Origin: Paenibacillus taihuensis
GTDB lineage: Bacteria > Bacillota > Bacilli > Paenibacillales > Paenibacillaceae
DNA length: 64,000 bases
Assembly: GCF_003386535.1 (NCBI RefSeq)
Contig: NZ_QTTN01000004.1
Span: forward strand, 124,001-188,000
Direction of reading: 5' to 3'
Below, one piece after another: positions 1 through 64,000 of the stretch. Within the stretch, counting starts at the first letter, position 1. Every line of letters begins with the position of its first letter. Below the pieces are notes generated by a model that was not told the DNA's origin, did not search any database, and saw nothing but the letters and a program-made list of their open reading frames with translations. The position numbers and the translations under genes are program-made.

Positions 1-93
1 CTCAAGAATCATTCCGATGAAGATTCCCGTGATACCCAGTGCATGGATAAGCTGGATCGCCAAATTGGATATCCATTCGATGAACTGATGCAT
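1..93 (-). CDS. DedA family membrane protein, N-terminal part only
   Basis: Only the first 31 codons lie in the window. The reading frame is open to the left edge. The start is fixed by AAAAGGAGTG placed 10 bases before the ATG. The N-terminus (MHQFIEWI, then a hydrophobic stretch with GITGIFIGMILE) is the typical first amphipathic and membrane segment of DedA/SNARE-associated proteins. Some DedA proteins move undecaprenyl phosphate across the membrane, which fits the UppP and lipid-sugar genes next to it. It has its own promoter with the 11-bp repeat array found before uppP. The family call rests on a short stretch. Confidence 0.6.
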   Translation of the reverse strand, partial: MHQFIEWISNLAIQLIHALGITGIFIGMILE

Positions 94-149
94 AAAAACT
101 CGAACACTCCTTTTACTCCTGTATACATACCTAGAGAATGACTAATCCT

Positions 150-203
150 AATGTAGACTGAATTCCTAAACCTGTTCTGAAGAGATTCTTAACATTTTCT
201 TAA
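150..203 (-). promoter_or_regulatory. Array-type promoter of the DedA gene
   Basis: Read on the minus strand, four direct repeats of seven bases occur every 11 bp (TTAAGAA, TTAAGAA, TTCAGAA, TTTAGGA from 203 down to 165), followed 8 nt later by TACATT (155-150) as -10 box. No good -35 exists, so activation by a regulator bound to the repeats is likely. The same layout occurs before uppP, the sensor kinase and the second DUF347 gene. Confidence 0.6.
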
Positions 204-220
204 GTGACGACAAAAGTAAA

Positions 221-240
221 GAGCCTGATCAATCAGGCTC
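221..240 (-). terminator. Terminator of the YheC/D gene
   Basis: A perfect hairpin (GAGCCTGA stem) followed on the minus strand by TTTACTTTT. The stop codon of the upstream gene (233-235) lies inside the hairpin. Confidence 0.7.
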
Positions 241-973
241 TCGATTTCGGATATGATTTTGCATATCGCATTATTTTTCTAAACATCGATTTCTTCGGAT
301 GTTTGCGGAAGATATACGGATCCGGACTCGTGTTCACTTCTAATATCCATGGCCGGAGTGATTTATCGAGGGCAACATCAAGCCCAATTACATAGACACC
401 CGGGAATGCTCTCTGCATCGCTTTCCCTGCCGTCACTCCCAGTTTCGAGAGTGAAGTTAATTTCTCTTCAACAGCATCGGTATGACCTGAAAGCAAACGA
501 TTAGCAGTGACGATTGTACCCCCACTGTGGAAATTGGTTACGATTTTGTTCTTAGCGGCAACTCTGCCAATGATACCAGTCGTCTCCCAACGACGGTTAG
601 GAGCGTATTGTGCCATCACTCTAAGATCGAAGCGTCTTCCATTGTGCTTAAGCAAATGAATGCCTTTCTGTACGAGGTAATTTTTCTTGTTTGTGTTCTT
701 TAGAATGGAACGGTACATGTTATCGAAATCTTTGAAGGAACGCACTCGCTCTTTGACTTGGAACTGATACCCCTCTTCTGTTCGTTTTACGCGCATGACA
801 CCAATACCAAACGAACCTGCGACTGGCTTAATATAAACCATCTCATACTTCTTCAATAAGGTTCTCAGCGATACGTTGCTCATACGAACCGTTTCGGGAA
901 CATAATCCGATAAGTTGCTATCCTTCAAGAGCGCAGCAGTTTTCTTCCATTTGCTGCTCACACGACGGGACAT
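233..973 (-). CDS. YheC/YheD family spore coat-associated ATP-grasp protein
   Basis: 246 residues. YheC/YheD proteins are ATP-grasp-like proteins linked to the spore coat; the reaction is unknown. Visible family marks are the VYIKPVAGSFGIGV loop near residues 45-60, the RFDLRVMAQ segment near 115, the GIIGR stretch, the glycine-rich FHSGGT loop and the C-terminal GLDVALD...ILEVNTSPDP metal-binding motif. An ATG also occurs at 979, but the GGAGG at 985-981 leaves one base before it and seven before the ATG at 973, so 973 is taken. The gene stands alone, with a terminator overlapping its stop. Confidence 0.85.
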   Translation of the reverse strand: MSRRVSSKWKKTAALLKDSNLSDYVPETVRMSNVSLRTLLKKYEMVYIKPVAGSFGIGVMRVKRTEEGYQFQVKERVRSFKDFDNMYRSILKNTNKKNYLVQKGIHLLKHNGRRFDLRVMAQYAPNRRWETTGIIGRVAAKNKIVTNFHSGGTIVTANRLLSGHTDAVEEKLTSLSKLGVTAGKAMQRAFPGVYVIGLDVALDKSLRPWILEVNTSPDPYIFRKHPKKSMFRKIMRYAKSYPKSRA

Positions 974-1101
974 GCTCATCCTCCATTCTTGTGCAAGGTG
1001 ATTCGTTACTACAATATTCGTTACCAGTCTTCACGTTGTTAGGTTTCTATAACTACATTAAAAATTTAAGGAATGAAAGCAGCAGAGCCCCTTTCAAGAA
1101 A

Positions 1102-1141
1102 AATAGCTGTTAAGCGAATTATAATCCGCCTAACAGCTATT
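1102..1141 (-). terminator. Terminator of the uppP-DUF347 operon
   Basis: AATAGCTGTTA pairs with TAACAGCTATT over 11 bp. The minus strand continues with TTTTCTTG, so it ends transcription from the DUF347 gene just upstream. Confidence 0.75.
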
Positions 1142-1152
1142 ATCAGCTATTA

Positions 1153-1947
1153 TTAGCTTGCCAATCTCGATTCGATCTCTGAACTCTCTGCAGGCTTTCC
1201 GCCTTTCATGATAACAAGGATAACGATGAATACCGTTAATACGAAGGTAACAACGCCTTTGCTATATCCAAGTCCTCCGCTGCTATGAGCTGCCGACAGC
1301 CAGTCTGCGAATGAAGCACCGACAGGCCGCGTCATAATATAAGCGAACCAGAATGCTGCGATTTCTTTCAAACCGAAGAACCAGTACCCAATAGCAGGGA
1401 GTAGTAAAATGACAGAGAACATAATACCCGATGATAGATAACCGAGATTCATACTGTTAGCTGTCATATCACCAGCCGCAGTACCGAGCGCGAAAGTGGT
1501 TACAACGGTTAACCAATAGAATACTTCTCTTCTTCTTGTATGGATACTATGAACGGAGAGAGTCTTTTCCTTCACATACCAAGTGATGAGAATAGCAGCG
1601 AGCGCGGCAACAAAGAATAAGGTCGATGCGATATATGGGATGCCTAGACCTACTCGGATGGCATCAGCTGCGGTAGTCCCGAAGATACTGACCATGATGA
1701 CAACGAGCCAGTATATCCCAGCCACATACTTGCGAACCTTGAACTGCATTATCATCGCAACAATAAAGATGATGAGACTGACAGGAACCGAGAATATCGG
1801 ATTCAGCTTCTCGAATAGATAATCGGATGCAACTTCGCCCATTCCCGTTGTTAATAGCTTCGTAATCCAGAAGAACAGAGTGATTTCCGGTACCTTAGCA
1901 AATATAGTTTTGGACACGTCTTTCAATCTTGTTTGTTGTTTTGACAT
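1153..1947 (-). CDS. DUF347 / COG4705 multi-pass membrane protein (paralogue 1)
   Basis: 264 residues with about seven to eight hydrophobic helices. The family repeat is seen twice: KVPEITLFFWITKLLTTGMGE near residue 20 and the matching segment around REVFYWLTVVTTFALGTAAGD near 140; TRPVGASFADW is a third conserved block. No biochemical function is known to me for the family. ATG at 1947 has AGAGGTGG five bases upstream; a GTG at 1956 lies inside that ribosome site and is rejected. It follows uppP by 19 bases and should share its promoter. A longer paralogue lies at 9406-10611. Confidence 0.8.
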   Translation of the reverse strand: MSKQQTRLKDVSKTIFAKVPEITLFFWITKLLTTGMGEVASDYLFEKLNPIFSVPVSLIIFIVAMIMQFKVRKYVAGIYWLVVIMVSIFGTTAADAIRVGLGIPYIASTLFFVAALAAILITWYVKEKTLSVHSIHTRRREVFYWLTVVTTFALGTAAGDMTANSMNLGYLSSGIMFSVILLLPAIGYWFFGLKEIAAFWFAYIMTRPVGASFADWLSAAHSSGGLGYSKGVVTFVLTVFIVILVIMKGGKPAESSEIESRLAS

Positions 1948-1966
1948 CGAATCCACCTCTTTCCGA

Positions 1967-2797
1967 TTAACCGTTAATAACTAAGTACACGAGGAAGATT
2001 GCAGCAAGCACGAACCGGTAATAGGCAAATGGTGCAAGCTTCAGTTTCTCGAGCAACTTTAAGAATGTAATGACGGCAAGCAGCGCAACTACAAATGCAA
2101 CGATAAAGCCAGTAATAAAGTAGCCTGCATCTGATGCAGTCAGCGTATCGTAACTCTTCAGCAGCTCGTAACCACTTGCAGCGAACATCATTGGAATCGC
2201 AATTAAGAACGAGAAATTCGTCGCAGCTCTATAGCTGATTCCCGTCAACAGACCACCTGCTATCGTTGCGCCTGAACGAGAAAAACCAGGCCACAAAGCC
2301 AAACATTGAAACAAACCGATCTGGAACGCCTGCTTATACGTGATTTGGTCCACACCTTCGGCTTGGACAGCCGTCTGATTACGCTGACCGATCAGCATGA
2401 ACACACCGCCAAGCAAGAGACCAATCAGAACGGTATACGGTGAGAACAGATAGTCTTTAATGAAGGAGTGCAAGATCAATCCAAGCAACATCGCTGGGAA
2501 GCAAGCGATAATGACATGCAGCAGATTCAATTTATGCTCCGATTGCGGAGCGTTCGGACTCCCTGTATCCGGGTTCATGCGCATAACTCCGAGCAGATTA
2601 AGAATTCGGCGCCAGTAAATAACCGCTACCGCGAGAATTGCACCAAGTTGAATGATGATCTCGAACGTATCTGCTTTCTCCCCCGTGAACCCGAGTAATT
2701 TGCCGGTAAGAATTAAATGACCTGTTGATGAGACAGGCAAAAATTCGGTCAGACCCTCTACGATACCTTGTATAACCGCATCTACATAGTGCAACAT
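1967..2797 (-). CDS. uppP: Undecaprenyl-diphosphatase UppP (BacA)
   Basis: 276 residues, the usual length. It removes a phosphate from undecaprenyl diphosphate so the lipid carrier can be reused for peptidoglycan and other surface polymers, and raised dosage gives bacitracin resistance. Seen: the first family motif GIVEGLTEFLPVSSTGH near residues 11-27, and the second SRSGATIAGGLLTGISYRAA around 174-193, with about eight membrane helices. First gene of an operon with DUF347 paralogue 1. The promoter upstream carries the four-repeat array, suggesting induction by an envelope-sensing regulator. Confidence 0.97.
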   Translation of the reverse strand: MLHYVDAVIQGIVEGLTEFLPVSSTGHLILTGKLLGFTGEKADTFEIIIQLGAILAVAVIYWRRILNLLGVMRMNPDTGSPNAPQSEHKLNLLHVIIACFPAMLLGLILHSFIKDYLFSPYTVLIGLLLGGVFMLIGQRNQTAVQAEGVDQITYKQAFQIGLFQCLALWPGFSRSGATIAGGLLTGISYRAATNFSFLIAIPMMFAASGYELLKSYDTLTASDAGYFITGFIVAFVVALLAVITFLKLLEKLKLAPFAYYRFVLAAIFLVYLVING

Positions 2798-2849
2798 AAC
2801 CTTTAATACGCTCCCTTCGAATAATGAATATCATGAACACAACTTAGAT

Positions 2850-2903
2850 AGTGTAGTACCAAATCCTAAACGGAGCATAAACCGTTTCTTAACTTTTTCT
2901 TAA
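2850..2903 (-). promoter_or_regulatory. Array-type promoter of the uppP operon
   Basis: Minus-strand repeats TTAAGAA, TTAAGAA, TTTATGC and TTTAGGA start at 2903, 2892, 2881 and 2870, i.e. every 11 bp. TACACT (2855-2850) follows 8 nt after the last repeat. Spacing is identical to the DedA promoter. Confidence 0.65.
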
Positions 2904-2925
2904 CCAGCTTGTCCCCGATAATAAA

Positions 2926-2955
2926 AAAGAAATCTGATCTAGATCAGACTTCTTT
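2926..2955 (-). terminator. Terminator after the kinase and regulator remnant
   Basis: Long stem GAAGTCTGATC / GATCAGATTTC followed on the minus strand by TTTTTTATT. It begins at the stop codon of the regulator remnant. Confidence 0.8.
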
Positions 2956-3085
2956 AGTAATCAAACTCTTTGGTGGTTAATATCGTCTCCATTTCATCTA
3001 CGAGTACACTCCGTTTATCTATCAATGCCTTCACGTCTCGCTCAAAGATGGTTTGATCATCTTCAATTATTAAAATGGCTTTCAT
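2954..3085 (-). pseudogene. Remnant of an OmpR-type response regulator (43 codons)
   Basis: The ATG overlaps the kinase stop as ATGA, so it would still be translated. The first residues MKAILIIEDDQTIFE are a receiver-domain start with the two acidic residues. The rest, ending RSVLVDEMETILTTKEFDY, matches the beginning of a winged-helix effector domain, where LTTKEFDLL is usual. About 110 residues that should lie between them, including the phosphorylated Asp, are missing. Adding one T before the stop would restore FDLLKKSD, so a second lesion is likely. It cannot act as a regulator. Confidence 0.65.
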
Positions 3086-4554
3086 TCACCTGTACTCCCT
3101 TGCTTAATGGGAATTGTTAATATAATTGTCGTTCCTTCGAATAACTGACTTCTCGCGTCAATTCTGCCTCCATGGCCCTCCATGATTTGTTTCGCGATAG
3201 CGAGTCCAAGTCCGCTGCCGCCTGTATTCGTATTGCGTGATTCATCCACGCGATAGAAGCGTTCGAATATATGCTGAAGTGCATTCGGTTCAATGCCTGA
3301 TCCGTTATCTGTTAGTTCTATAACGACTGACTCATCGACTTGATTTGCAGCAATCTGAATAGTCGGAGCGGGTTTGTCCATATAGCGTTCGCTATTCTGA
3401 ATAATATTGTTTAGTACACGCCTGAAATGGTCTCTGTCCATTGTAACGAGAATATCCGGCGAGATATGAATCTCCGTACGGAGAGCAATTCCCTTCTTCC
3501 CCAGCTCGAACATAAGCTCCTCCGTCCAATCCTGGAGAAAAGGCCGTAAGTGGACCGTTTCAAATTGGAATGGCAGCCTATTCAGATCTAGTTTGGAATA
3601 TAAGAACAATTCATTGATGAGGTGGTCCAGTTCATCTGCCTTAATGGCAATTGTCTGCATATATTTGCGATTCTTCTCAGGCGTATCTGCTACCCCTTCG
3701 ATGATTCCATCGACATAACCACGAATAGCAGTAAGTGGCGTTCGCAAATCATGAGAAATGCTTGCGATTAACTCTTTACGGTTTGTCTCATATTGCTTCT
3801 GAACTTCAAGTGAGTCCTGCAGCCTTGAACGCATCTCTTCGAATGCGGTACTCAACTGCCCGATTTCATCTTTGCGTGCTACACCGAGTTTGAAGTCCAA
3901 TCGACCTTCTTTGATCTCGCGAGCTGCATCCCGAAGAGCCTGAAGCGGTTTAATAATATTCTTTGACATGTAAGTGGTAAGAAGCACATGTGTCCCAATT
4001 AAGATGATGAGCAAGGCAAAGAACATAACTGTGAAATATCGATGAATGAAATAGACAATGGGATTGATCTTCAGAACGATGAATAAGGTGTTTCTCTGCT
4101 TTTCATTTCGCGAGTCAAACTGCATGATCTCATAATCCACATTTCCGGATTTACGAAGAATATCATGTGTAACGACACCAGGTCCTTTGTAAGGCGGCAA
4201 AATGGAAGCAAGGTCAGTCAATTGATTGAAGATGTCAGAATGATAAATGAGCGTATTATTCTCCCGTATAACTAAGCCGGCATCATTCTTATGAAGTTCC
4301 GTCGTCATTTCATCCAAATACGGTCGATCTATCCACAGCTCTGGATCACGTTGAATGGAACGCCATATCCCCTTTGCTACATGCTCGACCACATCATGGT
4401 CAAACCTATTTTCCGTTGACTCATATGCCCCCCTCACCGAAGTCATATTCCCTCGTAAAGAGACGAGTAACAACGATGTGATGAGTAGGATTAAGATAAG
4501 CGGAATGATAAGCATTGCCGCATAAGATAACAATAATTTGAATCGGATCGACAT
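3082..4554 (-). CDS. Membrane sensor histidine kinase (orphan in this locus)
   Basis: 490 residues from the ATG at 4554, which has GAGGTG nine bases before it; an upstream in-frame ATG at 4608 lacks a ribosome site. Layout: helix 1 at about 7-32, an outside sensor region of about 140 residues, helix 2 at 173-195, HAMP at 196-247, HisKA with the phosphorylated His in SISHDLRTP (about residue 268), and a HATPase domain with NSERY, DNGSGIEP and GGSGLGLAI. The partner regulator downstream is reduced to a remnant. Its own promoter carries the 11-bp repeat array, so it is probably autoregulated by a regulator encoded elsewhere. Confidence 0.92.
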   Translation of the reverse strand: MSIRFKLLLSYAAMLIIPLILILLITSLLLVSLRGNMTSVRGAYESTENRFDHDVVEHVAKGIWRSIQRDPELWIDRPYLDEMTTELHKNDAGLVIRENNTLIYHSDIFNQLTDLASILPPYKGPGVVTHDILRKSGNVDYEIMQFDSRNEKQRNTLFIVLKINPIVYFIHRYFTVMFFALLIILIGTHVLLTTYMSKNIIKPLQALRDAAREIKEGRLDFKLGVARKDEIGQLSTAFEEMRSRLQDSLEVQKQYETNRKELIASISHDLRTPLTAIRGYVDGIIEGVADTPEKNRKYMQTIAIKADELDHLINELFLYSKLDLNRLPFQFETVHLRPFLQDWTEELMFELGKKGIALRTEIHISPDILVTMDRDHFRRVLNNIIQNSERYMDKPAPTIQIAANQVDESVVIELTDNGSGIEPNALQHIFERFYRVDESRNTNTGGSGLGLAIAKQIMEGHGGRIDARSQLFEGTTIILTIPIKQGSTGE

Positions 4555-4597
4555 GTTGATGCTCACCTCAATAAGTAAGATCCATCGTGCTGAAATA

Positions 4598-4651
4598 AGC
4601 ATACTCAAGGGTTCTAAATTATTAATGAACCATTTCTTAAAAATGTATTAA
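4598..4651 (-). promoter_or_regulatory. Array-type promoter of the sensor kinase
   Basis: Repeats TTAATAC, TTAAGAA, TTCATTA and TTTAGAA at 11-bp steps (4651 down to 4612) are followed after 8 nt by TATGCT (4603-4598). The first repeat overlaps the stop codon of the upstream gene. Confidence 0.55.
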
Positions 4652-6108
4652 CTGCTTTGCTGCACCTTTTTAATTCGAAACACATCCCCATACTTGCCTT
4701 GGAAAACAGGATTACCGAAAGCTGTGCACCAGCTCTGATACATGCGATTAGAGACATTCTTCCGAACGATCACATAGTCGGGTTTATCGTACTGAACGAT
4801 ATCCGGCAACAGCTCGGAAAATCCTTTCATGGAACGCTCGAATGCCGTGTAACCGAATACTCCCTTAGAAGCGTCGGTGACAAAGGGATCCTGTCTGCCA
4901 TCGCAGAGTACATCTGCCCCATGTGACATGACATAGCCCGAACTGCCATATGGCGCAAGCACTTTAGGTCGTACACCCACTGCAGTCTGCGACATCACAT
5001 AGCTCATTTCGTCGACAGGATATTTTTTATTGTCTATGGTTGGCGGCCAGAGATAATTAACAACCAGATTCGCCGACAGTCCGAGGAGTAACCCCCAGAT
5101 TAACCAAGCCTTCTTGAACGGAACTTTAAAATTCTGATGATATGGAATGAGATCTACAACCGTACCCGCAAAATAAGGAACGAATAGCCACATGAATAAA
5201 TTCTGCTTGTACGAAGACACCCCGAGAAACAGAATGCCGAGCATTAGCATGAAGCGAAATGCTTTACGGTGGATGCCGAATGGCAATAACATGGCAAATA
5301 CGAGCAGAAGTATCGTTCTAGGCTCTGTTGGGCTTGCAAAATTGACAGGCTGCCACTCGTTTATCATTAGATTAAAGTGGTGCTTCGTAACGGTGAATAT
5401 GTACAGGATATTATCGGTTCCGCCCACATTAATGAATCCAACCGCTATGATGGCCAGGTATGTCCATAGCTTGAATTTACTTAAGCTTCGTTCAAATGTG
5501 GACTCCGCCAAAGCCATTGCGGTGAATACCGCAATGACCAGCCAAACACCAGCGTGAATATTAGCGATACCTATGGATATGGCAACCATCGCATACGCGT
5601 ATCGCTTGGACAAAGAGAGATTGAACTCCCTCAAATACACGAAGAACCACACGATCATACATGAAGAAATGATCTGCGGCCGAGTTTTGAAATAGAAATA
5701 AAATACACAGATCGACACGATCAAGACAAGGACGAATAGCAAGATGTGATGCTCTTCGAGTCCTAATTCCTTACGGGAAATCCGGGTTAGCCTGTACAAA
5801 CCAAGAATAAGCAGGAACAAACAAACGCCAGTTAACAAGTAAGTGCCTTGCCAGCCGAAGGTATCATACAGCACAGCAACAATTAATTGGAATCCGAACT
5901 CATGAGGTACATAAGGAAGCTTGTCATTATAAAACGTGTGAATGGCGTGATGGAGTACCGTATGGTGTTTGAGCATATAGTTGCCAAGTTCAATATGCCA
6001 GAATGTATCTGGATCATTGTACGTTTCTCTGGGGAACATCAACACAATCGCGATTACGGATAATAATAAGTACAGAATCGGTAACCCCTGCTTAATTCGA
6101 AGCTTCAT
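4648..6108 (-). CDS. Polytopic GT-C-like membrane protein
   Basis: 486 residues with about eleven to twelve helices. An acidic NDPDTFWH motif in the first outside loop (about residues 31-38) resembles the catalytic loop of GT-C glycosyltransferases, which use polyprenyl-phosphate sugars as donors. The soluble C-terminal part (about 380-486, with VLAPYGSSGYVM) fits that class. The start at 6108 follows GGAG by eight bases and lies 17 bases inside the gtrA-like gene, so the two are coupled. It probably transfers the sugar prepared by the GT2 and GtrA proteins to a surface acceptor. The exact family was not identified. Confidence 0.6.
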   Translation of the reverse strand: MKLRIKQGLPILYLLLSVIAIVLMFPRETYNDPDTFWHIELGNYMLKHHTVLHHAIHTFYNDKLPYVPHEFGFQLIVAVLYDTFGWQGTYLLTGVCLFLLILGLYRLTRISRKELGLEEHHILLFVLVLIVSICVFYFYFKTRPQIISSCMIVWFFVYLREFNLSLSKRYAYAMVAISIGIANIHAGVWLVIAVFTAMALAESTFERSLSKFKLWTYLAIIAVGFINVGGTDNILYIFTVTKHHFNLMINEWQPVNFASPTEPRTILLLVFAMLLPFGIHRKAFRFMLMLGILFLGVSSYKQNLFMWLFVPYFAGTVVDLIPYHQNFKVPFKKAWLIWGLLLGLSANLVVNYLWPPTIDNKKYPVDEMSYVMSQTAVGVRPKVLAPYGSSGYVMSHGADVLCDGRQDPFVTDASKGVFGYTAFERSMKGFSELLPDIVQYDKPDYVIVRKNVSNRMYQSWCTAFGNPVFQGKYGDVFRIKKVQQSS

Positions 6109-6547
6109 ATCGATTCTCCGTTTCCCTGAACACAATAAGTTTCTGTCCGAAATAATTCATTACGGTATATAACCCTGTGCTGATTATCACAGCGATATCC
6201 TTGGCAGCGTTGCTGCTTAGGTGCATGAATTGCATCATCCCTGCCAGCTGCACAAGCTTGAGACCAATATAATAAGAAGAAACGTAGCAGAACAGAATCG
6301 CAAGTACAAATAGCAAGAAGGTTCGGAAGATTCTACCCCGATTATTAAAGGTAAACTTCCTGTTCAGCGTGTAGCTAACAATTGCTCCTACCGAGTTTCC
6401 TGTAAATGTAGATCCCCAATAGGAAAAAGCGAGCAGATGAAGAGTTCCATATGTGACACTAAGTCCGATCAGTGTATTGAATACCCCAATGATTAAATAT
6501 CGGATAAACGGCTTCTCAAGCAGCCCTCTAGGATTCTTGATCATCAT
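6092..6547 (-). CDS. GtrA-like membrane protein (lipid-linked sugar flippase type)
   Basis: About 151 residues with four helices, the standard GtrA size. FIRYLIIGVFNTLIGLSVTYG at the N-terminus, GAIVSYTLNRKFTF and the C-terminal NYFGQKLIVF are family marks. GtrA proteins are thought to move undecaprenyl-phosphate-linked glucose or similar across the membrane. The start is one of two adjacent ATGs at 6547/6544, inside the end of the GT2 gene, so it is translationally coupled. The GT2, GtrA and GT-C order is a typical lipid-sugar modification cassette. Confidence 0.88.
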   Translation of the reverse strand: MMIKNPRGLLEKPFIRYLIIGVFNTLIGLSVTYGTLHLLAFSYWGSTFTGNSVGAIVSYTLNRKFTFNNRGRIFRTFLLFVLAILFCYVSSYYIGLKLVQLAGMMQFMHLSSNAAKDIAVIISTGLYTVMNYFGQKLIVFRETENRYEASN

Positions 6548-7493
6548 CTGTAAGATCCGTCTCGATGATATATGCCGGCCGACGTTTCGTCTCCCAATAG
6601 ATCTTGCCAATATACTCACCGATAAGCCCCACACTCATTAGCATGAGTCCGCCTATGATCCAAACGGAGATGATAATGGATGTCCAGCCTGACTCGGTAT
6701 GCCCAAGCAGCTTCTGAACCACTGCATACACGCCTGTAAGGAAGCTTAGACAGAATGACAACACCCCAATGAGCGACACGATTCGAATAGGCACAATACT
6801 GAAGGATGTGAGACCATTGAAGGCGAAGGCCATCATTTTCTTAAGCGGATATTTGGTCTCTCCTGCGAAGCGCTCCTTACGATCGTAATAAACAACCTCG
6901 CTCTTAAAACCTAACATGGGCACAATCCCGCGAAGAAACATATTGCGTTCTTCAAAATCCTCAAGTACGCGAACGGCACGCTTGCTCATCAACCTGAAAT
7001 CGGCATGGTTGTAAATGAGATCAATCCCAAGCTTGCGCATGAATTTGTAGTAAGCCTGAGCCGTTGCTCGCTTGAAAAAGGAATCTGTTGACCTGCTCTT
7101 GCGTACCCCATATACAATCTCTGCACCATTCTGATATTGAATGATGAAATCACGAATCACATGGATATCATCTTGTAAGTCTGCATCGATAGTAATAATG
7201 CAATCATACCAGAGCTTCGCCGAATGGATCCCTGCTAGGAGCGCCCCTTGATGACCGAAGTTACGGGAAAGCTTGACTCCTGAGATGTGCTCGCTTCCAC
7301 TCTTCTCTTCTTCGATCAATCGCCAGGTCTCGTCTCGACTTCCATCATCGACGAAAACAATCTTACTATTTGGTGAAATGAGACCTTCACTAATAAGTGC
7401 ATTCAGCACTTCTTTGAGCTGTTTTGCTGTTTCGTGCAGCACGTCTCTCTCGTTATAACATGGGACTACGATGGCTAGAGCGGGCTTATTCAT
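6528..7493 (-). CDS. GT2 glycosyltransferase, GtrB/DPM-like, with two C-terminal helices
   Basis: 321 residues. The N-terminal GT-A domain shows AIVVPCYNERD (about residue 7) and the metal-binding ITIDADLQDD near 95. Two membrane helices near 230-250 and 265-290 anchor it, as in GtrB, YkoT and dolichyl-phosphate mannose synthase relatives. It should make an undecaprenyl-phosphate sugar from a nucleotide sugar. Start 7493 follows GGAAG by seven bases; the ATG at 7520 is upstream of that site. Upstream, TTAAGAA and TTAATTA 11 bp apart (7583-7566) hint at the same regulator as elsewhere in this block, but the rest of the array is absent. Confidence 0.9.
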   Translation of the reverse strand: MNKPALAIVVPCYNERDVLHETAKQLKEVLNALISEGLISPNSKIVFVDDGSRDETWRLIEEEKSGSEHISGVKLSRNFGHQGALLAGIHSAKLWYDCIITIDADLQDDIHVIRDFIIQYQNGAEIVYGVRKSRSTDSFFKRATAQAYYKFMRKLGIDLIYNHADFRLMSKRAVRVLEDFEERNMFLRGIVPMLGFKSEVVYYDRKERFAGETKYPLKKMMAFAFNGLTSFSIVPIRIVSLIGVLSFCLSFLTGVYAVVQKLLGHTESGWTSIIISVWIIGGLMLMSVGLIGEYIGKIYWETKRRPAYIIETDLTDDDQES

Positions 7494-7599
7494 CTGCACA
7501 CTTCCTTCCTGCGGAGGCATACTTTCGTTGATTTGATCAAATTGTCAACTAATGCTATCTCAAAATAATTAATAAATTCTTAAGTCAGCTCAAGATTGT

Positions 7600-9288
7600 T
7601 TACTTTGCTTCATATAGATAAATTCTCCATGCTGAATCCGCATTATCAAAGGTTTTCAATAATTGCAGTCCATCTTCGCTGGCATTCAATACGGGCACAG
7701 CCGAGATTATATATCTACCACCCATATGCTTAAATACGTCCATATTCAGCTCCAGATGGTGGATTTGCACCGTCGAGTTTTTCTTGAATTCATAATTCTT
7801 TCCCAGTTCGCTCACGAACAGATAGCACCGGCCGCCCCAATCATCAAAGTACGTTTTTAATGACGGGTTTTTATCCAATTCCTTCGCGATAATTTGCCGA
7901 AACTCGTGTTTATAAGCGAGAGGATAGTAGTTGTTGTAGGTATCCAGTGTATAGAAACCGTTATATTGAGCGATTGCAGGATGCAGCCCGATACTGGCTA
8001 CTCGGTACGAGTTCTGCGGCAGGCCAATGTAATCTTTAATGGCTTTGAACTGGTCGACCGCATAGAACTGTTTGACCGTAGGTTCGCCATAGACCCGATA
8101 GACGATCTCGTCATTGCTCGCGAATAGAACGATGAGCTGCAGAACAAGGCTGATGCGCACCCACTTCTGCCATTTCGGCCCCATTTTCCATAAGATATGA
8201 AGTCCAATTGCGAACCCTAGATAGATGATCAGCGGACGCAGAAAATGAAACCGTGCGAAATTAAAGGTATCCAGTAAGCTGAATCGTTCTTTTAAAGGCT
8301 CCCACCCTTTGTAGTACCAAAAGGCATACCAAACCGATAATAGAAGGTTAAGCGCGAGTAAGATTAAAAACCGTTTATTCTCTTGCCGTCCTTTGCGTTT
8401 GATTACAATGTTGAAGACGATGAACAGAATCGGCAAAATAACCAGGGTATGCATCGTTAATACGTGGCCGTGTCCAAAGATGAAGTTCACACATGCAAGT
8501 TCGATGCATCGCCAGATGCTTTCCGTAGCGTTCACAAACTCCAACCGACTATTCGGTATGCTGGAAATGACCAGTCCGAAGACCAGCCTATACTCAATCG
8601 CCAGATAAATGAGCGTCATGAATGCGATGCTGCCAAGAAATTTGAGATTCCAATCTCGCTTCTTGATGAGGTCATATAACCAGAGGCATCCCATTGCTGT
8701 TAAAAAGAAGAAAAAGCCTAATACGAAGCTCGAGTATAGAGGAAGTAATGTAAGTACCGCCCACTCTCTCCAGGAAGCTTCGCGTTTGCGTATGTTCATG
8801 AATGCCCAAAGCGCCAAGGGTTGACCCAAAGTACTTAACATCCCCGAAGGCCAAAAAGGAGTTAAGGCGAATGCAAGAGCCACTCCAACACGGATGTACG
8901 TTGCTCTCTTGCTCTGTACGAAATGCTTCATTAATAACAAATGCATTCCGAAGAACGCGACAACCCTCGTTACGGCCTGGCTAAGCGCATACGCGACCAT
9001 TGTTGGAAACAGCGCATGCAGCCACACGATTCCGCTGAATTCGGTTCCATAAGCGCCTCGAGGCAATCCATTGATGACCTGTGGAACGACCGCTTGGAGG
9101 GGAACAAACAGTTCGTTACTTTGAATGAGAACCTTATACCATGCCAAATTCGAATCCAAATTATCATGAACACGAATCGTAGCGTTGTCACCTAAGAGAT
9201 AAAGTGGTGACAAGTAAAGAATGATAATGAATAAAGCAGCAAGGATGGATCGTTTCTCTCTCGATAACTTTGCTGATAATAGCTGCAT
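7600..9288 (-). CDS. YkoS-like (DUF6044) polytopic membrane protein
   Basis: 562 residues, with about ten to eleven helices and a soluble C-terminal region. Length, the VHDNLDSNLAWYKVL segment near residue 40 and the neighbouring YkoT-like GT2 suggest the YkoS/DUF6044 family of Bacillus. Function is unknown; probably a GT-C-type enzyme of surface glycans. The start at 9288 follows GGAGGAAG by eight bases. The frame is open further upstream, but that stretch contains the terminator of the preceding gene, so it is not coding. The family call is from memory and moderate. Confidence 0.6.
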   Translation of the reverse strand: MQLLSAKLSREKRSILAALFIIILYLSPLYLLGDNATIRVHDNLDSNLAWYKVLIQSNELFVPLQAVVPQVINGLPRGAYGTEFSGIVWLHALFPTMVAYALSQAVTRVVAFFGMHLLLMKHFVQSKRATYIRVGVALAFALTPFWPSGMLSTLGQPLALWAFMNIRKREASWREWAVLTLLPLYSSFVLGFFFFLTAMGCLWLYDLIKKRDWNLKFLGSIAFMTLIYLAIEYRLVFGLVISSIPNSRLEFVNATESIWRCIELACVNFIFGHGHVLTMHTLVILPILFIVFNIVIKRKGRQENKRFLILLALNLLLSVWYAFWYYKGWEPLKERFSLLDTFNFARFHFLRPLIIYLGFAIGLHILWKMGPKWQKWVRISLVLQLIVLFASNDEIVYRVYGEPTVKQFYAVDQFKAIKDYIGLPQNSYRVASIGLHPAIAQYNGFYTLDTYNNYYPLAYKHEFRQIIAKELDKNPSLKTYFDDWGGRCYLFVSELGKNYEFKKNSTVQIHHLELNMDVFKHMGGRYIISAVPVLNASEDGLQLLKTFDNADSAWRIYLYEAK

Positions 9289-9355
9289 AGAAGTCTTCCT
9301 CCACTGGATGCCAACTGCTCTCGTTCGACCTTCCTCGATCGACATGAACAGAAGA

Positions 9356-9381
9356 AAAAGCCGCAGCTCATGCGGCCTTTT
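9356..9381 (-). terminator. Terminator of DUF347 paralogue 2
   Basis: GCCGCATGAGCTGCGGC hairpin followed on the minus strand by TTTTTCTTC, 25 bases after the stop at 9406. Confidence 0.85.
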
Positions 9382-9405
9382 CTTCTGTGTTTCATTCAAA
9401 GCCAG

Positions 9406-10611
9406 TTATTTATTTGCTTCATTCAAGACTTGAAGTGACTCCCCAAGCGTGGTCTTGCATTTGTCGGTATTCGGGCTCTTAGAACGGTTGGCAGCTAGTA
9501 CGTCATCAATCGTTCCATCGATTTGCGTCCACGTTTTCCGATCAATCTTGCGGAGCTTCGCCTGAGCAACATCCCAATCATGCTCCAGGTCATCCGCTCT
9601 TGACTTCGCTTTCGCAAAATCATTCGAATTGACCGCAAGAACCATATCGTCCTCAATCGCAATGAAATCATTTAACTGCCCGCTCAATGTCGTTTGCGAG
9701 GAATCGACTTCCGGCACGATGTTAGTATTGCACCAGTAATAACCGCCAATGCCTGCAACCAAAAATACACATAATACAGCAACAGTCTGAGTTAGCACGT
9801 TTTTGTGGCTGTCTCTTGATGATTGAATTATCGGAGTGGATTCGCTCTTGGCGATAATATCTGTTTTAGTGATGGCAAGGTAGTTGATAATTGCGACGAT
9901 TGCGATAAGGAAGATGACACTTGTTATGGTTGTACCTAACTCAAGTCCACCGTTCTTCTTAGATTGTGATAAATAATCGCCTAAAGAAGCCCCTAAAGGT
10001 CGAGTTAGTATATAGGCAACCCAGAAAGCTAAGATTTCATTAAGCTTCAGCTTCCATGCAACGAATACGGCAGCGATGATGACAACCACTGTGGTTCCCG
10101 TTTTTAAGTATCCCAGACCAAGTTGCTCGGAGAAGAGATCGCCCACTGCTGTACCGAGTGCGAAAGTGAACAGAATCGTTAGCCAATAGAAGGCCTCTCT
10201 TCTTCTCGTGTAAATGGAATGGATGGAGAGCGTCTTTTCACTTAAGTACCAGATTAGGAACGTTAGACCGAGTAGTACGCTAAAGACGATCGTACTAAGC
10301 TCAAGCGGAACGCCCATAGAATCCGTCAAATTATCGGTAACCAGCGTACCAAAAACGCTTATTAACACGACGGTAAGCCAGTAAATGAACGGTACGTACT
10401 TCGTCGCTTTGAATTGCAGAAACAATACGATCGCAAACGCAACGCCCATAACGATGGTAGTAAGCGTTAACCCCCACCCTAGGTTTACATTTAGGAAATC
10501 CGAGAAGGTCTCTCCCACGGTCGTACATAATACTTTGATGATCCAGAAGAAAACCGTAACTTCCGGCACCTTGCTTAGCAATGATTTGAGTTGGTTCTGA
10601 TTTGCTGACAT
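9406..10611 (-). CDS. DUF347 / COG4705 membrane protein with extra C-terminal helical domain (paralogue 2)
   Basis: 401 residues. Residues 1-250 match paralogue 1: KVPEVTVFFWIIKVLCTTVGE near 14, REAFYWLTILFTFALGTAVGD near 138 and TRPLGASLGDY near 207. After a linker there is a further helix (about 276-296) and an outside domain of about 100 residues rich in charged helices (DFAKAKSRADDLEHDWD, KTWTQIDGTIDDVLA). That domain resembles helical repeats of small secreted proteins such as DUF4363; this is a guess. No function is known. Single gene under an array-type promoter. Confidence 0.75.
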   Translation of the reverse strand: MSANQNQLKSLLSKVPEVTVFFWIIKVLCTTVGETFSDFLNVNLGWGLTLTTIVMGVAFAIVLFLQFKATKYVPFIYWLTVVLISVFGTLVTDNLTDSMGVPLELSTIVFSVLLGLTFLIWYLSEKTLSIHSIYTRRREAFYWLTILFTFALGTAVGDLFSEQLGLGYLKTGTTVVVIIAAVFVAWKLKLNEILAFWVAYILTRPLGASLGDYLSQSKKNGGLELGTTITSVIFLIAIVAIINYLAITKTDIIAKSESTPIIQSSRDSHKNVLTQTVAVLCVFLVAGIGGYYWCNTNIVPEVDSSQTTLSGQLNDFIAIEDDMVLAVNSNDFAKAKSRADDLEHDWDVAQAKLRKIDRKTWTQIDGTIDDVLAANRSKSPNTDKCKTTLGESLQVLNEANK

Positions 10612-10648
10612 CTTATTCCCCCTTCTTCAACGTTGTAGGCAATCGTAG

Positions 10649-10700
10649 ATTATACGATAACTATAAAAAAAATCTTAAGTGATGATTAAATTCTTCATAA
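10649..10700 (-). promoter_or_regulatory. Array-type promoter of DUF347 paralogue 2
   Basis: Minus strand: TTATGAA, TTAATCA, TTAAGAT and TTTATAG at exact 11-bp steps from 10700, then six bases, then a consensus TATAAT (10654-10649). The gap to the -10 is two bases shorter than in the three related promoters. Confidence 0.55.
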
Positions 10701-10702
10701 CT

Positions 10703-10740
10703 AAGGCCAAAGCCCTCATTTGAGAGCTCTGGCCTTCTTA
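10703..10740 (+). terminator. Orphan hairpin with T-rich tail between divergent genes
   Basis: AAGGCCA(A)AGC pairs with GCT(C)TGGCCTT; CTTCTTATTT follows on the plus strand. It lies upstream of both flanking genes, so it terminates no annotated gene. A short plus-strand transcript ending here is possible. Confidence 0.45.
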
Positions 10741-10762
10741 TTTCCTTGATTATGATTAAAAA

Positions 10763-10791
10763 TGACTTAATTTGGTGTGAAAGCATATAAT
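10763..10791 (+). promoter_or_regulatory. Sigma-A type promoter of the AI-2E family gene
   Basis: TGACTT (10763-10768), 17-bp spacer, TATAAT (10786-10791), 42 bases before the start codon. Confidence 0.55.
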
Positions 10792-10833
10792 AGTTGATAT
10801 GATTCAACTGAGTTTGAAAGGAAGATCGCCCTT

Positions 10834-11973
10834 ATGTCCGGATCTCGTCTATGGACGGAAAGACTGAAATTCATGTTAATGAACCAGAGATTACTGTCTT
10901 TCCTAATCGTATTGCTTCTCATTGGGTTAAATATAATGATACTGGGCAAAATCTCATTTGTATTTCATCCCTTTAAGGTGTTACTTGAAACCATCTTCTT
11001 GCCGCTGATTCTTACAGGTGTTGCTTTTTACTTGTTAAACCCGATAGTCGAGGCTTTAGAGAAATATCGAATAAAGAGAGCATATTCCATTTTAATTCTG
11101 TATTTACTTGTTGCTGGGATCCTTACGCTCATCATCATCACGGTAATTCCACTACTTAAAGAACAAATTATTAGCTTGATTGACAGCTTCCCTTATTTCA
11201 GCAGTGAAGCTCAGCTTCAGTTTGAACAACTTATTGGCAGTAAATATTTCAATCAAATCCAGCAAACGCTAGGGTTCGATTCCTCAAGTCTAACGTCGGC
11301 TATCTCTGACTATGCTTCTGGATTCATGAATAACGCTTGGACAAGTATTGGAGGACTCGTAAGCAAAGTTACCGAAACCGTCCTTACCATTATCGTAGTG
11401 CCATTGATTTTATTCTATTTACTGAAAGACCGGCGGGAATTGACCCCATATATACTAAGTTTTCTGCCGACTAGACTTCGTGATCGATCCTATGCCGTCA
11501 TGCTTGAAATGAATCATCAAATCAGTTCGTATATTCGAGGGCAAATCATTGACAGCTGTTGCGTCGGTTTACTCTTGTACATTGGGTACTTAATCATCGG
11601 GTTGGATTATTCACTTGTCCTCGCCGTCATTGCATCATGTACAAGTGTCGTTCCTTATTTAGGACCAGCGATTGCAATATTTCCCGCGTTAATTGTCGCA
11701 ATGGTTACTTCACCTATGATGCTGCTCAAAATGGTTATCGTCTGGACAGTTGTTCAGGTCGTTGAAGGAAAAGTGTTCACTCCGCAGATTATGGGGAAAA
11801 CGATGCACATCCATCCGATCACGATTATTTTCGTGATTCTTACTGCCGGCAAAATGTTTGGAATACTCGGTATCATCCTTGCCGTACCTGGGTATGCAAT
11901 TCTAAAGGTTATTACCACTCATTTATTTCGTTGGTTCAAAGCCAAATCGGGATTGTATGAGGAAACAAAGTAA
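10834..11973 (+). CDS. AI-2E family transporter (PerM/YtvI type permease)
   Basis: 379 residues with about seven to eight helices. The family pattern is clear: hydrophobic N-terminus with LPLILTGVAFYLLNPIVEALEKYRIKR near residues 52-80, an amphipathic middle region, then YIRGQIIDSCCVGLLLYIGYLIIGLDYSLVLAVIASCTSVVPYLGP near 230-275 and the EGKVFTPQIMGKTMHIHPITI block near 310. Some members export autoinducer-2, others are Na+/H+ antiporters, so the substrate is open. GGAAG lies nine bases before the ATG. Monocistronic with its own promoter and terminator. Confidence 0.88.
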   Translation: MSGSRLWTERLKFMLMNQRLLSFLIVLLLIGLNIMILGKISFVFHPFKVLLETIFLPLILTGVAFYLLNPIVEALEKYRIKRAYSILILYLLVAGILTLIIITVIPLLKEQIISLIDSFPYFSSEAQLQFEQLIGSKYFNQIQQTLGFDSSSLTSAISDYASGFMNNAWTSIGGLVSKVTETVLTIIVVPLILFYLLKDRRELTPYILSFLPTRLRDRSYAVMLEMNHQISSYIRGQIIDSCCVGLLLYIGYLIIGLDYSLVLAVIASCTSVVPYLGPAIAIFPALIVAMVTSPMMLLKMVIVWTVVQVVEGKVFTPQIMGKTMHIHPITIIFVILTAGKMFGILGIILAVPGYAILKVITTHLFRWFKAKSGLYEETK

Positions 11974-12000
11974 AAAGGCATCTCGCATGAGATGCTTTTT
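11972..12000. terminator. Bidirectional terminator between convergent genes
   Basis: AAAAA, GCATCTCGCATGAGATGC hairpin, TTTTT: symmetric, so it serves the permease and the GNAT gene. Confidence 0.85.
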
Positions 12001-12022
12001 ACTTTGTTTCCTTGTATTAGGT

Positions 12023-12538
12023 TCATTTTGTTCGCTCTACAGAGTACAGGAAAAATTCCATATCAATATTCCTAAAATTCTTAGTATCTTTATCAATAAT
12101 ATTCATACCGTTTCGCACAGCAACTTTTTGAGAGGCTATATTTGTGTCCCTAATAATAGAATAAACCCTATTTGCATGAAGAACTGAGAAAGCGTATTCC
12201 TTGCAAGCAATTGCCGCTTCTGTTGCATAACCTTTGTGCCAATACGCTTTTTGGAACAAAAATCCGATTTCCAAAATTTCTTGTTCTCTCCAGCCTTGCA
12301 TGGTCAAACCACATTGCCCAATCATTTCGTTTGTTTCTTTTAATACAACCGCCCAAAGTCCAAAACCATACTCTTCATATCTTTTAAGATGCCTGTTAAG
12401 CCAATTTTGTGCTTCTTCTAAGTTGAATGCACGTTCATAAGAAGCACGCATTACTTCCTCATCACACAATATCCCGCACAATGCATCATAATCGGAGTGC
12501 ACCATTTCTCTAATTAGAAGACGGTTTGTTTCTATCAA
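12023..12538 (-). CDS. GNAT family N-acetyltransferase (RimJ/RimL type)
   Basis: 171 residues with the acetyl-CoA fold: [14 protein letters not shown] at the N-terminus, the [21 protein letters not shown] strand pair, [20 protein letters not shown] pyrophosphate-binding loop near 95-115, and [24 protein letters not shown] near 125-145. The substrate cannot be told. The start codon is TTG (12538-12536), overlapping the TGA of the dus gene and preceded by GGTGGGTGATC, so translation is coupled to dus. Confidence 0.88.
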
Positions 12539-13515
12539 AGATCACCCACCTGCTCCTTGCTTCCGAATTTATTCAGCAATACACGCACTTCACTTTTTGA
12601 TTTGGCGTTCATCAAGCTGGTTCTGAGCTCACTTGCCCCTCGAAACCCGCGGACATAGATTTTGAAGAAACGGGCAAGCGCGCTAAACGAACGTGGTTCC
12701 TCCGCTGAGTATTGATCATGCAGATCCAGATGGAGCCGCAGCAAATCAAGCAATTCCGCACTGCTGTGCTCCTTCGGTTCTGTCTCAAATGCATATGGAT
12801 TTTGAAAAATACCGCGTCCAATCATAATACCGTCGACACCGTATTGCTCTGCAAGCTGCTGGCCGGTCTGACGGTCAGGGATATCCCCGTTAATGGTCAG
12901 AAGAGTATCTGGCGCCACCTCATCACGAAGCGTCTTAATCTCCGGAATCAGTTCCCAATGCGCTTTTACTTTGCTCATTTCCTCTCTTGTCCGAAGATGA
13001 ATGGACAGATTAACGATGTCTTGTTTCAAAATATGGGTTAACCAGTCACGCCATTCGTCTAGGTCACTAAAACCGAGCCTTGTTTTTACACTGACAGGCA
13101 GTCCTCCGGCTTTGGCGGCTTGGATGATATCCGCTGCGATTTCAGGACGGCAGATCAGGCCGCTGCCCTTCCCATTCTCTGCTACATTCGCCACGGGACA
13201 CCCCATATTAATATCGATGCCTTTGAATCCTTCTTTCGCCATGCCGATGCTCATTTCACTGAAAAATTCCGGCTTATCTCCCCAGATATGGGCTACAATG
13301 GGCTGTTCATCTGGAGTAAAAGTCAAGCGCCCGCGTACACTTTTGTTCCCCTCTGGGTGACAATAACTCTCCGTATTCGCAAACTCCGTAAAATACACAT
13401 CCGGTCTGCCAGCCTCACTTACCACATGGCGAAAAACAACATCTGTCACATCTTCCATTGGTGCTAGTACAAAAAAAGGTCGTGGTAAATCGCGCCAAAA
13501 GTTTTCTTTCATCAT
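12535..13515 (-). CDS. tRNA-dihydrouridine synthase
   Basis: 326 residues, FMN enzyme that reduces uridine to dihydrouridine in tRNA. Seen: [15 protein letters not shown] at the N-terminus, the [11 protein letters not shown] motif with catalytic Cys near residue 105, KTRLGF near 143, [17 protein letters not shown] near 210 and [18 protein letters not shown] near 230. This variant resembles the Gram-positive Dus group with a long N-terminal ADV...YFTEFAN region. Upstream partner of the coupled GNAT gene. Confidence 0.93.
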
Positions 13516-13712
13516 AAATTCCCCTTTATATCTACCAGAATAATCGTTGTCCTTGGAATAGTAAAATACTTGCTGTCAGTGGAACATTGTTGAAACATCA
13601 TCTCAGGTTACAACAGACATTCCATAAAGTAAACGTCTTTATTATAAACTGAATAACGTCATGATGGGTATGTCCCCTTCGTAACGTCATCAATGTTTCT
13701 TAATTAAAATAG

Positions 13713-13736
13713 CCCCACCTGACGACACAGATGGGG
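13713..13736 (-). terminator. Terminator of the PoxB-like gene
   Basis: CCCCATCTG / CAGGTGGGG stem followed on the minus strand by CTATTTTAATT. The remaining bases between 13516 and 13712 show no ORF or clear structure. Confidence 0.6.
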
Positions 13737-13742
13737 ACTGCT

Positions 13743-15464
13743 TCACCTAAGGAGATTGGTTTTCGCCAGCTCAATGATTTCGTTGCCTTGGCCATTTAAT
13801 ACGGCCTTCAACATCCACATCGTAAATCCTCTTGCCTGCTCGAAGGTGATCTTCGGCGGCATAGCCAGCTCTTGGCGATTGACAATAATATCCAGAACTA
13901 CCGGACCGTTATGTTCGAAAGCTCGTCGAACGGCGCTTTCCAAGTCACCCGGCGCTTCAACCCGAATCCCTTCGATCCCCATCGCTTGAGCCAGGGCCGC
14001 AAAATTGGGATTATCGAGTTCCGTTCCAAATTCCAAAAACCCGGCTGCCTTCATTTCCAATTCCACGAATGCAAGCGCGCCATTATTGAAGACAACGATC
14101 TTGATCGGGAGCTTATGCTGGCGAAGTGTCAATAGATCTCCAAGCAGCATACTGAGTCCCCCGTCCCCCGACAGAGATATGACCTGGCGTCCCGGCTGCG
14201 CAACCTGTGCGCCAATTGCCTGGGGCATGGCGTTCGCCATAGTCCCGTGGTTAAACGAGCCGAGCAGCCTCCTTTTTCCATTCATTTTCAAATATCGGGC
14301 AGCCCAAACAGTCGGTGTTCCAACATCGCAAGTCAAAACGGCATCCTCATCAGCAAGATCACTGATTACCTTCATGAGAAATTGCGGGTGAATAGGCGCT
14401 CGCCCGGGGGCTGCTAGATGGTCTAATTCCTCGCGTACCTTGGCATAATGTGCAGCAAAGTGCTGAAGATGATCAGGGGAGCGCGAGTCGTTTAACAAGG
14501 GGAGTAACATTTCCACTGTCGTCTTCACGTCCCCGCACACGCCATAAGTTACTGCCGCTCGCCTTCCAATTCGGGATGGATCCAAATCTACCTGAAGGAT
14601 GGTCGCTTCTTGCGGATAAAATTGCCGGTATGGAAAATCGGTGCCAAGCATAAGCAAGACGTCGCATTCCATCATGGCGTGGTATCCGGAAGAAGTTCCG
14701 ATGAGACCGGTTAATCCCACGGAATACGGGTTGTCGTATTCCAGATATTCCTTTCCTCGCAGCGTTATAACCATTGGCGACTGCAGTTTCTCGCATAGTT
14801 TCATGAGAGATGCTTGAGCTCCCGCGCTCCCGGCACCGCACAGCAAGGTAATCCGCTTGCCTTCGTTTAAGTAGTCGGCAAGCGTCTTCAGTTCGTCGGC
14901 AGAAGGGCAGACAATAGGTCGCACGGAATGAATAATGCGTTCCGGTACGGGGCTTTCATCATATTCGAAAGCAGCTACATCACCTGGAAGTACTAAGACA
15001 GAAACTCCCGACTTTGCCATCGCGGTCTGCATGGCCATTGTAACCGCTCTAGGCACTTGTCCCGGTCCGGTCACGACTTCACAAAAAAAGCTGCATTCCT
15101 GAAACAACATATCCGGACGGGTCTCTTGAAAGAAGCCGCTGCCGATTTCGCTGCTCGGTATATGGGCGGCAATTGCAAGTACTGGCACCCGGTTCCGATG
15201 ACAATCGTACAATCCGTTTATGAGATGCAGATTGCCAGGTCCACTGCTACCTGCACATACGGCAATTTCTCCACTCAGGGCAGAATCCGCACCCGCCGCG
15301 AAAGCTGCCACTTCTTCGTGGCGCACGTGAATCCATTCTATTTTTTCTGAACGACGGATCGCATCAAGCAAGGCATTCAATGAATCGCCAATAATGCCGT
15401 AAATTCGCTTCACACCGGCGTTTATAAGGGATTCTACTATGGAATCCGCAATCGTTCGTTTCAT
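13743..15464 (-). CDS. Thiamine diphosphate-dependent pyruvate oxidase / PoxB-YdaP type
   Basis: 573 residues. PoxB oxidises pyruvate to acetate and CO2 with ThDP and FAD and feeds electrons to quinones. Seen: the catalytic Glu in WIHVRHEEVAAFAAGADS near residue 50, AGSSGPGNLHLINGLYD near 72, the central FAD domain with LCGAGSAGA near 210, and the ThDP motif SGDGGLSMLLGDLLTLRQHKLPI...NN near 430-460. The amphipathic C-terminus (FTMWMLKAVLNGQGNEIIELAK) resembles the membrane-binding tail of PoxB. Start after AAAGGAG. GC content is higher than in neighbours. Confidence 0.88.
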   Translation of the reverse strand: MKRTIADSIVESLINAGVKRIYGIIGDSLNALLDAIRRSEKIEWIHVRHEEVAAFAAGADSALSGEIAVCAGSSGPGNLHLINGLYDCHRNRVPVLAIAAHIPSSEIGSGFFQETRPDMLFQECSFFCEVVTGPGQVPRAVTMAMQTAMAKSGVSVLVLPGDVAAFEYDESPVPERIIHSVRPIVCPSADELKTLADYLNEGKRITLLCGAGSAGAQASLMKLCEKLQSPMVITLRGKEYLEYDNPYSVGLTGLIGTSSGYHAMMECDVLLMLGTDFPYRQFYPQEATILQVDLDPSRIGRRAAVTYGVCGDVKTTVEMLLPLLNDSRSPDHLQHFAAHYAKVREELDHLAAPGRAPIHPQFLMKVISDLADEDAVLTCDVGTPTVWAARYLKMNGKRRLLGSFNHGTMANAMPQAIGAQVAQPGRQVISLSGDGGLSMLLGDLLTLRQHKLPIKIVVFNNGALAFVELEMKAAGFLEFGTELDNPNFAALAQAMGIEGIRVEAPGDLESAVRRAFEHNGPVVLDIIVNRQELAMPPKITFEQARGFTMWMLKAVLNGQGNEIIELAKTNLLR

Positions 15465-15517
15465 GTGAATCGTCTCCTTTTTTAAAATTATTTTGCGCTA
15501 GCGCGACTAGAATATTC

Positions 15518-15573
15518 TTTGACTAGAACTTTATCCCATAAATGCAAAAAGCCGCGATATTCGCGGCTTCTAT
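15518..15573. repeat. Dispersed 56-bp repeat, copy 1
   Basis: 50 of 56 bases match 49651-49706, counted by eye. It contains a terminator hairpin and a conserved flank with TTTGAC and ATCCCATAAAT. The hairpin core recurs with different flanks at 54794-54819. Confidence 0.6.
15546..15569 (-). terminator. Terminator of the 55-residue ORF
   Basis: AAGCCGCGA ATA TCGCGGCTT hairpin followed on the minus strand by TTT; it lies inside the dispersed repeat. Confidence 0.7.
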
Positions 15574-15585
15574 CGGCCATACAGG

Positions 15586-15753
15586 CTATTCCTTCTTCGG
15601 TCGCCGTGTGTCGGCAGGCTCTTCCGTCAATATGTTGGATACGTCCGACTGCTGCTCATTCACAAAGAAGCTCGTTTCTTCATGCGCCTCTAAATCCTCA
15701 TATACTGTATCCGGATCTCCGTCCGTTTCCGCAATTCTACTTTTGTGGGTCAT
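15586..15753 (-). CDS. Small acidic hydrophilic protein (55 residues)
   Basis: A short ORF with an excellent ribosome site (AAGGAGG seven bases before ATG) and a terminator right behind it. The product begins MTHKSRIAETDGDPDTVYED and ends DTRRPKKE; it is rich in Asp and Glu, with no hydrophobic segment, and likely disordered. It resembles in style the small spore or stress proteins of Bacillales, but I recognise no family. Independent of poxB because a terminator separates them. Confidence 0.6.
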   Translation of the reverse strand: MTHKSRIAETDGDPDTVYEDLEAHEETSFFVNEQQSDVSNILTEEPADTRRPKKE

Positions 15754-16055
15754 AAGATAGCCTCCTTACACTGTAATTGCTATCGTAATATGTGTTAATA
15801 ATGGATAATTTATACACCAATTGAAATTGTGCTATCGGCCTTCCAGCTAGCTACCGCAGACCACAAGGAACTGATCTTTATCTGTCGAAAGTGAAATCGC
15901 GTACCATTATCTATCCCAAGCTATTAGCTAGAATAGCGCAAACAAGGCTGCCGCATTATAGCGGCAGCCTTGTGATGAAGTTTGTGCTAGTATCACGTTA
16001 AAGCAAGTAAACTCTTGCATTGCTTAGTCGCACTTGTTTATTGCGTATTCAAATG
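15754..16055. other. Intergenic stretch before the DegV gene
   Basis: About 300 bases without a convincing ORF. It should carry the promoter of the 55-residue ORF near its left end and the DegV terminator at 15942-15973. Nothing else recognisable. Confidence 0.5.
15942..15973 (-). terminator. Strong hairpin downstream of the DegV gene
   Basis: ACAAGGCTGCCGC pairs perfectly with GCGGCAGCCTTGT around a 6-base loop. The T tail is modest (TTGTTTG on the minus strand). Confidence 0.6.
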
Positions 16056-16895
16056 TCAATCCATGAAATACATAAATCCGATCGCTCCGGCGCCGGTATG
16101 CGTGGTAATGACGGGAGTTGCCGGCCGAATGAATACTGGAACGTTCGTTAACTTCGCAATCTCCTGCTGAAGCCGCTCCGCGAGAGGGAGATTATCGGCA
16201 TGAGAGATCCCGATTCCCCGTACAATCCTACCCTTGATTTCCTCTTCGAAACGCTCAACCAAAGTGCGAATGGTCTGGGAAGTCGTTCTCACCTTTTTCA
16301 TCGGGGTATATACGCCTTTCTCGAGCATCGCGATGGGCTTGATGCTCAGAATGCTGCTTAACCATCCAACCGCTTTGCCTACCCGGCCGCCTTTCACCAA
16401 ATTCTCCAGCGATTCTACCACCACATACAGTGAGGTATTGTCCAGAACATGCTTCAGTCTCTTTACAATGGATTCCGCCTGCTCACCTTGTTGGGCCATG
16501 ACCGCTGCCTCGAGTACCTGAAATCCTAATGCAAGAGAAATCATCTGAGAGTCCACAACAATTACATTGCTCGAAGACATTTCCGCTGCGGTGCAGGCTG
16601 TTGTATACGTACCGCTCATTCCACTCGTCATGTGTATGGAGATGATGGTTTCGCCGTTCGCTCCCAGACGGTCATACATCTCCACAAACTTGCCGATCGA
16701 CGGCTGGGACGTCTTGGGAAGTTCTTTGGATCCTTTCATTTTATGAATAAACTCAATCGGTGTAATGTCCACGTTGTCAAAGTAAGATTTCTCATCCACC
16801 ATTACAGTCAACGGGATCACATCTACTTGATGCTGCTGAAGCAACTCCTTCGGCAAATCAGTTGTCGAATCCGTTACAATTCTTATTAAGGCCAT
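16056..16895 (-). CDS. DegV family fatty-acid-binding protein
   Basis: 279 residues. DegV/FakB proteins bind a fatty acid and present it to the kinase FakA for phospholipid synthesis. Seen: IRIVTDSTTDLP at the N-terminus, VIPLTVMVDEKSYFDNVDI near 25-45, KTSQPSIGKFVEMYD near 62, the SGMSGTYTTA loop near 90 and the C-terminal THTGAGAIGFMYF. ATG 16895 follows AGGGAGAG; the longer frame to 16943 has no ribosome site. Confidence 0.93.
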   Translation of the reverse strand: MALIRIVTDSTTDLPKELLQQHQVDVIPLTVMVDEKSYFDNVDITPIEFIHKMKGSKELPKTSQPSIGKFVEMYDRLGANGETIISIHMTSGMSGTYTTACTAAEMSSSNVIVVDSQMISLALGFQVLEAAVMAQQGEQAESIVKRLKHVLDNTSLYVVVESLENLVKGGRVGKAVGWLSSILSIKPIAMLEKGVYTPMKKVRTTSQTIRTLVERFEEEIKGRIVRGIGISHADNLPLAERLQQEIAKLTNVPVFIRPATPVITTHTGAGAIGFMYFMD

Positions 16896-17043
16896 TGGTT
16901 GTCTCTCCCTGAAGAAAAAATTCCGAATCACATCATAAATCAACTATACTTTACGGAGATAGAATGAAAGCGTTTCAAGGAATTGCTGCAGTAGCATCAC
17001 ACCGGTATCAGGTCCTATTCGCGGTGAAGTTGGACAGACCAAC

Positions 17044-17304
17044 TCAATCCCTCGGATAATTCATGCTCATTATATCCATGAAAGGAATCTTGTCCAATCC
17101 TTCTGCCGTATTTACATGGACCTTACCCGTCCTGGAATCCATCGCTGTGATTTGTCCCCGCACGCTCTCTTCTCTTCCCCAAACGGTCAGTAGAATCACG
17201 GATTCTTCCTGAAAGGCTTCCGATAACTGATTTCCTATCTCCTCCAGAACAAATTCGTCTCTGGTAGGTCTCTTCGGTACTTTCGCTTTAGCCACATTCA
17301 TCAC
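17044..17304 (-). CDS. YolD-like family protein
   Basis: 86 residues. The C-terminal half (VILLTVWGREESVRGQITAMD...KIPFMDIMSMNY) is the small beta-rich YolD domain. In Bacillus YolD-like genes are often found with UV-damage polymerase genes, but no such gene is next to this one. The ribosome site is weak (GAAGG close to the start), so either of two adjacent ATGs or a GTG four codons in could be used. Confidence 0.7.
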   Translation of the reverse strand: MMNVAKAKVPKRPTRDEFVLEEIGNQLSEAFQEESVILLTVWGREESVRGQITAMDSRTGKVHVNTAEGLDKIPFMDIMSMNYPRD

Positions 17305-17643
17305 GCCTTCGCTTAATATCTTGAAGCTCTATCATAATATGAACGGCTTGATTGGGGAAAGGTAATTATCTTAGATTGATAGCAACCGACTCCTCCTCCA
17401 TCCACTTCTTCATACTAATCACGGGATGAAATCCTGCGAATTCATGAGTCTGAGTGAGAGAACTGAATCGATAGAAATAGCTTCGAGAAGCGCTGAACAA
17501 ACATGCATAACATCCATTTCATATTTCCGAGGATAAATCTATAAAAAATCAAAAAAATCAATTTTGAGATTAAATTATTTAATTAAAAATCTTCACAAAT
17601 TGAATTTTCTGATTTATAATTTGAATTAAGGAAGGAGGAGAGT
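17305..17643. other. Intergenic stretch, AT-rich at its right end
   Basis: 339 bases between divergent genes. Positions 17530-17630 are strongly AT-rich and should hold the promoter of the DUF2089 operon (TTGAATTTTC...TATAATTTG is a candidate). No ORF or structured RNA was recognised. Confidence 0.45.
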
Positions 17644-18006
17644 ATGAAATATCCCCTCATCACGCAGTGTCCAGTATGCGAGCATCCGCTGCACGCCGCG
17701 AAGTTGGAATGCGGACATTGCCGCACGACGATCGAGAACGATTTTGAATTATCCAAACTGGCACTGCTCTCGCCTGAACAGCTCCATTTTGCGATCACCT
17801 TTCTAGTGAACAGAGGCAACATTAAGGAAGTGGAGAAAGAGCTTGGCATATCGTACCCGACGGTGCGCGGCAAGCTCAATGACATCATTACAGCCCTTGG
17901 ATACGACTTGAGGAAGAAGTCGGAAGTCGATAAGAAGAAGGTCATTTCCATGCTGGAGAATGGCGAAATCACCGCGGATGCAGCGGTAAAAATGCTTAAA
18001 GGTTGA
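17644..18006 (+). CDS. DUF2089 zinc-ribbon/HTH regulator-like protein
   Basis: 120 residues. The N-terminus has two Cys pairs (CPVCEHPL, CGHCRT) forming a zinc ribbon. A helix-turn-helix region follows (IKEVEKELGISYPTVRGKLNDI near residues 58-80), and a short C-terminal segment (VISMLENGEITADAAVKMLKG) matches the SHOCT-like motif of the next protein. Very strong ribosome site GGAAGGAGGAG. First gene of a three-gene operon. DUF2089 proteins are thought to be transcription regulators. Confidence 0.88.
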   Translation: MKYPLITQCPVCEHPLHAAKLECGHCRTTIENDFELSKLALLSPEQLHFAITFLVNRGNIKEVEKELGISYPTVRGKLNDIITALGYDLRKKSEVDKKKVISMLENGEITADAAVKMLKG

Positions 18007-18023
18007 CTAAGGAGGAAAAGACG

Positions 18024-18455
18024 ATGAAAGAAGAGATCAGCAAAGTACTGTCCATGCTGCAGGAAGGCAAGATTGATTCGGATCAGGCTTCGGAGTTAAT
18101 TGGCGCGCTGAAGGAAAAGCAACCGGCTTATTCTTCGCAAGCCTTGCAGGTGCTAGGGAAGCTCGACTATTCGAAGAGATACTCTTCGGCATCCGGCGGT
18201 TATCTAGACAAAACGTTGAAGATTCGGATCAAATCCAAAGAAAACGATAATATCAACATCAATTTGCCGATTAAACTGGTGAAGGCTGTTCTTGGAGCGG
18301 GATACAGCATTGCGTCCAATATTCCGCAGGCTGCGAAGTATGTGAAAGATATCAATATCGAACTGTTGATCGATGCTATCGAGAACGAGCTTGACGGGCA
18401 AATCGTGGACATCCGCTCCGGTGAAGATGATACCATCACCGTAGTGATTGAGTAA
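18024..18455 (+). CDS. SHOCT-like domain protein of the DUF2089 operon
   Basis: 143 residues. The N-terminus EEISKVLSMLQEGKIDSDQASELIGAL is a SHOCT-like helical pair repeating the C-terminus of the upstream protein. The rest (KTLKIRIKSKENDNININLPIKLVKAVL, ending DGQIVDIRSGEDDTITVVIE) resembles YvlB/DUF4097-associated proteins. ATG 18024 has AAGGAGG eight bases upstream; a TTG at 18003 overlapping the DUF2089 stop is less likely. Probable partner or target of the regulator; function unknown. Confidence 0.75.
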   Translation: MKEEISKVLSMLQEGKIDSDQASELIGALKEKQPAYSSQALQVLGKLDYSKRYSSASGGYLDKTLKIRIKSKENDNININLPIKLVKAVLGAGYSIASNIPQAAKYVKDINIELLIDAIENELDGQIVDIRSGEDDTITVVIE

Positions 18456-18461
18456 TGCGTC

Positions 18462-18803
18462 ATGATGATCGTGAAGATTAAGAGTAACGAGCATGCTTTT
18501 ACGATCCCGGTCCCTTATGCCGTATTGCGCATGGCCAGCGGGATTCTGACATCCGAGTTGTTCCACCGCAAATTGGTGCATTGGCTGAACAGACATGGCG
18601 AATATTCCGGCGAGCACTCGAGCCGCGGGCATTACAATTCGGACAGCAGTCGGTCGGCAATTGAATTGATGCTGTCGCTTCTCGTGAATAGAAGCACGAA
18701 GCAAGCAATCAGGAGGCTCATTAAAGAGCTGCGACGTTGTAGGGGAACTGTTCTGCTCGATGTCCGGGCTCAAGATGGCACGGAAGTGTTGATTAAATTA
18801 TAG
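18462..18803 (+). CDS. Third gene of the DUF2089 operon, unknown function
   Basis: 113 residues starting six bases after the previous stop. The N-terminus (IVKIKSNEHAFTIPVPYAVLRMASGILTSELF) and the C-terminus (TVLLDVRAQDGTEVLIKL) echo the C-terminal half of the SHOCT-like protein, including a final beta strand pair, so the two may be related by duplication. The middle is basic and polar. No clear ribosome site, consistent with coupling to the upstream gene. Confidence 0.6.
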   Translation: MMIVKIKSNEHAFTIPVPYAVLRMASGILTSELFHRKLVHWLNRHGEYSGEHSSRGHYNSDSSRSAIELMLSLLVNRSTKQAIRRLIKELRRCRGTVLLDVRAQDGTEVLIKL

Positions 18804-19199
18804 GCGAAGCTTTCATTTTCTGCACCTAGCACCAAACTCCCTCCCATTCAAATACCCATTGCATTTTGAAGGTTAATCTTCCTCTTCTCATTCATTTTCT
18901 GTCGACCTAAGTTCTTAATCCAGCATTGAAGAAAGCCGCCTGAGCATAGGCGGCTTATTCGATTTCAAGAAAGGTGCCTGTCGAACCCGTTTCACGGATC
19001 ATCGTAGCTTATTTCATAAATCTTCATATCCCCGACCTGAGCCGGGGGAAAACCTCATCTGCGGACGGTGTTTCCTGGTATGGAGTTTCGATATAGTTCT
19101 AGTAGTAGAAAAACACCAGATTATGCTTCCGATGCGAGTTTTCGCTTACAGGAAGACCAATCAGGAAGTAACGCAAAAACGCTGAGGAGGATTCACCAC
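18804..19199. other. Intergenic stretch before the ABC exporter genes
   Basis: About 400 bases. It holds the DUF2089 operon terminator (18933-18956). An ORF frame runs in from 19068, but its ribosome site belongs to the ATG at 19200. A C/G-rich imperfect hairpin near 19030-19050 may be part of the leader. Nothing else identified. Confidence 0.45.
18933..18956 (+). terminator. Terminator of the DUF2089 operon
   Basis: AAGCCGCC TGAGCATA GGCGGCTT hairpin followed by ATTCGATTTC; the tail is weak. Confidence 0.6.
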
Positions 19200-20120
19200 A
19201 TGTCTGAAGCCGTGCTTTCGCTTCGCAATTTGACCAAAACGATCGGCAGACGCAATATTGTCGACAATCTCACCTTCGATATCCCCGCAGGTGAAGTATT
19301 CGGATTTCTGGGCCCGAACGGCGCAGGCAAAACAACGACCATCCGGATGATCGTCGGATTGATCTCTATGACGAAAGGAGAAGCGATCATCAAAGGCGTC
19401 TCCGTCCGCAGCCATTTTGAACTTGCGATGACCCATGTCGGCGCTATCGTCGAAAATCCGGAAATGTATAAATTTTTGACCGGCTACCAGAACCTTGTTC
19501 ATTTCGCGCGCCGCCACAATGGCGTCACGAAAGCGCGGATCGATGAGGTCGTTGCATTGCTCGGTCTGCAGAACCGGATCCACGAGAAAGTGAAACGCTA
19601 TTCCCTCGGCATGCGCCAGCGGCTGGGCGTCGCCCAAGCGATTCTGCATCGCCCGTCCCTGCTCATTCTCGACGAACCGACGAATGGCCTGGATCCTGCA
19701 GGTATTCGTGAGCTGCGGGATTACTTGCGTAAACTGACCAAGGAAGAAGGCATCTCCGTCATCGTCTCCTCCCACCTACTGTCCGAGATGGAGCTCATGT
19801 GCGACCGGGTCGCCATTATTCAGTCCGGCAAGCTCGTGGATATCCGTTCCTTGCAGGAAACCCGGGATACCGCGCAATCGAAAATCGTCATTGAGACCGG
19901 CGACATGCATGCCGCCCAGCGTCTGCTTGCTTCGGCATTCGATTCTGCTCTCTTGTCCATGTCTAACGGCCAGCTTGAACTGGCAGCGGAGAAGTCCGTC
20001 ATTCCGCATATCACGAAGCTGCTCGTCAGCGCGGATATCGACGTCCTCGGCATTCATGCCGTTCAGAAATCGCTGGAAGAACAATTTCTCGAAATAACAG
20101 GAGGTGAGATGGTTGTCTAG
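19200..20120 (+). CDS. ABC transporter ATP-binding protein, BcrA type
   Basis: 306 residues. Walker A GPNGAGKTT near residue 40, Q-loop region, signature YSLGMRQRLGVAQA near 135, Walker B LLILDEPTNGLDP near 155 and switch His in SSHLLSEME. The C-terminal 80 residues are the extension seen in bacitracin/lantibiotic-type ABC-2 exporters. It energises the permease encoded directly downstream. ATG 19200 follows GAGGAGG by nine bases; 44 upstream in-frame codons have no ribosome site. GC-rich compared with the flanks. Confidence 0.92.
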   Translation: MSEAVLSLRNLTKTIGRRNIVDNLTFDIPAGEVFGFLGPNGAGKTTTIRMIVGLISMTKGEAIIKGVSVRSHFELAMTHVGAIVENPEMYKFLTGYQNLVHFARRHNGVTKARIDEVVALLGLQNRIHEKVKRYSLGMRQRLGVAQAILHRPSLLILDEPTNGLDPAGIRELRDYLRKLTKEEGISVIVSSHLLSEMELMCDRVAIIQSGKLVDIRSLQETRDTAQSKIVIETGDMHAAQRLLASAFDSALLSMSNGQLELAAEKSVIPHITKLLVSADIDVLGIHAVQKSLEEQFLEITGGEMVV

Positions 20121-21066
20121 TCTGTCAAAACTCACTAAAAATGAAAACATGAAAATTTACCGCCGGCCTCGCACTTGGCTGATGATCGGTTTCCTCCTCC
20201 TCGCCGTCGGGCTGATGAGCTTTCTGCTGAAATGGGATGAGAAAGGGCACGATCAGACCGATTGGAAACAAAACCTGACGCAGCAGAACGTTCACATGCA
20301 GAAACAGCTGCAGGAGAACAAAGATCTGGACGCCGATGATAAAACGCGGATTAACGACACGATTAAGCTTAACGAGTATTATCTGGACCACGATCTTGAT
20401 CCAAGCGAGCTCTCGCTCTGGAGCTACGTGAACATCTCCGCAAGCCTCATTATTCTGGTTACGATTCTGACGGTCATCATTGCCGCTGACATGATTGCCG
20501 CCGAATTCTCTTGGGGGACAATCAAGCTGCTGCTCGTCGGCCCTGCATCGCGAACCAAAATTATGCTTAGCAAATATATCGCCACGTTTAGCTTCGCATT
20601 GCTGCTGCTGCTGATTTGCTTCGCGACTGCCTTTGCTGCGGGAGGCATACTTGAAGGTTTCAATGGGTTGACCCAGCCGCATGTGACGATCACGGACGGC
20701 GTCATTCACGAAGGCTCGATGATCGTGAACGCGCTGCAGAAATACGCTTACTCCATCGTATCGCTATTCATGTACGTCACAATGGCTTTCATGATCTCAT
20801 CCGCGTTCCGAAGCTCTTCGATGGCGATCGCCTTCTCGCTTCTGTTCATGCTGGTCGGCAATTCGCTTTCCGGGATTCTGCGGGGCTACGATTGGGTCAA
20901 ATACTTGCTCTTCTCGAACATCGATCTCACTCAGTACCTGGAAGGATCTGCACCGTTGCGGCCGGAGATGACCATGTCCTTCTCCATTCTGATGCTGCTC
21001 GCTTATTATGTGGTCTTCCAGTTGCTGGCATGGCTTCTGTTCACGAAGCGCGACGTGGCCGCTTAA
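20113..21066 (+). CDS. ABC-2 type permease, BcrB-like
   Basis: About 317 residues with six helices: one at 20-38, then after a long outside loop rich in charged residues (KWDEKGHDQTDWKQNLTQQNVHMQKQLQ region) five more from about 110 on. The ATP-binding gene's stop overlaps its start; AGGAGG lies eight bases before a TTG at 20113, which is preferred over GTG 20104. Substrate unknown; exporters of this type often handle peptides or antibiotics. A strong terminator follows. Confidence 0.85.
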   Translation: MSSLSKLTKNENMKIYRRPRTWLMIGFLLLAVGLMSFLLKWDEKGHDQTDWKQNLTQQNVHMQKQLQENKDLDADDKTRINDTIKLNEYYLDHDLDPSELSLWSYVNISASLIILVTILTVIIAADMIAAEFSWGTIKLLLVGPASRTKIMLSKYIATFSFALLLLLICFATAFAAGGILEGFNGLTQPHVTITDGVIHEGSMIVNALQKYAYSIVSLFMYVTMAFMISSAFRSSSMAIAFSLLFMLVGNSLSGILRGYDWVKYLLFSNIDLTQYLEGSAPLRPEMTMSFSILMLLAYYVVFQLLAWLLFTKRDVAA

Positions 21067-21069
21067 TGC

Positions 21070-21127
21070 AAAAAACGGGACTGTCCCCTGCGTCATCCTA
21101 ATGACGAAGGGCAGTCCCGTTTTTTTA
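21070..21127 (+). terminator. Terminator of the ABC exporter operon
   Basis: CGGGACTG ... CAGTCCCG outer stem with an inner paired segment, preceded by A-run and followed by seven Ts. It faces the convergent aldo/keto reductase and probably works both ways. Confidence 0.85.
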
Positions 21128-21130
21128 TAG

Positions 21131-22045
21131 TTATCGATGTTGTTCATATTGATTAAATCGGGTTATCACCCGCAACTGGGTAATTTCGTCTTCTGTAAGG
21201 GGGAGGGCTTCAGATGCACCTATGTTGTCTAATAATTGTTGTAGCGAGCTAGCCCCAGGGATAGCCACGGCAACCGAAGGATGTGATAAGGAATATCGAA
21301 TAGCAAGCTGACTTATATTCCGATTGCTTAAATTGGCAATCTCTTGCAATGTAGGATGAAGAGAGCGGAGTGATTCAGCTGTGTAATTCAAATATCCATT
21401 CAGAAGTCGACCTTGTCCTTCGGCCGACAGAATTCCTTTCGCTACTGGACCGCGAGCTATCATGCTTACTGTATGTTCCGCAAGCCAAGGTAGAATGGAT
21501 TCTTCAGGCCGCCGGTCTAACATGCTATATTGACTCATAACACTGACAATCGATGAGCGGCATGTATATTCGCGAATCACATTCGGCCGAATGGAAGAGA
21601 TGCCATAAAAGCGAATAACCCCTTCCCGCTTCAATTGTTCAAAGGCTTCAATTGTCTCGTCGAAGGGGTCATTCATCGTACCGCCGTGCAATTGATATAG
21701 ATCAATATAGTCGGTACGAAGCCGCTTCAAGCTCCCTTTCACTGCCTCTAGTATATATGCTTTGGAAGCATCCCATACCCAGCCATCTCGACCTGGAAAT
21801 CGACGGTTCCCCACCTTCGTGGCTAGAATAACGTCTTCTCGGCGCCGACCCTGAATAGCTGCACCTACGATTTCTTCGTTCAATCCCTCATCGTACAAAT
21901 CTGACGTATCTAAAAAATTCACGCCGTATTCGAGTGCTGCATGAATGATCTCGCTTGCCTTTCTTTGATCTGTTCCTATCGACATGCATCCTAAACCAAC
22001 CTCGCCAACCATAAGCTCAGAATTGCCTAATCGATTCCGCTTCAT
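21131..22045 (-). CDS. Aldo/keto reductase
   Basis: 304 residues, NADPH-dependent reductase of the (beta/alpha)8 class. Catalytic set: Asp and Tyr in FLDTSDLYDEG (about residues 44-54), Lys in ILATKVGNR near 80 and His in LYQLHGGTMND near 119. The cofactor end shows PGASSLQQLLDN near 270. Substrate unknown. Divergent from a MocR-like regulator gene that has a nonsense codon, so loss of its regulator may have changed its expression. Confidence 0.9.
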   Translation of the reverse strand: MKRNRLGNSELMVGEVGLGCMSIGTDQRKASEIIHAALEYGVNFLDTSDLYDEGLNEEIVGAAIQGRRREDVILATKVGNRRFPGRDGWVWDASKAYILEAVKGSLKRLRTDYIDLYQLHGGTMNDPFDETIEAFEQLKREGVIRFYGISSIRPNVIREYTCRSSIVSVMSQYSMLDRRPEESILPWLAEHTVSMIARGPVAKGILSAEGQGRLLNGYLNYTAESLRSLHPTLQEIANLSNRNISQLAIRYSLSHPSVAVAIPGASSLQQLLDNIGASEALPLTEDEITQLRVITRFNQYEQHR

Positions 22046-22284
22046 AGTTTCTATACCTCCACATCAAATAATGGTTACATACAGACCGATTTATTTGTAA
22101 CTCCGCCATCTGTAAGAAGAGACTTGTTAATTATCATTATAGCAGAGGGAATTTCAATCGATATGTTCAAAATTCTCGAAATAGCCAAACGATTGTCACG
22201 TTTTCGTGAGCGAAATCTTTAATTTCGTAAAATGGTGGTATGATAAAATCTGAAATGCTTGTACTTTTTAAGAGGTGAGTAACC

Positions 22285-23730
22285 ATGTGGATGCCCGATC
22301 GTAAAAGCAAAGTGTCTATATACGAACAGATTGCCGATCACTTGGAACAACGGATCGGATACGGTGAATTTCCACCAGGCAGCTTACTTCCATCGGAAAG
22401 AAAATTAGCTGAGCAATTGGGGGTCAATCGGAGTACCGTTATATTAGCCTTTGATGTTCTTCGATCATTGGGGATCATCGAAAGCAGAACCGGCAGCGGG
22501 ACTCGTGTGAGTACCTCCATGTGGGGGGCTACGCCTAAACATACCCCGAATTGGAGCAGGTATGCCGAAGGGGGGAACTTTCTCCCCAATTTGCCGTTTC
22601 TGCGAAAAATAAGAGATGCGCTATCGCAAAACCCGTCGCTGATCGATTTTGCAAGCGCAGAGCTATCCCGGGATCTGGCTCCGACGCAAGAGATTGCGAA
22701 GCTAATGAGCGAGCATCCATATACCTCATACTTGGGTTACGATAATCCGCAGGGATATCTGCCTCTTCGAGAACATCTCGTGTCCTATCTTGAAAAATAT
22801 AGGGGAATCCGTACCACTGAATCATCTATTCTTATTACATCCGGTTAGCAGCAGTCCCTATATTTAATTACACAATGTTTATTATCACCAGGCGATGCGG
22901 TAGCCATAGAGGATCCATCCTATTGCTATTCACTGCCGATGTTCCAATCGGCGGGGTTGCGGTTATTCCGACTTCCTGTTGATGCTTACGGAGTCAATCC
23001 TGGAGAACTCCGTTCTTTATATAAAAAACACCGCATTAAGATGGTCTTTCTGAATCCTAACTTCCAAAACCCAACGGGGACAGTTCTTAAGAAAGAACGC
23101 CGTAAAGAGTTACTCGAAGTCGCTAGCGAATTAGGTTTGCCTATTGTAGAAGATGATCCGTTCAGTTTAACGGCGTATGAGGGAACGCCTCCGTCAGCTC
23201 TTAAATCCATCGATACGATCGGTTCCATCCTATATATTGGTTCCTTTTCCAAAATAGCTGCTTCAGGCCTGCGAGTCGGTTGGATGGTTGCCCCCAATCG
23301 TATCATCACGAGGCTAGCCGATGCTAGACAACAGATGGATTTCGGATTAAGCGTGATTCCTCAACAAATCGCTGCGCAATTTTTAAAATCTTCTTATTTT
23401 GAACCCCATTTAGAACGTTTGCGCATGGAGCTTAGATTCAAACGAGACTTGGTAGTAGATGCTCTAAATAGAGAACTCCCTGGCTTGCTTGATTTCTCCA
23501 TCCCCAACGGGGGATTGCATTTATGGTGTAAGCTCGTGCCGAAAATTCACGACGGGAAGCTGCTAGAGGAAGCGATCAGACGAGGAGTTATCTTTGTTCC
23601 CGGTAGCGTCTATGGCTCGGCTTCCGGTTTCGTTAGGTTTACCTTTGCCAGAGCCCCAGTAGCTGAAATTACCGAAGGCATCAAGTTATTCGCCGAAGCG
23701 GTTCTGGATTCGTGGGTTGGTTCAGATTAA
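22285..23730 (+). pseudogene. MocR/PdxR-type GntR-aminotransferase regulator, interrupted by one TAG codon
   Basis: A GntR winged helix (KVSIYEQIADHLEQRI...PSERKLAEQLGVNRSTV) followed by a full fold-type I aminotransferase domain. The frame is broken only by TAG at 22846-22848; both halves are in the same frame. Around it the protein would read ITSG-x-QQSLYLITQCLLSPGDAVAIEDPSY, and the family normally has Ser or Ala at x, so a TCG-to-TAG change explains it. The PLP Lys is seen in YIGSFSKIAASGLRVGW. AAGAGGTGAG precedes the ATG. Only the DNA-binding half and a stub would be made. Confidence 0.88.
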
Positions 23731-23735
23731 TACGA

Positions 23736-23764
23736 AAAGGTTGGCCTATTAACAGCCAACCTTT
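23736..23764 (+). terminator. Terminator of the MocR-like gene
   Basis: AAAGGTTGGC pairs with GCCAACCTTT; followed by CAATTTCG. Partly symmetric, so it may also end the small minus-strand ORFs. Confidence 0.7.
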
Positions 23765-23777
23765 CAATTTCGCGTAT

Positions 23778-23882
23778 TTAGTAACGACCAGTTCTATCCA
23801 TGTATTCTATACTTCCGATTAACAATCCAACGCCACCTAATGCGGCGAACGTAAGAATTGCAATACTAATAATATCAAACAA
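23778..23882 (-). CDS. Tiny membrane protein (34 residues), TTG start
   Basis: Starts at TTG with GGAGG eight bases upstream. One hydrophobic helix (FDIISIAILTFAALGGVGLLIGSIEYM) followed by a polar tail DRTGRY. It lies 26 bases downstream of another tiny membrane ORF in the same direction. No family recognised. Support is the ribosome site, the clean helix and the terminator at the end. Confidence 0.5.
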   Translation of the reverse strand: MFDIISIAILTFAALGGVGLLIGSIEYMDRTGRY

Positions 23883-23908
23883 TGCTGAATCCTCCATTCT
23901 TGTCAAAA

Positions 23909-24040
23909 TTATAAAAACTTATCACTGCTGCTATCTTCCCATCTTCTCGAGTAAGCTTTGTTCGTAACCCAGATTGTAATCCAAGTCAATACGATTGCAA
24001 TTAGAGCGGCGGCAATCCATACACCAACTGGTACCTCCAT
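23909..24040 (-). CDS. Tiny membrane protein (43 residues)
   Basis: ATG with GGAGGGG nine bases upstream. A short outside N-terminus MEVPVGVW, one helix (about residues 7-26, IAAALIAIVLTWITIWV) and a basic then acidic tail (NKAYSRRWEDSSSDKFL), predicting the tail inside the cell. It precedes the 34-residue ORF, probably in one transcript. Tiny subunits of transporters or oxidases look like this, but no partner is near. Confidence 0.5.
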   Translation of the reverse strand: MEVPVGVWIAAALIAIVLTWITIWVTNKAYSRRWEDSSSDKFL

Positions 24041-24162
24041 AATTTGATCCCCTCCAGATAATAAACGTTTTATGATGGTATCGTATACTTGTTAAAAGCG
24101 TTTGTAACCGTCCAATTGGTTGGCTGAGAGACCATCCATTTTGGACAAGATTAAAAGCATAA

Positions 24163-24190
24163 AAAAGACCCTCTGAAGATTTCAGAGGGC
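24163..24190 (-). terminator. Terminator of the 157-residue NTF2-like gene
   Basis: CCCTCTGAA / TTCAGAGGG stem followed on the minus strand by TCTTTTTTATGC. Confidence 0.85.
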
Positions 24191-24239
24191 ATAGATCAAA
24201 GTGGCAATTAGAATGCCGAGTGCTTGATATTTATAGCAT

Positions 24240-24713
24240 TCAGTGAGAGTTTCTGTGCTGTGCAATGGATTCTTGAACCTTTTTCGCCCACTCTACTCGC
24301 GGAGCATCCTCACCCTTGAAATCAGGGTCTTGGTACACATTTACCCGTTTAATGAGATCGCCGTCAAATTCGAAAACGTTACAGAAGCGACCATGCGAAT
24401 ACGCGTTACTTGGAAAAGCCTCACCGGAATTTGTGGTGCCTTTTACTTGTCCCTCAACGACTACATAATCACCGCTTGGCATAATATTAAAGTTCTTGAT
24501 GTCGTGTTCCATATGAGCGACATCTAGAGCCCCGAATCCTTGAGCAAGAATGACAATTTCATCTTTGCCTTGTACTATACCTACCTTCGGGAAAAAAATT
24601 ATAGCATCATCTTTAAAAAGTGCCATTAAGCGCGGATCCCCTACTTCAACATAGCGGAAGTAATTCACTGCCGATTCAATACGTTTTTCCTGCAATTCAA
24701 TTTGGTTCATCAT
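24240..24713 (-). CDS. SnoaL-like / NTF2-fold protein
   Basis: 157 residues in the cone-shaped NTF2 fold: N-terminal helix with YFRYVEVGDPRLMALFKDDAIIFFPKVGIVQGKDEI, then strands DYVVVEGQVKGTTNSGEAF and FCNVFEFDGDLIKRVNVYQDPD. Such proteins are isomerases, cyclases or binding proteins; none can be assigned. The promoter carries a site for the Crp/Fnr paralogues described below, so it belongs to the redox-linked regulon. Confidence 0.8.
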   Translation of the reverse strand: MMNQIELQEKRIESAVNYFRYVEVGDPRLMALFKDDAIIFFPKVGIVQGKDEIVILAQGFGALDVAHMEHDIKNFNIMPSGDYVVVEGQVKGTTNSGEAFPSNAYSHGRFCNVFEFDGDLIKRVNVYQDPDFKGEDAPRVEWAKKVQESIAQHRNSH

Positions 24714-24768
24714 AGTAGCTCCTCTTGAAATTTTATTTTATTGTGATGATCCGGTACCGGATGAACAA

Positions 24769-24811
24769 ATCATAACGCTTGATGAATTTTTCGACCGTAA
24801 TCTAGATTACT
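24769..24811 (-). promoter_or_regulatory. Crp/Fnr-type site and -10 box of the 157-residue NTF2-like gene
   Basis: CGTAA-TCTAGA-TTACT palindrome (24796-24811); on the minus strand 21 nt later TATGAT (24774-24769). The centre is at -41.5 relative to the predicted start. Confidence 0.65.
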
Positions 24812-24904
24812 AAACGGGATGAGCAGCCGAAGGAAATTGATTCCTAGGTTTCTATCAAGTCAGTTCAATTTAACATCTAGGTTTTCCCCAATACCAATCC
24901 ATTA

Positions 24905-25267
24905 TCAAGACAGTTGGTCGATGTAAATATACATCGTTTGAATCTTATCCCCTTCAAAGAGCATAAAGTCTTCACCTGTTACCAATGGAGATTCTTCAGA
25001 CTTACCGTACGACCAGTGGAGTCGGACCGCATGATGATGGAAATCGTAAGATTCTATGCGAAATACGGATTCAGGAAATTGATTTTGTACGTTATCGATT
25101 AAGTCCATTAGCCTGCTGTGCCCTTGGAAAGGCTCTTGAAAAAGCGGATCGTAAATTAAGCAATTCTCCGCATAAACTTCATCAATAGTTGCTCTTCTCT
25201 TTTCCCGGTCGGTTTCGCTCCAGACCGAATACATATGTTTTTCAATTATGGCTTGATTCATGTTCAT
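24905..25267 (-). CDS. NTF2-like / SnoaL family protein
   Basis: 120 residues: helix with YAENCLIYDPLFQEPFQGHSRLMDLID, then FRIESYDFHHHAVRLHWSYG and EGDKIQTMYIYIDQL strands. Ligand or reaction unknown. Own promoter with a perfect TGTAA-N6-TTACA site. Second NTF2-like gene in a row under the same type of promoter, but only distantly similar to the first. Confidence 0.8.
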   Translation of the reverse strand: MNMNQAIIEKHMYSVWSETDREKRRATIDEVYAENCLIYDPLFQEPFQGHSRLMDLIDNVQNQFPESVFRIESYDFHHHAVRLHWSYGKSEESPLVTGEDFMLFEGDKIQTMYIYIDQLS

Positions 25268-25345
25268 TCCCTTTCTTACGTATTATTTAAGAAGCAATTT
25301 AAGCCAATTGCTCCATTAAACTTTTTAAATCTCAGCTTCAACTCA

Positions 25346-25388
25346 GTTTATTACAAAAACCGCATAGTTAGCTGTAAGGTATATTACA
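25346..25388 (-). promoter_or_regulatory. Crp/Fnr-type site and -10 box of the 120-residue NTF2-like gene
   Basis: Perfect TGTAA-GGTATA-TTACA (25373-25388); on the minus strand ATAAAC (25351-25346) follows after exactly 21 nt. Confidence 0.7.
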
Positions 25389-25397
25389 TTGTCCCCT

Positions 25398-26495
25398 TCA
25401 TAAGGACTTCACTTCTCTTCTCCTCTTAATCAATGTCAATACCAGTAATATGACCGGAAAGGCAACACAGGGCAGTAATGAGGAAAGCGGATAAATCTTT
25501 ATGCCGTACGTAAAGTGATCTGCAGTGCGAATATAACTTTTTGAAGTATGCACGAAGCATAGGAGCCCTATTGCTACCACAAACGGTTTCATCTTTGAAA
25601 TGCCGAAAACATGGCCTGCGACAAGCGTAAACACATATTGCATGATCACTATATAGACCAAGGTAAGGACCGTCCATAGACCGACCAATAGTACTTCAAT
25701 CCGCTCTAGATACTCTCCAAACTTTACCATTTGAATCATCGAAAAGAACGGATACGTCGAAGTCTGCACATAGTTAAATCCCACAGAGCTTAAAGTCAAA
25801 TAGGAAATCATAATTAAATAAATACTAGTCATCAATATTGCGATTGCGCAGGAAGGGAAAATTTTCTTCATATTTTCAACTCTCGACATAAGAAATCCAA
25901 ACGTAATCACTTGCGAGAAGGTAAAGGTAAATAAATGTATGCTTCCGACCACCCTATTCGGCAACGAACTCTTGAGTTGAGGTAAAAAAGGATTGGTTTG
26001 GATTTCCGGAATGATAAACAAGCACGTGACAAGAAAACCGAGTAAAAAGAACGGTAAGATAGCCAGGTTTGTACGCGCTAAAGTGCCAAGGCCGATGTAC
26101 ACAGCATAGGTCGAACAAGCCGTGTACAAAAATATTAGATAATCCGAACTCGTATTTGGCAAAATTACCGTCGTATAAAACATGGATACCGCCCTGAAAC
26201 CACCTGATTCGGTTTCCAAGTTATTGAGCAGATATACACAGAGCAGCACTTTGCTGAACCATCTTCCCAGCAACTTATCGCAAATCTCGGTCAAATTAAG
26301 GTTCGGAAACTGACGTTGAACAAACGAAATAATCCAGAGCAACCCTATCCCGGCTGCAGTATTGAAAAGGTTCGCGATCCATACATCCTGTTTCATCAGC
26401 TTGGATTCGGTTAAAAACATGCTCTCGAAACCGGCGATAAATCCGAATAGTAAGAACCCTAATTGAAAATGAGTTATTTTCTCTTTCACAATCAA
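25398..26495 (-). CDS. Germinant receptor B subunit (GerAB/YndE, spore amino-acid-permease type)
   Basis: About 365 residues with ten helices, the GerAB fold (APC superfamily). It forms the germinant-binding part of the receptor in the spore inner membrane. Seen: ITHFQLGFLLFGFIAGFESM near the start, LLWIISFVQRQFPNLNL, and a hydrophobic C-terminus with KRRREV. Start is TTG 26495 (AAAGGTGG five bases before) or GTG 26504. Last gene of the A-C-small ORF-B operon. Confidence 0.9.
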   Translation of the reverse strand: MIVKEKITHFQLGFLLFGFIAGFESMFLTESKLMKQDVWIANLFNTAAGIGLLWIISFVQRQFPNLNLTEICDKLLGRWFSKVLLCVYLLNNLETESGGFRAVSMFYTTVILPNTSSDYLIFLYTACSTYAVYIGLGTLARTNLAILPFFLLGFLVTCLFIIPEIQTNPFLPQLKSSLPNRVVGSIHLFTFTFSQVITFGFLMSRVENMKKIFPSCAIAILMTSIYLIMISYLTLSSVGFNYVQTSTYPFFSMIQMVKFGEYLERIEVLLVGLWTVLTLVYIVIMQYVFTLVAGHVFGISKMKPFVVAIGLLCFVHTSKSYIRTADHFTYGIKIYPLSSLLPCVAFPVILLVLTLIKRRREVKSL

Positions 26496-26508
26496 TTGAC
26501 CCACCTTT

Positions 26509-26748
26509 TCACTTATTAAAACTCAACAGATCATTAAAGATGTACCGGGATAGCGGAGTATATAAGCCGTTGTACAGCTTTTCGACCGTTGGCCACCTTT
26601 TCCCGATGTATGGAGCGTTATAGCCCGCAATGAAACAGCAAAGAAGTAGCATAATTACAGCATCGGAAATCTTTCCTCGTTTACGCAGAAGGACAAAATA
26701 TACAACGCCATAACAAAGGGAGCCAACAAAAATAGATATATTAAATAT
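26509..26748 (-). CDS. Small two-helix ORF between gerC and gerB, possible D-type receptor subunit, no standard start codon
   Basis: 79 codons open from directly after the gerC stop to a TGA five bases before the gerB start. The product would have two helices (ISIFVGSLCYGVVYFVLL; DAVIMLLLCCFIAGYNAPYIG) and a polar tail KRWPTVEKLYNGLYTPLSRYIF. Small two-helix D subunits are known next to some germinant receptors. The only codon at the right distance from AAGGAGG (in the end of gerC) is ATA at 26748-26746. No ATG, GTG or TTG occurs before codon 33. Either ATA is used, ATG was mutated to ATA, or gerC reads through its TAA. Confidence 0.55.
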   Translation of the reverse strand: MFNISIFVGSLCYGVVYFVLLRKRGKISDAVIMLLLCCFIAGYNAPYIGKRWPTVEKLYNGLYTPLSRYIFNDLLSFNK

Positions 26749-27963
26749 TTACGACTCCTCCTTTATGAATGTAGTCATGCCGGATTTTTCGAACAGAACG
26801 GTGACGTGAACTTGGATCGGAATCATGGGGTAAAGAGTCTCCCAATCCTTTTGCATTGTTTTCCATGCTTTCGAGTGATACTGACTGTAATAATCGGAGA
26901 ATCCAAGAACATCTATTTTCAATTTTTTTTGAAAAAACGCCAAACTCTTCTTTATTTTCTTCTCCAAATGAATGGAGGCCGCTTGCTCCATTTGTAAAAT
27001 AACCCTCGAATCACCGACATCGGAATCTTTGTTTACATCCTCCACAGAAGCAATGTATTTCAGATACACACTCATTTTGGGTCTTCCATTCTGAATATCG
27101 CCATGGATTTCTAAATCCTTTTCATGGAATAATGCTGAAAATACCGAACCGTTCTTCGAATGAATGACATCATTGAATTCAATATCTTTCCATACTTTCT
27201 TTTTCGATAACGAATTAAGAATCAATACGTCGTTACCATCCACCCATCCTGCAAATTTCTGTTTGTATATAACTGCCCCCCCGGTTACAGTGAGAAACTC
27301 TTTTTTATTTGTCTCTGATGATTTTGTCTTTATTCTTCCTGCCACGAACCCCCGAGTAGGATTCTCGAATAAATCCACAAAATCTTTAATCGTTAACGCT
27401 ACATCTTGACCGGACAGTTTATTATTACGGACTTGACCCAGCAAGTCGTTGGATAACATATCACCGGACTCCGTACCGAGCTTAAGTTTATCGGAAGCTT
27501 GCCCTTGCACGATGATTGGATATGCCGTAAGCCGAAATTCTCTTTTCCTCGACAGGTAGTCCATCACCTCAAAAAGCGAATGTTTTGCCGCGCTCTCGCT
27601 GATAATAAAAAATTTATTATGCTGGAAGATTAAATTCTTCCCGACTCGTGACCGCATTTTTCTTGCAGCATCTAATGGCGTTTTACCTGTAGCGCTTGAA
27701 ACCCATTGGGTGAGTGCCGAAGTCTTTTCCTGGCTTGTATTTGAGGGCATGACGCAAAAGGCGCTAAACGAATATTTATTCGTTACTACATCGTAATCGA
27801 TTGCGGCTGCTGTAACCAAAGCAATATCGCTGATTTCGTTTACGTCTGGCGAGCAACCTGTTATCGAAAGCAAGCATAGTGCAGCTAAAAAAAAGCTTAC
27901 CGCTCTTTTTTGACTAATCCCATTCCTTCCCGTGAAAATAATGAGATTGTCTATTGGGTACAT
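26749..27963 (-). CDS. Germinant receptor C subunit (Ger(x)C lipoprotein)
   Basis: 404 residues. A lipoprotein signal with AALCLLSITGC (lipobox Cys near residue 37), then the three-domain GerC body: DIALVTAAAIDYDV near 45, RMRSRVGKNLIFQHNKFFIISESAA near 100-130, and a C-terminal domain with KSLAFFQKKLKIDVLGF and WKTMQKDWETLYP. The ATG at 27963 follows AAAGGAG by eight bases and lies 50 bases inside gerA. Its 3' end carries the ribosome site for the following small ORF. Confidence 0.93.
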   Translation of the reverse strand: MYPIDNLIIFTGRNGISQKRAVSFFLAALCLLSITGCSPDVNEISDIALVTAAAIDYDVVTNKYSFSAFCVMPSNTSQEKTSALTQWVSSATGKTPLDAARKMRSRVGKNLIFQHNKFFIISESAAKHSLFEVMDYLSRKREFRLTAYPIIVQGQASDKLKLGTESGDMLSNDLLGQVRNNKLSGQDVALTIKDFVDLFENPTRGFVAGRIKTKSSETNKKEFLTVTGGAVIYKQKFAGWVDGNDVLILNSLSKKKVWKDIEFNDVIHSKNGSVFSALFHEKDLEIHGDIQNGRPKMSVYLKYIASVEDVNKDSDVGDSRVILQMEQAASIHLEKKIKKSLAFFQKKLKIDVLGFSDYYSQYHSKAWKTMQKDWETLYPMIPIQVHVTVLFEKSGMTTFIKEES

Positions 27964-29401
27964 CGAGTTCGCTCCTTTCGCGTTTCAATCTTGCTCTGTA
28001 TCTGACTGGGGGCAAGAAGATTTTTTTTATTGAATCCTTATAACCTTCTGAACCGATCGGATCAAGATACAGAACGCCACAAAACCGTAGGGAGCAAACG
28101 TGGAAAATGACAATAAACATTCCTATGGATAATCCGAACATCCCAGTAAGCGACGTCAGGAACATTAACGGGAAACGCAACAAGCGAAGTGCGATAGCCG
28201 TACTGTAGTAAGGGATTGTAAATGAAGCAATTCCAGTCATCGCAACGACAATTACCATTGGACGAGAAACGATCCCGGATTGAACGGCTGCTTCTCCGAT
28301 GATTAGCGCTCCTACGATACTGACGGATTGTCCCATAATGCGAGGCAGACGCATACTCGCTTCCCGCAGCACCTCGAAAGCGACCTCCATAATCAAAGCT
28401 TCAATGAACGTCGGGAAAGGAATCCCCGACTTAGCGGATAGAAACGTCATTAACAACGGCGTCGGAATCATCTCAAGATGGAACGTAGTCAATGCGATGT
28501 AGAATGAAGGACCGATTAATGAAACAATCAATGTAATTAGTCGGATAATGCGCAAAAAATTAGCAAAGTAAAACCGTTCAAATTGGTCCTCGCTGGGATG
28601 CAGCATTTCAAAAAACGTGCTCGGGGTAATAAGGGCACACGGAGTGCCATCCGTCATGATGACAATTTTGCCTCTATTCATCGCCGTGACGACGCGATCA
28701 GGTCTTTCCGTATTCAGTACTTGCGGGAATGGCGAAAAAGTGCTGTCTTGTATCCATTCTTCGATCTGCATGCTGTCATCCAGCACGTCTAATTGAATGG
28801 CATCCATTCGTCGATTGAGCTCGTTCAACACTTTGGGATCGGTTCTGTCGTCAAGATAGAGAAGCATCACTTTCGTTTGGCTGTCTTTCCCGATGACAAA
28901 CGATTTCGCTTTCAATTGCGGCGACTTTATCCGACGCAGCACCATGCCCAAGTTTTTTTGCAAGTCCTCGGTGAAGGCTTCGCGCGGGCCACGAATGTTA
29001 AGTTCAACCTGCGGTTCGTCTATGGACCTCGTCTCGAAGCCCGGCAATTTCATGGCATAAGCCTCGACATGCCCATCGATGATCAATACGAAATTGGCAT
29101 CAGCAAGATGGTTTATGATTTCTTTGATCTCTGAGAGAATCGTGACGTCGCCAAGTGTATGCAGCGAATCCAATAAGACTTGTCCAGCGGGTCCACTGTT
29201 TTCCCGTAAATCCATATTCATTTTTCGAATGATGAATTGGTTTAATCTTTTTTCATCCACAAGAGAATTCAAATAGATGATCACGGCTTTATCGTTGGCA
29301 TTTGATTTACCTATATTTTGGAACGTGAACAATTCGTTCCCGGTATAGAGGCGCTTTAGCTCTTGCAAATTTGCGCTGGCTGACGCATGCAAAGATTCCA
29401 T
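27914..29401 (-). CDS. Germinant receptor A subunit (GerAA/GerKA family)
   Basis: 495 residues, the usual size. A soluble N-terminal half (about 1-245) with IVIMTDGTPCALITPSTFFEMLHPSEDQFERFY, then five to six helices with GPSFYIALTTFHLEMIPTPLLMTFLSAKSGIPFPTFIEALIMEVAFEVLREAS, the most conserved block. GerA subunits form the oligomeric ion channel of the receptor. First gene of the operon with gerC, the small ORF and gerB; a sigma-G-like promoter is upstream. Confidence 0.95.
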   Translation of the reverse strand: MESLHASASANLQELKRLYTGNELFTFQNIGKSNANDKAVIIYLNSLVDEKRLNQFIIRKMNMDLRENSGPAGQVLLDSLHTLGDVTILSEIKEIINHLADANFVLIIDGHVEAYAMKLPGFETRSIDEPQVELNIRGPREAFTEDLQKNLGMVLRRIKSPQLKAKSFVIGKDSQTKVMLLYLDDRTDPKVLNELNRRMDAIQLDVLDDSMQIEEWIQDSTFSPFPQVLNTERPDRVVTAMNRGKIVIMTDGTPCALITPSTFFEMLHPSEDQFERFYFANFLRIIRLITLIVSLIGPSFYIALTTFHLEMIPTPLLMTFLSAKSGIPFPTFIEALIMEVAFEVLREASMRLPRIMGQSVSIVGALIIGEAAVQSGIVSRPMVIVVAMTGIASFTIPYYSTAIALRLLRFPLMFLTSLTGMFGLSIGMFIVIFHVCSLRFCGVLYLDPIGSEGYKDSIKKIFLPPVRYRARLKRERSELDVPNRQSHYFHGKEWD

Positions 29402-29428
29402 TTACCATTCTCCCCTTCTCTTCCCCCC

Positions 29429-29456
29429 AGTATGTCCTTAATATGGAATATGATTC
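29429..29456 (-). promoter_or_regulatory. Possible sigma-G promoter of the germinant receptor operon
   Basis: Minus strand GAATCA (29456-29451), 15-bp spacer, CATACTG (29435-29429). CATACTA-type -10 boxes are usual for forespore sigma-G, which drives ger operons. Confidence 0.4.
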
Positions 29457-29479
29457 GCCGCTGAGACAGTGAGAAAACA

Positions 29480-29510
29480 CAAAAACCTGTTCAGTTAAAC
29501 GAACAGGTTC
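29480..29510 (-). terminator. Terminator of the CETC thioredoxin-like gene
   Basis: AACCTGTTC / GAACAGGTT stem followed on the minus strand by TTTTGTG. Confidence 0.8.
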
Positions 29511-29536
29511 TTCATCAAAACCATTGAAGGATGAGA

Positions 29537-29869
29537 TCAGCACGTATCTCCAATTCCTGAATGGCGGAGGATGGTCTGCTTCAGATTTTCTTTATTTTGA
29601 AAGCCGTGTAGTGTTTCAACTTGGTATCCGTCCTTTAATAGCATGAAAGCCGGAGTGTTCATTACGCCATATGTCGAGGCAAGTTCTCCTTCTTGTTCAA
29701 TATCAACTTGAACAAGTGTTGCCTGATGTTTTACTTCATCGGCTAGCTCTTCTAAGATAGGAAGCTGTTGTTGGCAAGTTTCACATTCGGATTTAAAAAA
29801 GCCCACCAGTGTAATTCCATGATCGATTTGAGCTTGGAAATTTTCTTTGATTAACGGAAATACCTTCAT
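29537..29869 (-). CDS. Thioredoxin-like protein with CETC active site
   Basis: 110 residues, thioredoxin fold. The active-site motif is CETC (FFKSECETCQQQLP) instead of CGPC, followed by VQVDIEQEGELASTYGVMNTPAFMLLKDG with the cis-Pro. The altered dipeptide predicts a different redox potential, perhaps closer to bacilliredoxin or oxidase partners. ATG 29869 follows GGAGG by seven bases; the longer frame from 29905 is rejected. Confidence 0.88.
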   Translation of the reverse strand: MKVFPLIKENFQAQIDHGITLVGFFKSECETCQQQLPILEELADEVKHQATLVQVDIEQEGELASTYGVMNTPAFMLLKDGYQVETLHGFQNKENLKQTILRHSGIGDTC

Positions 29870-30043
29870 CAGATCTCCTCCTGTAATGATGCTAGTGACC
29901 CTCATGAATCAGCTTGCAATGCAATTTATACAATTCTCAATTCCTTCCGGATATATACGGTCCCTGTTGGAAGGTTCTGAATAATTCAAATGGGCTGGAG
30001 GAAATTCTAAAACGGATGTTGTGGAACTTTGCCAAAGCTGATT

Positions 30044-30086
30044 TGTAATTTAGCATACAGACCATTCGTAAAGTTCCCGATATAAT
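30044..30086 (+). promoter_or_regulatory. Crp/Fnr-type site and -10 box of the YgiN-like gene
   Basis: TGTAA-TTTAGC-ATACA (30044-30059, one mismatch), then 21 nt, then a perfect TATAAT (30081-30086). Confidence 0.65.
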
Positions 30087-30139
30087 CTGAAGTATTCCCG
30101 GGAAACAAACCAAAATGAACTCTAAAGGAGTAATTATTT

Positions 30140-30487
30140 ATGAACGCAAAAGAACAAAGCGTCATTATTGCACGCTTTCAATTAAAGCCGAACTCTGACA
30201 AACAAGCCTTTTTTGATAATCTAAAGCCACTGTTTGACACCATGTCGAAAGAACCGACGTTTGTAAATGGAATTGTTCATGAGAATGTCGATAACCCGGA
30301 TGAAATTGTCTTTTATGAAATTTGGAACTGTTCGAAAGAGACTTGGCTGGCAGAAGAGGAATCGAAGGCTTATCGTCAAGGTCCTTATACGAAGGCAGCA
30401 GAGTTTTTATTGGGAAGAGAGCTTAGCTTCTACACACCGACAGCTGAGTGGGGAACTTCCATTACTGTAGGCAAGCATTTTTCTTGA
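30140..30487 (+). CDS. Putative quinol monooxygenase (ABM domain, YgiN type)
   Basis: 115 residues, dimeric alpha+beta barrel: VIIARFQLKPNSDKQAFFDNL, EPTFVNGIVHENVDNPDEIVFYEIW and the His-free core typical of small cofactorless monooxygenases or quinol-oxidising proteins. AAAGGAG precedes the ATG. Regulated by the TGTAA-N6-TTACA site upstream, like the thioredoxin and cupin genes. The substrate is a guess. Confidence 0.8.
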   Translation: MNAKEQSVIIARFQLKPNSDKQAFFDNLKPLFDTMSKEPTFVNGIVHENVDNPDEIVFYEIWNCSKETWLAEEESKAYRQGPYTKAAEFLLGRELSFYTPTAEWGTSITVGKHFS

Positions 30488-30519
30488 AACAGAGAAATGA
30501 AGTTCGTTGAATAATTAAC

Positions 30520-30587
30520 ACAATCCCCTTCAGCACATGTTGAGTTTACAAAGAACTCACCATGAACTGGAGGGGATTGTTTTTTAT
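30520..30587. terminator. Bidirectional terminator between convergent genes
   Basis: ACAATCCCCTTC pairs with (G)GAGGGGATTGT across a loop that itself holds a GAGTT/AACTC stem; T-run follows on the plus strand. It serves the YgiN-like and TauE-like genes. Confidence 0.75.
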
Positions 30588-31417
30588 GTAAGAATCATCC
30601 TCACTGCGAACAGCAACAAAGTGCCGCACATGATGCGAATCAGCAGCACGCTGCTGATTCGTCGAGAGATGCGTGCCCCGATCCAGCCACCAAGCAGCGC
30701 TCCTGGGGCCAGAGACAATACGAGCAGCCAATCCCATTCACCGCGGATCAGATGCATGCCGCTGCCGAACAAAGCCGAGACGAAGATAACCGCCATCGAA
30801 GTTGCGGTAGCCATATGCGGCGGGAAGCGGAACAAAAGTAGCATGGTGGGAATGAGTAAAATACCGCCACCGATGCCGAGCAATCCGGCAATCAAGCCGA
30901 CTGCCCCGCCAATGATCAGTGCCGGTAACACGTTATAACCATATTCTTGCTCCACACCAGCGGCATCTGTGTATTTCCGCACATTGCGCCAGTTACCTTT
31001 ATATGGTTTGATTCGTTTTCGAAACAGAATTAAAATGACCATGAAAAGCATGAAATATCCGAAGGCTCGCCGGAATATTACTGGATCGAACAGTGAGGTC
31101 AGGCTAGCACCTAATACGGATAATGGACCGCTCGAGAACGAGAAGAATAGCGCACTGCGAAGGTCGACTTTGCCCTCCTTCACAAAAGTTAGCGTTGATG
31201 TAAACGATGTAAACACGAGCGCACCGAGCGATACGCCAACTGCCAGTGACGTGTCTATGTTCTTACCGAGCATGGATGGGCCGAGCAGGAGCAACGCGGG
31301 CACGATTACAACCCCCCCGCCTAAACCCACAATGGCACCAAATGTCGAAGCGATTAAACCAAGCATGAACATCACTAGCAGCGCAGGGACATCCCACGAC
31401 ATTATCAATGGATACAC
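30584..31417 (-). CDS. TauE/SafE family sulfite/anion exporter
   Basis: 277 residues with eight helices in two repeats. Family marks: LIASTFGAIVGLGGGVVIVPALLLLG near residue 20-45 and its repeat IGGAVGLIAGLLGIGGGILLIPTMLLLFRFPPHMATATSM near 165-205. Members export sulfite, sulfoacetate or related organosulfur anions. Monocistronic. Confidence 0.9.
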   Translation of the reverse strand: MYPLIMSWDVPALLVMFMLGLIASTFGAIVGLGGGVVIVPALLLLGPSMLGKNIDTSLAVGVSLGALVFTSFTSTLTFVKEGKVDLRSALFFSFSSGPLSVLGASLTSLFDPVIFRRAFGYFMLFMVILILFRKRIKPYKGNWRNVRKYTDAAGVEQEYGYNVLPALIIGGAVGLIAGLLGIGGGILLIPTMLLLFRFPPHMATATSMAVIFVSALFGSGMHLIRGEWDWLLVLSLAPGALLGGWIGARISRRISSVLLIRIMCGTLLLFAVRMILT

Positions 31418-31534
31418 TTACTTGCACCTCGTATAACGCTAAATTTTTTAACGATTGTCCGTTTTTGGTTTCCCCTCAAGTCGTACAGAATCCATTATAG
31501 TGAACGCAGTGTAGCTTTATACCCGCTTAGCGCA

Positions 31535-32260
31535 TCAGGGCAAGTCAATCAACATAAAAAACGTTTCAGCCGCTTCGTGTTCACCTTCAATTTTCAACTT
31601 CGTTTCATTCACAATGCGCGCGGAATCCCGTTTGTATAATATCGCTCCCTCTTTTATCTCGTTAGATAAGGATAATCGTCCCTCGATAACGAACAAAAAT
31701 ACTCTTCTTCCTTCTTCTTGTTTGAACGTTATTGTCGAGCCTTGTTTCAGCTTGCTTAAATAAACCGTCATATTCTGGTGTAATTTAGCGACAGTGTTTT
31801 TCATTGCATTGCTGGATGCAATCGGCAACAAACGACCTGAGAGCGCGTCAACTTCAAAACTCGTCGCCTCATAGGAAGGTGCAAGACCTCTTTGTTCAGG
31901 TTCAAACCATAGTTGAAGGAATGTTACATCATCGGTTTCAGATGGATTATGTTCCATATGTACGACCCCAGTGCCAGCAGACATGCGTTGTACACTGCCG
32001 AAACTCGTATTCATTACATTCCCTAGACTGTCCGCGTGCCGAAGTTTCCCATTAAGGACTATGTATAATATCTCCATGTCGGTACGGGGATTTGGACCAA
32101 ACCCACGCTTAGGTGTAATGGTGTCATCATTCAAGACATGCATCGGTCCAAAAGATGAATTTTCTTCATCGAAGTCATTCTCGAACGAAAAACGATGACT
32201 TCCCCTTAGCCAACCAAGGTTTGATGAGTTTCTAGACTCTTCCTGATACACGCTTATCAT
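31535..32260 (-). CDS. Pirin family protein, short YhhW type (paralogue 1)
   Basis: 241 residues, two cupin barrels. The N-terminal barrel keeps a metal site: RTDMEILYIVLNGKLRHADSLGN, then MSAGTGVVHMEHNPSE. In paralogue 2 the first motif is HPHSDME; here the corresponding residues are NPRTDME, so the first His pair is changed and metal binding may be lost. YhhW-type pirins can act as quercetinases or redox sensors. Paralogue 2 at 42754 has the same length. Confidence 0.9.
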   Translation of the reverse strand: MISVYQEESRNSSNLGWLRGSHRFSFENDFDEENSSFGPMHVLNDDTITPKRGFGPNPRTDMEILYIVLNGKLRHADSLGNVMNTSFGSVQRMSAGTGVVHMEHNPSETDDVTFLQLWFEPEQRGLAPSYEATSFEVDALSGRLLPIASSNAMKNTVAKLHQNMTVYLSKLKQGSTITFKQEEGRRVFLFVIEGRLSLSNEIKEGAILYKRDSARIVNETKLKIEGEHEAAETFFMLIDLP

Positions 32261-32321
32261 TTGTCAACAACTCCTTATTCCTCATTTGAAATTTAGGGAG
32301 AGTTTCAGCATCCCAATGAAA

Positions 32322-32353
32322 ATCAGGCAGAGAAATAAATTCCTCTGCCTGAT
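32322..32353 (-). terminator. Terminator of the Crp1-SDR operon
   Basis: ATCAGGCAGAG / CTCTGCCTGAT 11-bp perfect stem. A related hairpin with the same TGAAAATCAGGCAG start lies at 44467-44501. Confidence 0.75.
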
Positions 32354-32398
32354 CTGATATTAATCATAATGTTCGGATAACGACTTAAATGATTAAAT

Positions 32399-33145
32399 TT
32401 AGATTTGTGCCATGCCGCCATCTACGAAAAGTTCGATGCCATTTACATAGCTGCTCTCCTCCGAGGCCAGAAACATGACGGCGCTCGCGATCTCGTCCGT
32501 CTTTCCCACACGGCCCATCGGAACGTTATCCTTGGCGGAAGCAAGGACTTGATCCAGCGCTTCGCCAAACAAATCGTCATAAGCAGGCGTGTGGACCATG
32601 CCAGGGCTCAGAACATTTAACCGTATTCCGGTGCCTTTCAAGTCCATGATCCAGTTCCGCGCCATCTGGCGAAGAGCTGCCTTGGATCCTCCGTAGACGC
32701 TAAATCCTGCATCGCCGATCGTGCCCGCTGTAGAGCCCGTCAAGATGATCGAGCCAGTACCGTTTGGAAATAGTGGCAGTGCTTTTTGTACGGTAAACAA
32801 GGTTCCTTTAACATTAACAGCGAAGGTCAGGCGGTACTGCTCTTCCGTAATATGACCCAAAGGCAGGATACTGCCAAGCCCGGCGTTTGCGAAAAGAAAA
32901 TCCAGGTGTCCTTTCTCCTGCTTCACGGCATCAAAGAGCTTGTCCAAATCACCCAGATTAGAGATATCACCTTGAATGCCGGTCACTCTCTTCCCAATCC
33001 ATTTCACGGCCGCATCCAATTCGCTTTGTCGACGTCCAGTAATGAATACATGCGCCCCTTCCTCAACGAAGCGCTGTGCCGTCGCAAGACCGATACCGCT
33101 TGTTCCTCCAGTGACGACTGCTACCTTGCCCTCAAATTTACCCAT
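32399..33145 (-). CDS. SDR family oxidoreductase
   Basis: 248 residues, classical short-chain dehydrogenase: [19 protein letters not shown] (cofactor loop), ITGRRQ (NADPH preference), FANAGLG, and the Ser...Tyr-x-x-x-Lys site [10 protein letters not shown]...[11 protein letters not shown]. Ends in the family [10 protein letters not shown]. Substrate unknown. It starts 53 bases after the first Crp/Fnr-like gene with a terminator only at its own end, so the two should be one operon. Confidence 0.93.
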
Positions 33146-33198
33146 TCTATATTCGCTCCCTTGAAATCAAATGTATTGTCAAATGTGAATTGCAGCAA

Positions 33199-33885
33199 TC
33201 AAGTCAATTCTTTCATTGCTTTTTCAATATGAATCATGATCATTTTTCTGCTAGTTTTGAGTATTCCTTCGTTAGATAGTTCCTGTAAGATAAGCGACAC
33301 TGCTTCTCTCGTAGCACCAATCATATTAGCCAGTTCTTGATGTGTGAGCGGTATATCGATTTTTTGGTATCCATCTTCTTCAACACCAAATTTATTGGAA
33401 AGTCTATTGAGAAAGTAAAGTACTTTACCTCGAAGATCTCTAAACACCAGTTTTTCAACCAATTCATCCTGAAGTCGCAATCGCCTGCTTATTTCAGTTA
33501 AGAAGGGTAAAGAAAGCTCTGGATATTTAGTTATAAGAAGCTCGAAGTGTTCATTCGGCATTCTATAGAACATTGTTCCTTCCATTGTTTCCACATATGT
33601 TCCTTTATTGCCTAATGAAAACGATTCAACTTCGCCAAACACGCCCCCATCGTCAAGAATGCAAACCGTATATTCCTTACCGGCTGGGTTGGTTTTATAG
33701 AATCGAACTTTACCGGAAATGATGAAAAATAAACCATTCTTCTCATGGACGGGTGTTTGTATGATGTAGTTTTTCGGCTTCATTATAAGATTTGAATCAT
33801 TCAAGACCTGATTCATCTCATAAATGATCTCCGCCGAAAGCGATTCGAATAATTTAATTTGAGATATGCTGAACCTCGTTTCCAT
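33199..33885 (-). CDS. Crp/Fnr family regulator 1 (no Fe-S cysteines)
   Basis: About 228 residues: cyclic-nucleotide-like sensor barrel (KVRFYKTNPAGKEYTVCILDDGGVFGEVESFSLG), long dimer helix and C-terminal winged HTH with ITHQELANMIGATREAVSLILQEL. Only one Cys is seen in the sensor region (TVCILDD), so it is not an oxygen-sensing Fnr; the effector is unknown. The recognition helix is the same as in regulator 2, predicting a shared operator. A perfect TGTAA-N6-TTACA site lies in its own promoter, so it is autoregulated. Start ATG 33885 is the best of several. Confidence 0.88.
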   Translation of the reverse strand: METRFSISQIKLFESLSAEIIYEMNQVLNDSNLIMKPKNYIIQTPVHEKNGLFFIISGKVRFYKTNPAGKEYTVCILDDGGVFGEVESFSLGNKGTYVETMEGTMFYRMPNEHFELLITKYPELSLPFLTEISRRLRLQDELVEKLVFRDLRGKVLYFLNRLSNKFGVEEDGYQKIDIPLTHQELANMIGATREAVSLILQELSNEGILKTSRKMIMIHIEKAMKELT

Positions 33886-33910
33886 GCTCCGTTGTATCCC
33901 TCCTGTGGTC

Positions 33911-33954
33911 ATCATAGCTCAAAATGCCGAATTTCATCTGTAATTTAGATTACA
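33911..33954 (-). promoter_or_regulatory. Crp/Fnr-type site and -10 box of regulator 1
   Basis: Perfect TGTAA-TTTAGA-TTACA (33939-33954); on the minus strand TATGAT (33916-33911) follows after 22 nt, one base off the usual spacing. Confidence 0.65.
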
Positions 33955-34036
33955 AACGGTACAATAACTAAAAGCAGCTCCCGCTTTGGAAGCTGCTTTT
34001 AGCATTAAATGAGAGCGACTTATTGGCTTTTTTACT

Positions 34037-34738
34037 TTATGAGTAAGTTAGCTCGAGTATTTCCGCTACTTTCAAGGGCGAGATGGAAATCGATTTTCTC
34101 CCCGTTTGAATAATATGGTTCTTCTCAAGCGTCTTCAAAATAACAGAAACCGCCTCGCGAGTAGCGCCTATCATATTCGCTATATCCTGGTGTGTGATCG
34201 GCACGTCGATTCTTATATTCCCCTCATCCTCGACTCCGAATCGTTCGGATAGCTTGAATAATAGATGAAGGATGCGCTCTCGGACATCACCAAGGGCTAA
34301 CTTTTCGAGCATCTCATCCTTATCCTTAAGCACCATACTCAATTCCGATAACATTTTCATAGCAAGCAAAGGCCGTCCAGCGAGGAATTCTTCAAATTTT
34401 AGTTTAGGCACCGAACAGATCAATGTTTCATCCATCGTCTCGATGTAATAACCATTCGTTCCAAATGAAAAAGTGTCTATTTCCCCGAAGACGTTCCCTT
34501 TACCCAGAATCACCACCGTAAATTGCTTTCCTTCCGGAGTTATTTTATATAAACGCACTTTTCCTTCTTTAATAAAATACAGTCCGTCTTGAGCGGTCTC
34601 GGGCTTCTGTATGATAGTCCCTTTAGGAACAGTATCGAAATGTGTCATTGGGGATATATGATCGAGTTCATCTAAGTCATCGGGAGTCAGTACATCAAAA
34701 ATGCTCATTTTTGATAAGTAATATCGTTTATCTAACAT
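34037..34738 (-). CDS. Crp/Fnr family regulator 2 (no Fe-S cysteines)
   Basis: About 233 residues from ATG 34738; the open frame reaches 34873, but those codons are unlike the family. Sensor barrel KVRLYKITPEGKQFTVVILGKGNVFGEIDTFSFG, then dimer helix and HTH ITHQDIANMIGATREAVSVILKTL. Similar to regulator 1 over its whole length. The Arg-Glu pair of the Crp recognition helix is kept, but the second Arg of the Crp helix is replaced, which fits an operator with TGTAA instead of TGTGA. Ligand unknown. Confidence 0.88.
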   Translation of the reverse strand: MLDKRYYLSKMSIFDVLTPDDLDELDHISPMTHFDTVPKGTIIQKPETAQDGLYFIKEGKVRLYKITPEGKQFTVVILGKGNVFGEIDTFSFGTNGYYIETMDETLICSVPKLKFEEFLAGRPLLAMKMLSELSMVLKDKDEMLEKLALGDVRERILHLLFKLSERFGVEDEGNIRIDVPITHQDIANMIGATREAVSVILKTLEKNHIIQTGRKSISISPLKVAEILELTYS

Positions 34739-34837
34739 TCTGAGGTGCCCGCCTCCTCCTGCATTCTTAAGGATTGCCACGTTAGTTTTTCCTAAATAAT
34801 AATCGCTAATCCATTCAACAGTAAACGATTGATGCTT

Positions 34838-34880
34838 TGTAATGTAGCTTACTGAAACCAACATACAATTCACATTAAAC
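34838..34880 (+). promoter_or_regulatory. Crp/Fnr-type site and -10 box of the TDT channel gene
   Basis: TGTAA-TGTAGC-TTACT (34838-34853), 21 nt, TTAAAC (34875-34880). The -10 region ATTAAACTAGGTTT is identical to that before the MFS gene. On the opposite strand no -10 lies at the class II distance, so this site activates the plus-strand gene. Confidence 0.65.
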
Positions 34881-34969
34881 TAGGTTTATTCTCACATCAG
34901 CGGTGATTTTGCTGAATATCTTGGGCAAATTACTTAAATATCAGTTTATAAAGGAAAGGGGTATCGCAA

Positions 34970-35947
34970 TTGGGATCAATAGAAATGGAAAAAACAAATC
35001 AAAATTCTCTGCAATATTTATCTATCAACTCTTTTGGTTCCGTTATGGGAATACTCGGACTTTCGTTTGCTTGGAGGTTATCCCATAAATTGTTTGGAAC
35101 CTCACCGTTGATTTCAGAACTAATTGGTTTCTTAGGCATCCTTATATTTGTACTTCTGTGTATACTGTACACGATAAAGTGGGTCAAATATCCCCAGGTT
35201 GTTTATTCTGAATTTTCTAACCCTGTAGCCGGTAATTTCTTTGGGGCATTCACTGTAGGAATCCTGCTTCTTTCTTCATTCATTTCATCCTACAGCCAAC
35301 TTCTTGGCCAAGCATTATGGATTGTAGGTACCTGTTTAACCTTATTATTAAGCTATTTCATGGTGTCTCGTTTATTCAAAGCTAAACAAGATCTGCTTCA
35401 TGCTGTCCCCGCCATGTTAATTCCGGTTGTGGCTACATTAAATGTGCCAGTTACGTCCGTAACAATGTCGTTTGCATGGGTTCATGAATTGAACATGTTA
35501 TGTTTTGCAATAGGAGGCATTTCGGCCCTTATTTTCATGACGATTATCATTGCCCGTTTAATACACTACGAACCTATGGCTGCGGCCATGGCACCATCAT
35601 TGTTGATTTTGATTGCTCCATTTGAAGTCGGCTTTCTGGCCTATGTAGATACGACAAAGTCTATTGATTTGGTTGCCTCCATTTTGTTTTATTTCGGGCT
35701 TTTCCTATTCATAGTGCTATTCCCTAAGGCTTCCCATAAATCCATTCCGTTTGGCACAGCCTGGTGGGCATTAAGCTTTCCGATGGCTGCTCTTAGCAGT
35801 GCATCTTTAAAATATGCTCTACTTGCAACCAGCGGGCCGTTGAAGGTGCTTTCGGCTTTCATTCTCATCCTGGTTACATTTTTTATTGCTGTTATCTTTA
35901 TACGAACGATTAAGCACTTGATTAGTGGCACGCTGCTACGGGGTTAA
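34970..35947 (+). CDS. TDT/SLAC1 family anion channel or dicarboxylate-type transporter
   Basis: 325 residues with ten helices, the tellurite-resistance/dicarboxylate transporter fold: SFGSVMGILGLSFAWRL at the first helix, NFFGAFTVGILLLSSF, and WVHELNMLCFAIGG. Start is TTG 34970 with AAAGGGG eight bases before it. Its last 12 bases overlap the end of the convergent ABC gene. Expression is predicted to depend on the Crp/Fnr paralogues. Members move sulfite, nitrate, chloride or malate. Confidence 0.82.
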   Translation: MGSIEMEKTNQNSLQYLSINSFGSVMGILGLSFAWRLSHKLFGTSPLISELIGFLGILIFVLLCILYTIKWVKYPQVVYSEFSNPVAGNFFGAFTVGILLLSSFISSYSQLLGQALWIVGTCLTLLLSYFMVSRLFKAKQDLLHAVPAMLIPVVATLNVPVTSVTMSFAWVHELNMLCFAIGGISALIFMTIIIARLIHYEPMAAAMAPSLLILIAPFEVGFLAYVDTTKSIDLVASILFYFGLFLFIVLFPKASHKSIPFGTAWWALSFPMAALSSASLKYALLATSGPLKVLSAFILILVTFFIAVIFIRTIKHLISGTLLRG

Positions 35948-37495
35948 CCCCGCGGATTTTAGCCAGTTTTCAGCCACCTCACGTGCTTTCTGGCCTTCTA
36001 GATCTACTTTTGCATTTAATTCGGCCATAACCTTGTCGTCGAGTTTACCTGCAAGTTGATTAAGTGTCTGCTCGAGCTCCGGATGAGCTTTCAACGTATC
36101 GTCACGAATGATGGGGACAGCATAATAGGGCGGGAAATACTGTTTATCGTCCACCATAACCTTTAAGTGAAATGCCGGTATACGTCCATCTGTGGAGTAG
36201 GCGTCATTAACGTCGACCTTTCCATCTCTTACAGCAGCATAAGTTAATCCGGGATCTAATCCCTTTGTCCCTTTGAATTTTATTCCGTATGCAGTCTGCA
36301 AGCCTTTGTATCCATCAGGTCTCTCCAGAAATTCTTGCGTCGCTCCAAATACAAGATTTGGAGCATGACGCGATAATTCTGAAATCGTGGAGACGCCGAG
36401 TTCTTGTGCTTCTTCGTTTCTCATGGCCAGAGAATAAGTGTTGTTGAACCCTAATGGCTTCAACCAAGTCACTTTGAATTGCTCTTCATAGGCTTGTTTC
36501 ACTTTCTGATAAGTGAGTTCTGGATTTCCACCGACCGGCTGCTTCATTAGGATCTCCGTCCAACCTGTTCCGGTATATTCAGGATATAGATCAATGTTCC
36601 CTCCGATAAGCGCGTTGTGAGTAACCGCCGAGCCTCCCAAATAAGGTTTACGAACGACCTTTAGGTCCGTTTTTGCTTCAATCAACGAAGACATCAATTG
36701 GACCAGAATATCCTGCTCTGTGAAAGCTTTTCCGCCTACGACTATGGTATCGGATCCACCAGACTGTCCGAAACGCATCATAATGCCTACTGCAAAAGCT
36801 AAAAGCAACAACGAATATAGAGCGATATCAACACTCCTGGCCATCCTCGATTTCCGTTTTCTATTCCTAAGCCCACGAGGTATAATGGTCTTCTCCATTC
36901 GTCCTAACAAATAATCGAATAAAAGTGCGATTAAGGCTGCCGGAATCGTGCCCGCCAAGATCAATTCCGTATTGACGGTGGATATGCCACGAAAAATCAA
37001 ATCTCCGAGTCCCCCAGCTCCAATGAGTGAAGCGAGAGTAGCTACACCAATAATCATGACTGCAGCAGTGCGGATTCCCGCCATGATGACATTCAGCGCT
37101 AATGGAAGCTCTACTTTGAACATGACCTGTAAATTGGTCATCCCCATGCCAATGCCAGCTTCCTTAATGGGCGCTTCCACATTCATGACCCCTGTATATG
37201 TATTCCTGATTATCGGCAGAACGGCATAAACAGTCAGAGCCACGATGGCTGGAGTAAAGCCAATCCCGAATATGGGAATCATGAAACCCAGTAAAGCTAA
37301 ACTAGGAATGGTCTGAAAAAGAGATGCTATTCCGATAACTAGAGGAGCCAATTTAGGGGCCCGAGTCAACAACAGTCCTGAAGGAATCGAGATCATAATC
37401 GCTATGATTAGCGCGATTAAAGAAATCTGTATATGTTCCAAAGTCGCGTGAAGGATATCTTCTCTACGGTTGATAAACACTTCCCAAATATTCAT
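35936..37495 (-). CDS. Opu/Egt-type ABC permease fused to its substrate-binding domain
   Basis: 519 residues. Residues about 15-210 form the permease (SIPSGLLLTRAPKL, VGVATLASLIGAGGLGDLIFRGI), then one anchoring helix near 222-240 and an outside binding domain with GGKAFTEQDILVQLMSSLI, LIGGNIDLYPEYTGTGWTEIL and ending in an OpuAC-like tail. Such fusions import glycine betaine, choline, carnitine (OpuF) or ergothioneine (EgtU). The thiol-redox surroundings make ergothioneine worth considering, but the sequence does not decide. Coupled to the ATPase gene 13 bases upstream. Confidence 0.88.
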   Translation of the reverse strand: MNIWEVFINRREDILHATLEHIQISLIALIIAIMISIPSGLLLTRAPKLAPLVIGIASLFQTIPSLALLGFMIPIFGIGFTPAIVALTVYAVLPIIRNTYTGVMNVEAPIKEAGIGMGMTNLQVMFKVELPLALNVIMAGIRTAAVMIIGVATLASLIGAGGLGDLIFRGISTVNTELILAGTIPAALIALLFDYLLGRMEKTIIPRGLRNRKRKSRMARSVDIALYSLLLLAFAVGIMMRFGQSGGSDTIVVGGKAFTEQDILVQLMSSLIEAKTDLKVVRKPYLGGSAVTHNALIGGNIDLYPEYTGTGWTEILMKQPVGGNPELTYQKVKQAYEEQFKVTWLKPLGFNNTYSLAMRNEEAQELGVSTISELSRHAPNLVFGATQEFLERPDGYKGLQTAYGIKFKGTKGLDPGLTYAAVRDGKVDVNDAYSTDGRIPAFHLKVMVDDKQYFPPYYAVPIIRDDTLKAHPELEQTLNQLAGKLDDKVMAELNAKVDLEGQKAREVAENWLKSAGLTP

Positions 37496-37508
37496 GGCCG
37501 CCTCCGTA

Positions 37509-38618
37509 TTAGAGCTGTTTCAACAATGCATTAATCAAACAAGAATTTGTAATCAACCCAGCCAGTTGTCCGCTGTGATCTGTTACTGGCAGGTTGTGAA
37601 TTCCGTGCAGCTTCATGAGATCCACGGCTTCGATTACGCCTGTACCGACAGGAACAGTTACAATATTGGCATTCATAATATCCTGCAAGACAAGCTCCTC
37701 TTGCCGAAATTGATCTTCAAGCATTTCTTTCGTGACTAAACCCTTAAGCACTCGGTTGTTGTCGATGACAAGCAATCCATTCACATGGTGCTTTCTCATC
37801 AGCTTTGCTCCGTATGCCAGACCTCTTGTCAAATAAACAGTTACCGGACTAAGCAGCATTACGTCTTCTACCGATAACTTTGCCGACTTGCTTAAACGCT
37901 CTTCACCGATAAAAGTGCGAACGAAATCATTCTCGGGGCGCCTTATGATGTACTCCGGCGTGTCCGCTTGGACGATTTCCCCGTCTTTCATAAGAACGAT
38001 GCGATCGGCTATTTTCAACGCTTCGTCCATATCGTGTGAAACAAAGACGATCGTCTTCTTTACTTCTTCATTCAAGCGGATAAGTTCATCTTGAAGCTGC
38101 TCTCTGCTTATGGGATCGAGTGCGCTGAACGGCTCATCCATCAAAATAATGGATGGTTCCGCCGCCATCGCGCGGATGACGCCTATTCTTTGCTGCTGCC
38201 CCCCGCTTAACTCCGACGGATAACGGTTTTTATACAAACTCGGATTAAGACCGACCAGGTCCATCAACTCGTCAGTCCTGCGTTCATAGGCACTCTTATC
38301 CATTTTTTTTAATCTTGGGACGATTTCCACGTTATCCTTGATTTTCATATGAGGAAAGAGGCCGATATGCTGGATGACGTATCCGATATTCCTACGGAGT
38401 TCAATTGGATTGATTTTCGAGATATCCTGTCCATCAACAAGTATTTTGCCCGAAGTGGGCTCGACCAGTCGATTAATCATCTTCATGGTTGTTGTTTTTC
38501 CGCAGCCGCTTGGACCGATCAACGTGACTAACTCGCCTCTTTTTATTTCCAAATTTATTCCTTTCAGCACAAGATTGTTATCTTTGTATTTCTTGACTAC
38601 GTCTCTGAACTGTATCAT
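37509..38618 (-). CDS. ABC ATP-binding protein with tandem CBS domains (OpuCA/EgtV type)
   Basis: 369 residues. Walker A GPSGCGKTT near residue 35, QHIGLFP Q-loop, signature LSGGQQQRIGVIRA near 138, Walker B ILMDEPFSALDP and H-loop SHDMDEA. From about 250 on two CBS motifs (VEDVMLLSPVTVYLTRG; LQDIMNANIVTVPVGTGVIEAVDLM) that in OpuA-type systems sense ionic strength or nucleotides. Works with the fused permease/binding protein downstream. Confidence 0.93.
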   Translation of the reverse strand: MIQFRDVVKKYKDNNLVLKGINLEIKRGELVTLIGPSGCGKTTTMKMINRLVEPTSGKILVDGQDISKINPIELRRNIGYVIQHIGLFPHMKIKDNVEIVPRLKKMDKSAYERRTDELMDLVGLNPSLYKNRYPSELSGGQQQRIGVIRAMAAEPSIILMDEPFSALDPISREQLQDELIRLNEEVKKTIVFVSHDMDEALKIADRIVLMKDGEIVQADTPEYIIRRPENDFVRTFIGEERLSKSAKLSVEDVMLLSPVTVYLTRGLAYGAKLMRKHHVNGLLVIDNNRVLKGLVTKEMLEDQFRQEELVLQDIMNANIVTVPVGTGVIEAVDLMKLHGIHNLPVTDHSGQLAGLITNSCLINALLKQL

Positions 38619-38783
38619 TTAAGCACCTCGTATCCTGTTTCTCACGAACAAGTAAACATTTATATTATGTAGTCCAGGACCGAGCATTATCAGTAAATGA
38701 ATAAGTATAAAACACAAATGAATGATTCATCCTATTTCGGATGGTTTAAATTTGCATTCATGCATGAACGGAGGCGTACAACG

Positions 38784-39737
38784 ATGAATAAAGTCATTAT
38801 CATTGGTACCGGTCCAGCGGGGCTTACTGCCGCTATTTATTTAGCTCGTGCCAATTTAGATCCGATTATTATCGAAGGTCCGGAACCAGGGGGACAATTG
38901 ACCACCACCACCGAAGTCGAGAATTTCCCAGGTTTCCCGGAAGGGATTATGGGACCGGATCTCATCGCTAACATGCGTAAACAAGCTGAACGCTTTGGGG
39001 CTGCTTTTCGGACGGGTTGGGTGAATCAAGTGGAAATGAGTAATCGCCCCTTTAAAGTAGTGATTGAAGGAGGCGAGGAGCTGCTAGCCGAGTCGATTAT
39101 TATTTCTACCGGTGCTTCTGCGAAGTATCTGGGGATTCCGGGGGAGCAAGAAAATATCGGACGTGGTGTCAGCACGTGCGCTACCTGCGATGGATTCTTC
39201 TTCCGTGGCAAAAAAATAATCGTGGTCGGAGGTGGAGACTCTGCAATGGAGGAAGCCCACTTTCTAACAAAGTTCGCAACGGAGGTTCACCTTGTACATC
39301 GCCGTGAGGAGCTCCGAGCATCGAAAATTATGCAAGATCGTGCACGGAATAACAGTAAGATCACATGGGGACTTAATAAAGTACCTTTAGAGGTTATTGC
39401 AAGCGAGAGTGGCGTAAAAGGTCTTAAAGTATTGAACAATGCTACGGGGAATGAAGAAGTGATAGAGACAGATGGTGTATTTGTTACCATCGGTCATACA
39501 CCAAACACGGGATTCTTAAATGGGCAAATCGACATTAATGAGATTGGCTATATTAATGTAAAACCGGGGACTTCCGAGACGAATATCACTGGTGTATTTG
39601 CATGCGGCGATGTCCAAGATAGTAAATATCGTCAAGCAATTACTGCTGCAGGAAGCGGATGTATGGCAGCCATGGACTGCGAGAAGTTCCTCGATGGGCA
39701 TGCCGTTCAAGATTGGAGTCAGACATTATCGGTATGA
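38784..39737 (+). CDS. trxB: Thioredoxin-disulfide reductase
   Basis: 317 residues, the usual size. FAD loop IIGTGPAGLTAAIYLARA, redox motif CATC (STCATCDGFFF near residue 134), NADPH loop VVGGGDSAMEEAHFL and FACGDVQDSKYRQAITAAGSGCMAA at the C-terminus. ATG 38784 follows GGAGG by nine bases; upstream codons are not family-like. Likely an additional copy for the thioredoxins and azoreductases of this region, though the main trxB of the genome is not in view for comparison. Confidence 0.93.
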   Translation: MNKVIIIGTGPAGLTAAIYLARANLDPIIIEGPEPGGQLTTTTEVENFPGFPEGIMGPDLIANMRKQAERFGAAFRTGWVNQVEMSNRPFKVVIEGGEELLAESIIISTGASAKYLGIPGEQENIGRGVSTCATCDGFFFRGKKIIVVGGGDSAMEEAHFLTKFATEVHLVHRREELRASKIMQDRARNNSKITWGLNKVPLEVIASESGVKGLKVLNNATGNEEVIETDGVFVTIGHTPNTGFLNGQIDINEIGYINVKPGTSETNITGVFACGDVQDSKYRQAITAAGSGCMAAMDCEKFLDGHAVQDWSQTLSV

Positions 39738-39764
39738 CTGAACATAAACACATAAAGCCTAAAA

Positions 39765-39795
39765 CAAGCCGGATCGATTTTGTCGACCCGGCTTG
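39765..39795. terminator. Hairpin between trxB and the azoreductase operon
   Basis: CAAGCCGG pairs with CCGGCTTG; GATTTTG loop. Convergent genes on both sides. Confidence 0.65.
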
Positions 39796-39810
39796 AATTC
39801 ATTTCATGCA

Positions 39811-40494
39811 TTAGAACGTCTTCGCAATCTCACGCGCTCTTCGGATTGTTTTGTCTATAATCGTCTTTGCTTGATCCGAAGCTGATGCGGTGCCTTCTAC
39901 AAAGATCCCTTCCAAGCTTGGAACACCAAGAAATTTCATGATCACGTTCAGGTGGCGATGCCCCATCTCGAAAGCGGCAAAGTCAGATCCAGGCGACAAT
40001 ACGCTTCCGCTGGCTTGAATATGAACCGCTTTTTTGTCTTCTAATAATCCAACCGGACCTTTGCCTGCGACATACTGGAATGTCTTCCCCGCTACGCAGA
40101 TCGAATCGATATAGGCCTTCAACACGGGCGGAAATGAGAAGTTCCAAATGGGGTTCACAAAAATATATTTATCCACTTCCACAAATTGATCCACGAGTTC
40201 GTTTAAACGATTGATTTTGATCTGTTCTGCAGCGGATAATGACTTGCCTTCCCCCGCTTTCTTCCAACCGTTCAATACAACGGCATCGATCTCCGGTATG
40301 TTCGATTTATAAAGATCAAGGTGAATGACTTCGTCGTTAGGATTTGCTTTTCTATACGTCTCTATAAACGCAGCGCCAACGGACATGCTATATGAATGCT
40401 CTGGATTCTTGGGATGAGCCGTTATATACAACACTTTATGCTTGCGGCCATCGTCTTTATTAGAGCTGAAGATTTTTTTAAGAAGCTGGATCAT
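39811..40494 (-). CDS. azoR: FMN-dependent NADH-azoreductase (paralogue 1, with N-terminal extension)
   Basis: 227 residues, flavodoxin-like. [28 protein letters not shown] (FMN phosphate loop), [30 protein letters not shown] (FMN ring pocket), and [30 protein letters not shown]. An N-terminal stretch of about 18 residues ([20 protein letters not shown]) is absent from its neighbour. These enzymes reduce quinones and azo compounds by two electrons and protect against electrophiles. Second gene of a two-gene operon. Confidence 0.93.
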
Positions 40495-40516
40495 GTTAAC
40501 ATGACTCCCTCAATAG

Positions 40517-41155
40517 TTAGAATGTTCTTGCAAGGTTCCAAGCTTGTTGAATGGCATTCTCTTTAATTTGACGAGCTTGATCTGCCGCTGCCGCCATGCC
40601 TTCTACGAATATAGCCTCAAAGCTTGGAACGCCAATGAATTTCATAATAACGTCCAGATGACGATGGCCAATTTCAAAATCAGCATAATCGGAGCCTGGA
40701 GACAATGCGCTGCCACTAGCTTGAATGTGGATGGCCTTTTTGTTGTCTAGAAGACCCACAGGACCTTTATCCGTATATTTAAATGTTTTTCCAGCAACGC
40801 AAATCGAGTCAATGTAGGCTTTCAGTACTGGAGGATACGAGAAGTTCCATGTCGGGTTAACGAATACGTATTTATCTGCTTCTACGAATTGATCAACCAA
40901 CTCGCCGAGTCGAGCGACCTTCGTTTGTTCCGCGTTCGATAGTTCATTGAATGCCGTCCCGGATCCCAACTTCTCCCAAGCGCTAAATACGTCAGCATCG
41001 AGACGCGGGATATCCATTTTGAACAGATCTAGATGAACGATATCGTCGTTTGGATTGGCTGCTTGGTAGGCTTCAAGAAATTGTTTGCCAACCGCCAAGC
41101 TATACGAAGCTTCGGTTTCATTCGGATGTGCGGTGATATACAAAACTGTGGACAT
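40517..41155 (-). CDS. azoR: FMN-dependent NADH-azoreductase (paralogue 2)
   Basis: 212 residues, closely similar to paralogue 1 along its length ([60 protein letters not shown]). First gene of the operon; 22 bases separate the two, so a tandem duplication is likely. An imperfect dyad around GTTAACTA...TAGTAAC (41257-41277) lies upstream and could be an operator for a quinone-sensing repressor, but no such gene is present. Confidence 0.93.
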
Positions 41156-41311
41156 AATCGTAATCCTTCTTTCAATTTTTATTCGGAATTTACTCCGTTT
41201 ACGTTTATATCGATAAACGCACTTATTATTTATTAAGCTTCTTACTTTTTGTATGTTACTATAGAATGTTAGTTAACGTCAAATACAATTTATCCCTAAT
41301 TGCGCAACGCA

Positions 41312-41342
41312 AAAAAACGGATCGGCTGAACGCCATCCGTTT
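41312..41342 (-). terminator. Terminator of the alpha/beta hydrolase gene
   Basis: AAACGGAT / ATCCGTTT stem followed on the minus strand by TTTTTTG. Confidence 0.8.
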
Positions 41343-41364
41343 CATTTGTGTTTAAAAGGGTATG

Positions 41365-42228
41365 CTAAAATCCGTAAACCCGACAAAAAAATGATTTGAT
41401 TAATCTAGCAACCGTGAAGCTCTCTTCCTCGAGGACAAAGTGCCCGCCACATAACAGCACGAGTTCGACACATGTTAGTTCCCGTGCGAGCGAATATGCC
41501 CCCTCTAAGGTGAATATAAAATCGTTCTTTCCCCAGGCGATCAAGGTCGGTGGCTGATAGGTCCTTAAATACTGCTGCCATCTCGGGTACTGCTCCACGT
41601 TATTTCGGTAATCATAGCCTAATGCCAACTGAATCGCGGCATTGCCCGGTCGATCGAGGAAACACTGGTCCATGATATAACCGTCCGGACTAATTCGAAA
41701 AAGATCGCATGCGCCATAGGTATATTGTTTCTTGGTGAAATGAACATCGACAAGCGCGGCAAACGCGGCCTTGTTCTCTGGACTTGGATCCGCCCAAAGC
41801 GCCTTAAACAAGTCAAATGGTTGCCCAAGCCCTTCAGCATGCGCAACTGCGTTCTGGATCACAAAACCCAATACCCGTTCTGGATGTCGGATAGCGAGCC
41901 TGAAACCGACAGGGCCCCCGTAATCATGACAATATAAAATATACTGCGGTATGCAAAGTCCATTAATTAATTGTTCGATTACCAATGAAAGATGTTCAAA
42001 CGTATATGAGAACTCATCCAATGAGGGCATGCTGCTGTTTCCGTATCCGGGATAGTCTGGTGCAATGACATAATAGCAATCGGCCAATAGCGGTATTAAA
42101 TCCCGAAACATATGAGAAGAACTCGGAAATCCATGTAGAAGAATAATCGCCGGGTTCCGCGGATTCCCTGCTTCGCGAAAAAAGACTTCGGTCCCTTCGA
42201 CGTTCATTTTCTTATACTGCACTTCCAT
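41365..42228 (-). CDS. Alpha/beta hydrolase with Asp nucleophile (haloalkane dehalogenase / epoxide hydrolase type)
   Basis: 287 residues. Oxyanion-hole motif LLHGFPSSSHMFRDL near residue 31, nucleophile elbow YCHDYGGPVG near 104 with Asp where esterases have Ser, a cap region, the acid region IAWGKNDFIF near 235 and catalytic His in CGGHFVLEEES near 265. An Asp nucleophile points to dehalogenases or epoxide hydrolases. The substrate is unknown; detoxification would fit the locus. Confidence 0.88.
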   Translation of the reverse strand: MEVQYKKMNVEGTEVFFREAGNPRNPAIILLHGFPSSSHMFRDLIPLLADCYYVIAPDYPGYGNSSMPSLDEFSYTFEHLSLVIEQLINGLCIPQYILYCHDYGGPVGFRLAIRHPERVLGFVIQNAVAHAEGLGQPFDLFKALWADPSPENKAAFAALVDVHFTKKQYTYGACDLFRISPDGYIMDQCFLDRPGNAAIQLALGYDYRNNVEQYPRWQQYLRTYQPPTLIAWGKNDFIFTLEGAYSLARELTCVELVLLCGGHFVLEEESFTVARLIKSFFCRVYGF

Positions 42229-42345
42229 GGATATCCGTAGCTCTCCCTCCTTGCAAGTTCAACCGTCTTAGTATGAATATGAACAGAGCATTCATCTGAG
42301 ACCTAGAATAGCTGTAGATCGTCGCGCAACCTTGATAAACAAAAA

Positions 42346-42375
42346 AGATGGTTGTCCCGACTTGAGCAACCATCT
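42346..42375 (-). terminator. Terminator of the pirin 2 operon
   Basis: AGATGGTTG / CAACCATCT stem followed on the minus strand by TTTTTTG. Confidence 0.85.
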
Positions 42376-42405
42376 CTTCCGTTTAAGTCTATTGTTACTC
42401 TGGTT

Positions 42406-42741
42406 CTACTCTAGGAAATTGGAAGGCAAATAACGAATATCGCGACTGCTGCCGATACTTAATACTCTATCGGTCTCATTATAATGAAATTCGCCATCTC
42501 CTGAATAAAACCACGTTTTCTGCTGAAGCCCATTGTCAAGCTCGTCAAAAATAAATACATTCAGTTCTTGTCTCCACTTGAGCAATTCAGCAATTTCCAT
42601 TTCCATTCCCTCTGGAAGAAAAACGGTGATCTGTTTTCTATCGTTATCTTGGGCCGTCACTTTAAATTGAATCTGCGGATTAGCGTCTGTATCTACGAAC
42701 GTCCGCCCGCCTACAGCATGCTTGATCAAAAATCTGGCCAT
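42406..42741 (-). CDS. Uncharacterised 111-residue protein coupled to pirin 2
   Basis: No family recognised. The protein is mostly beta strand by pattern: FLIKHAVGGRTFVDTD, IQFKVTAQDNDRKQITVFLPEGMEMEIAELLKWRQELNVFIFDEL, QKTWFYSGDGEFHYNETDR. No signal peptide, helix or Cys. GGAGG precedes the ATG and the pirin stop lies 12 bases upstream, so it is made from the pirin transcript. Perhaps a small partner of the pirin. Confidence 0.7.
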   Translation of the reverse strand: MARFLIKHAVGGRTFVDTDANPQIQFKVTAQDNDRKQITVFLPEGMEMEIAELLKWRQELNVFIFDELDNGLQQKTWFYSGDGEFHYNETDRVLSIGSSRDIRYLPSNFLE

Positions 42742-42753
42742 TATGGCTCCTCC

Positions 42754-43479
42754 TTAAGGCAAGTCAATCAACATAAAGAACGTTTCATCTGCTCCTTGTG
42801 CTCCTTCAAGCTTCAAAACCGTTTCATTCACGATGCGCGCGGAATCCCGTCTGGACAGCAGCGTCTTCGCATCGTTCGTGCCTGCTACCTCGAGCCGCCC
42901 TTCAATGACGAATAAGAACACCTTTCTTCCCGGTTGCTGCTTAAATGACAGCGTTGAGCTAGCTTCCAGTTTACTTAGATAAACAGTCATATCCTGATGC
43001 AATTTTGCGACCGAATGTTCGACCCGATCGCTGGAAGCGATCGGCAGCAATCGGCCGGTAAGCGAATTCGGATCATAATTCGTCGTCTCATAAGACGGCG
43101 CTAACCCTCTTCTTTCCGGCTCGAACCAGAGCTGAAGCAGCGTGACGTCTTCGGTATCCGAAGGATTATGTTCGGTATGCACCACTCCAGTACCAGCAGA
43201 CATTCGCTGTACCCCTCCGAATTTCGTCACCATTACGTTTCCTAAGCTGTCCTCATGACGGAGAGCTCCATCTAGAACAATGGAAAGAATCTCCATGTCG
43301 CTATGCGGATGAGCGCCAAAACCACGTTTAGGTGAAATCGTATCATCGTTCATGACGCGCATCGGGCCAAACGATGTATTCTCCTCATCAAAGTAGTTAC
43401 CAAATGAAAAGCTATGGCTGCCTTTCAGCCAACCTAGGTCGAAGGAGTGTCTCGACTCCGCCGGGTACAAGTTAATCAT
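42754..43479 (-). CDS. Pirin family protein, short YhhW type (paralogue 2)
   Basis: 241 residues, the same length as paralogue 1 and similar throughout. Metal ligands look intact: GAHPHSDMEILSIVLDGALRHEDS and GVVHTEHNPSD give the His-x-His ... His ... Glu set of the first cupin barrel. It may be the active copy (quercetinase-like or redox sensor). First gene of the operon with the 111-residue ORF; 50 bases downstream of the PNPOx-like gene. Confidence 0.92.
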   Translation of the reverse strand: MINLYPAESRHSFDLGWLKGSHSFSFGNYFDEENTSFGPMRVMNDDTISPKRGFGAHPHSDMEILSIVLDGALRHEDSLGNVMVTKFGGVQRMSAGTGVVHTEHNPSDTEDVTLLQLWFEPERRGLAPSYETTNYDPNSLTGRLLPIASSDRVEHSVAKLHQDMTVYLSKLEASSTLSFKQQPGRKVFLFVIEGRLEVAGTNDAKTLLSRRDSARIVNETVLKLEGAQGADETFFMLIDLP

Positions 43480-43529
43480 GACTTTCTCTCCTTATGTTTA
43501 CAATTTTACTGAATCGAATTTGAAACGGA

Positions 43530-44435
43530 TCAATTCTTTGCAATAGGGTTATAAGGAGACAATTCCATCTCCCCCCACCGTAGTTCGGTGGCGTTATTCA
43601 ATTGAAGTACTTGTCTGATTTCAAATCTAACTAATAATCCTGCACCTGAAAAGGAATCGGCCTCTGCTTCCTCCCAAATTAAACGCGCTACCCCAGTCAA
43701 TTGAAGCAAATGACCATGGTCATAATCGATAAATAAAAGTCCAGTTGAGGGGTTGGACTGGATATTTCCCAACGTGTTGTACAACGAGTTGCCCTGATAA
43801 TCAGGTATCAACAGCGTCTCCGCGTTGAGGACATGAATAAACCCCGGATTCCCGCCGCGATGGGAGGCATCCATCTCTCCTTTATCATTCGTGGTGCCTA
43901 TATAGAATGTGTCTGCTGTTGAAATCCAGTTTTCCTGCGCTCGGTCCAAGCGGTTATTCCGATGTTCGGATATGAATGCCCCATTGGTGTTCTGATCGGT
44001 AAGTAGTTCCCGCTTCTGAATATACTTCGGACAATTCCCGTAGATCTGATGCGCAACTACAACAAAACGATCTTGTTCTCGAGTGGCGATCCCGTTAATG
44101 CGTACTCTGATTCTTCGTTCTGTATCGATAATAAGCAACCCGATCTGATGTGGCTCATGCATCGCGATGGATTCGCCGACAATCAATCCAGCTTGAATCT
44201 CCGCTCTCTGCTCATCAAGCACGTTTATGAAGCCAGCTTCACCGGAAAGGAAAGTCACCCAAACACTGCCTTTCTGGTCTTTGTAGGAAATGACCGCGAA
44301 CTGCTGCGTTTTGAGAAAGTTTATGATCCCATTCGAAAACTGGCTGCTGATCATTTTTGAATTCTGCTCGGCAATCCAACCTTCTCCTGTTAAACGCTGA
44401 ACGATACGTTCGCCCTCATGAAACACGTCCTGCAT
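43530..44435 (-). CDS. Pyridoxamine 5'-phosphate oxidase family (FMN-binding split barrel) protein
   Basis: 301 residues with two split-barrel-like halves: FAVISYKDQKGSVWVTFLSGEAGFINV in the first, and TFYIGTTNDKGEMDASHRGGNPGFIHVLNAETLLIPDYQGNSLYNTLGNIQSNPSTGLLFIDY in the second, which is the PNPOx-like part with the NxxxxP motif. Likely an FMN or heme/F420-type binding reductase, not vitamin B6 synthesis, given its double size and location. Confidence 0.82.
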   Translation of the reverse strand: MQDVFHEGERIVQRLTGEGWIAEQNSKMISSQFSNGIINFLKTQQFAVISYKDQKGSVWVTFLSGEAGFINVLDEQRAEIQAGLIVGESIAMHEPHQIGLLIIDTERRIRVRINGIATREQDRFVVVAHQIYGNCPKYIQKRELLTDQNTNGAFISEHRNNRLDRAQENWISTADTFYIGTTNDKGEMDASHRGGNPGFIHVLNAETLLIPDYQGNSLYNTLGNIQSNPSTGLLFIDYDHGHLLQLTGVARLIWEEAEADSFSGAGLLVRFEIRQVLQLNNATELRWGEMELSPYNPIAKN

Positions 44436-44466
44436 GTTGTACCCTCCGTACGCCGGGATATGAAAA

Positions 44467-44501
44467 TCAGGCAGGGAGTTATAAATAGTCTCCTCTGCCT
44501 G
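44467..44501 (-). terminator. Terminator of the WCPDC thioredoxin gene
   Basis: TCAGGCAGGGA pairs with TCCTCTGCCTGA (one bulge); starts like the hairpin at 32322. Confidence 0.6.
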
Positions 44502-44544
44502 AACCGAAAACGAAAGCTTATCTGTATGGTTACGCGTTTTTTGC

Positions 44545-44880
44545 TTATTGATCTCCTGAAGGCGTATCTAGCTTACTCAGATATTCCCTGATTTGGGCTG
44601 GTGTTTTTGCGAATTTGCTATGCAAATGGTCCAATTTCTCCCCATTCTTGAATACAAGCAAGCTTGGAATTCCTCTAACGTCATACTTTTCTGCGAGCGT
44701 CTCGAATTGTTCCGAGTCGACGGCGAAGAAGGATTTGTCGCTATTCTCACTGATGATATCTCCGATAAAACGATCCAGATTTTTGCAATCCGGACACCAT
44801 GTTGCGTCGAACTTCATGATCGTATAGCTATCTTGACCGATTTGCTCTTGGAATTGCGCTTCATTTTCAATTCTGTTCAT
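44545..44880 (-). CDS. Thioredoxin family protein with WCPDC active site
   Basis: 111 residues. TIMKFDATWCPDCKNLDRFIGDIISE carries the CPDC site near residue 30, and DVRGIPSLLVFKNGEKL the cis-Pro. The variant dipeptide suggests a role other than general thioredoxin. ATG 44880 follows AGGAGG by eight bases; 24 further upstream codons overlap the regulatory site and are rejected. Controlled by a perfect Crp/Fnr-type site. Confidence 0.9.
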   Translation of the reverse strand: MNRIENEAQFQEQIGQDSYTIMKFDATWCPDCKNLDRFIGDIISENSDKSFFAVDSEQFETLAEKYDVRGIPSLLVFKNGEKLDHLHSKFAKTPAQIREYLSKLDTPSGDQ

Positions 44881-44906
44881 TGTGCATTCCTCCTTGTTAT
44901 GTACCC

Positions 44907-44949
44907 ATCTTAGCGCAGCATGCGACATATTTCTGTAATCTAGCTTACA
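44907..44949 (-). promoter_or_regulatory. Crp/Fnr-type site and -10 box of the WCPDC thioredoxin gene
   Basis: Perfect TGTAA-TCTAGC-TTACA (44934-44949); on the minus strand TAAGAT (44912-44907) after exactly 21 nt. Confidence 0.7.
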
Positions 44950-44961
44950 CAACGTTCGATA

Positions 44962-46337
44962 TCAGCGTGAAATCAATTGAAATAGATCATTCAAGGATTC
45001 GCTCATTGAAGGATGCGTAAAAACATGATCCCTTAAGAAGGTAAAAGGCTGTCCAGTTACCATTGCGACTTGAACGACATTTATCATCTCGTGAGAGTCA
45101 GCACAGAACAACGTACAGCCTAGGATTCGATCCGTTTGTGCATCGACGACCGCTTTTAAGAATCCTTCCGTCTCTTCGCTCAATCTGGCTCGAGGTATGG
45201 CTGCGGCTGGCAAGAGCGCAATTTTCACTTCATGTCCAGCTGCGATAGCTTCTTGTTCCGTTAATCCTACACGAGACAACGGCGGGTCGATGAAGACGGA
45301 ATAAGGAAGGGGTGACGATCTTGGGTTGTCCGACGTTTGTTTCCATACAAATGGTCCATGATTATCCGCTGGTCATCCAACGAAATATAGGTGAACTGCA
45401 GCCCGCCCACAACATCACCCATCGCAAAGATGTGTGGGACAGTTGTTTGCAAATGCTCGTTCACTTGGATTGCGCCTCGGTCGGTAATCGCAATTCCTGC
45501 GTTCGAGAGCTTCAAGTCATCTATATTCGGTTTCCTCCCAGCTGCAACCAAGATAACATCCGCTGTTTCTTTCCGTTTTTGATCGGCTTCTTCATATGTA
45601 ACGATTGCGCCGTGTTCCGCATCTCTCACGGATTCAATCGTTGCGTTGTTATGAAATGTTATTCCTTTGTTCTCTAATGAGCTTCGTACAGCTTGCGCAA
45701 TATCGCGATCTTCCCTTTCGAGCAAGTCGCGATGCGTGTCCAGAACGATAACCTCGGAACCAAAACCGGCATACATGGAAGCAAATTCTAATCCGATATA
45801 ACCGGCACCGATAATAACGAGGCGCTTAGGAAGGGCTGTCTCTTGCATTAATGAAGTACTCGTGTAGACATGTTTACTTTCCTGGATCCCGTCAATATCG
45901 GGCATGATAATAGTGGCTCCAGTATTAATGTAGATTTGCTCGCCATGCAGCATCACATTGCCGATCTCCGTCCGAACGGATATTTCATGCTGGGATGCAA
46001 AAGAAGCTTTGCCCGTATAGAGAGTTACCGTTTCTTTCTTATCGAGGTTTTCGAAGTTTTTTTGCCGCAAGGCAGCGATCAACTTCGTTTTCTTGTCAAT
46101 GGCTGAACGGTATTCTGTGGCTTGATCCTCGAAACTCGATAGTCTCTTCAATTGGGAAAGCTTTGAATGATGCACCAGCGCCTTTGTCGGAATGCAGCCG
46201 ATATTGATACAGGTGCCTCCGTACATCATCTTGGACTGTTCGATCACTGCAACTTTCTTACCTCGGTCAGCCAAAGCTGCGGCCAATGTTTTCCCGCCTT
46301 TTCCGAAACCAATAATAATCGCCTCGAAATGCTCCAC
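44962..46337 (-). pseudogene. Flavoprotein disulfide reductase (RclA/MerA-like), split by a one-base frameshift
   Basis: FAD loop AIIIGFGKGGKTLAAALADRG, redox pair in GGTCINIGCIPTKALV, NADH loop VIIGAGYIGLEFASMY and C-terminal HPSMSESLNDL are all kept, which is a complete enzyme of about 455 residues. The frame changes in a C4 run (plus-strand GGGG, 45309-45312): one more C would give HPLPYSVFIDPPLSRVGLTEQEA as in relatives. Either a recent lesion or a homopolymer sequencing error. It is divergent from the cupin gene. Confidence 0.88.
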
Positions 46338-46436
46338 ATAAGTCCTCCTCGTTCAATTCGCTATTGAGTAATATCACCTCCATTCAATTGCTGCATTCAT
46401 CATAAAAGCACCTAAGATCACATCATAATTGGTTCT

Positions 46437-46479
46437 TGTGAAATAGATTACTGAAACGAAAGAACGCAGCGGGTATGAT
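46437..46479 (+). promoter_or_regulatory. Crp/Fnr-type site and -10 box of the cupin gene
   Basis: TGTGA-AATAGA-TTACT (46437-46452), 21 nt, TATGAT (46474-46479). In the other direction TTAGGT is found at the same distance towards the flavoprotein gene, a weak -10. Confidence 0.65.
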
Positions 46480-46532
46480 AAGAAGCATGAAAGGAACACA
46501 CAATACATTACACAATATGGAGGAATACGATT

Positions 46533-46991
46533 ATGTCGACGTTTTTAGATGTTATGGGACCACGTATCAAACTTTTGACTGACTTAGCGAATAATCGGGA
46601 TTACAGCCTTATGGAAGCCGAAGTTCCGCCAGGCGTTGTCGTTCCAGTTCATAGCCACGATGACCGCGAAACCTTTGTCGTTCTCGAGGGTCAACTCGAA
46701 GCCTTTACAAATGACAGCTGGCAAACCGTTCAAGCTGGACAAACGGTTGATATTCCTGGCCACGTGAAGCACGCTTGGAGAAATTCCACGGATAAAACTG
46801 TCAAATTGGTAGTCGCTTCGACTGCGAAAATGGGAGATTTCTTCGTTGAAATCGGCCGTCCAATTGATACGGTTCAGCCAGGCCCTCCTTCGCTAGAAGT
46901 TTTGCAGCATTTTGTTCAAGTCGCTATCGCTTACGGCTACTGGCTTGGAACACCGGATGACAATGCAACGATTGGAATCAAAATGGGCTAA
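46533..46991 (+). CDS. Cupin domain protein
   Basis: 152 residues, single cupin barrel: PVHSHDDRETFVVLEGQLEAF (His, His, Glu ligands near residues 41-50) and HVKHAWRNSTDKTVKLVV (last His). The C-terminal 40 residues are helical. Metal-dependent dioxygenase or binding protein; substrate unknown. Ribosome site GGAGG. Regulated by the Crp/Fnr-type site. Confidence 0.88.
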   Translation: MSTFLDVMGPRIKLLTDLANNRDYSLMEAEVPPGVVVPVHSHDDRETFVVLEGQLEAFTNDSWQTVQAGQTVDIPGHVKHAWRNSTDKTVKLVVASTAKMGDFFVEIGRPIDTVQPGPPSLEVLQHFVQVAIAYGYWLGTPDDNATIGIKMG

Positions 46992-47037
46992 GTACACGAG
47001 CAGCCATTCACGCTCGGATACCACAACTTTAGAATGA

Positions 47038-47084
47038 AAATAGCGATTGAACAGTAGTTTCCTGTTCAGTCGCTATTTTTTTTG
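47038..47084 (+). terminator. Terminator of the cupin gene
   Basis: AAAATAGCGA..TGAACAG pairs with CTGTTCA..TCGCTATTTT, followed by more Ts. Confidence 0.9.
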
Positions 47085-47138
47085 AGTCCGTAATCGCCGG
47101 ATCGCTGTTCGATTTGTTCAGGAATGATAAATTTTCAT

Positions 47139-47181
47139 TGTAATCTATCTTACTGCTGCCTATCGGGCGTTCGTATTAAAC
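47139..47181 (+). promoter_or_regulatory. Crp/Fnr-type site and -10 box of the MFS gene
   Basis: TGTAA-TCTATC-TTACT (47139-47154), 21 nt, TTAAAC (47176-47181). Confidence 0.65.
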
Positions 47182-47250
47182 TAGGTTTGTTGCTTCGCGG
47201 CAAGAACGTAAAGTTCGATTAATTAGATTCAAGAAAAGGGGAAACCTAGA

Positions 47251-48405
47251 ATGTTCCGATTATTTATGATCACCTTCGGCATATTTGGAATTATCAATAC
47301 AGAGCTTGGCATCGTCGGAATCTTGCCTCAAGTTTCGAATGTTTATGGGATCAGCGCTTCTCAAGCTGGTTTGCTGGTCAGTCTATTCGCACTGGTCATC
47401 GCGTTATTTGGCCCGGTTATGACGCTGTTGTTCTCGGGGATCAATCATAAGAAAATGATGATTGCTGTACTTTCCGTTTTCGTTATATGCAGTGTTGTTG
47501 GCGCATTTGCTCCTAACTATCCAATCTTAGTCATTGCAAGGATAATACCAGCCTTTCTTCATCCCGTTTATTTCTCGGTTGCCTTTATAGCAGCAGCAAA
47601 TTCGGTGATTAAAGATCAGAGCATGAAGGCAGTTGGTAAAGTATTCATGGGTGTTACAGCTGGGCTTGTGCTTGGCATTCCAGTCACCTCTTTTATCGCG
47701 GATGTAGTTTCCCTTCGGTCCGCATTGTTGTTCTCGGGAGCCATTAATGCAATCGCAATGATAGGAATTGTAGCCTTTCTTCCTTCGATGCCTGTACAAG
47801 GGAGAATGTCCTATTCAGCACAACTTGGCATACTCAGAAGACCTCAGGTTTGGTTAAGTCTAATCGCTTCTACTTTAGTCATGTCCGGTATATTCTCCGT
47901 ATACAGCTACTTTGCCGAATACTTGGGTCAAATCACCCATATGTCAGGGAAACAAATCAGTTTGATGTTGATTGTTTATGGTGTTGGCGGCATGATCGGC
48001 AATTTAGTAGCCGGATATGTGTTTAGTAAAAACATGATTAGAGCTGCCCTGATCTTTCCCTTTATTTTCGGATTCATTTACATGTTGGTTGAATTTTTCG
48101 GCCGATATTCGATTCCCATGGCCGTACTTGTCTTGCTTTGGGGTATTATCACAACGATCGGCCTGAACTTTTCTCAATTATGGATTACATCGATTGCGAC
48201 CGACGCACCTGAGTTTTCCAATGGTTTATTTGTCTCCTTCAGCAATTTGGGCATTACGCTTGGCACGTTTGTTGGCGGTTTATTCATCTCCTATATTGGT
48301 CTTGAACAGATTGCCTGGAGCGGGATTATCCTGCTGTCCCTTGGTGTAGTTATGATCGTATGGAGAGTTCGACTCTATGATTCGAAGAAGAGTTTGCCAC
48401 ACTAA
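47251..48405 (+). CDS. MFS efflux transporter (AraJ/YdhP-like, DHA1 type)
   Basis: 384 residues with twelve helices. FGIINTELGIVGILPQVSNVYGISASQAGLLVSLFALVIALFGP is the usual DHA1 start; motif A-like loop INHKKMM follows. Sugar-efflux or drug-efflux relatives share this look. Monocistronic, predicted to be activated by the Crp/Fnr paralogues; export of a toxic product of the redox genes is plausible. Confidence 0.88.
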   Translation: MFRLFMITFGIFGIINTELGIVGILPQVSNVYGISASQAGLLVSLFALVIALFGPVMTLLFSGINHKKMMIAVLSVFVICSVVGAFAPNYPILVIARIIPAFLHPVYFSVAFIAAANSVIKDQSMKAVGKVFMGVTAGLVLGIPVTSFIADVVSLRSALLFSGAINAIAMIGIVAFLPSMPVQGRMSYSAQLGILRRPQVWLSLIASTLVMSGIFSVYSYFAEYLGQITHMSGKQISLMLIVYGVGGMIGNLVAGYVFSKNMIRAALIFPFIFGFIYMLVEFFGRYSIPMAVLVLLWGIITTIGLNFSQLWITSIATDAPEFSNGLFVSFSNLGITLGTFVGGLFISYIGLEQIAWSGIILLSLGVVMIVWRVRLYDSKKSLPH

Positions 48406-48434
48406 TTCGAATTTTGTGCATGGCCAATAGATCA

Positions 48435-48470
48435 CAAATAGCCCGGGGTTACCTCACCCAGGGCTATTTG
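48435..48470. terminator. Hairpin after the MFS gene
   Basis: CAAATAGCCC pairs perfectly with GGGCTATTTG; convergent SLH gene on the other side. Confidence 0.75.
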
Positions 48471-48526
48471 TCGTTTCGCGAAGTTTCGCTGAGGTCATTA
48501 CCTCAATAGGATTGATCTATTGTAGA

Positions 48527-49567
48527 TTACTCGGATACTGGCGCAGGATGTGCCTTCAGGTAAGCGACGGCGTTATCCACGGCTTCCTTTGCTTGCGCTT
48601 GTGTAATTTCGGCTTTTGGCTCGAAGCTGCCATCAGCGTTTAATTTCACGATGCCGTATTTAAGTGCGCGTTGAATGGCGCCTGAGTTAAGAATATCGAT
48701 TTGGTCCGCGTCTTTAATGTCAGCCGGGATGACGTTGATCATCGGCAGCTTGCCTGCCTTCTCTACGGCTTGAACGAGCAACGTCGTAAACGTCTCACGA
48801 GTCAATGTCGCGTTAGGGTCTGCTTCCTGATCCAGGGACGGCGTCACGCCTGTGGCATCTGTGATCAATTGAATGCCCTGTGAGAAAGAGAATTTGCCAT
48901 TCTCGTCAGTCGGTGCGGCATGTGCCTTCAAATACTCGAGCGCATTATAGATTTCTTCAGCTGCTTCCGAACGGGAGATGATCATTTTTGGATTCACTTT
49001 GCCATCCTCCCCCAGTTTAATGACGCCGTAATTCAATGCACGTACGATCGAACCGGAGTATTCCACGTTGATTTGGTCTTGATCAGCGATTTCAACGGCA
49101 ACCGGCTTGATCATGGGCAGTTTACCTGTCACTTCGATCGCATGGATTAACTCATGCGTAAACTCTTCCCGAGTCAAGAACTGATCCGGATTCAGAGCTT
49201 TCGGAAGTTCGAGTCCGTTGACCGACGCGATAATTAGCGCGTTCGCGTACCAAGCATCATCCTGCGCGTTCGGGAAGTAATCCGATGCTTTAGGCTCTTT
49301 GAAGAATCGAACCAAATCCAGGTTGAGATTCAACGCGTTCACAATCAATTGTACGCCTTGTGCTTCTGTCAAGATGGAACGCGGTGCGAAGTGATTGGTC
49401 GAAACTCCTTGGAGTAAGCCCCGTTGCTGCAAAGAAATGATTTTATCTTTTGCTGTATTATTCTCTAAATCCGTAAAACCTGGAGTTGCCGCAAAGGTCT
49501 GCCCCGCAAAAGTTAACATCATTGCCGCCGTTGCTGTCATCGTCATCATCTTGAAAGTCTTTTTCAT
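48527..49567 (-). CDS. Secreted SLH-like repeat protein with internal duplication
   Basis: 346 residues with a signal peptide ending QTFAATP. The first 50 residues (GFTDLENNTAKDKIISLQQRGLLQGVSTNHFAPRSILTEAQGVQLIVNAL) form an SLH motif. Two later units repeat each other: TREEFTHELIHAIEVTGKLPMI ... RALNYGVIKLGEDGKVNPK and TRETFTTLLVQAVEKAGKLPMI ... RALKYGIVKLNADGSFEPK. Probably bound to secondary cell-wall polymer. ATG 49567 follows AGAGGTG by six bases. Confidence 0.88.
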   Translation of the reverse strand: MKKTFKMMTMTATAAMMLTFAGQTFAATPGFTDLENNTAKDKIISLQQRGLLQGVSTNHFAPRSILTEAQGVQLIVNALNLNLDLVRFFKEPKASDYFPNAQDDAWYANALIIASVNGLELPKALNPDQFLTREEFTHELIHAIEVTGKLPMIKPVAVEIADQDQINVEYSGSIVRALNYGVIKLGEDGKVNPKMIISRSEAAEEIYNALEYLKAHAAPTDENGKFSFSQGIQLITDATGVTPSLDQEADPNATLTRETFTTLLVQAVEKAGKLPMINVIPADIKDADQIDILNSGAIQRALKYGIVKLNADGSFEPKAEITQAQAKEAVDNAVAYLKAHPAPVSE

Positions 49568-49650
49568 TATGTACACCTCTTATAGTCGATTTTGTCCGTA
49601 CAATTAGGGTAGACGAGCATTGGCTAAAAAAGGTTACAGCAAGACGTGGT

Positions 49651-49706
49651 TTTGACAAGAACTTGATCCCATAAATACAAAAAGCCGCGATACTCGCGGC
49701 CTTTAT
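49651..49706. repeat. Dispersed 56-bp repeat, copy 2
   Basis: Matches 15518-15573 at 50 of 56 bases. The hairpin part (AAAAAGCCGCGATACTCGCGGCC) ends the lipoprotein operon on the minus strand, and the conserved flank reaches 28 bases beyond it. Confidence 0.6.
49679..49702 (-). terminator. Terminator of the regulator-kinase-lipoprotein operon
   Basis: GCCGCGA GTA TCGCGGC stem followed on the minus strand by TTTTTGTATTT; lies inside the dispersed repeat. Confidence 0.8.
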
Positions 49707-49736
49707 TGAGATATTGTTTTTGTCACCCGACATGAA

Positions 49737-50288
49737 TTATTTTAAAGTGATCGTCTTCGTCCAAGTAAGTTCTTTGCCCGCATCATTAACAAAAGTGAAT
49801 GTTACATCGCCCTTCTGATCCTTCAATTCGTCCGGATAGAAGAAGCCCATAAACTGTCCGTCCCCGCTGATGTAGAATCCGTCGTCTCCGTTGCCACCGT
49901 GCTTAATCGCTTCTTGAGTGGTATTGACGATACGGGTATTACCGGATTTCCATTCCATCTTGGACAGCGTGTAGCCTTCTGGGCGCTTGTTGACCACAAA
50001 ATCAAAGCTGTTACCTTCGATTGGTTTCTCGGTTTGATCAATGATAATTAGAATGTCTTCATTAGCATTGTCACCGGCTGCGTTAGACGCTGCGTTATTG
50101 TCAGGCGTTGTGGATTCCTCCGCATTTCCGGCATTGCTGCTAGACGAATTAGATGCCGGGGCTTCTGTCACTGTGCCTGTATTTACTGTATTTGTATTCC
50201 CTGTTTCCGATTTATTTCCACATGCGCTTATTACAACCAGAATGGCTAACGATGCGACCAGTAAGCTGAAAGATTTTTTATTCATCAT
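49737..50288 (-). CDS. Lipoprotein of a two-component operon, unknown function
   Basis: About 183 residues. Signal peptide with lipobox AILVVISACGN (Cys near residue 22), a linker of about 60 residues made of Asn, Ser, Thr, Ala and Glu, then a compact domain of about 100 residues (ILIIIDQTEKPIEGNSFDFVVNKRPEGYTLSKMEW ... GDVTFTFVNDAGKELTWTKTITL) that looks like an Ig-type beta sandwich. Its start overlaps the kinase stop and AAGGAG lies in the kinase end, so it is coupled to the kinase. It may help the kinase sense a ligand. Confidence 0.82.
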   Translation of the reverse strand: MMNKKSFSLLVASLAILVVISACGNKSETGNTNTVNTGTVTEAPASNSSSSNAGNAEESTTPDNNAASNAAGDNANEDILIIIDQTEKPIEGNSFDFVVNKRPEGYTLSKMEWKSGNTRIVNTTQEAIKHGGNGDDGFYISGDGQFMGFFYPDELKDQKGDVTFTFVNDAGKELTWTKTITLK

Positions 50289-52041
50289 CAATTTCTCCTT
50301 TGTCTTCTTGTAGTAGGAATGAAAAAGCGACTCCGTTCCCGGTATTAACAACCCCGTAAATACTACCGTGCAGCTCCAAAATATGTTTGACTATAGCCAG
50401 CCCTAGGCCGGTTCCGCCGGATTTGCGGTCGCGCGAACGCTCTGCCCTGTAGAACTGATCCCAAATCCGGCTCAGATCTTCTTCCGCAATTGAAGGACCG
50501 GTATTCTCCACGATGGTTTTAATGGTTGCGCCTTCTGCCATTTCCATTTCTATAACGATTGTACTATCAGGCACGGCGTACCGAATCGCATTGCTGAGCA
50601 GATTGAGCAAGACTTGTTCGAGCCGTTTACGATCCGCATTAACGTACAGCTCCTCTTCTCTGTCCTGTCGAAGTCTTAGCAACAGATGTTTTATCTCCAG
50701 CTGCTGCGTGAAGGAGCCCGTGACTTCTCTCATGAGCTCGGTTAAGGAAAACCGTTCTATCTTCAGCTGGATGGCCTTCACTTCGAATTTGGAAAGCTCC
50801 AGCATATCCATAATAAGTGCGTTCATCCGGTCAGTCTCGTTAACGATCAAGGCGAGGTAACGTTCTTTTTTGTCATCCGCTACCCCATCTTGCAGCCCCT
50901 CCGCAAACCCTTTTACAATGCCAAGCGGTGTTTTCAGCTCGTGAGATATGTTCGCTACCAGTTCTTTGCGTAGTTGCTCGGATCTCTGTTTTTCTCTCAT
51001 GTCTTCCTGCAGCTGTTCGTTAGCAAGCCTAAGCTCATGAAGTGCCAAATCCAGGTTTTGGGATAAGGTGTTCATATTCTTCGATAACTCTCCGAATTCG
51101 TCCTTGGAACGAATCTCCGGATGATCGGTGAAATCAAGCATGGCGAGCCGTGCGGCCGAGCGATTAAGAGTCAACAGTGGGCGCGAGACTATTCTCGAAT
51201 AGATCAGCGACAACGCAAGAACAAGTGCAAGGATAACCGGCGCCAAGTAAATGACGTACTTTTTCAAAATATTAACGGCTTCTCCTACCGGCTGAAGTGA
51301 AGCCATGACGAACATATAATGTTCATCTTGTTCTGTATCGGTAAGGAATTTTACGAGTACGGCATACTCGACTCCGCTCCATGGATCCTTCCATTCGCTC
51401 GATACCGTCTCTCCCGCATGCAGTCGGGGCAAGTATTTCTCCACCGATGCAGTCCAATCCTGTAAGGCTTCGTCGACAAGCGCATCCTGGTATAGAGGAT
51501 TGAACGACCGCTGCTCCGGCAACAAAAACTCCAATACCTTTCCTTTAATCCGTACTAAACCTTGATCAAGTGGTGCGGAGTTATCGGGCCAGAAGGCAAT
51601 TGGGTGAAGCACCGTATCCTTCTCGTCCATGAAAATCCCATCCACAACCATATTGTCGTCAAGCGATACGCCTCGCGGAATGGTATTGATTGTTGCACCC
51701 GCTGTTGGGATCGGAACGGTAATGATCTTTGCACCTGACTGAAGTTTTACATAATACGGATTTAAGTTGGCTTTGTTAAAGCTTTTATTCAGCACGACGG
51801 AGCTAGTATCATTCTGATTCATGAACTTCCCGAGCAGATTAGAAAGCTCCCTTTCATTTCCCTTTACCTCGTTATACTGATCGTTTACGCGATTGATAGA
51901 CGATTCCAGCTGATGAATCCGGGACATCCGGTAAAACCGTTCAAAGAATAACCCTTCTGCCAGCATGACTAGGGTAAAGATAAACAAAATGAAGGCAGAC
52001 GTGATGACGAACAACTTGAGGACTACGCCATGTCTTCTCAT
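50278..52041 (-). CDS. Membrane sensor histidine kinase
   Basis: 587 residues. Helix 1 at 8-30, a large outside sensor (31-260), helix 2 at 262-284, HAMP to about 335, HisKA with His 367 in NISHELKTPLG and HATPase with NAIRY, ENTGPSI and GGTGLGLAI. The outside domain contains two segments that could form a double Cache/PAS-like fold. Follows the regulator gene by two bases and is coupled to the lipoprotein gene. Confidence 0.95.
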   Translation of the reverse strand: MRRHGVVLKLFVITSAFILFIFTLVMLAEGLFFERFYRMSRIHQLESSINRVNDQYNEVKGNERELSNLLGKFMNQNDTSSVVLNKSFNKANLNPYYVKLQSGAKIITVPIPTAGATINTIPRGVSLDDNMVVDGIFMDEKDTVLHPIAFWPDNSAPLDQGLVRIKGKVLEFLLPEQRSFNPLYQDALVDEALQDWTASVEKYLPRLHAGETVSSEWKDPWSGVEYAVLVKFLTDTEQDEHYMFVMASLQPVGEAVNILKKYVIYLAPVILALVLALSLIYSRIVSRPLLTLNRSAARLAMLDFTDHPEIRSKDEFGELSKNMNTLSQNLDLALHELRLANEQLQEDMREKQRSEQLRKELVANISHELKTPLGIVKGFAEGLQDGVADDKKERYLALIVNETDRMNALIMDMLELSKFEVKAIQLKIERFSLTELMREVTGSFTQQLEIKHLLLRLRQDREEELYVNADRKRLEQVLLNLLSNAIRYAVPDSTIVIEMEMAEGATIKTIVENTGPSIAEEDLSRIWDQFYRAERSRDRKSGGTGLGLAIVKHILELHGSIYGVVNTGNGVAFSFLLQEDKGEIDDE

Positions 52042-52043
52042 GC

Positions 52044-52718
52044 TTATGACTCAAACCTGTAACCGGATCGGATAACGGTCGCAATCAGCTTGCCGGAATC
52101 CCCAAGCTTGGCTCTTAATTTCTTGACATGCGTGTCCACGGTTCGCAAATCTCCAAGATACTCGTATCCCCATACCGCATTCAGAATAAATTCGCGTGAC
52201 AGAACTTTGCCTTCATGCTTGATCAGGAACAACAGCAGATCGTATTCCTTGGGCGACAGGTTAATGAGTTGCCCTGCCACCGTAACCGTATGAGCATCCC
52301 GATTTACCGATAATTCACCGTACTCCAGAAGCTCCGCTTCCCGCCCTACCGTTCGTTCTGTTCGCTTCATTAAAGCGTTTGCTCGGGCAACCAGCACCCT
52401 CGGGCTTAGCGGCTTCGTTACGTATTCGTCAGCTCCCAGTTCAAAGCCCATCAATTGATCTTCGTCCTCTGCCCTTGCCGTAATCATAATAATAGGTATG
52501 TCCGATTTCTCGCGGATCCGTCTGCATACGGGCCAGCCGTCCATCTCCGGCATCATAATGTCTAAGACAACCAAGTCGACAGAGATTTGCTCGAACAACT
52601 CTAGCGCAACCTTTCCGTTCTCTGCTTCATGGACATCCCATTGCTCTTTTCTAAAATAATCCGTTATAAATTCCCGCATGAGAATATCGTCTTCCACTAA
52701 TAAAATGCTTCGCTTCAT
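52044..52718 (-). CDS. OmpR/PhoB-type response regulator
   Basis: 224 residues. Receiver with acidic pair LLVEDD, phosphorylated Asp in LVVLDIMMPEMDGWP near residue 52, Thr in MITARAED and Lys in YVTKPLSP; winged-helix domain with LSPKEYDLLLFLIKHEGKVLSREFILNAVWGY ... RTVDTHVKKLRAKLG. Start 52718 follows GAGGCGGG. Partner of the kinase downstream. Whether it could also read the 11-bp repeat arrays at the left of the window cannot be told. Confidence 0.96.
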   Translation of the reverse strand: MKRSILLVEDDILMREFITDYFRKEQWDVHEAENGKVALELFEQISVDLVVLDIMMPEMDGWPVCRRIREKSDIPIIMITARAEDEDQLMGFELGADEYVTKPLSPRVLVARANALMKRTERTVGREAELLEYGELSVNRDAHTVTVAGQLINLSPKEYDLLLFLIKHEGKVLSREFILNAVWGYEYLGDLRTVDTHVKKLRAKLGDSGKLIATVIRSGYRFES

Positions 52719-52911
52719 TTGAATCCCGCCTCTTTCTGGCAAAGGTTCCTTTGACACTTGCGGAACCGCAATGGTATATCACAGGTTTACCCGAAATTCG
52801 GCATTCTTATCATTCATTCGCACCTCCATTTGCTCTACAAGTTGAAGTATAGGTGGTTCGTGTGTCCAATGTGTGTATTCGATATGGATTCTTGGAGAAA
52901 CCTGCACATAG

Positions 52912-52938
52912 AAAAAAGCCGCGAATATGGCGGCTTTT
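52912..52938 (-). terminator. Terminator of the COG3044 ATPase gene
   Basis: AAAAGCCGCC ATATTC GCGGCTTTTT on the minus strand; it starts at the stop codon. Confidence 0.85.
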
Positions 52939-54658
52939 ACTCATACACCGGAGAACTCATCCTGGAGAAAGAAAACAAAACGTCGTGCAATGTGGGTAAT
53001 TCCAGGTCATGAGGAATGTCGAAGCTGTTGGAATATATGGCATCAAGCCCTTGTTCGGAGAGAAAGGCGAATACTTCTTGAACGGAACGGTATAGATTAA
53101 ATTTCGGCTCCCTCGTCCGGTTGGCCAAATATCGGATAATATATGCAATTGTCGCTAATTGCTGTTGTGAAATGATCGTATCCAAGCGAGAAACATCCAC
53201 CGTATCTGTGCCCAGATGAATCGTATTAGTGCCGACATTCACATATTCAAAGATCCGATTACTCTCCGCATCTCTTTTGAAGGTGGAAAGAGAGTCTGTT
53301 TTCACCCATCTCTCCAGCTTCCACTGTACCTCATGCTCATCTTCTCTTTCGTAGAATTCATATGAATGTTGTCTGAACGGCTTTAACTCGCTATTAAAGT
53401 TATGCAGGGTATAGTTTTTCATCATGTATACATGATCAGCCAAATCCAGATATTCACTGGTTCCGCCGATAATAAGAATGGTCGAAACCCCCGCTTTGTT
53501 ATACAAATGACGGACGCGATCCGTAAAAGGGACGATGGGATCATCTTGAATAATTTGCTTCATGCGGGAATCGCGTATCATAAAGTTGGTTGCTGTTCGG
53601 TCTTCATCAATCAGCAATGCTCTGCATCCGAAGGATACGGCCTCGACAATATTGGCCGCTTGCGAGGTGCTTCCGCTGGCATGATTGGAATGAAAAGCCT
53701 TGGTATTGGAATGCGGAATATCCCGTATAAAAGGCGTAATGTCCAGGGAAGTTACGCTCCGACCATCCTCTGCAATGATTTTGCAGCTTCTCTCTTCGGT
53801 TATGCAGTATTCGCGCCCATCCCCCAGAACATGATTGTAAATGCCCGATAGCATACTGTCTAAAAGAGTGCTTTTCCCCGAGTAGCCTCCTCCAGTTATA
53901 ACGGTAACGCCTTCGGCAACCCCCATTCCTTTAATAACAAAGCCGTCCGATAATGTAAATTCGATTTCATCTTCAGTCGGGGAAATAAAGGGAACGGCCT
54001 TGCCTAGCGGTTTGTCTCCTTTCCCCCGTGGGAGAACACTGTTGTTGGCTATAAAACATACCAGCTTCCGTTCCTGCAATAAACCCCTGATCTCCATCTG
54101 TCTTCGATACACGGTGTTAAATTGAACGCAGGCATCATTGTCGAAGAAGTCAACAAAGTCTTTGATCGCCTTTCCTAATTCCTTCCTCACGATCTTGACG
54201 GACAATTTGCCTGCAACAACATTCCGTTTCTCCATCATGTGCACAGGGAAACGGATGACCAACGCAAGATTCAGCATGTCATCTTTAAAAAAACAGCTGT
54301 TGCGGACAATGACTTTTTGGTTAGGTTCATGAACGTATATTTTGCCCGTGAATTTCTCTTTCCCCGTCTTATGTTCTTGTGCCAAATCTATCTTTTCGAT
54401 AAGAGAAACAAAAGCCCGCAAACAAAAGTCGGCCGTTGATGCATCTAAAGTTCTGTCGCGGCGTTCAAGGCTTAACAGCTGGGCGGGAATCTGAAGCGTA
54501 AACTTTACAAATTCAGGTTTTGATTTATGCGTTTCATTGCAAACTATCGTGACTCCATTGTATGAATAAACGTTATCGTTTTTATATAAGGCTCTTAATG
54601 AAGTCACATCGGAGAGATCACATGAGCCTAATAATTTGATGAGTCTGTTTATAGCCAT
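52937..54658 (-). CDS. Predicted ABC-class ATPase (COG3044, ABC_ATPase family)
   Basis: 573 residues, the family length. P-loop GGGYSGKSTLLDSML near residue 260, switch Asp/Glu segment CRALLIDEDRTATNFMIRD near 345, and IIGGTSEYLDLADHVYMMKNY near 400. The N-terminal third (IPAQLLSLERRDRTLDASTADFCLRAF) is family-specific. These soluble ATPases have no known role; they carry an ABC-like core but no typical signature. AGGAGG precedes the ATG. Confidence 0.9.
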   Translation of the reverse strand: MAINRLIKLLGSCDLSDVTSLRALYKNDNVYSYNGVTIVCNETHKSKPEFVKFTLQIPAQLLSLERRDRTLDASTADFCLRAFVSLIEKIDLAQEHKTGKEKFTGKIYVHEPNQKVIVRNSCFFKDDMLNLALVIRFPVHMMEKRNVVAGKLSVKIVRKELGKAIKDFVDFFDNDACVQFNTVYRRQMEIRGLLQERKLVCFIANNSVLPRGKGDKPLGKAVPFISPTEDEIEFTLSDGFVIKGMGVAEGVTVITGGGYSGKSTLLDSMLSGIYNHVLGDGREYCITEERSCKIIAEDGRSVTSLDITPFIRDIPHSNTKAFHSNHASGSTSQAANIVEAVSFGCRALLIDEDRTATNFMIRDSRMKQIIQDDPIVPFTDRVRHLYNKAGVSTILIIGGTSEYLDLADHVYMMKNYTLHNFNSELKPFRQHSYEFYEREDEHEVQWKLERWVKTDSLSTFKRDAESNRIFEYVNVGTNTIHLGTDTVDVSRLDTIISQQQLATIAYIIRYLANRTREPKFNLYRSVQEVFAFLSEQGLDAIYSNSFDIPHDLELPTLHDVLFSFSRMSSPVYE

Positions 54659-54793
54659 TCGCCTCCTGTTGTTTATGGCTATAATTGTGACATCTCCCCC
54701 ATTTCATTACAAAGTAACTTTTATATTTAACTGTTTTTTATCAGCATGTTCCTGGAGAAACCGTTTAGAAATAAAAAAAAGACCGCTTAATAC

Positions 54794-54819
54794 AAAAAGC
54801 CGCGATTTTCGCGGCCTTT
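54794..54819 (-). terminator. Second hairpin of the dispersed GCCGCGA type
   Basis: GCCGCGA AAA TCGCGGC followed on the minus strand by TTTTTGTATT; same core as in the 56-bp repeats but without the conserved flank. Confidence 0.7.
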
Positions 54820-54896
54820 GCCCCCTGCTTACTCATTATTCTATCAGCTTAGCGTACTGAGCCAGATTCTCCTGATGAGTTATTACGCTAACAAGT

Positions 54897-54928
54897 TAAA
54901 GAGCCATCCTTTGCGGATGGCCCCTTTT
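54897..54928 (-). terminator. Terminator of the aldo/keto reductase-epimerase operon
   Basis: GGCCATCC GCAAA GGATGGCTC stem followed on the minus strand by TTTAACTTG. Confidence 0.8.
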
Positions 54929-54968
54929 CCGATCTGATATTCCCTTTCACATCTCGCTTCATGATTAG

Positions 54969-55985
54969 CTATTCTGATATGGATGCTGCAGCCAATTGCA
55001 ATGCATGAATCACTTTATCGCACCACTGATCAAATTCTATATCTTCTTTCTGATGCTCGGGATGGCTTAGTATGTAATCCACCGTTTGCTTAATCCCTTG
55101 ATCAAAGCGAGTTGTTGCTACAAATCCCGGAACGAGTCTTTTCACCTTAGAATTATCGAAGACAACGGAATTCGCCTTATCTCCAATCAGCCCGCCTCGA
55201 TAATCCTGCTTGCTGCAAGCAGCCAGAAACTCAGATGAAACATGGACGGCTTGAAGCTTTACCCCAAGAGCATCGGCTATCGCCTCGTAAACTTGATTCC
55301 AAGTGACGGTTTCATCGGAAGTAATGTGCACCGATTCCCCGATTGCATGAATATTGCCCATTAAACCGATGAAGCCCTTCGCAAAATCGCGATTGTGCGT
55401 CATCGTCCAAAGCGAAGTTCCGTCTCCATGGATAATCACAGGTTTGTTTTCCAACATACGTTTTGCTACCTGCCAGCTTCCATTTGCGCCATGTACGCCA
55501 AGTGGTATGGAGCGCTCATCATAGGTGTGACTAGGTCTTACAATTGTGATTGGGAAGCCATTTTCACGGTATTTCTTCATCAAATATTCTTCGCAGGCGA
55601 TCTTGTTTCTTGAATATTCCCAATATGGATTAGAAAGCGGCGTGCTTTCTGTAATGCGATAATCCGATAGAGGTTTTTGGTAAGCAGAAGCGGAACTAAT
55701 GAAAATAAACTGCTTCGTTTTACCATGGAACAACCGGAAGTCTCTTTCCAATTGCGCGGGATGAAAAGCGATAAAATCCGCTACGACATCAAAGTTCAAG
55801 TGACGGATAAGCTGCGATACTTGTTCCTCATCGTTAATATCTGCTTGAAGGATTTTTACGTTATCAGGGAGGCTCTCATTTCGATTGCCTCTATTAAGGA
55901 GATAGATGTCACACCCATCTTCTGATAACTGTTTGGTGATTGCCGAACTAATCGTTCCCGTACCTCCGATAAACAAAGCCTTCAT
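54969..55985 (-). CDS. NAD(P)-dependent epimerase/dehydratase (extended SDR)
   Basis: 338 residues. Cofactor loop ALFIGGTGTISSAI at the N-terminus, ISSASAYQK near 110, YSRNKIACEEYL with the Tyr-x-x-x-Lys site near 140, and IVRPSHTYDER near 160. It resembles plant-type chloroplast stem-loop-binding epimerases, common in Paenibacillus. Substrate is probably a nucleotide sugar or polyol. ATG 55985 follows AGGAGG; 17 bases after the aldo/keto reductase gene, so an operon. Confidence 0.9.
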   Translation of the reverse strand: MKALFIGGTGTISSAITKQLSEDGCDIYLLNRGNRNESLPDNVKILQADINDEEQVSQLIRHLNFDVVADFIAFHPAQLERDFRLFHGKTKQFIFISSASAYQKPLSDYRITESTPLSNPYWEYSRNKIACEEYLMKKYRENGFPITIVRPSHTYDERSIPLGVHGANGSWQVAKRMLENKPVIIHGDGTSLWTMTHNRDFAKGFIGLMGNIHAIGESVHITSDETVTWNQVYEAIADALGVKLQAVHVSSEFLAACSKQDYRGGLIGDKANSVVFDNSKVKRLVPGFVATTRFDQGIKQTVDYILSHPEHQKEDIEFDQWCDKVIHALQLAAASISE

Positions 55986-56002
55986 ATCACATCTACCTCC
56001 TG

Positions 56003-56971
56003 CTAGTTGTAAAAATTGCGAATCCAACGGTTTGCTTTCAGCTTCTCGATGTACTCCTTCGATAGTCCATGTCCATCCCCTACCAAGCAGTTGCGCTCTA
56101 CATTGACAACGGATCTCATGCCTGGAATGACACTAGAAACAGCAGGATGACTCAAAACATAGCGCAATGCAGTTTCAGCGATTTGCTCAACTGGAATTTG
56201 AAGATTAGCAGCAATCTCATTCACTCGCTCATATACTTCCTGTTTACGATCCCCATGGAAATAATGATTTCGGAAATCTCCTTCTTCGAAAGTTGTTTCC
56301 GGTGTAATTCTGCCCGTTAAACCGCCTTCATCTAGCGGCACTCGGACAATGACGCCGACATTATTCTGTATGCACGCAGTGAACAAGCGGTCTTCCGGGC
56401 TTTGATCGAAAATATTGTAAATGACCTGCACCGTATCCACCACACCGGTTTCAATTAGCTTGATCGCATTCTCTGGTTGATGATCGTTAATGGATATGCC
56501 GAAGAAACGGATTTTTCCTTGTTCCTTTAGTTTCTGAACCGCCTCCAGCCAATCCCCTTGATTTACCCATTCGTCCGACCAAACGTGGAGCTGCTGGACA
56601 TCGATTGTTTCCAAACCGAGGTTTTTCAAACTCTGTTCCGTACATGCAATAACATGTTCCGCTGGAAAGGTTTGTTCCACAGGGACTCCAGCTTGAGCAG
56701 GCCATTGACCGTTTTTTGGCGGAATTTTGGTTGCCGCATAGATATTCTCTGAACGCTGCCTGATGACTTGTCCCACAAGAGATTCACTATGTCCATTGCC
56801 GTAACCAAGTGCCGTATCGATAAAATTCAATCCCAGATCAATTGCCCGATTTAGAGCGATGATAGACTCGTCGTCATTCGCCCCAATCCAGCTGGATTTG
56901 CCGATTCCCCATGCTCCGTAGCCTATTTCAGATACTTGCAGGCCTGTTTTGCCGAGTGTTCTATAATTCAT
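56003..56971 (-). CDS. Aldo/keto reductase
   Basis: 322 residues. [23 protein letters not shown] at the N-terminus, catalytic Asp/Tyr in [14 protein letters not shown], Lys in [11 protein letters not shown] and His replaced by the QLHVWSDEW segment near 125. [12 protein letters not shown] marks the cofactor end. Belongs to the YhdN/IolS-like group. ATG 56971 follows GGAGGAG. Works with the epimerase downstream in an unknown sugar or polyol conversion. Confidence 0.92.
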
Positions 56972-57129
56972 GCAAAGCTCCTCCTCATAGATCAAATCAA
57001 TTCATCAGTTTCTCATGAGCATTATAGCAAAGAACATAGGGATGCTTAAGTACGGAAATAGTGTTTAGTTGGTTACCTTAAAGTAACTAGAGACGCGTTG
57101 GCAATGACATGTTATGTATGACAAGAAAT

Positions 57130-57154
57130 CAAAAAGACGCTCAAATAGAGCGCC
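57130..57154 (-). terminator. Terminator behind the permease fragment
   Basis: GGCGCTC TATTT GAGCGTC followed on the minus strand by TTTTTGATTTC. Confidence 0.75.
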
Positions 57155-57180
57155 ATTAAGATAATCGTATACACGCACGC

Positions 57181-57690
57181 TTATTCCTTCACGCTTCCCA
57201 GCGTCATGCCGCTCATGAAGTACCGCTGCAGAAACGGATATACACACAGCACCGGCACCATGCCGAGGAAAATCTGCGCCGCGCGAACCGACCGGACGTT
57301 CAGCTTCGATAACAAGAGCAGCATCGAGGGGTCGGATATGGAAGACATATCCATACGGACGACGATCGTCTGCAAGTAGCTGGCTAGCGGATAGTGGCTC
57401 AGATCGTTCATATAGATCAGTCCATTGAACCATTCGTTCCAGTGCGAGACGATCGCGAACAGCGTAACGGTAGCAATCGAGGGCATCGAGAGCGGGATGA
57501 TGATCCGCCAGAGTGTCTGCCAATACCCGGCGCCGTCAATGAACGCCGACTCCGATAGTTCCTTCGGCAAGCCTCTGAAGAAGTTGAGCATCAAGATAAC
57601 GTTGAAGATCGGCAGCGCTCCCGGCAGCACAAGCGCCCAGATGCTGTCGAGCAGGTGCAGATTTCGCACGAACATATAGGTCGGTCCCTG
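57181..57690 (-). pseudogene. 3' fragment of a carbohydrate ABC transporter permease (YtcP/LplC type)
   Basis: About 165 residues corresponding to the C-terminal half of the permease: LLDSIWALVLPGALPIFNVILMLNFFRGLPKELSESAFIDGAGYWQTLWRIIIPLSMPS with the EAA-type loop, ending in the typical FLQRYFMSGMTLGSVKE. The N-terminal helices are missing; instead the DNA joins a decayed SLH gene in another frame near 57690. No partner permease or binding protein is nearby, so it is a leftover. Confidence 0.85.
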
Positions 57691-58250
57691 CTGACGCCGA
57701 TGGCGTTCTTGATCCAGTTCGACATCTCGCGATAATCGCGATAGGACTGCGCATGATCAGAAGTTTTGCCTGCAAGACTCAGCGTTCTAAGAAGGGATAC
57801 GGCCGCTTCTTCCCGGTTTACCGGATCGTTGGGGGCGAAAATAACCGTCGTATCCGGTAAGAATGTTGGCTGACGAGACCAGCTTGACGAATCCGTTGTA
57901 CCACGCGTCTTCGGCCACATCTTTGTAATTCGCAGCCCCGCTATCCTGGTAGCCGAACAATTCACGAGGAGCGCAGCCCACTCTGCCCTTGTGATCGGCT
58001 TGTTCGGGTCCGTTACCGGGTTCGACAAAATGTTGAAATACCCGGCCTTGGACCATTTGTTCAACGCATTGGCCGCCCAATGCCCTCCATAACCGGAGCC
58101 TGCTGCAACACTCTGAATGGACGGTGACGATGCAACTCCGGATCCGCCTGAAACATCGGAACCCGCTGCGAAGACTTGCGTTGCCATCAGCGTACTTAAC
58201 AAAAAGCTGATAAGCGGCAAGCGCTTCATTACCGGCAATCCTCTTCTCAT
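57691..58250 (-). pseudogene. Decayed SLH-domain surface protein gene, truncated at its 3' end
   Basis: Starts at ATG 58250 after GGGAGG, with a good signal peptide (LPLISFLLSTLMATQVFAAGS). The first SLH motif (GGHWAANALNKWSKAGYFNI ... ITRAEWAALLVN) is in one frame, the second (LFGYQDSGAANYKDVAEDAWYNGFVKLVSSANILTGYDGYF) in another, then the original frame returns (APNDPVNREEAAVSLLRTL). One T is missing in a TT run near 57960 and one C is extra in a C5 run near 57830. The gene then runs into the permease fragment. Confidence 0.85.
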
Positions 58251-58408
58251 TACTCATCCTCCCGCATGCAAATAGTAGTGCAGGCATTGCTGCAACAATT
58301 TAATTATAAGAGTCCTAGGAATGGAAGATATATCAAGATTTTTCTATTGATAGCACTTTCATATCTGATCTGCAGGAGGCGAGTGGACAAGAGTTTGTAC
58401 CCTTAAAA

Positions 58409-58438
58409 TAAAAAAACCGCGTAAAAACGCGGAATTTA
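58409..58438 (-). terminator. Terminator of the 116-residue ORF
   Basis: CCGCGT TTTT ACGCGG stem followed on the minus strand by TTTTTTTATT. Confidence 0.8.
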
Positions 58439-58454
58439 AGAGCTGCGGAGTTAC

Positions 58455-58805
58455 TCATACCAGTCTTGTTAATTCACTGTTGATTACTCGATGTGCGGCA
58501 ACGAAACGATCTTTCGGACTAATCCCAAACGATGCAAATTGCACCTTTCGTTGATTAGAAATAAATTGGACTTCATACTGCTTCGTATTTCCAACAAAAA
58601 AACTATTATATGCGGAGGCGTTCGGTTTCACAGTAAACGCAACGTTATGAATCAATTTCTTCCTTCCGTTTAATGCATACACTTTGATTCTTACTTTCGC
58701 ATTCTCATGTTGATTCTGATTTAACGAGTTTACAACAATATCTTTGGATACCGTCCTATCTTTCTCCGTCAAATTATTCAGAGGTCCAGTCGTATATTTA
58801 CGAAC
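58455..58805 (-). CDS. Uncharacterised 116-residue protein
   Basis: No family recognised. Basic, no signal peptide or helix long enough for the membrane. The pattern DIVVNSLNQNQHENAKVRIKVYALNGRKKLIHNVAFTVKPNASAYNSFFV suggests a small beta sandwich like those in filament- or exosporium-associated proteins of Bacillales; this is only an impression. ATG 58805 with GGGGAAG upstream is preferred; ATG 58823 is possible. Monocistronic. Confidence 0.65.
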   Translation of the reverse strand, partial: VRKYTTGPLNNLTEKDRTVSKDIVVNSLNQNQHENAKVRIKVYALNGRKKLIHNVAFTVKPNASAYNSFFVGNTKQYEVQFISNQRKVQFASFGISPKDRFVAAHRVINSELTRLV

Positions 58806-58926
58806 CATCCCTACTTCCCCTTTCATAAACAAGATATCGTGAGCAAAATCATCCCGCTGTCATATCTTATTTATTCAGGTGTTTATCTGATTGGACGAAT
58901 CTGGCGAATCTCCCTCGTTAGCGCAA

Positions 58927-58962
58927 TGAAAATGGAGCAGCTGCGGATTGCAAGCTGCCCCA
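58927..58962 (-). terminator. Terminator of the PBP2 gene
   Basis: GGGGCAGCT / AGCTGCTCC stem followed on the minus strand by ATTTTCATT. Confidence 0.6.
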
Positions 58963-58970
58963 TCTGATAC

Positions 58971-61004
58971 CTAATGCCCTGCTATGTTTCCTCTTGTTGC
59001 CGTAGGACTCGGATGCGGCGTACCGTCCAAGCCGATGTACTCGTCGTAGGCGTCGAAAATTTTCCGCGCAATCGGCGCGGCGCCGTAAGCGCCGAATCCG
59101 CCATCCGGCACGACGACCGCTACGGCGAGAACGGGATTTTCCGCAGGTGCCAGGGCTATAAACACGGAGTTCTCGACCTTTTTCCTGTCACCTACGTCTT
59201 GCTCGGACGTACCGGTTTTGCGCAAGAAGTTGTACTTGAAGCCATCGAAGCCCTGTACGCTAACTCTGCTCATGCCATCGTAAACCTCGTCCCAGTATTC
59301 TTTCGGGAACGACACGGTATTCAATACTTTCGGCATGAAGCTCTGCACCGTTTTTCCGTTCTGATCCAGAACTTTATTGACGAATTGCGGCTGCATCCGC
59401 TTACCCTGATTGCCCAGCATCGCCGCGTACTGCGCCAGCTGCAGCGTCGTATATTTGGCCTGCTGGCCGAAGGACGCCCGGATGAGCGCCGACTGCGAGC
59501 TCGCAGTTTCGGCTTCGTGATAGTAATCAATAACGCCTTTGTTCTCGCCAGGCAGCCCGCTTTCCGTAGATACGCCGAGGCCAAACTGCTTGACATAATT
59601 GTCCCACACGTCCACGCCTTTGACGCCTTTGTACTTCTGATACAGCTTGTTCCCGACCATCGCAGCCATGAACGTATTGGATGAATGCGCGATAGCGCCT
59701 GCGGCGTCGAGCTGGCCATACGCATGGCCTTGCGAGTCATGGATCGCAACCGGCGGATCCGATTTGCCGAAGGTGAATACGCCGGTGTCGTTGTACACGT
59801 CATGCGTCGTGAATAAATGCTCGTTCAAGCCGATAAGCACGGAAAGCGGCTTCTGCGTGGAGCCGAGCGGCACCATCGACGAAGGATGGCGATTGCGCTC
59901 CTTCTCGTCTGGATACGGCGGATATGCCTGGCGAATGGTGCCGTTCGCTTGAAAATACGCCGTTTTCTCCAAGTCCTCCGGACTGATCGAGCCGCCCTCC
60001 CAGACGCTCGGATCGTAATCCGGCATGCTGGCCATGGCGACAACCTTCCCCGTCTTCACTTCCATGGCAACGGCATAGCCCGTCGTCGCATCCGCGCCGT
60101 CTGCATAGAACCCCGGGGCCGTCTTCATAAAGGCGAGATGATCCATAATGGCCTGCTGCGTCAGCATTTGCACGCGCTTGTCGATGGTCAAGTACAGATT
60201 GTCCCCTTTGATAGGCGCTGTGAGCTGAGGTGGACCGATGATCAACTCTCTCGCGTTAACGGGATATTCCTTCAGCCCGTTCTGGCCGCGAAGCAAGTCC
60301 TGGTACATATATTCAAGCCCGTCGACCCCGACATCCTCGTCGTCCAAATATTGCTGCTTTACGTTTTCCTCATCTGCAATGCTCTTATATTTGGTCATCG
60401 ATTCCCGGACGCCGCGGTACTTCTTCAGATAGCCTATAAGCTGCACCGCGACGTCGTCCTTGTCGTAGTTGCGGACGCTCTCCTCCACGATATCGAAGCC
60501 CGGGTACTGCTCGTGATTCTCGGAGAAATAGGCGATCTCCTCGTTGGTGAGGCCCATCTTGATCCGTCGCGGTACCGCGTACGTGTTTTGAACATGCCCG
60601 AGGTCCATTCGCTTCCTGATTTCTTTTATGCTAATCGTCTGGTCCGGCTTGCCGTATTTGGCGAAAATATCGAATAGTGTCTGCGCCAGTTTGTCCGCGT
60701 CCGCTTCTTTCAATCCCGGCTGGATCGTGTAGTACAATGATTGGGTCGACGTCGAATACGCCAGCTGCTTACCCTGAGAATCCAAGATATTGCCGCGGAT
60801 CGGCGGTATTTTCACCGGTCTCGTGCTGCTGTCGTTCAATTGTGCCTGAAACTTCGGGGCGTCGACGAACTGCAAAATCGCAAGCCGTACGATCAATATG
60901 CTGAATACGATAAACGTCATACCGAAAAACACATTCAAACGCAGCGAAAACGCGTTTCGTTTGCGGTATTCTTGGCTTTTCGGGTCCTCTTGGTTCAATT
61001 TCAT
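58971..61004 (-). CDS. Class B penicillin-binding protein 2 (transpeptidase)
   Basis: 677 residues. One helix near 25-45, then the dimerisation part with PPIRGNILDSQGKQLAYS, and the transpeptidase domain with serine motif STQK (VPLGSTQKPLS near 383), second motif SSN (IAHSSNTFMA near 440) and KTG (FLRKTGTSEQD near 615). It cross-links peptidoglycan, probably in elongation or in the spore. The second residue after the active Ser-Thr is Gln where Phe is common. High GC relative to the left half of the window. Confidence 0.95.
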   Translation of the reverse strand: MKLNQEDPKSQEYRKRNAFSLRLNVFFGMTFIVFSILIVRLAILQFVDAPKFQAQLNDSSTRPVKIPPIRGNILDSQGKQLAYSTSTQSLYYTIQPGLKEADADKLAQTLFDIFAKYGKPDQTISIKEIRKRMDLGHVQNTYAVPRRIKMGLTNEEIAYFSENHEQYPGFDIVEESVRNYDKDDVAVQLIGYLKKYRGVRESMTKYKSIADEENVKQQYLDDEDVGVDGLEYMYQDLLRGQNGLKEYPVNARELIIGPPQLTAPIKGDNLYLTIDKRVQMLTQQAIMDHLAFMKTAPGFYADGADATTGYAVAMEVKTGKVVAMASMPDYDPSVWEGGSISPEDLEKTAYFQANGTIRQAYPPYPDEKERNRHPSSMVPLGSTQKPLSVLIGLNEHLFTTHDVYNDTGVFTFGKSDPPVAIHDSQGHAYGQLDAAGAIAHSSNTFMAAMVGNKLYQKYKGVKGVDVWDNYVKQFGLGVSTESGLPGENKGVIDYYHEAETASSQSALIRASFGQQAKYTTLQLAQYAAMLGNQGKRMQPQFVNKVLDQNGKTVQSFMPKVLNTVSFPKEYWDEVYDGMSRVSVQGFDGFKYNFLRKTGTSEQDVGDRKKVENSVFIALAPAENPVLAVAVVVPDGGFGAYGAAPIARKIFDAYDEYIGLDGTPHPSPTATRGNIAGH

Positions 61005-61192
61005 GGCAGCACTCCTTATGATGTGATTTTAAAAAACTAATTCGAGATCCATAACCCCGATCCTGCCCAGACGAGGGACGATTCCGTGCCAAATCCAGTG
61101 GGTAAATTGCTTTGGTTGTCCTTGTTGTTATTAACGAATCTGAAGCACTAATTGTTGCCATATATCATTAATCTGCCGGTTAGTAGAATGAA

Positions 61193-61219
61193 GAAAGCCG
61201 ACCTGTCTGGTCGGCTTTC
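61193..61219 (-). terminator. Terminator of the YdeI-like gene
   Basis: GAAAGCCGACC / GGTCGGCTTTC perfect 11-bp stem followed on the minus strand by TTCATTC. Confidence 0.8.
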
Positions 61220-61224
61220 TTCTA

Positions 61225-61818
61225 TTATTTATTAGCTCGATAAATTTTATCGCCATTCTCAAGCATCTCGATGAACTGCCGGATCCGCTTCTCTCGGGTT
61301 TCTTGTTTTTTGACATTGTGAATTCGAAACAAGATCGCGTATTTATTTTGTCTATCGAGCGTATCGTAGAACGCCTTAGCTTGGGCATTACGCTCCAACT
61401 CGAGCGCGAAGTCCTCCGGTAGCGAGGCGATACTTTGCGATTCGTAGGCTTTATCCCAGTACCCGTTCTTTCGAGCCTCTTCAATTGCCTTATATCCGGA
61501 CGACTTCATTCGCCCGTCTGCGATCAGCTGTTCCGCTTTTTCTTTATTGATTTTCGACCAGATGCTCTTGGACCCGCGCGGAGTGAACCGCTGGAGCCAA
61601 GTTTTCTCATCTAACGCTTCTTTCTGACTGTCGACCCATCCATAACATAGGGCAACCTCGAGCGCTTCGTTATAGGAAACCGTAACGATACCTGAATTCT
61701 TCTTCGCAATCTGTAATCGAATGCCGGGCGATGTATCACAATTATCGTCAAGCCAACTCTCAAAAGAGAATGGATCGGCAAAGGACATAACCGGCAAGTC
61801 ACTCGATTTCTTCACCAC
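61225..61818 (-). CDS. YdeI/OmpD-associated family protein
   Basis: 197 residues. FESWLDDNCDTSPGIRLQIAKKNSGIVTVSYNEALEVALCYGWVDSQKEALDEKTWLQRFTPRGSKSIWSKINKEKAEQLIADGRM is the family core, and the C-terminal basic KKQETREKRIRQFIEMLENGD block is also typical. Function is poorly known; some relatives protect against cationic peptides or bacteriocins. Start is GTG 61818, eight bases after AGGAGG; the longer frame to 61893 lacks a ribosome site and overlaps the next gene. Divergent from the putative RiPP genes, where a protective role could matter. Confidence 0.82.
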   Translation of the reverse strand: MVKKSSDLPVMSFADPFSFESWLDDNCDTSPGIRLQIAKKNSGIVTVSYNEALEVALCYGWVDSQKEALDEKTWLQRFTPRGSKSIWSKINKEKAEQLIADGRMKSSGYKAIEEARKNGYWDKAYESQSIASLPEDFALELERNAQAKAFYDTLDRQNKYAILFRIHNVKKQETREKRIRQFIEMLENGDKIYRANK

Positions 61819-61948
61819 ATAAATCGCCTCCTGATCCAAGTGTACACAATAATCACTGACAATGACTGTCATTTTAGCATTGTTCGGCAGCATTCTTCAC
61901 TTTATACTTAATCTAGTTAATCACATTGCCACTAAGGAGCTGTTAACG

Positions 61949-62713
61949 CTGGGCATCGACGATTCTACCAAGTTGTTCAGCGATATGCTTTCGCTGACCG
62001 TGCAGCTCTTCTATGAGCGCGAGCGTTCGCTGGTCCTGCATGAGCCGCTTCAATCCGCTTCGTCCGTACTCGATATCGGCTGTGGGAACGGTGCTTATTT
62101 GGAGGCCGTCAAACAGGACTACCCGCATTTGCGATGCACCGGTCTCGAGAAGGACGAACGGATTTACCGCTTTACGGCGGCAAGAACCGCACCGGGTCTT
62201 CAATTTGTTCAAGCTGATTATCGGGAGCAGACGCCATGGGCAGAGCCGTTCGATGTCGTCATCGTTAGGCTGGTCGTTCTGCATTTACCGGACGTCGGAC
62301 ATTTTCTGACTTGGCTGCGATCCGTCACCCATGCCGGTTCCTTGATCATCGTCATCGATTTGGACGACGACGCAACCGGACCCCTGCCTGCCTACTGCCT
62401 GCGTCGATTCGAAACGCTATTCCGGGCTTCGCGCAAGCCGCTGCTGGATCGCTTCCCGAAGCCTGTCGGCGATCGACTGGCCGAATTAATGTCGGCCTTC
62501 GGCGGGTTCCAAACAAAGCTTCAGTCTTATCACATCCTGGCTGAAGACGGCGAAACGAAGCGGCTGATGCACCGCTATATGGAAACGGTGACCCGAATTA
62601 TGCAAAGTGGCCATCTGTCTGATGAGCGGAAGCAGGAATTGGACCACTGGCTTAGCGAGGAGTATTTTTCCTACAGGGCCGGCATGTTCGCCTTATCGTT
62701 TCAACGCAATTGA
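61949..62713 (+). CDS. SAM-dependent methyltransferase next to the RiPP precursor
   Basis: Class I fold: motif I SSVLDIGCGNGAYLEAV, GLEKDERIYRF, QADYREQTPWAEPFDVVIVRLVVLHLPDV, then IIVIDLDDDATGPLP. The start is unclear: an ATG at 61862 has no ribosome site, while AAGGAG (61935-61940) suits a codon near 61949, where the frame has only CTG. The next in-frame ATG is at 61985. About 255 residues from 61949. The isoprenoid-type gene begins 27 bases after it, so they form an operon. The substrate could be the peptide or an isoprenoid intermediate. Confidence 0.82.
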   Translation: MGIDDSTKLFSDMLSLTVQLFYERERSLVLHEPLQSASSVLDIGCGNGAYLEAVKQDYPHLRCTGLEKDERIYRFTAARTAPGLQFVQADYREQTPWAEPFDVVIVRLVVLHLPDVGHFLTWLRSVTHAGSLIIVIDLDDDATGPLPAYCLRRFETLFRASRKPLLDRFPKPVGDRLAELMSAFGGFQTKLQSYHILAEDGETKRLMHRYMETVTRIMQSGHLSDERKQELDHWLSEEYFSYRAGMFALSFQRN

Positions 62714-62740
62714 TTACCTATCCGGGAGGTCCAAGAAACG

Positions 62741-63688
62741 ATGACATGGAGATCTGATTACGAACATGAACTTGCCCATGTGTTCCTGGCAGCGGAAAAC
62801 CTGATCGATGCCTTTCCGGCACCGCTTAACGACAAAGGGCGCGAATATTTGCAAGCCTTCAACCCGTTGAATCCTTCCGGCACGAAGAACCATATCTGCT
62901 ACCTGCTTCCGTTTTGGATGCAGCCCATTACGGAGCTGGATTCACAGCGCTATCGCGATCTGTCGCTCGCTAACGTATTCGTCATGCTGTATTTTTTCAT
63001 CCAGGACGATCTCATGGATACCGCCCCGTCCGATTGGAAAGAACAGCTGGCCCTCGGTAATATGTTTCATCTAAGCATGCTTGACCTGTACCGCTCGTTG
63101 TTTGAAAGCAGCTCCCCTTTCTGGAACTATTATCGCGCTTACGTGACGGACTGGTCCATGGCGGTTGCCTATGAAACTCCTTTCGTCAGCCTATCTCCAG
63201 CCAAGCTCGCGCAAAAGGCGGCGCCTGTCAAATTGGCAAGCATCGGCGCCCTGCTTCTCGCTGGTCGCAACGAGCTTGAAAGCGCCGTTTCAGAGGCAGT
63301 TGATCTCGTATTGGCTACGCTGCAGATGTCTGACGATTGGGCCGATTGGGAAGAAGACTTCGACTTACATAACGCCAACAGCCTGATCAGCATGATTGCC
63401 TCCGAGAAAGAGGCGTCCCCTTCCCTGATTACGAGAACCGATATCAGGAATGCCATCTACATCGACGGCGCCTTAAGCCGTTACTCGCGGCTTGCACAAG
63501 AGAATGGCGAGGCTTTTGTAGGACTGGAGTTAACTCTCCCCTATTTGGCTGCGTTCCAATCTCATTTGGCTGACAAGCTGAAGGAGGCAAGCGAGCATTT
63601 GAGTCAAACGAAGAAACAACTGCTCGGCGGCGGATTTACGTACTGGCTTTCGCAAAATAAACCTCCCTTTCCGGTAATCAACGTGTGA
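62741..63688 (+). CDS. Class I isoprenoid-enzyme-like protein (terpene synthase / prenyltransferase fold)
   Basis: 315 residues, all-helical, no signal peptide. A first aspartate-rich motif QDDLMDT at residues 88-94, a Lys near 164 in the middle helices, and a second acidic motif DDWADWEED at 198-206 followed by NANSLISM. This pair matches class I trans-prenyltransferases and terpene synthases, which use Mg2+ to ionise a prenyl diphosphate. It does not match a standard FPP/GGPP synthase length or spacing. Ribosome site GGGAGG. It lies between the methyltransferase and the RiPP precursor gene. Confidence 0.75.
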   Translation: MTWRSDYEHELAHVFLAAENLIDAFPAPLNDKGREYLQAFNPLNPSGTKNHICYLLPFWMQPITELDSQRYRDLSLANVFVMLYFFIQDDLMDTAPSDWKEQLALGNMFHLSMLDLYRSLFESSSPFWNYYRAYVTDWSMAVAYETPFVSLSPAKLAQKAAPVKLASIGALLLAGRNELESAVSEAVDLVLATLQMSDDWADWEEDFDLHNANSLISMIASEKEASPSLITRTDIRNAIYIDGALSRYSRLAQENGEAFVGLELTLPYLAAFQSHLADKLKEASEHLSQTKKQLLGGGFTYWLSQNKPPFPVINV

Positions 63689-63716
63689 ACGAATGATCCC
63701 TTTCTCAGTGCGATAA

Positions 63717-63746
63717 TTGTCGGATTCTAGCGATTCATAGTAGAAT
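63717..63746 (+). promoter_or_regulatory. Candidate promoter of the RiPP precursor gene
   Basis: TTGTCG (63717-63722), 18-bp spacer, TAGAAT (63741-63746), about 62 bases before the precursor ATG and after the isoprenoid-type gene. Confidence 0.4.
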
Positions 63747-63751
63747 TGTCC

Positions 63752-63796
63752 CATTAATAGTGATAAACTTTACGTGGTAGTATATTCCTATTAATG
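63752..63796. repeat. Inverted repeat between promoter and RiPP precursor start
   Basis: CATTAATAG (63752-63760) and CTATTAATG (63788-63796) are perfect inverted copies 27 nt apart. Could be an operator for a dimeric regulator or a hairpin in the leader next to the GAGGTG ribosome site. Confidence 0.45.
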
Positions 63797-63808
63797 AGGT
63801 GCAGCCAG

Positions 63809-64000
63809 ATGTCCGAACAAGAATTGCAGCAACAGATCATCGAGAAAGCATGGTCCGACGAATCGTTCAAAGCCCAATTGCTAGCGGACCCGAAAGCAGC
63901 GTTGAAAGAAGCCTTCAATCTGACTTTGCCGGAAGACGTGGAACTGGTCGTCATCGAAGAAACGCCTTCCAAGCTCGCACTCGTTATCCCTCAAAACCCG
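63809..64000 (+). CDS. NHLP-type RiPP precursor, leader part (cut by window edge)
   Basis: 64 codons, open at the right edge. GAGGTG lies seven bases before the ATG. The translation, beginning MSEQELQQQIIEKAWSDESF and running through LLADPKAALKEAFNLTLPEDVELVVIEETPSKLALVIP, has the nitrile-hydratase-alpha-like leader pattern: helix with KAW..E.F...LL.DPKAAL, then LPE.V...V.EET...L.LV.P. Such leaders precede core peptides modified by cyclodehydratases, lanthionine synthetases, radical SAM or other enzymes. The core lies beyond position 64000. Confidence 0.8.
   Translation, partial: MSEQELQQQIIEKAWSDESFKAQLLADPKAALKEAFNLTLPEDVELVVIEETPSKLALVIPQNP

Follow-up and report, generated by a model that had tools for sequence, protein, structure and literature searches.

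Where the right end of the analysed stretch cuts through a peptide precursor gene (the stretch, here called the window, comprises the 64,000 nucleotides at 124001-188000 of a Paenibacillus taihuensis contig that runs on to 235529, past the window's right edge, in a genome of 6.8 Mb), an enzyme with the paired aspartate-rich motifs of isoprenoid chemistry is encoded between a methyltransferase and this precursor, which raises the question of what the three genes make together. We infer, with a probability of about 0.88, that the locus is a peptide-signalling unit of the PalQ/PalX/PalP type to which a methyltransferase has been added, the chemistry and the signalling both being putative. In all features tested (fold, residues, homology, NHLP precursor, tryptophan end, and kinase), the locus is a member of this system, which is known from Paenibacillus alvei (2023), where PalQ prenylates the C-terminal tryptophan of the NHLP peptide PalX and is encoded beside the kinase PalP (PMC10853753; review PMC13290415). 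The window locus shares with it the NHLP precursor with a C-terminal Trp, the published PalQ residues, and the neighbouring histidine kinase, and differs, as far as the accessible text of PMC10853753 goes, in the methyltransferase ahead of palQ, in a core ending ...TDSELSTW instead of DNVRRFFW, and in residue 39 of PalQ, which is A in the window protein and K in P. alvei. The positions of the features are collected in Table 1.

Table 1. Features of the methyltransferase-containing pal locus, numbered from the first letter of the window and continued beyond its edge at 64000; L002 gives the coordinates of the locus record.
Feature	Position	Strand	Basis or remark
Candidate RBS of methyltransferase gene, AAGGAG	61934..61939	+	Unchanged in five related species, as is the CTG 9 nt downstream
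Class I SAM-dependent methyltransferase, 254 aa, probable CTG start	61949..62713	+	Pfam matches, dN/dS, AlphaFold2
ATG-started ORF version of methyltransferase gene	61862-62713	+	
Candidate RBS of prenyltransferase gene, GGGAGG	62724..62729	+	Sequence reading
PalQ-type C-terminal tryptophan prenyltransferase, predicted, 315 aa	62741..63688	+	40% identity to L082 protein, fold
FARM, DDLMD, residues 89-93	63005..63019	+	Alignment of 24 homologues
Gln195 codon, counterpart of PalQ Q197	63323..63325	+	Unchanged across homologue alignment
SARM, DDWADWEED, residues 198-206	63332..63358	+	D198 and D202 invariant, equal to PalQ D200 and D204
Candidate RBS of precursor gene, GAGGTG	63796..63801	+	Sequence reading
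PalX-type NHLP precursor, 77 aa	Start 63809, window edge 64000, end 64042 (L002:8042)	+	TIGR03793; whole ORF L002:7809-8042
Two-way terminator, 15 pairs, between palX and kinase gene	64062-64094		Beyond window
PalP-type histidine kinase, convergent to palX	64103-66007 (L002:8103-10007)	-	HisKA + HATPase_c; beyond window

The 315-residue protein gave a confident all-helical AlphaFold2 model (pLDDT 90.8) whose closest solved folds are trans-prenyl diphosphate synthases (Foldseek probability 1.00, TM up to 0.71), and both Asp-rich motifs lie at the residues given for them in the preliminary description of this DNA. The Pfam comparison with polyprenyl and terpene synthases recommended there gave no match, the fold nevertheless being that of a trans-prenyltransferase; neither Pfam nor NCBIfam contained a matching family, prenyl synthases and terpene cyclases included, no convincing Pfam match was obtained for 24 PalQ homologues, and a PDB sequence search returned no match with the protein alone and only insignificant FPP synthase matches with a profile. 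Across the 24 homologues, D89, D90, M92, D93, Q195, D198, and D202 are invariant. The residues discussed for P. alvei PalQ are D89, D93, Q197, D200, and D204, of which Q197 is proposed to hold the indole NH (PMC10853753), and these correspond to D89, D93, Q195, D198, and D202 of the window protein. In the homology test, P. alvei PalQ (record K4ZRG6) was represented by the protein of locus L082, a locus assigned to its species by us: all six residues published for PalQ, among them K39, are found at the same numbers in its PalQ, and T-DNVRRF, with which the published core begins, occurs in its precursor, on which grounds L082 probably belongs to P. alvei or a near relative and its protein is probably PalQ itself. 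The window protein is identical to it at 125 of 309 positions (40%, E 4e-80). Its modelled fold, the published residues, and this homology place the 315-residue protein among the PalQ-type C-terminal Trp prenyltransferases. The L082 precursor gene downstream of PalQ changes frame after T-DNVRRF and loses the terminal Trp, through a strain mutation or a sequencing error, and DNVRRFFW followed by a stop occurs in 0 of 399 family genomes.

The NHLP leader that had been noticed in the ORF at the window edge was recognized by TIGR03793 at 68.6 bits as cut by the window and 72.0 bits when complete, against a curated cut-off of 50.9. The complete precursor, MSEQELQQQIIEKAWSDESFKAQLLADPKAALKEAFNLTLPEDVELVVIEETPSKLALVIPQNPADVVKTDSELSTW, stops 42 bases beyond the window with the last residues ...KTDSELSTW, and its terminal W77 is invariant in 36 homologues. 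Continuation past 64000 as a nitrile hydratase alpha subunit was considered and rejected, with a score of 30-36 against a cut-off of 250 (TIGR01323) and an ORF of merely 77 aa; by these profile scores, the ORF is an NHLP-type RiPP precursor and no nitrile hydratase subunit. The region right of 64000, where the preliminary description had hoped for a core peptide with its processing genes, supplied the core end with its terminal Trp and contained no NHLM transporters, maturase, or protease, the neighbour being a histidine kinase. Among 72 loci, the PalX C-terminus is either the Trp or, in 15 loci, a Trp followed by 1-2 residues (L036, L050, L051, L052, L056, L057, L062, L064, L066, L073, L076, L084, L088, L092, and L097), with L082 as the exception. 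Extension of the C-terminus by Ala abolished the activity of the published PalQ, and set against this result the 1-2 additional residues imply either trimming or a tolerant PalQ. The core of the window species is acidic, unlike that of P. alvei, and the cut site that would release DSELSTW is a guess. The earlier suggestion of a class I isoprenoid enzyme that prenylates an NHLP peptide agrees with PalQ/PalX in its motifs, the type of precursor, the Trp at the end, and the gene neighbourhood; by analogy with P. alvei, PalX is in all likelihood prenylated by PalQ at its C-terminal Trp.

The three window genes stand on one strand with short gaps, as described previously, namely 27 nt between the methyltransferase and PalQ and 120 nt between PalQ and PalX. 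The DNA from 61960 to ~65950, which holds these genes and the kinase, is 79-94% identical among five related species in 300-column steps, whereas identity in the flanks falls to ~40% on the right and to 59-76% just left of 61960. Such a conserved block with divergent flanks indicates that the association of the genes exceeds chance, and, as read from this conservation, the methyltransferase, palQ, palX, and the kinase form a four-gene unit in the window species. An ABC exporter gene right of the kinase (66343-68058) was left out of the unit because it lies outside the part over which the related species align. A promoter scan at the locus gave matches no more than chance. Farther left on the minus strand, 57065-58290 holds apparent gene remnants, in which an S-layer-type N-terminal part is followed in another frame by a truncated sugar ABC permease.

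The SAM methyltransferase of the preliminary description is a class I enzyme, with matches to Pfam Methyltransf_25/11/23 above the cut-offs. The CTG at 61949 and the upstream AAGGAG are invariant in five species, and this CTG aligns with the ATG start of L029; on this basis, the true start is probably CTG 61949-61951, and automatic annotation would choose 61862. The gene is under purifying selection, with NG86 dN/dS values of 0.19-0.29 in the five species. Its AlphaFold2 model (mean pLDDT 83) has as closest folds the RiPP methyltransferases BpumL and LahSB, small-molecule methyltransferases, and many others, including an FPP methyltransferase (9sm0), and FPP methyltransferase sequences also occur among its PDB sequence matches. 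These two sets of matches, together with the position of the gene directly ahead of palQ, would agree with the proposal of an enzyme that, in the manner of FPP methyltransferases, methylates a prenyl diphosphate and supplies PalQ with an odd-carbon donor for transfer to Trp. Against this, BpumL and LahSB rank above the FPP methyltransferase in a fold search that discriminates weakly between substrates, and in L033 and G011 (L100) the methyltransferase is encoded directly upstream of PalX with PalQ ~3 kb and ~16 kb away, respectively. The locally made methylated donor, one of the options raised at first, is therefore the weaker one and unlikely, since the methyltransferase tracks the precursor and not the prenyltransferase; for the same reason, the peptide is moderately favoured as its substrate. 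Strong methyltransferase homologues were found in 10 of 23 genus genomes, all 10 with PalX, and more distant ones occupy the same position in L041, L044, L067, L070, and L071. The terminal Trp of PalX is present in 15/15 loci with the methyltransferase and in 42/57 without it, a suggestive link at a nominal Fisher p of 0.03 that ignores relatedness. In L033:10166-12211 and L100:3835-5942, a VanY-type exported peptidase, which might have a role in maturation, the methyltransferase, and PalX are encoded consecutively, apart from PalQ. A short methyltransferase remnant ahead of PalQ in P. daejeonensis (L046:6792-6944) indicates that the gene is also being lost.

The convergent kinase is 634 aa long and probably carries a signal peptide; it further has an exported domain of ~150 residues and the domains HisKA and HATPase_c, and several helices are predicted to form a membrane region. 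Compared with solved structures, its transmitter matches Sporulation kinase B best (196 bits, the next match reaching 109), and from this resemblance its output is probably directed to the Spo0 phosphorelay. The candidate ligand is indicated by a clade of four species outside the window's genus, P. phytorum (L042), Root444D2 (L049), V4I3 (L047), and P. alginolyticus (L048), in which all pairs are similar in palQ (84-95% DNA identity) and right of the kinase gene (86-97%). Between these regions, a block from the last four palX codons to about codon 20-40 of the kinase, thus nearly the whole kinase (locus coordinates 8240 to ~10140), has been exchanged: it is 92-100% identical within the pairs L042/L049 (end ESIW) and L047/L048 (end ENMW) and ~76-82% identical between them, save one 250-base step at 90%. 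Within the block, the split {L042,L049}|{L047,L048} is favoured by 324 sites and each of the two alternatives by 2; outside it, no strong preference is seen in palQ (7, 7, and 8) or the right flank (13, 7, and 20), and the palX leader (0, 11, and 4) favours another grouping. The simplest reading of this swap would be that a ligand and its matching receptor were exchanged as one block, in the manner of the ComX/ComP pherotypes. The joint exchange of the PalX end and the kinase suggests PalP as the PalX receptor, and we consider it quite probable that the kinase is the receptor of the PalX-derived peptide. Over all loci, core and sensor distances show a weak partial correlation (0.19), the informative signal being confined to the close clade. 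A third haplotype of the block occurs in L043.

In Bacillus subtilis, the ComQ/ComX/ComP/ComA system (PMC4008528) likewise combines Trp prenylation by an isoprenoid-synthase-type enzyme with a membrane kinase encoded beside the precursor gene and with exchangeable specificity alleles. In contrast to the Pal locus, it has an internal Trp, no NHLP leader, one strand throughout, and a response regulator, whereas the Pal kinase is an orphan, convergent to palX, and palQ lies outside the swapped block. Identity with ComQXPA was rejected, as sequence families, strand arrangement, and regulator all differ: the window proteins gave no match to the ComQ/ComX families of Pfam and NCBIfam, and no response regulator was recognized among the listed ORFs right of the kinase. 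The Pal locus probably works like ComQXPA.

Many NHLP peptides are not signals, and the product could be an antimicrobial or otherwise secreted RiPP, with the kinase sensing something else, such as self-inflicted stress. PalQ prenylation of other peptides increased their antimicrobial activity, as reported in PMC13290415, but conserved genes for immunity or dedicated export are lacking here, most genomes of the family carry a single gene set, and the joint exchange of the PalX end and kinase fits a receptor, so that such a product is improbable.

For the favoured PalQ/PalX/PalP signalling unit, the following pathway may be proposed. The precursor would be guided to PalQ by its PalX leader. With Mg and a prenyl diphosphate of C10-C15 bound at its Asp-rich motifs, PalQ would prenylate indole C3 of the C-terminal Trp to give a tricyclic pyrroloindole, the product demonstrated for P. 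alvei (PMC10853753). A protease would then cut off the end of the precursor as a short peptide, for which the T|D cleavage in P. alvei makes DSELSTW a plausible sequence, and the methyltransferase may modify the same peptide, possibly at its C-terminal carboxylate. The exported peptide would be sensed by the convergent membrane histidine kinase, probably feeding the Spo0 phosphorelay; no dedicated exporter or protease conserved near the locus was found. The fullest form of this pathway, a pheromone prenylated at its C-terminal Trp and then methylated at the same residue, with a cognate sporulation-type kinase and with peptide end and kinase moving between species as one block, is a tentative and somewhat doubtful proposal. 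If true, such a pheromone would be a convergent counterpart of eukaryotic prenylated, carboxymethylated peptides. The eukaryotic CaaX and prenyl-peptide pheromones share C-terminal prenylation, and carboxyl methylation is a possible parallel that is a guess here; they differ in that Trp is modified instead of Cys and in that the enzymes are unrelated.

The initial remark that no described pathway with this trio was known holds for the trio with the methyltransferase, of which no mention was found in the accessible portions of PMC10853753 and PMC13290415, and fails for PalQ with its precursor, described from P. alvei. In the open-access literature available, PalQ/PalX is described as a peptide-lipidation tool and no biological role of the PalX peptide was found, nor was an earlier report of the methyltransferase form or the block swap; this form and the block-swap evidence for a peptide-sensor pair appear new. 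The co-inheritance of PalX end and kinase provides a concrete, testable reason for a pheromone/receptor pair, and the methyltransferase form could be a second bacterial lipid-peptide decoration that mirrors the eukaryotic prenyl-then-methylate order.

Co-occurrence, proposed earlier as a check, was borne out in the genus, where PalQ is present in 17 of 23 genomes, strong PalX (E <1e-25) in 17/17 of these and in 0/6 without PalQ, and methyltransferase homologues occur only with PalX. Across the Paenibacillaceae, PalQ was found in 328 of 399 genomes; of 72 distinct loci, 70 have PalX on the downstream side of PalQ, and 70 have a convergent kinase no more than 300 nt from PalX. A rival reading takes the 315-residue protein for an ordinary terpene cyclase or prenyl diphosphate synthase encoded near a RiPP precursor by chance. 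Its fold family and both Asp-rich motifs might suggest this, but the near-constant co-occurrence, the PalQ signature Gln, and the missing family matches make it highly improbable. A pheromone/receptor pair would span about four-fifths of the sampled Paenibacillaceae genomes and might be wired to sporulation. Two PalP-type kinases stand by one PalX in L069, L074, L078-L080, L083, L085-L087, L093, L098, and L099, and two PalX genes are accompanied by one kinase in L024, L026, and L027.
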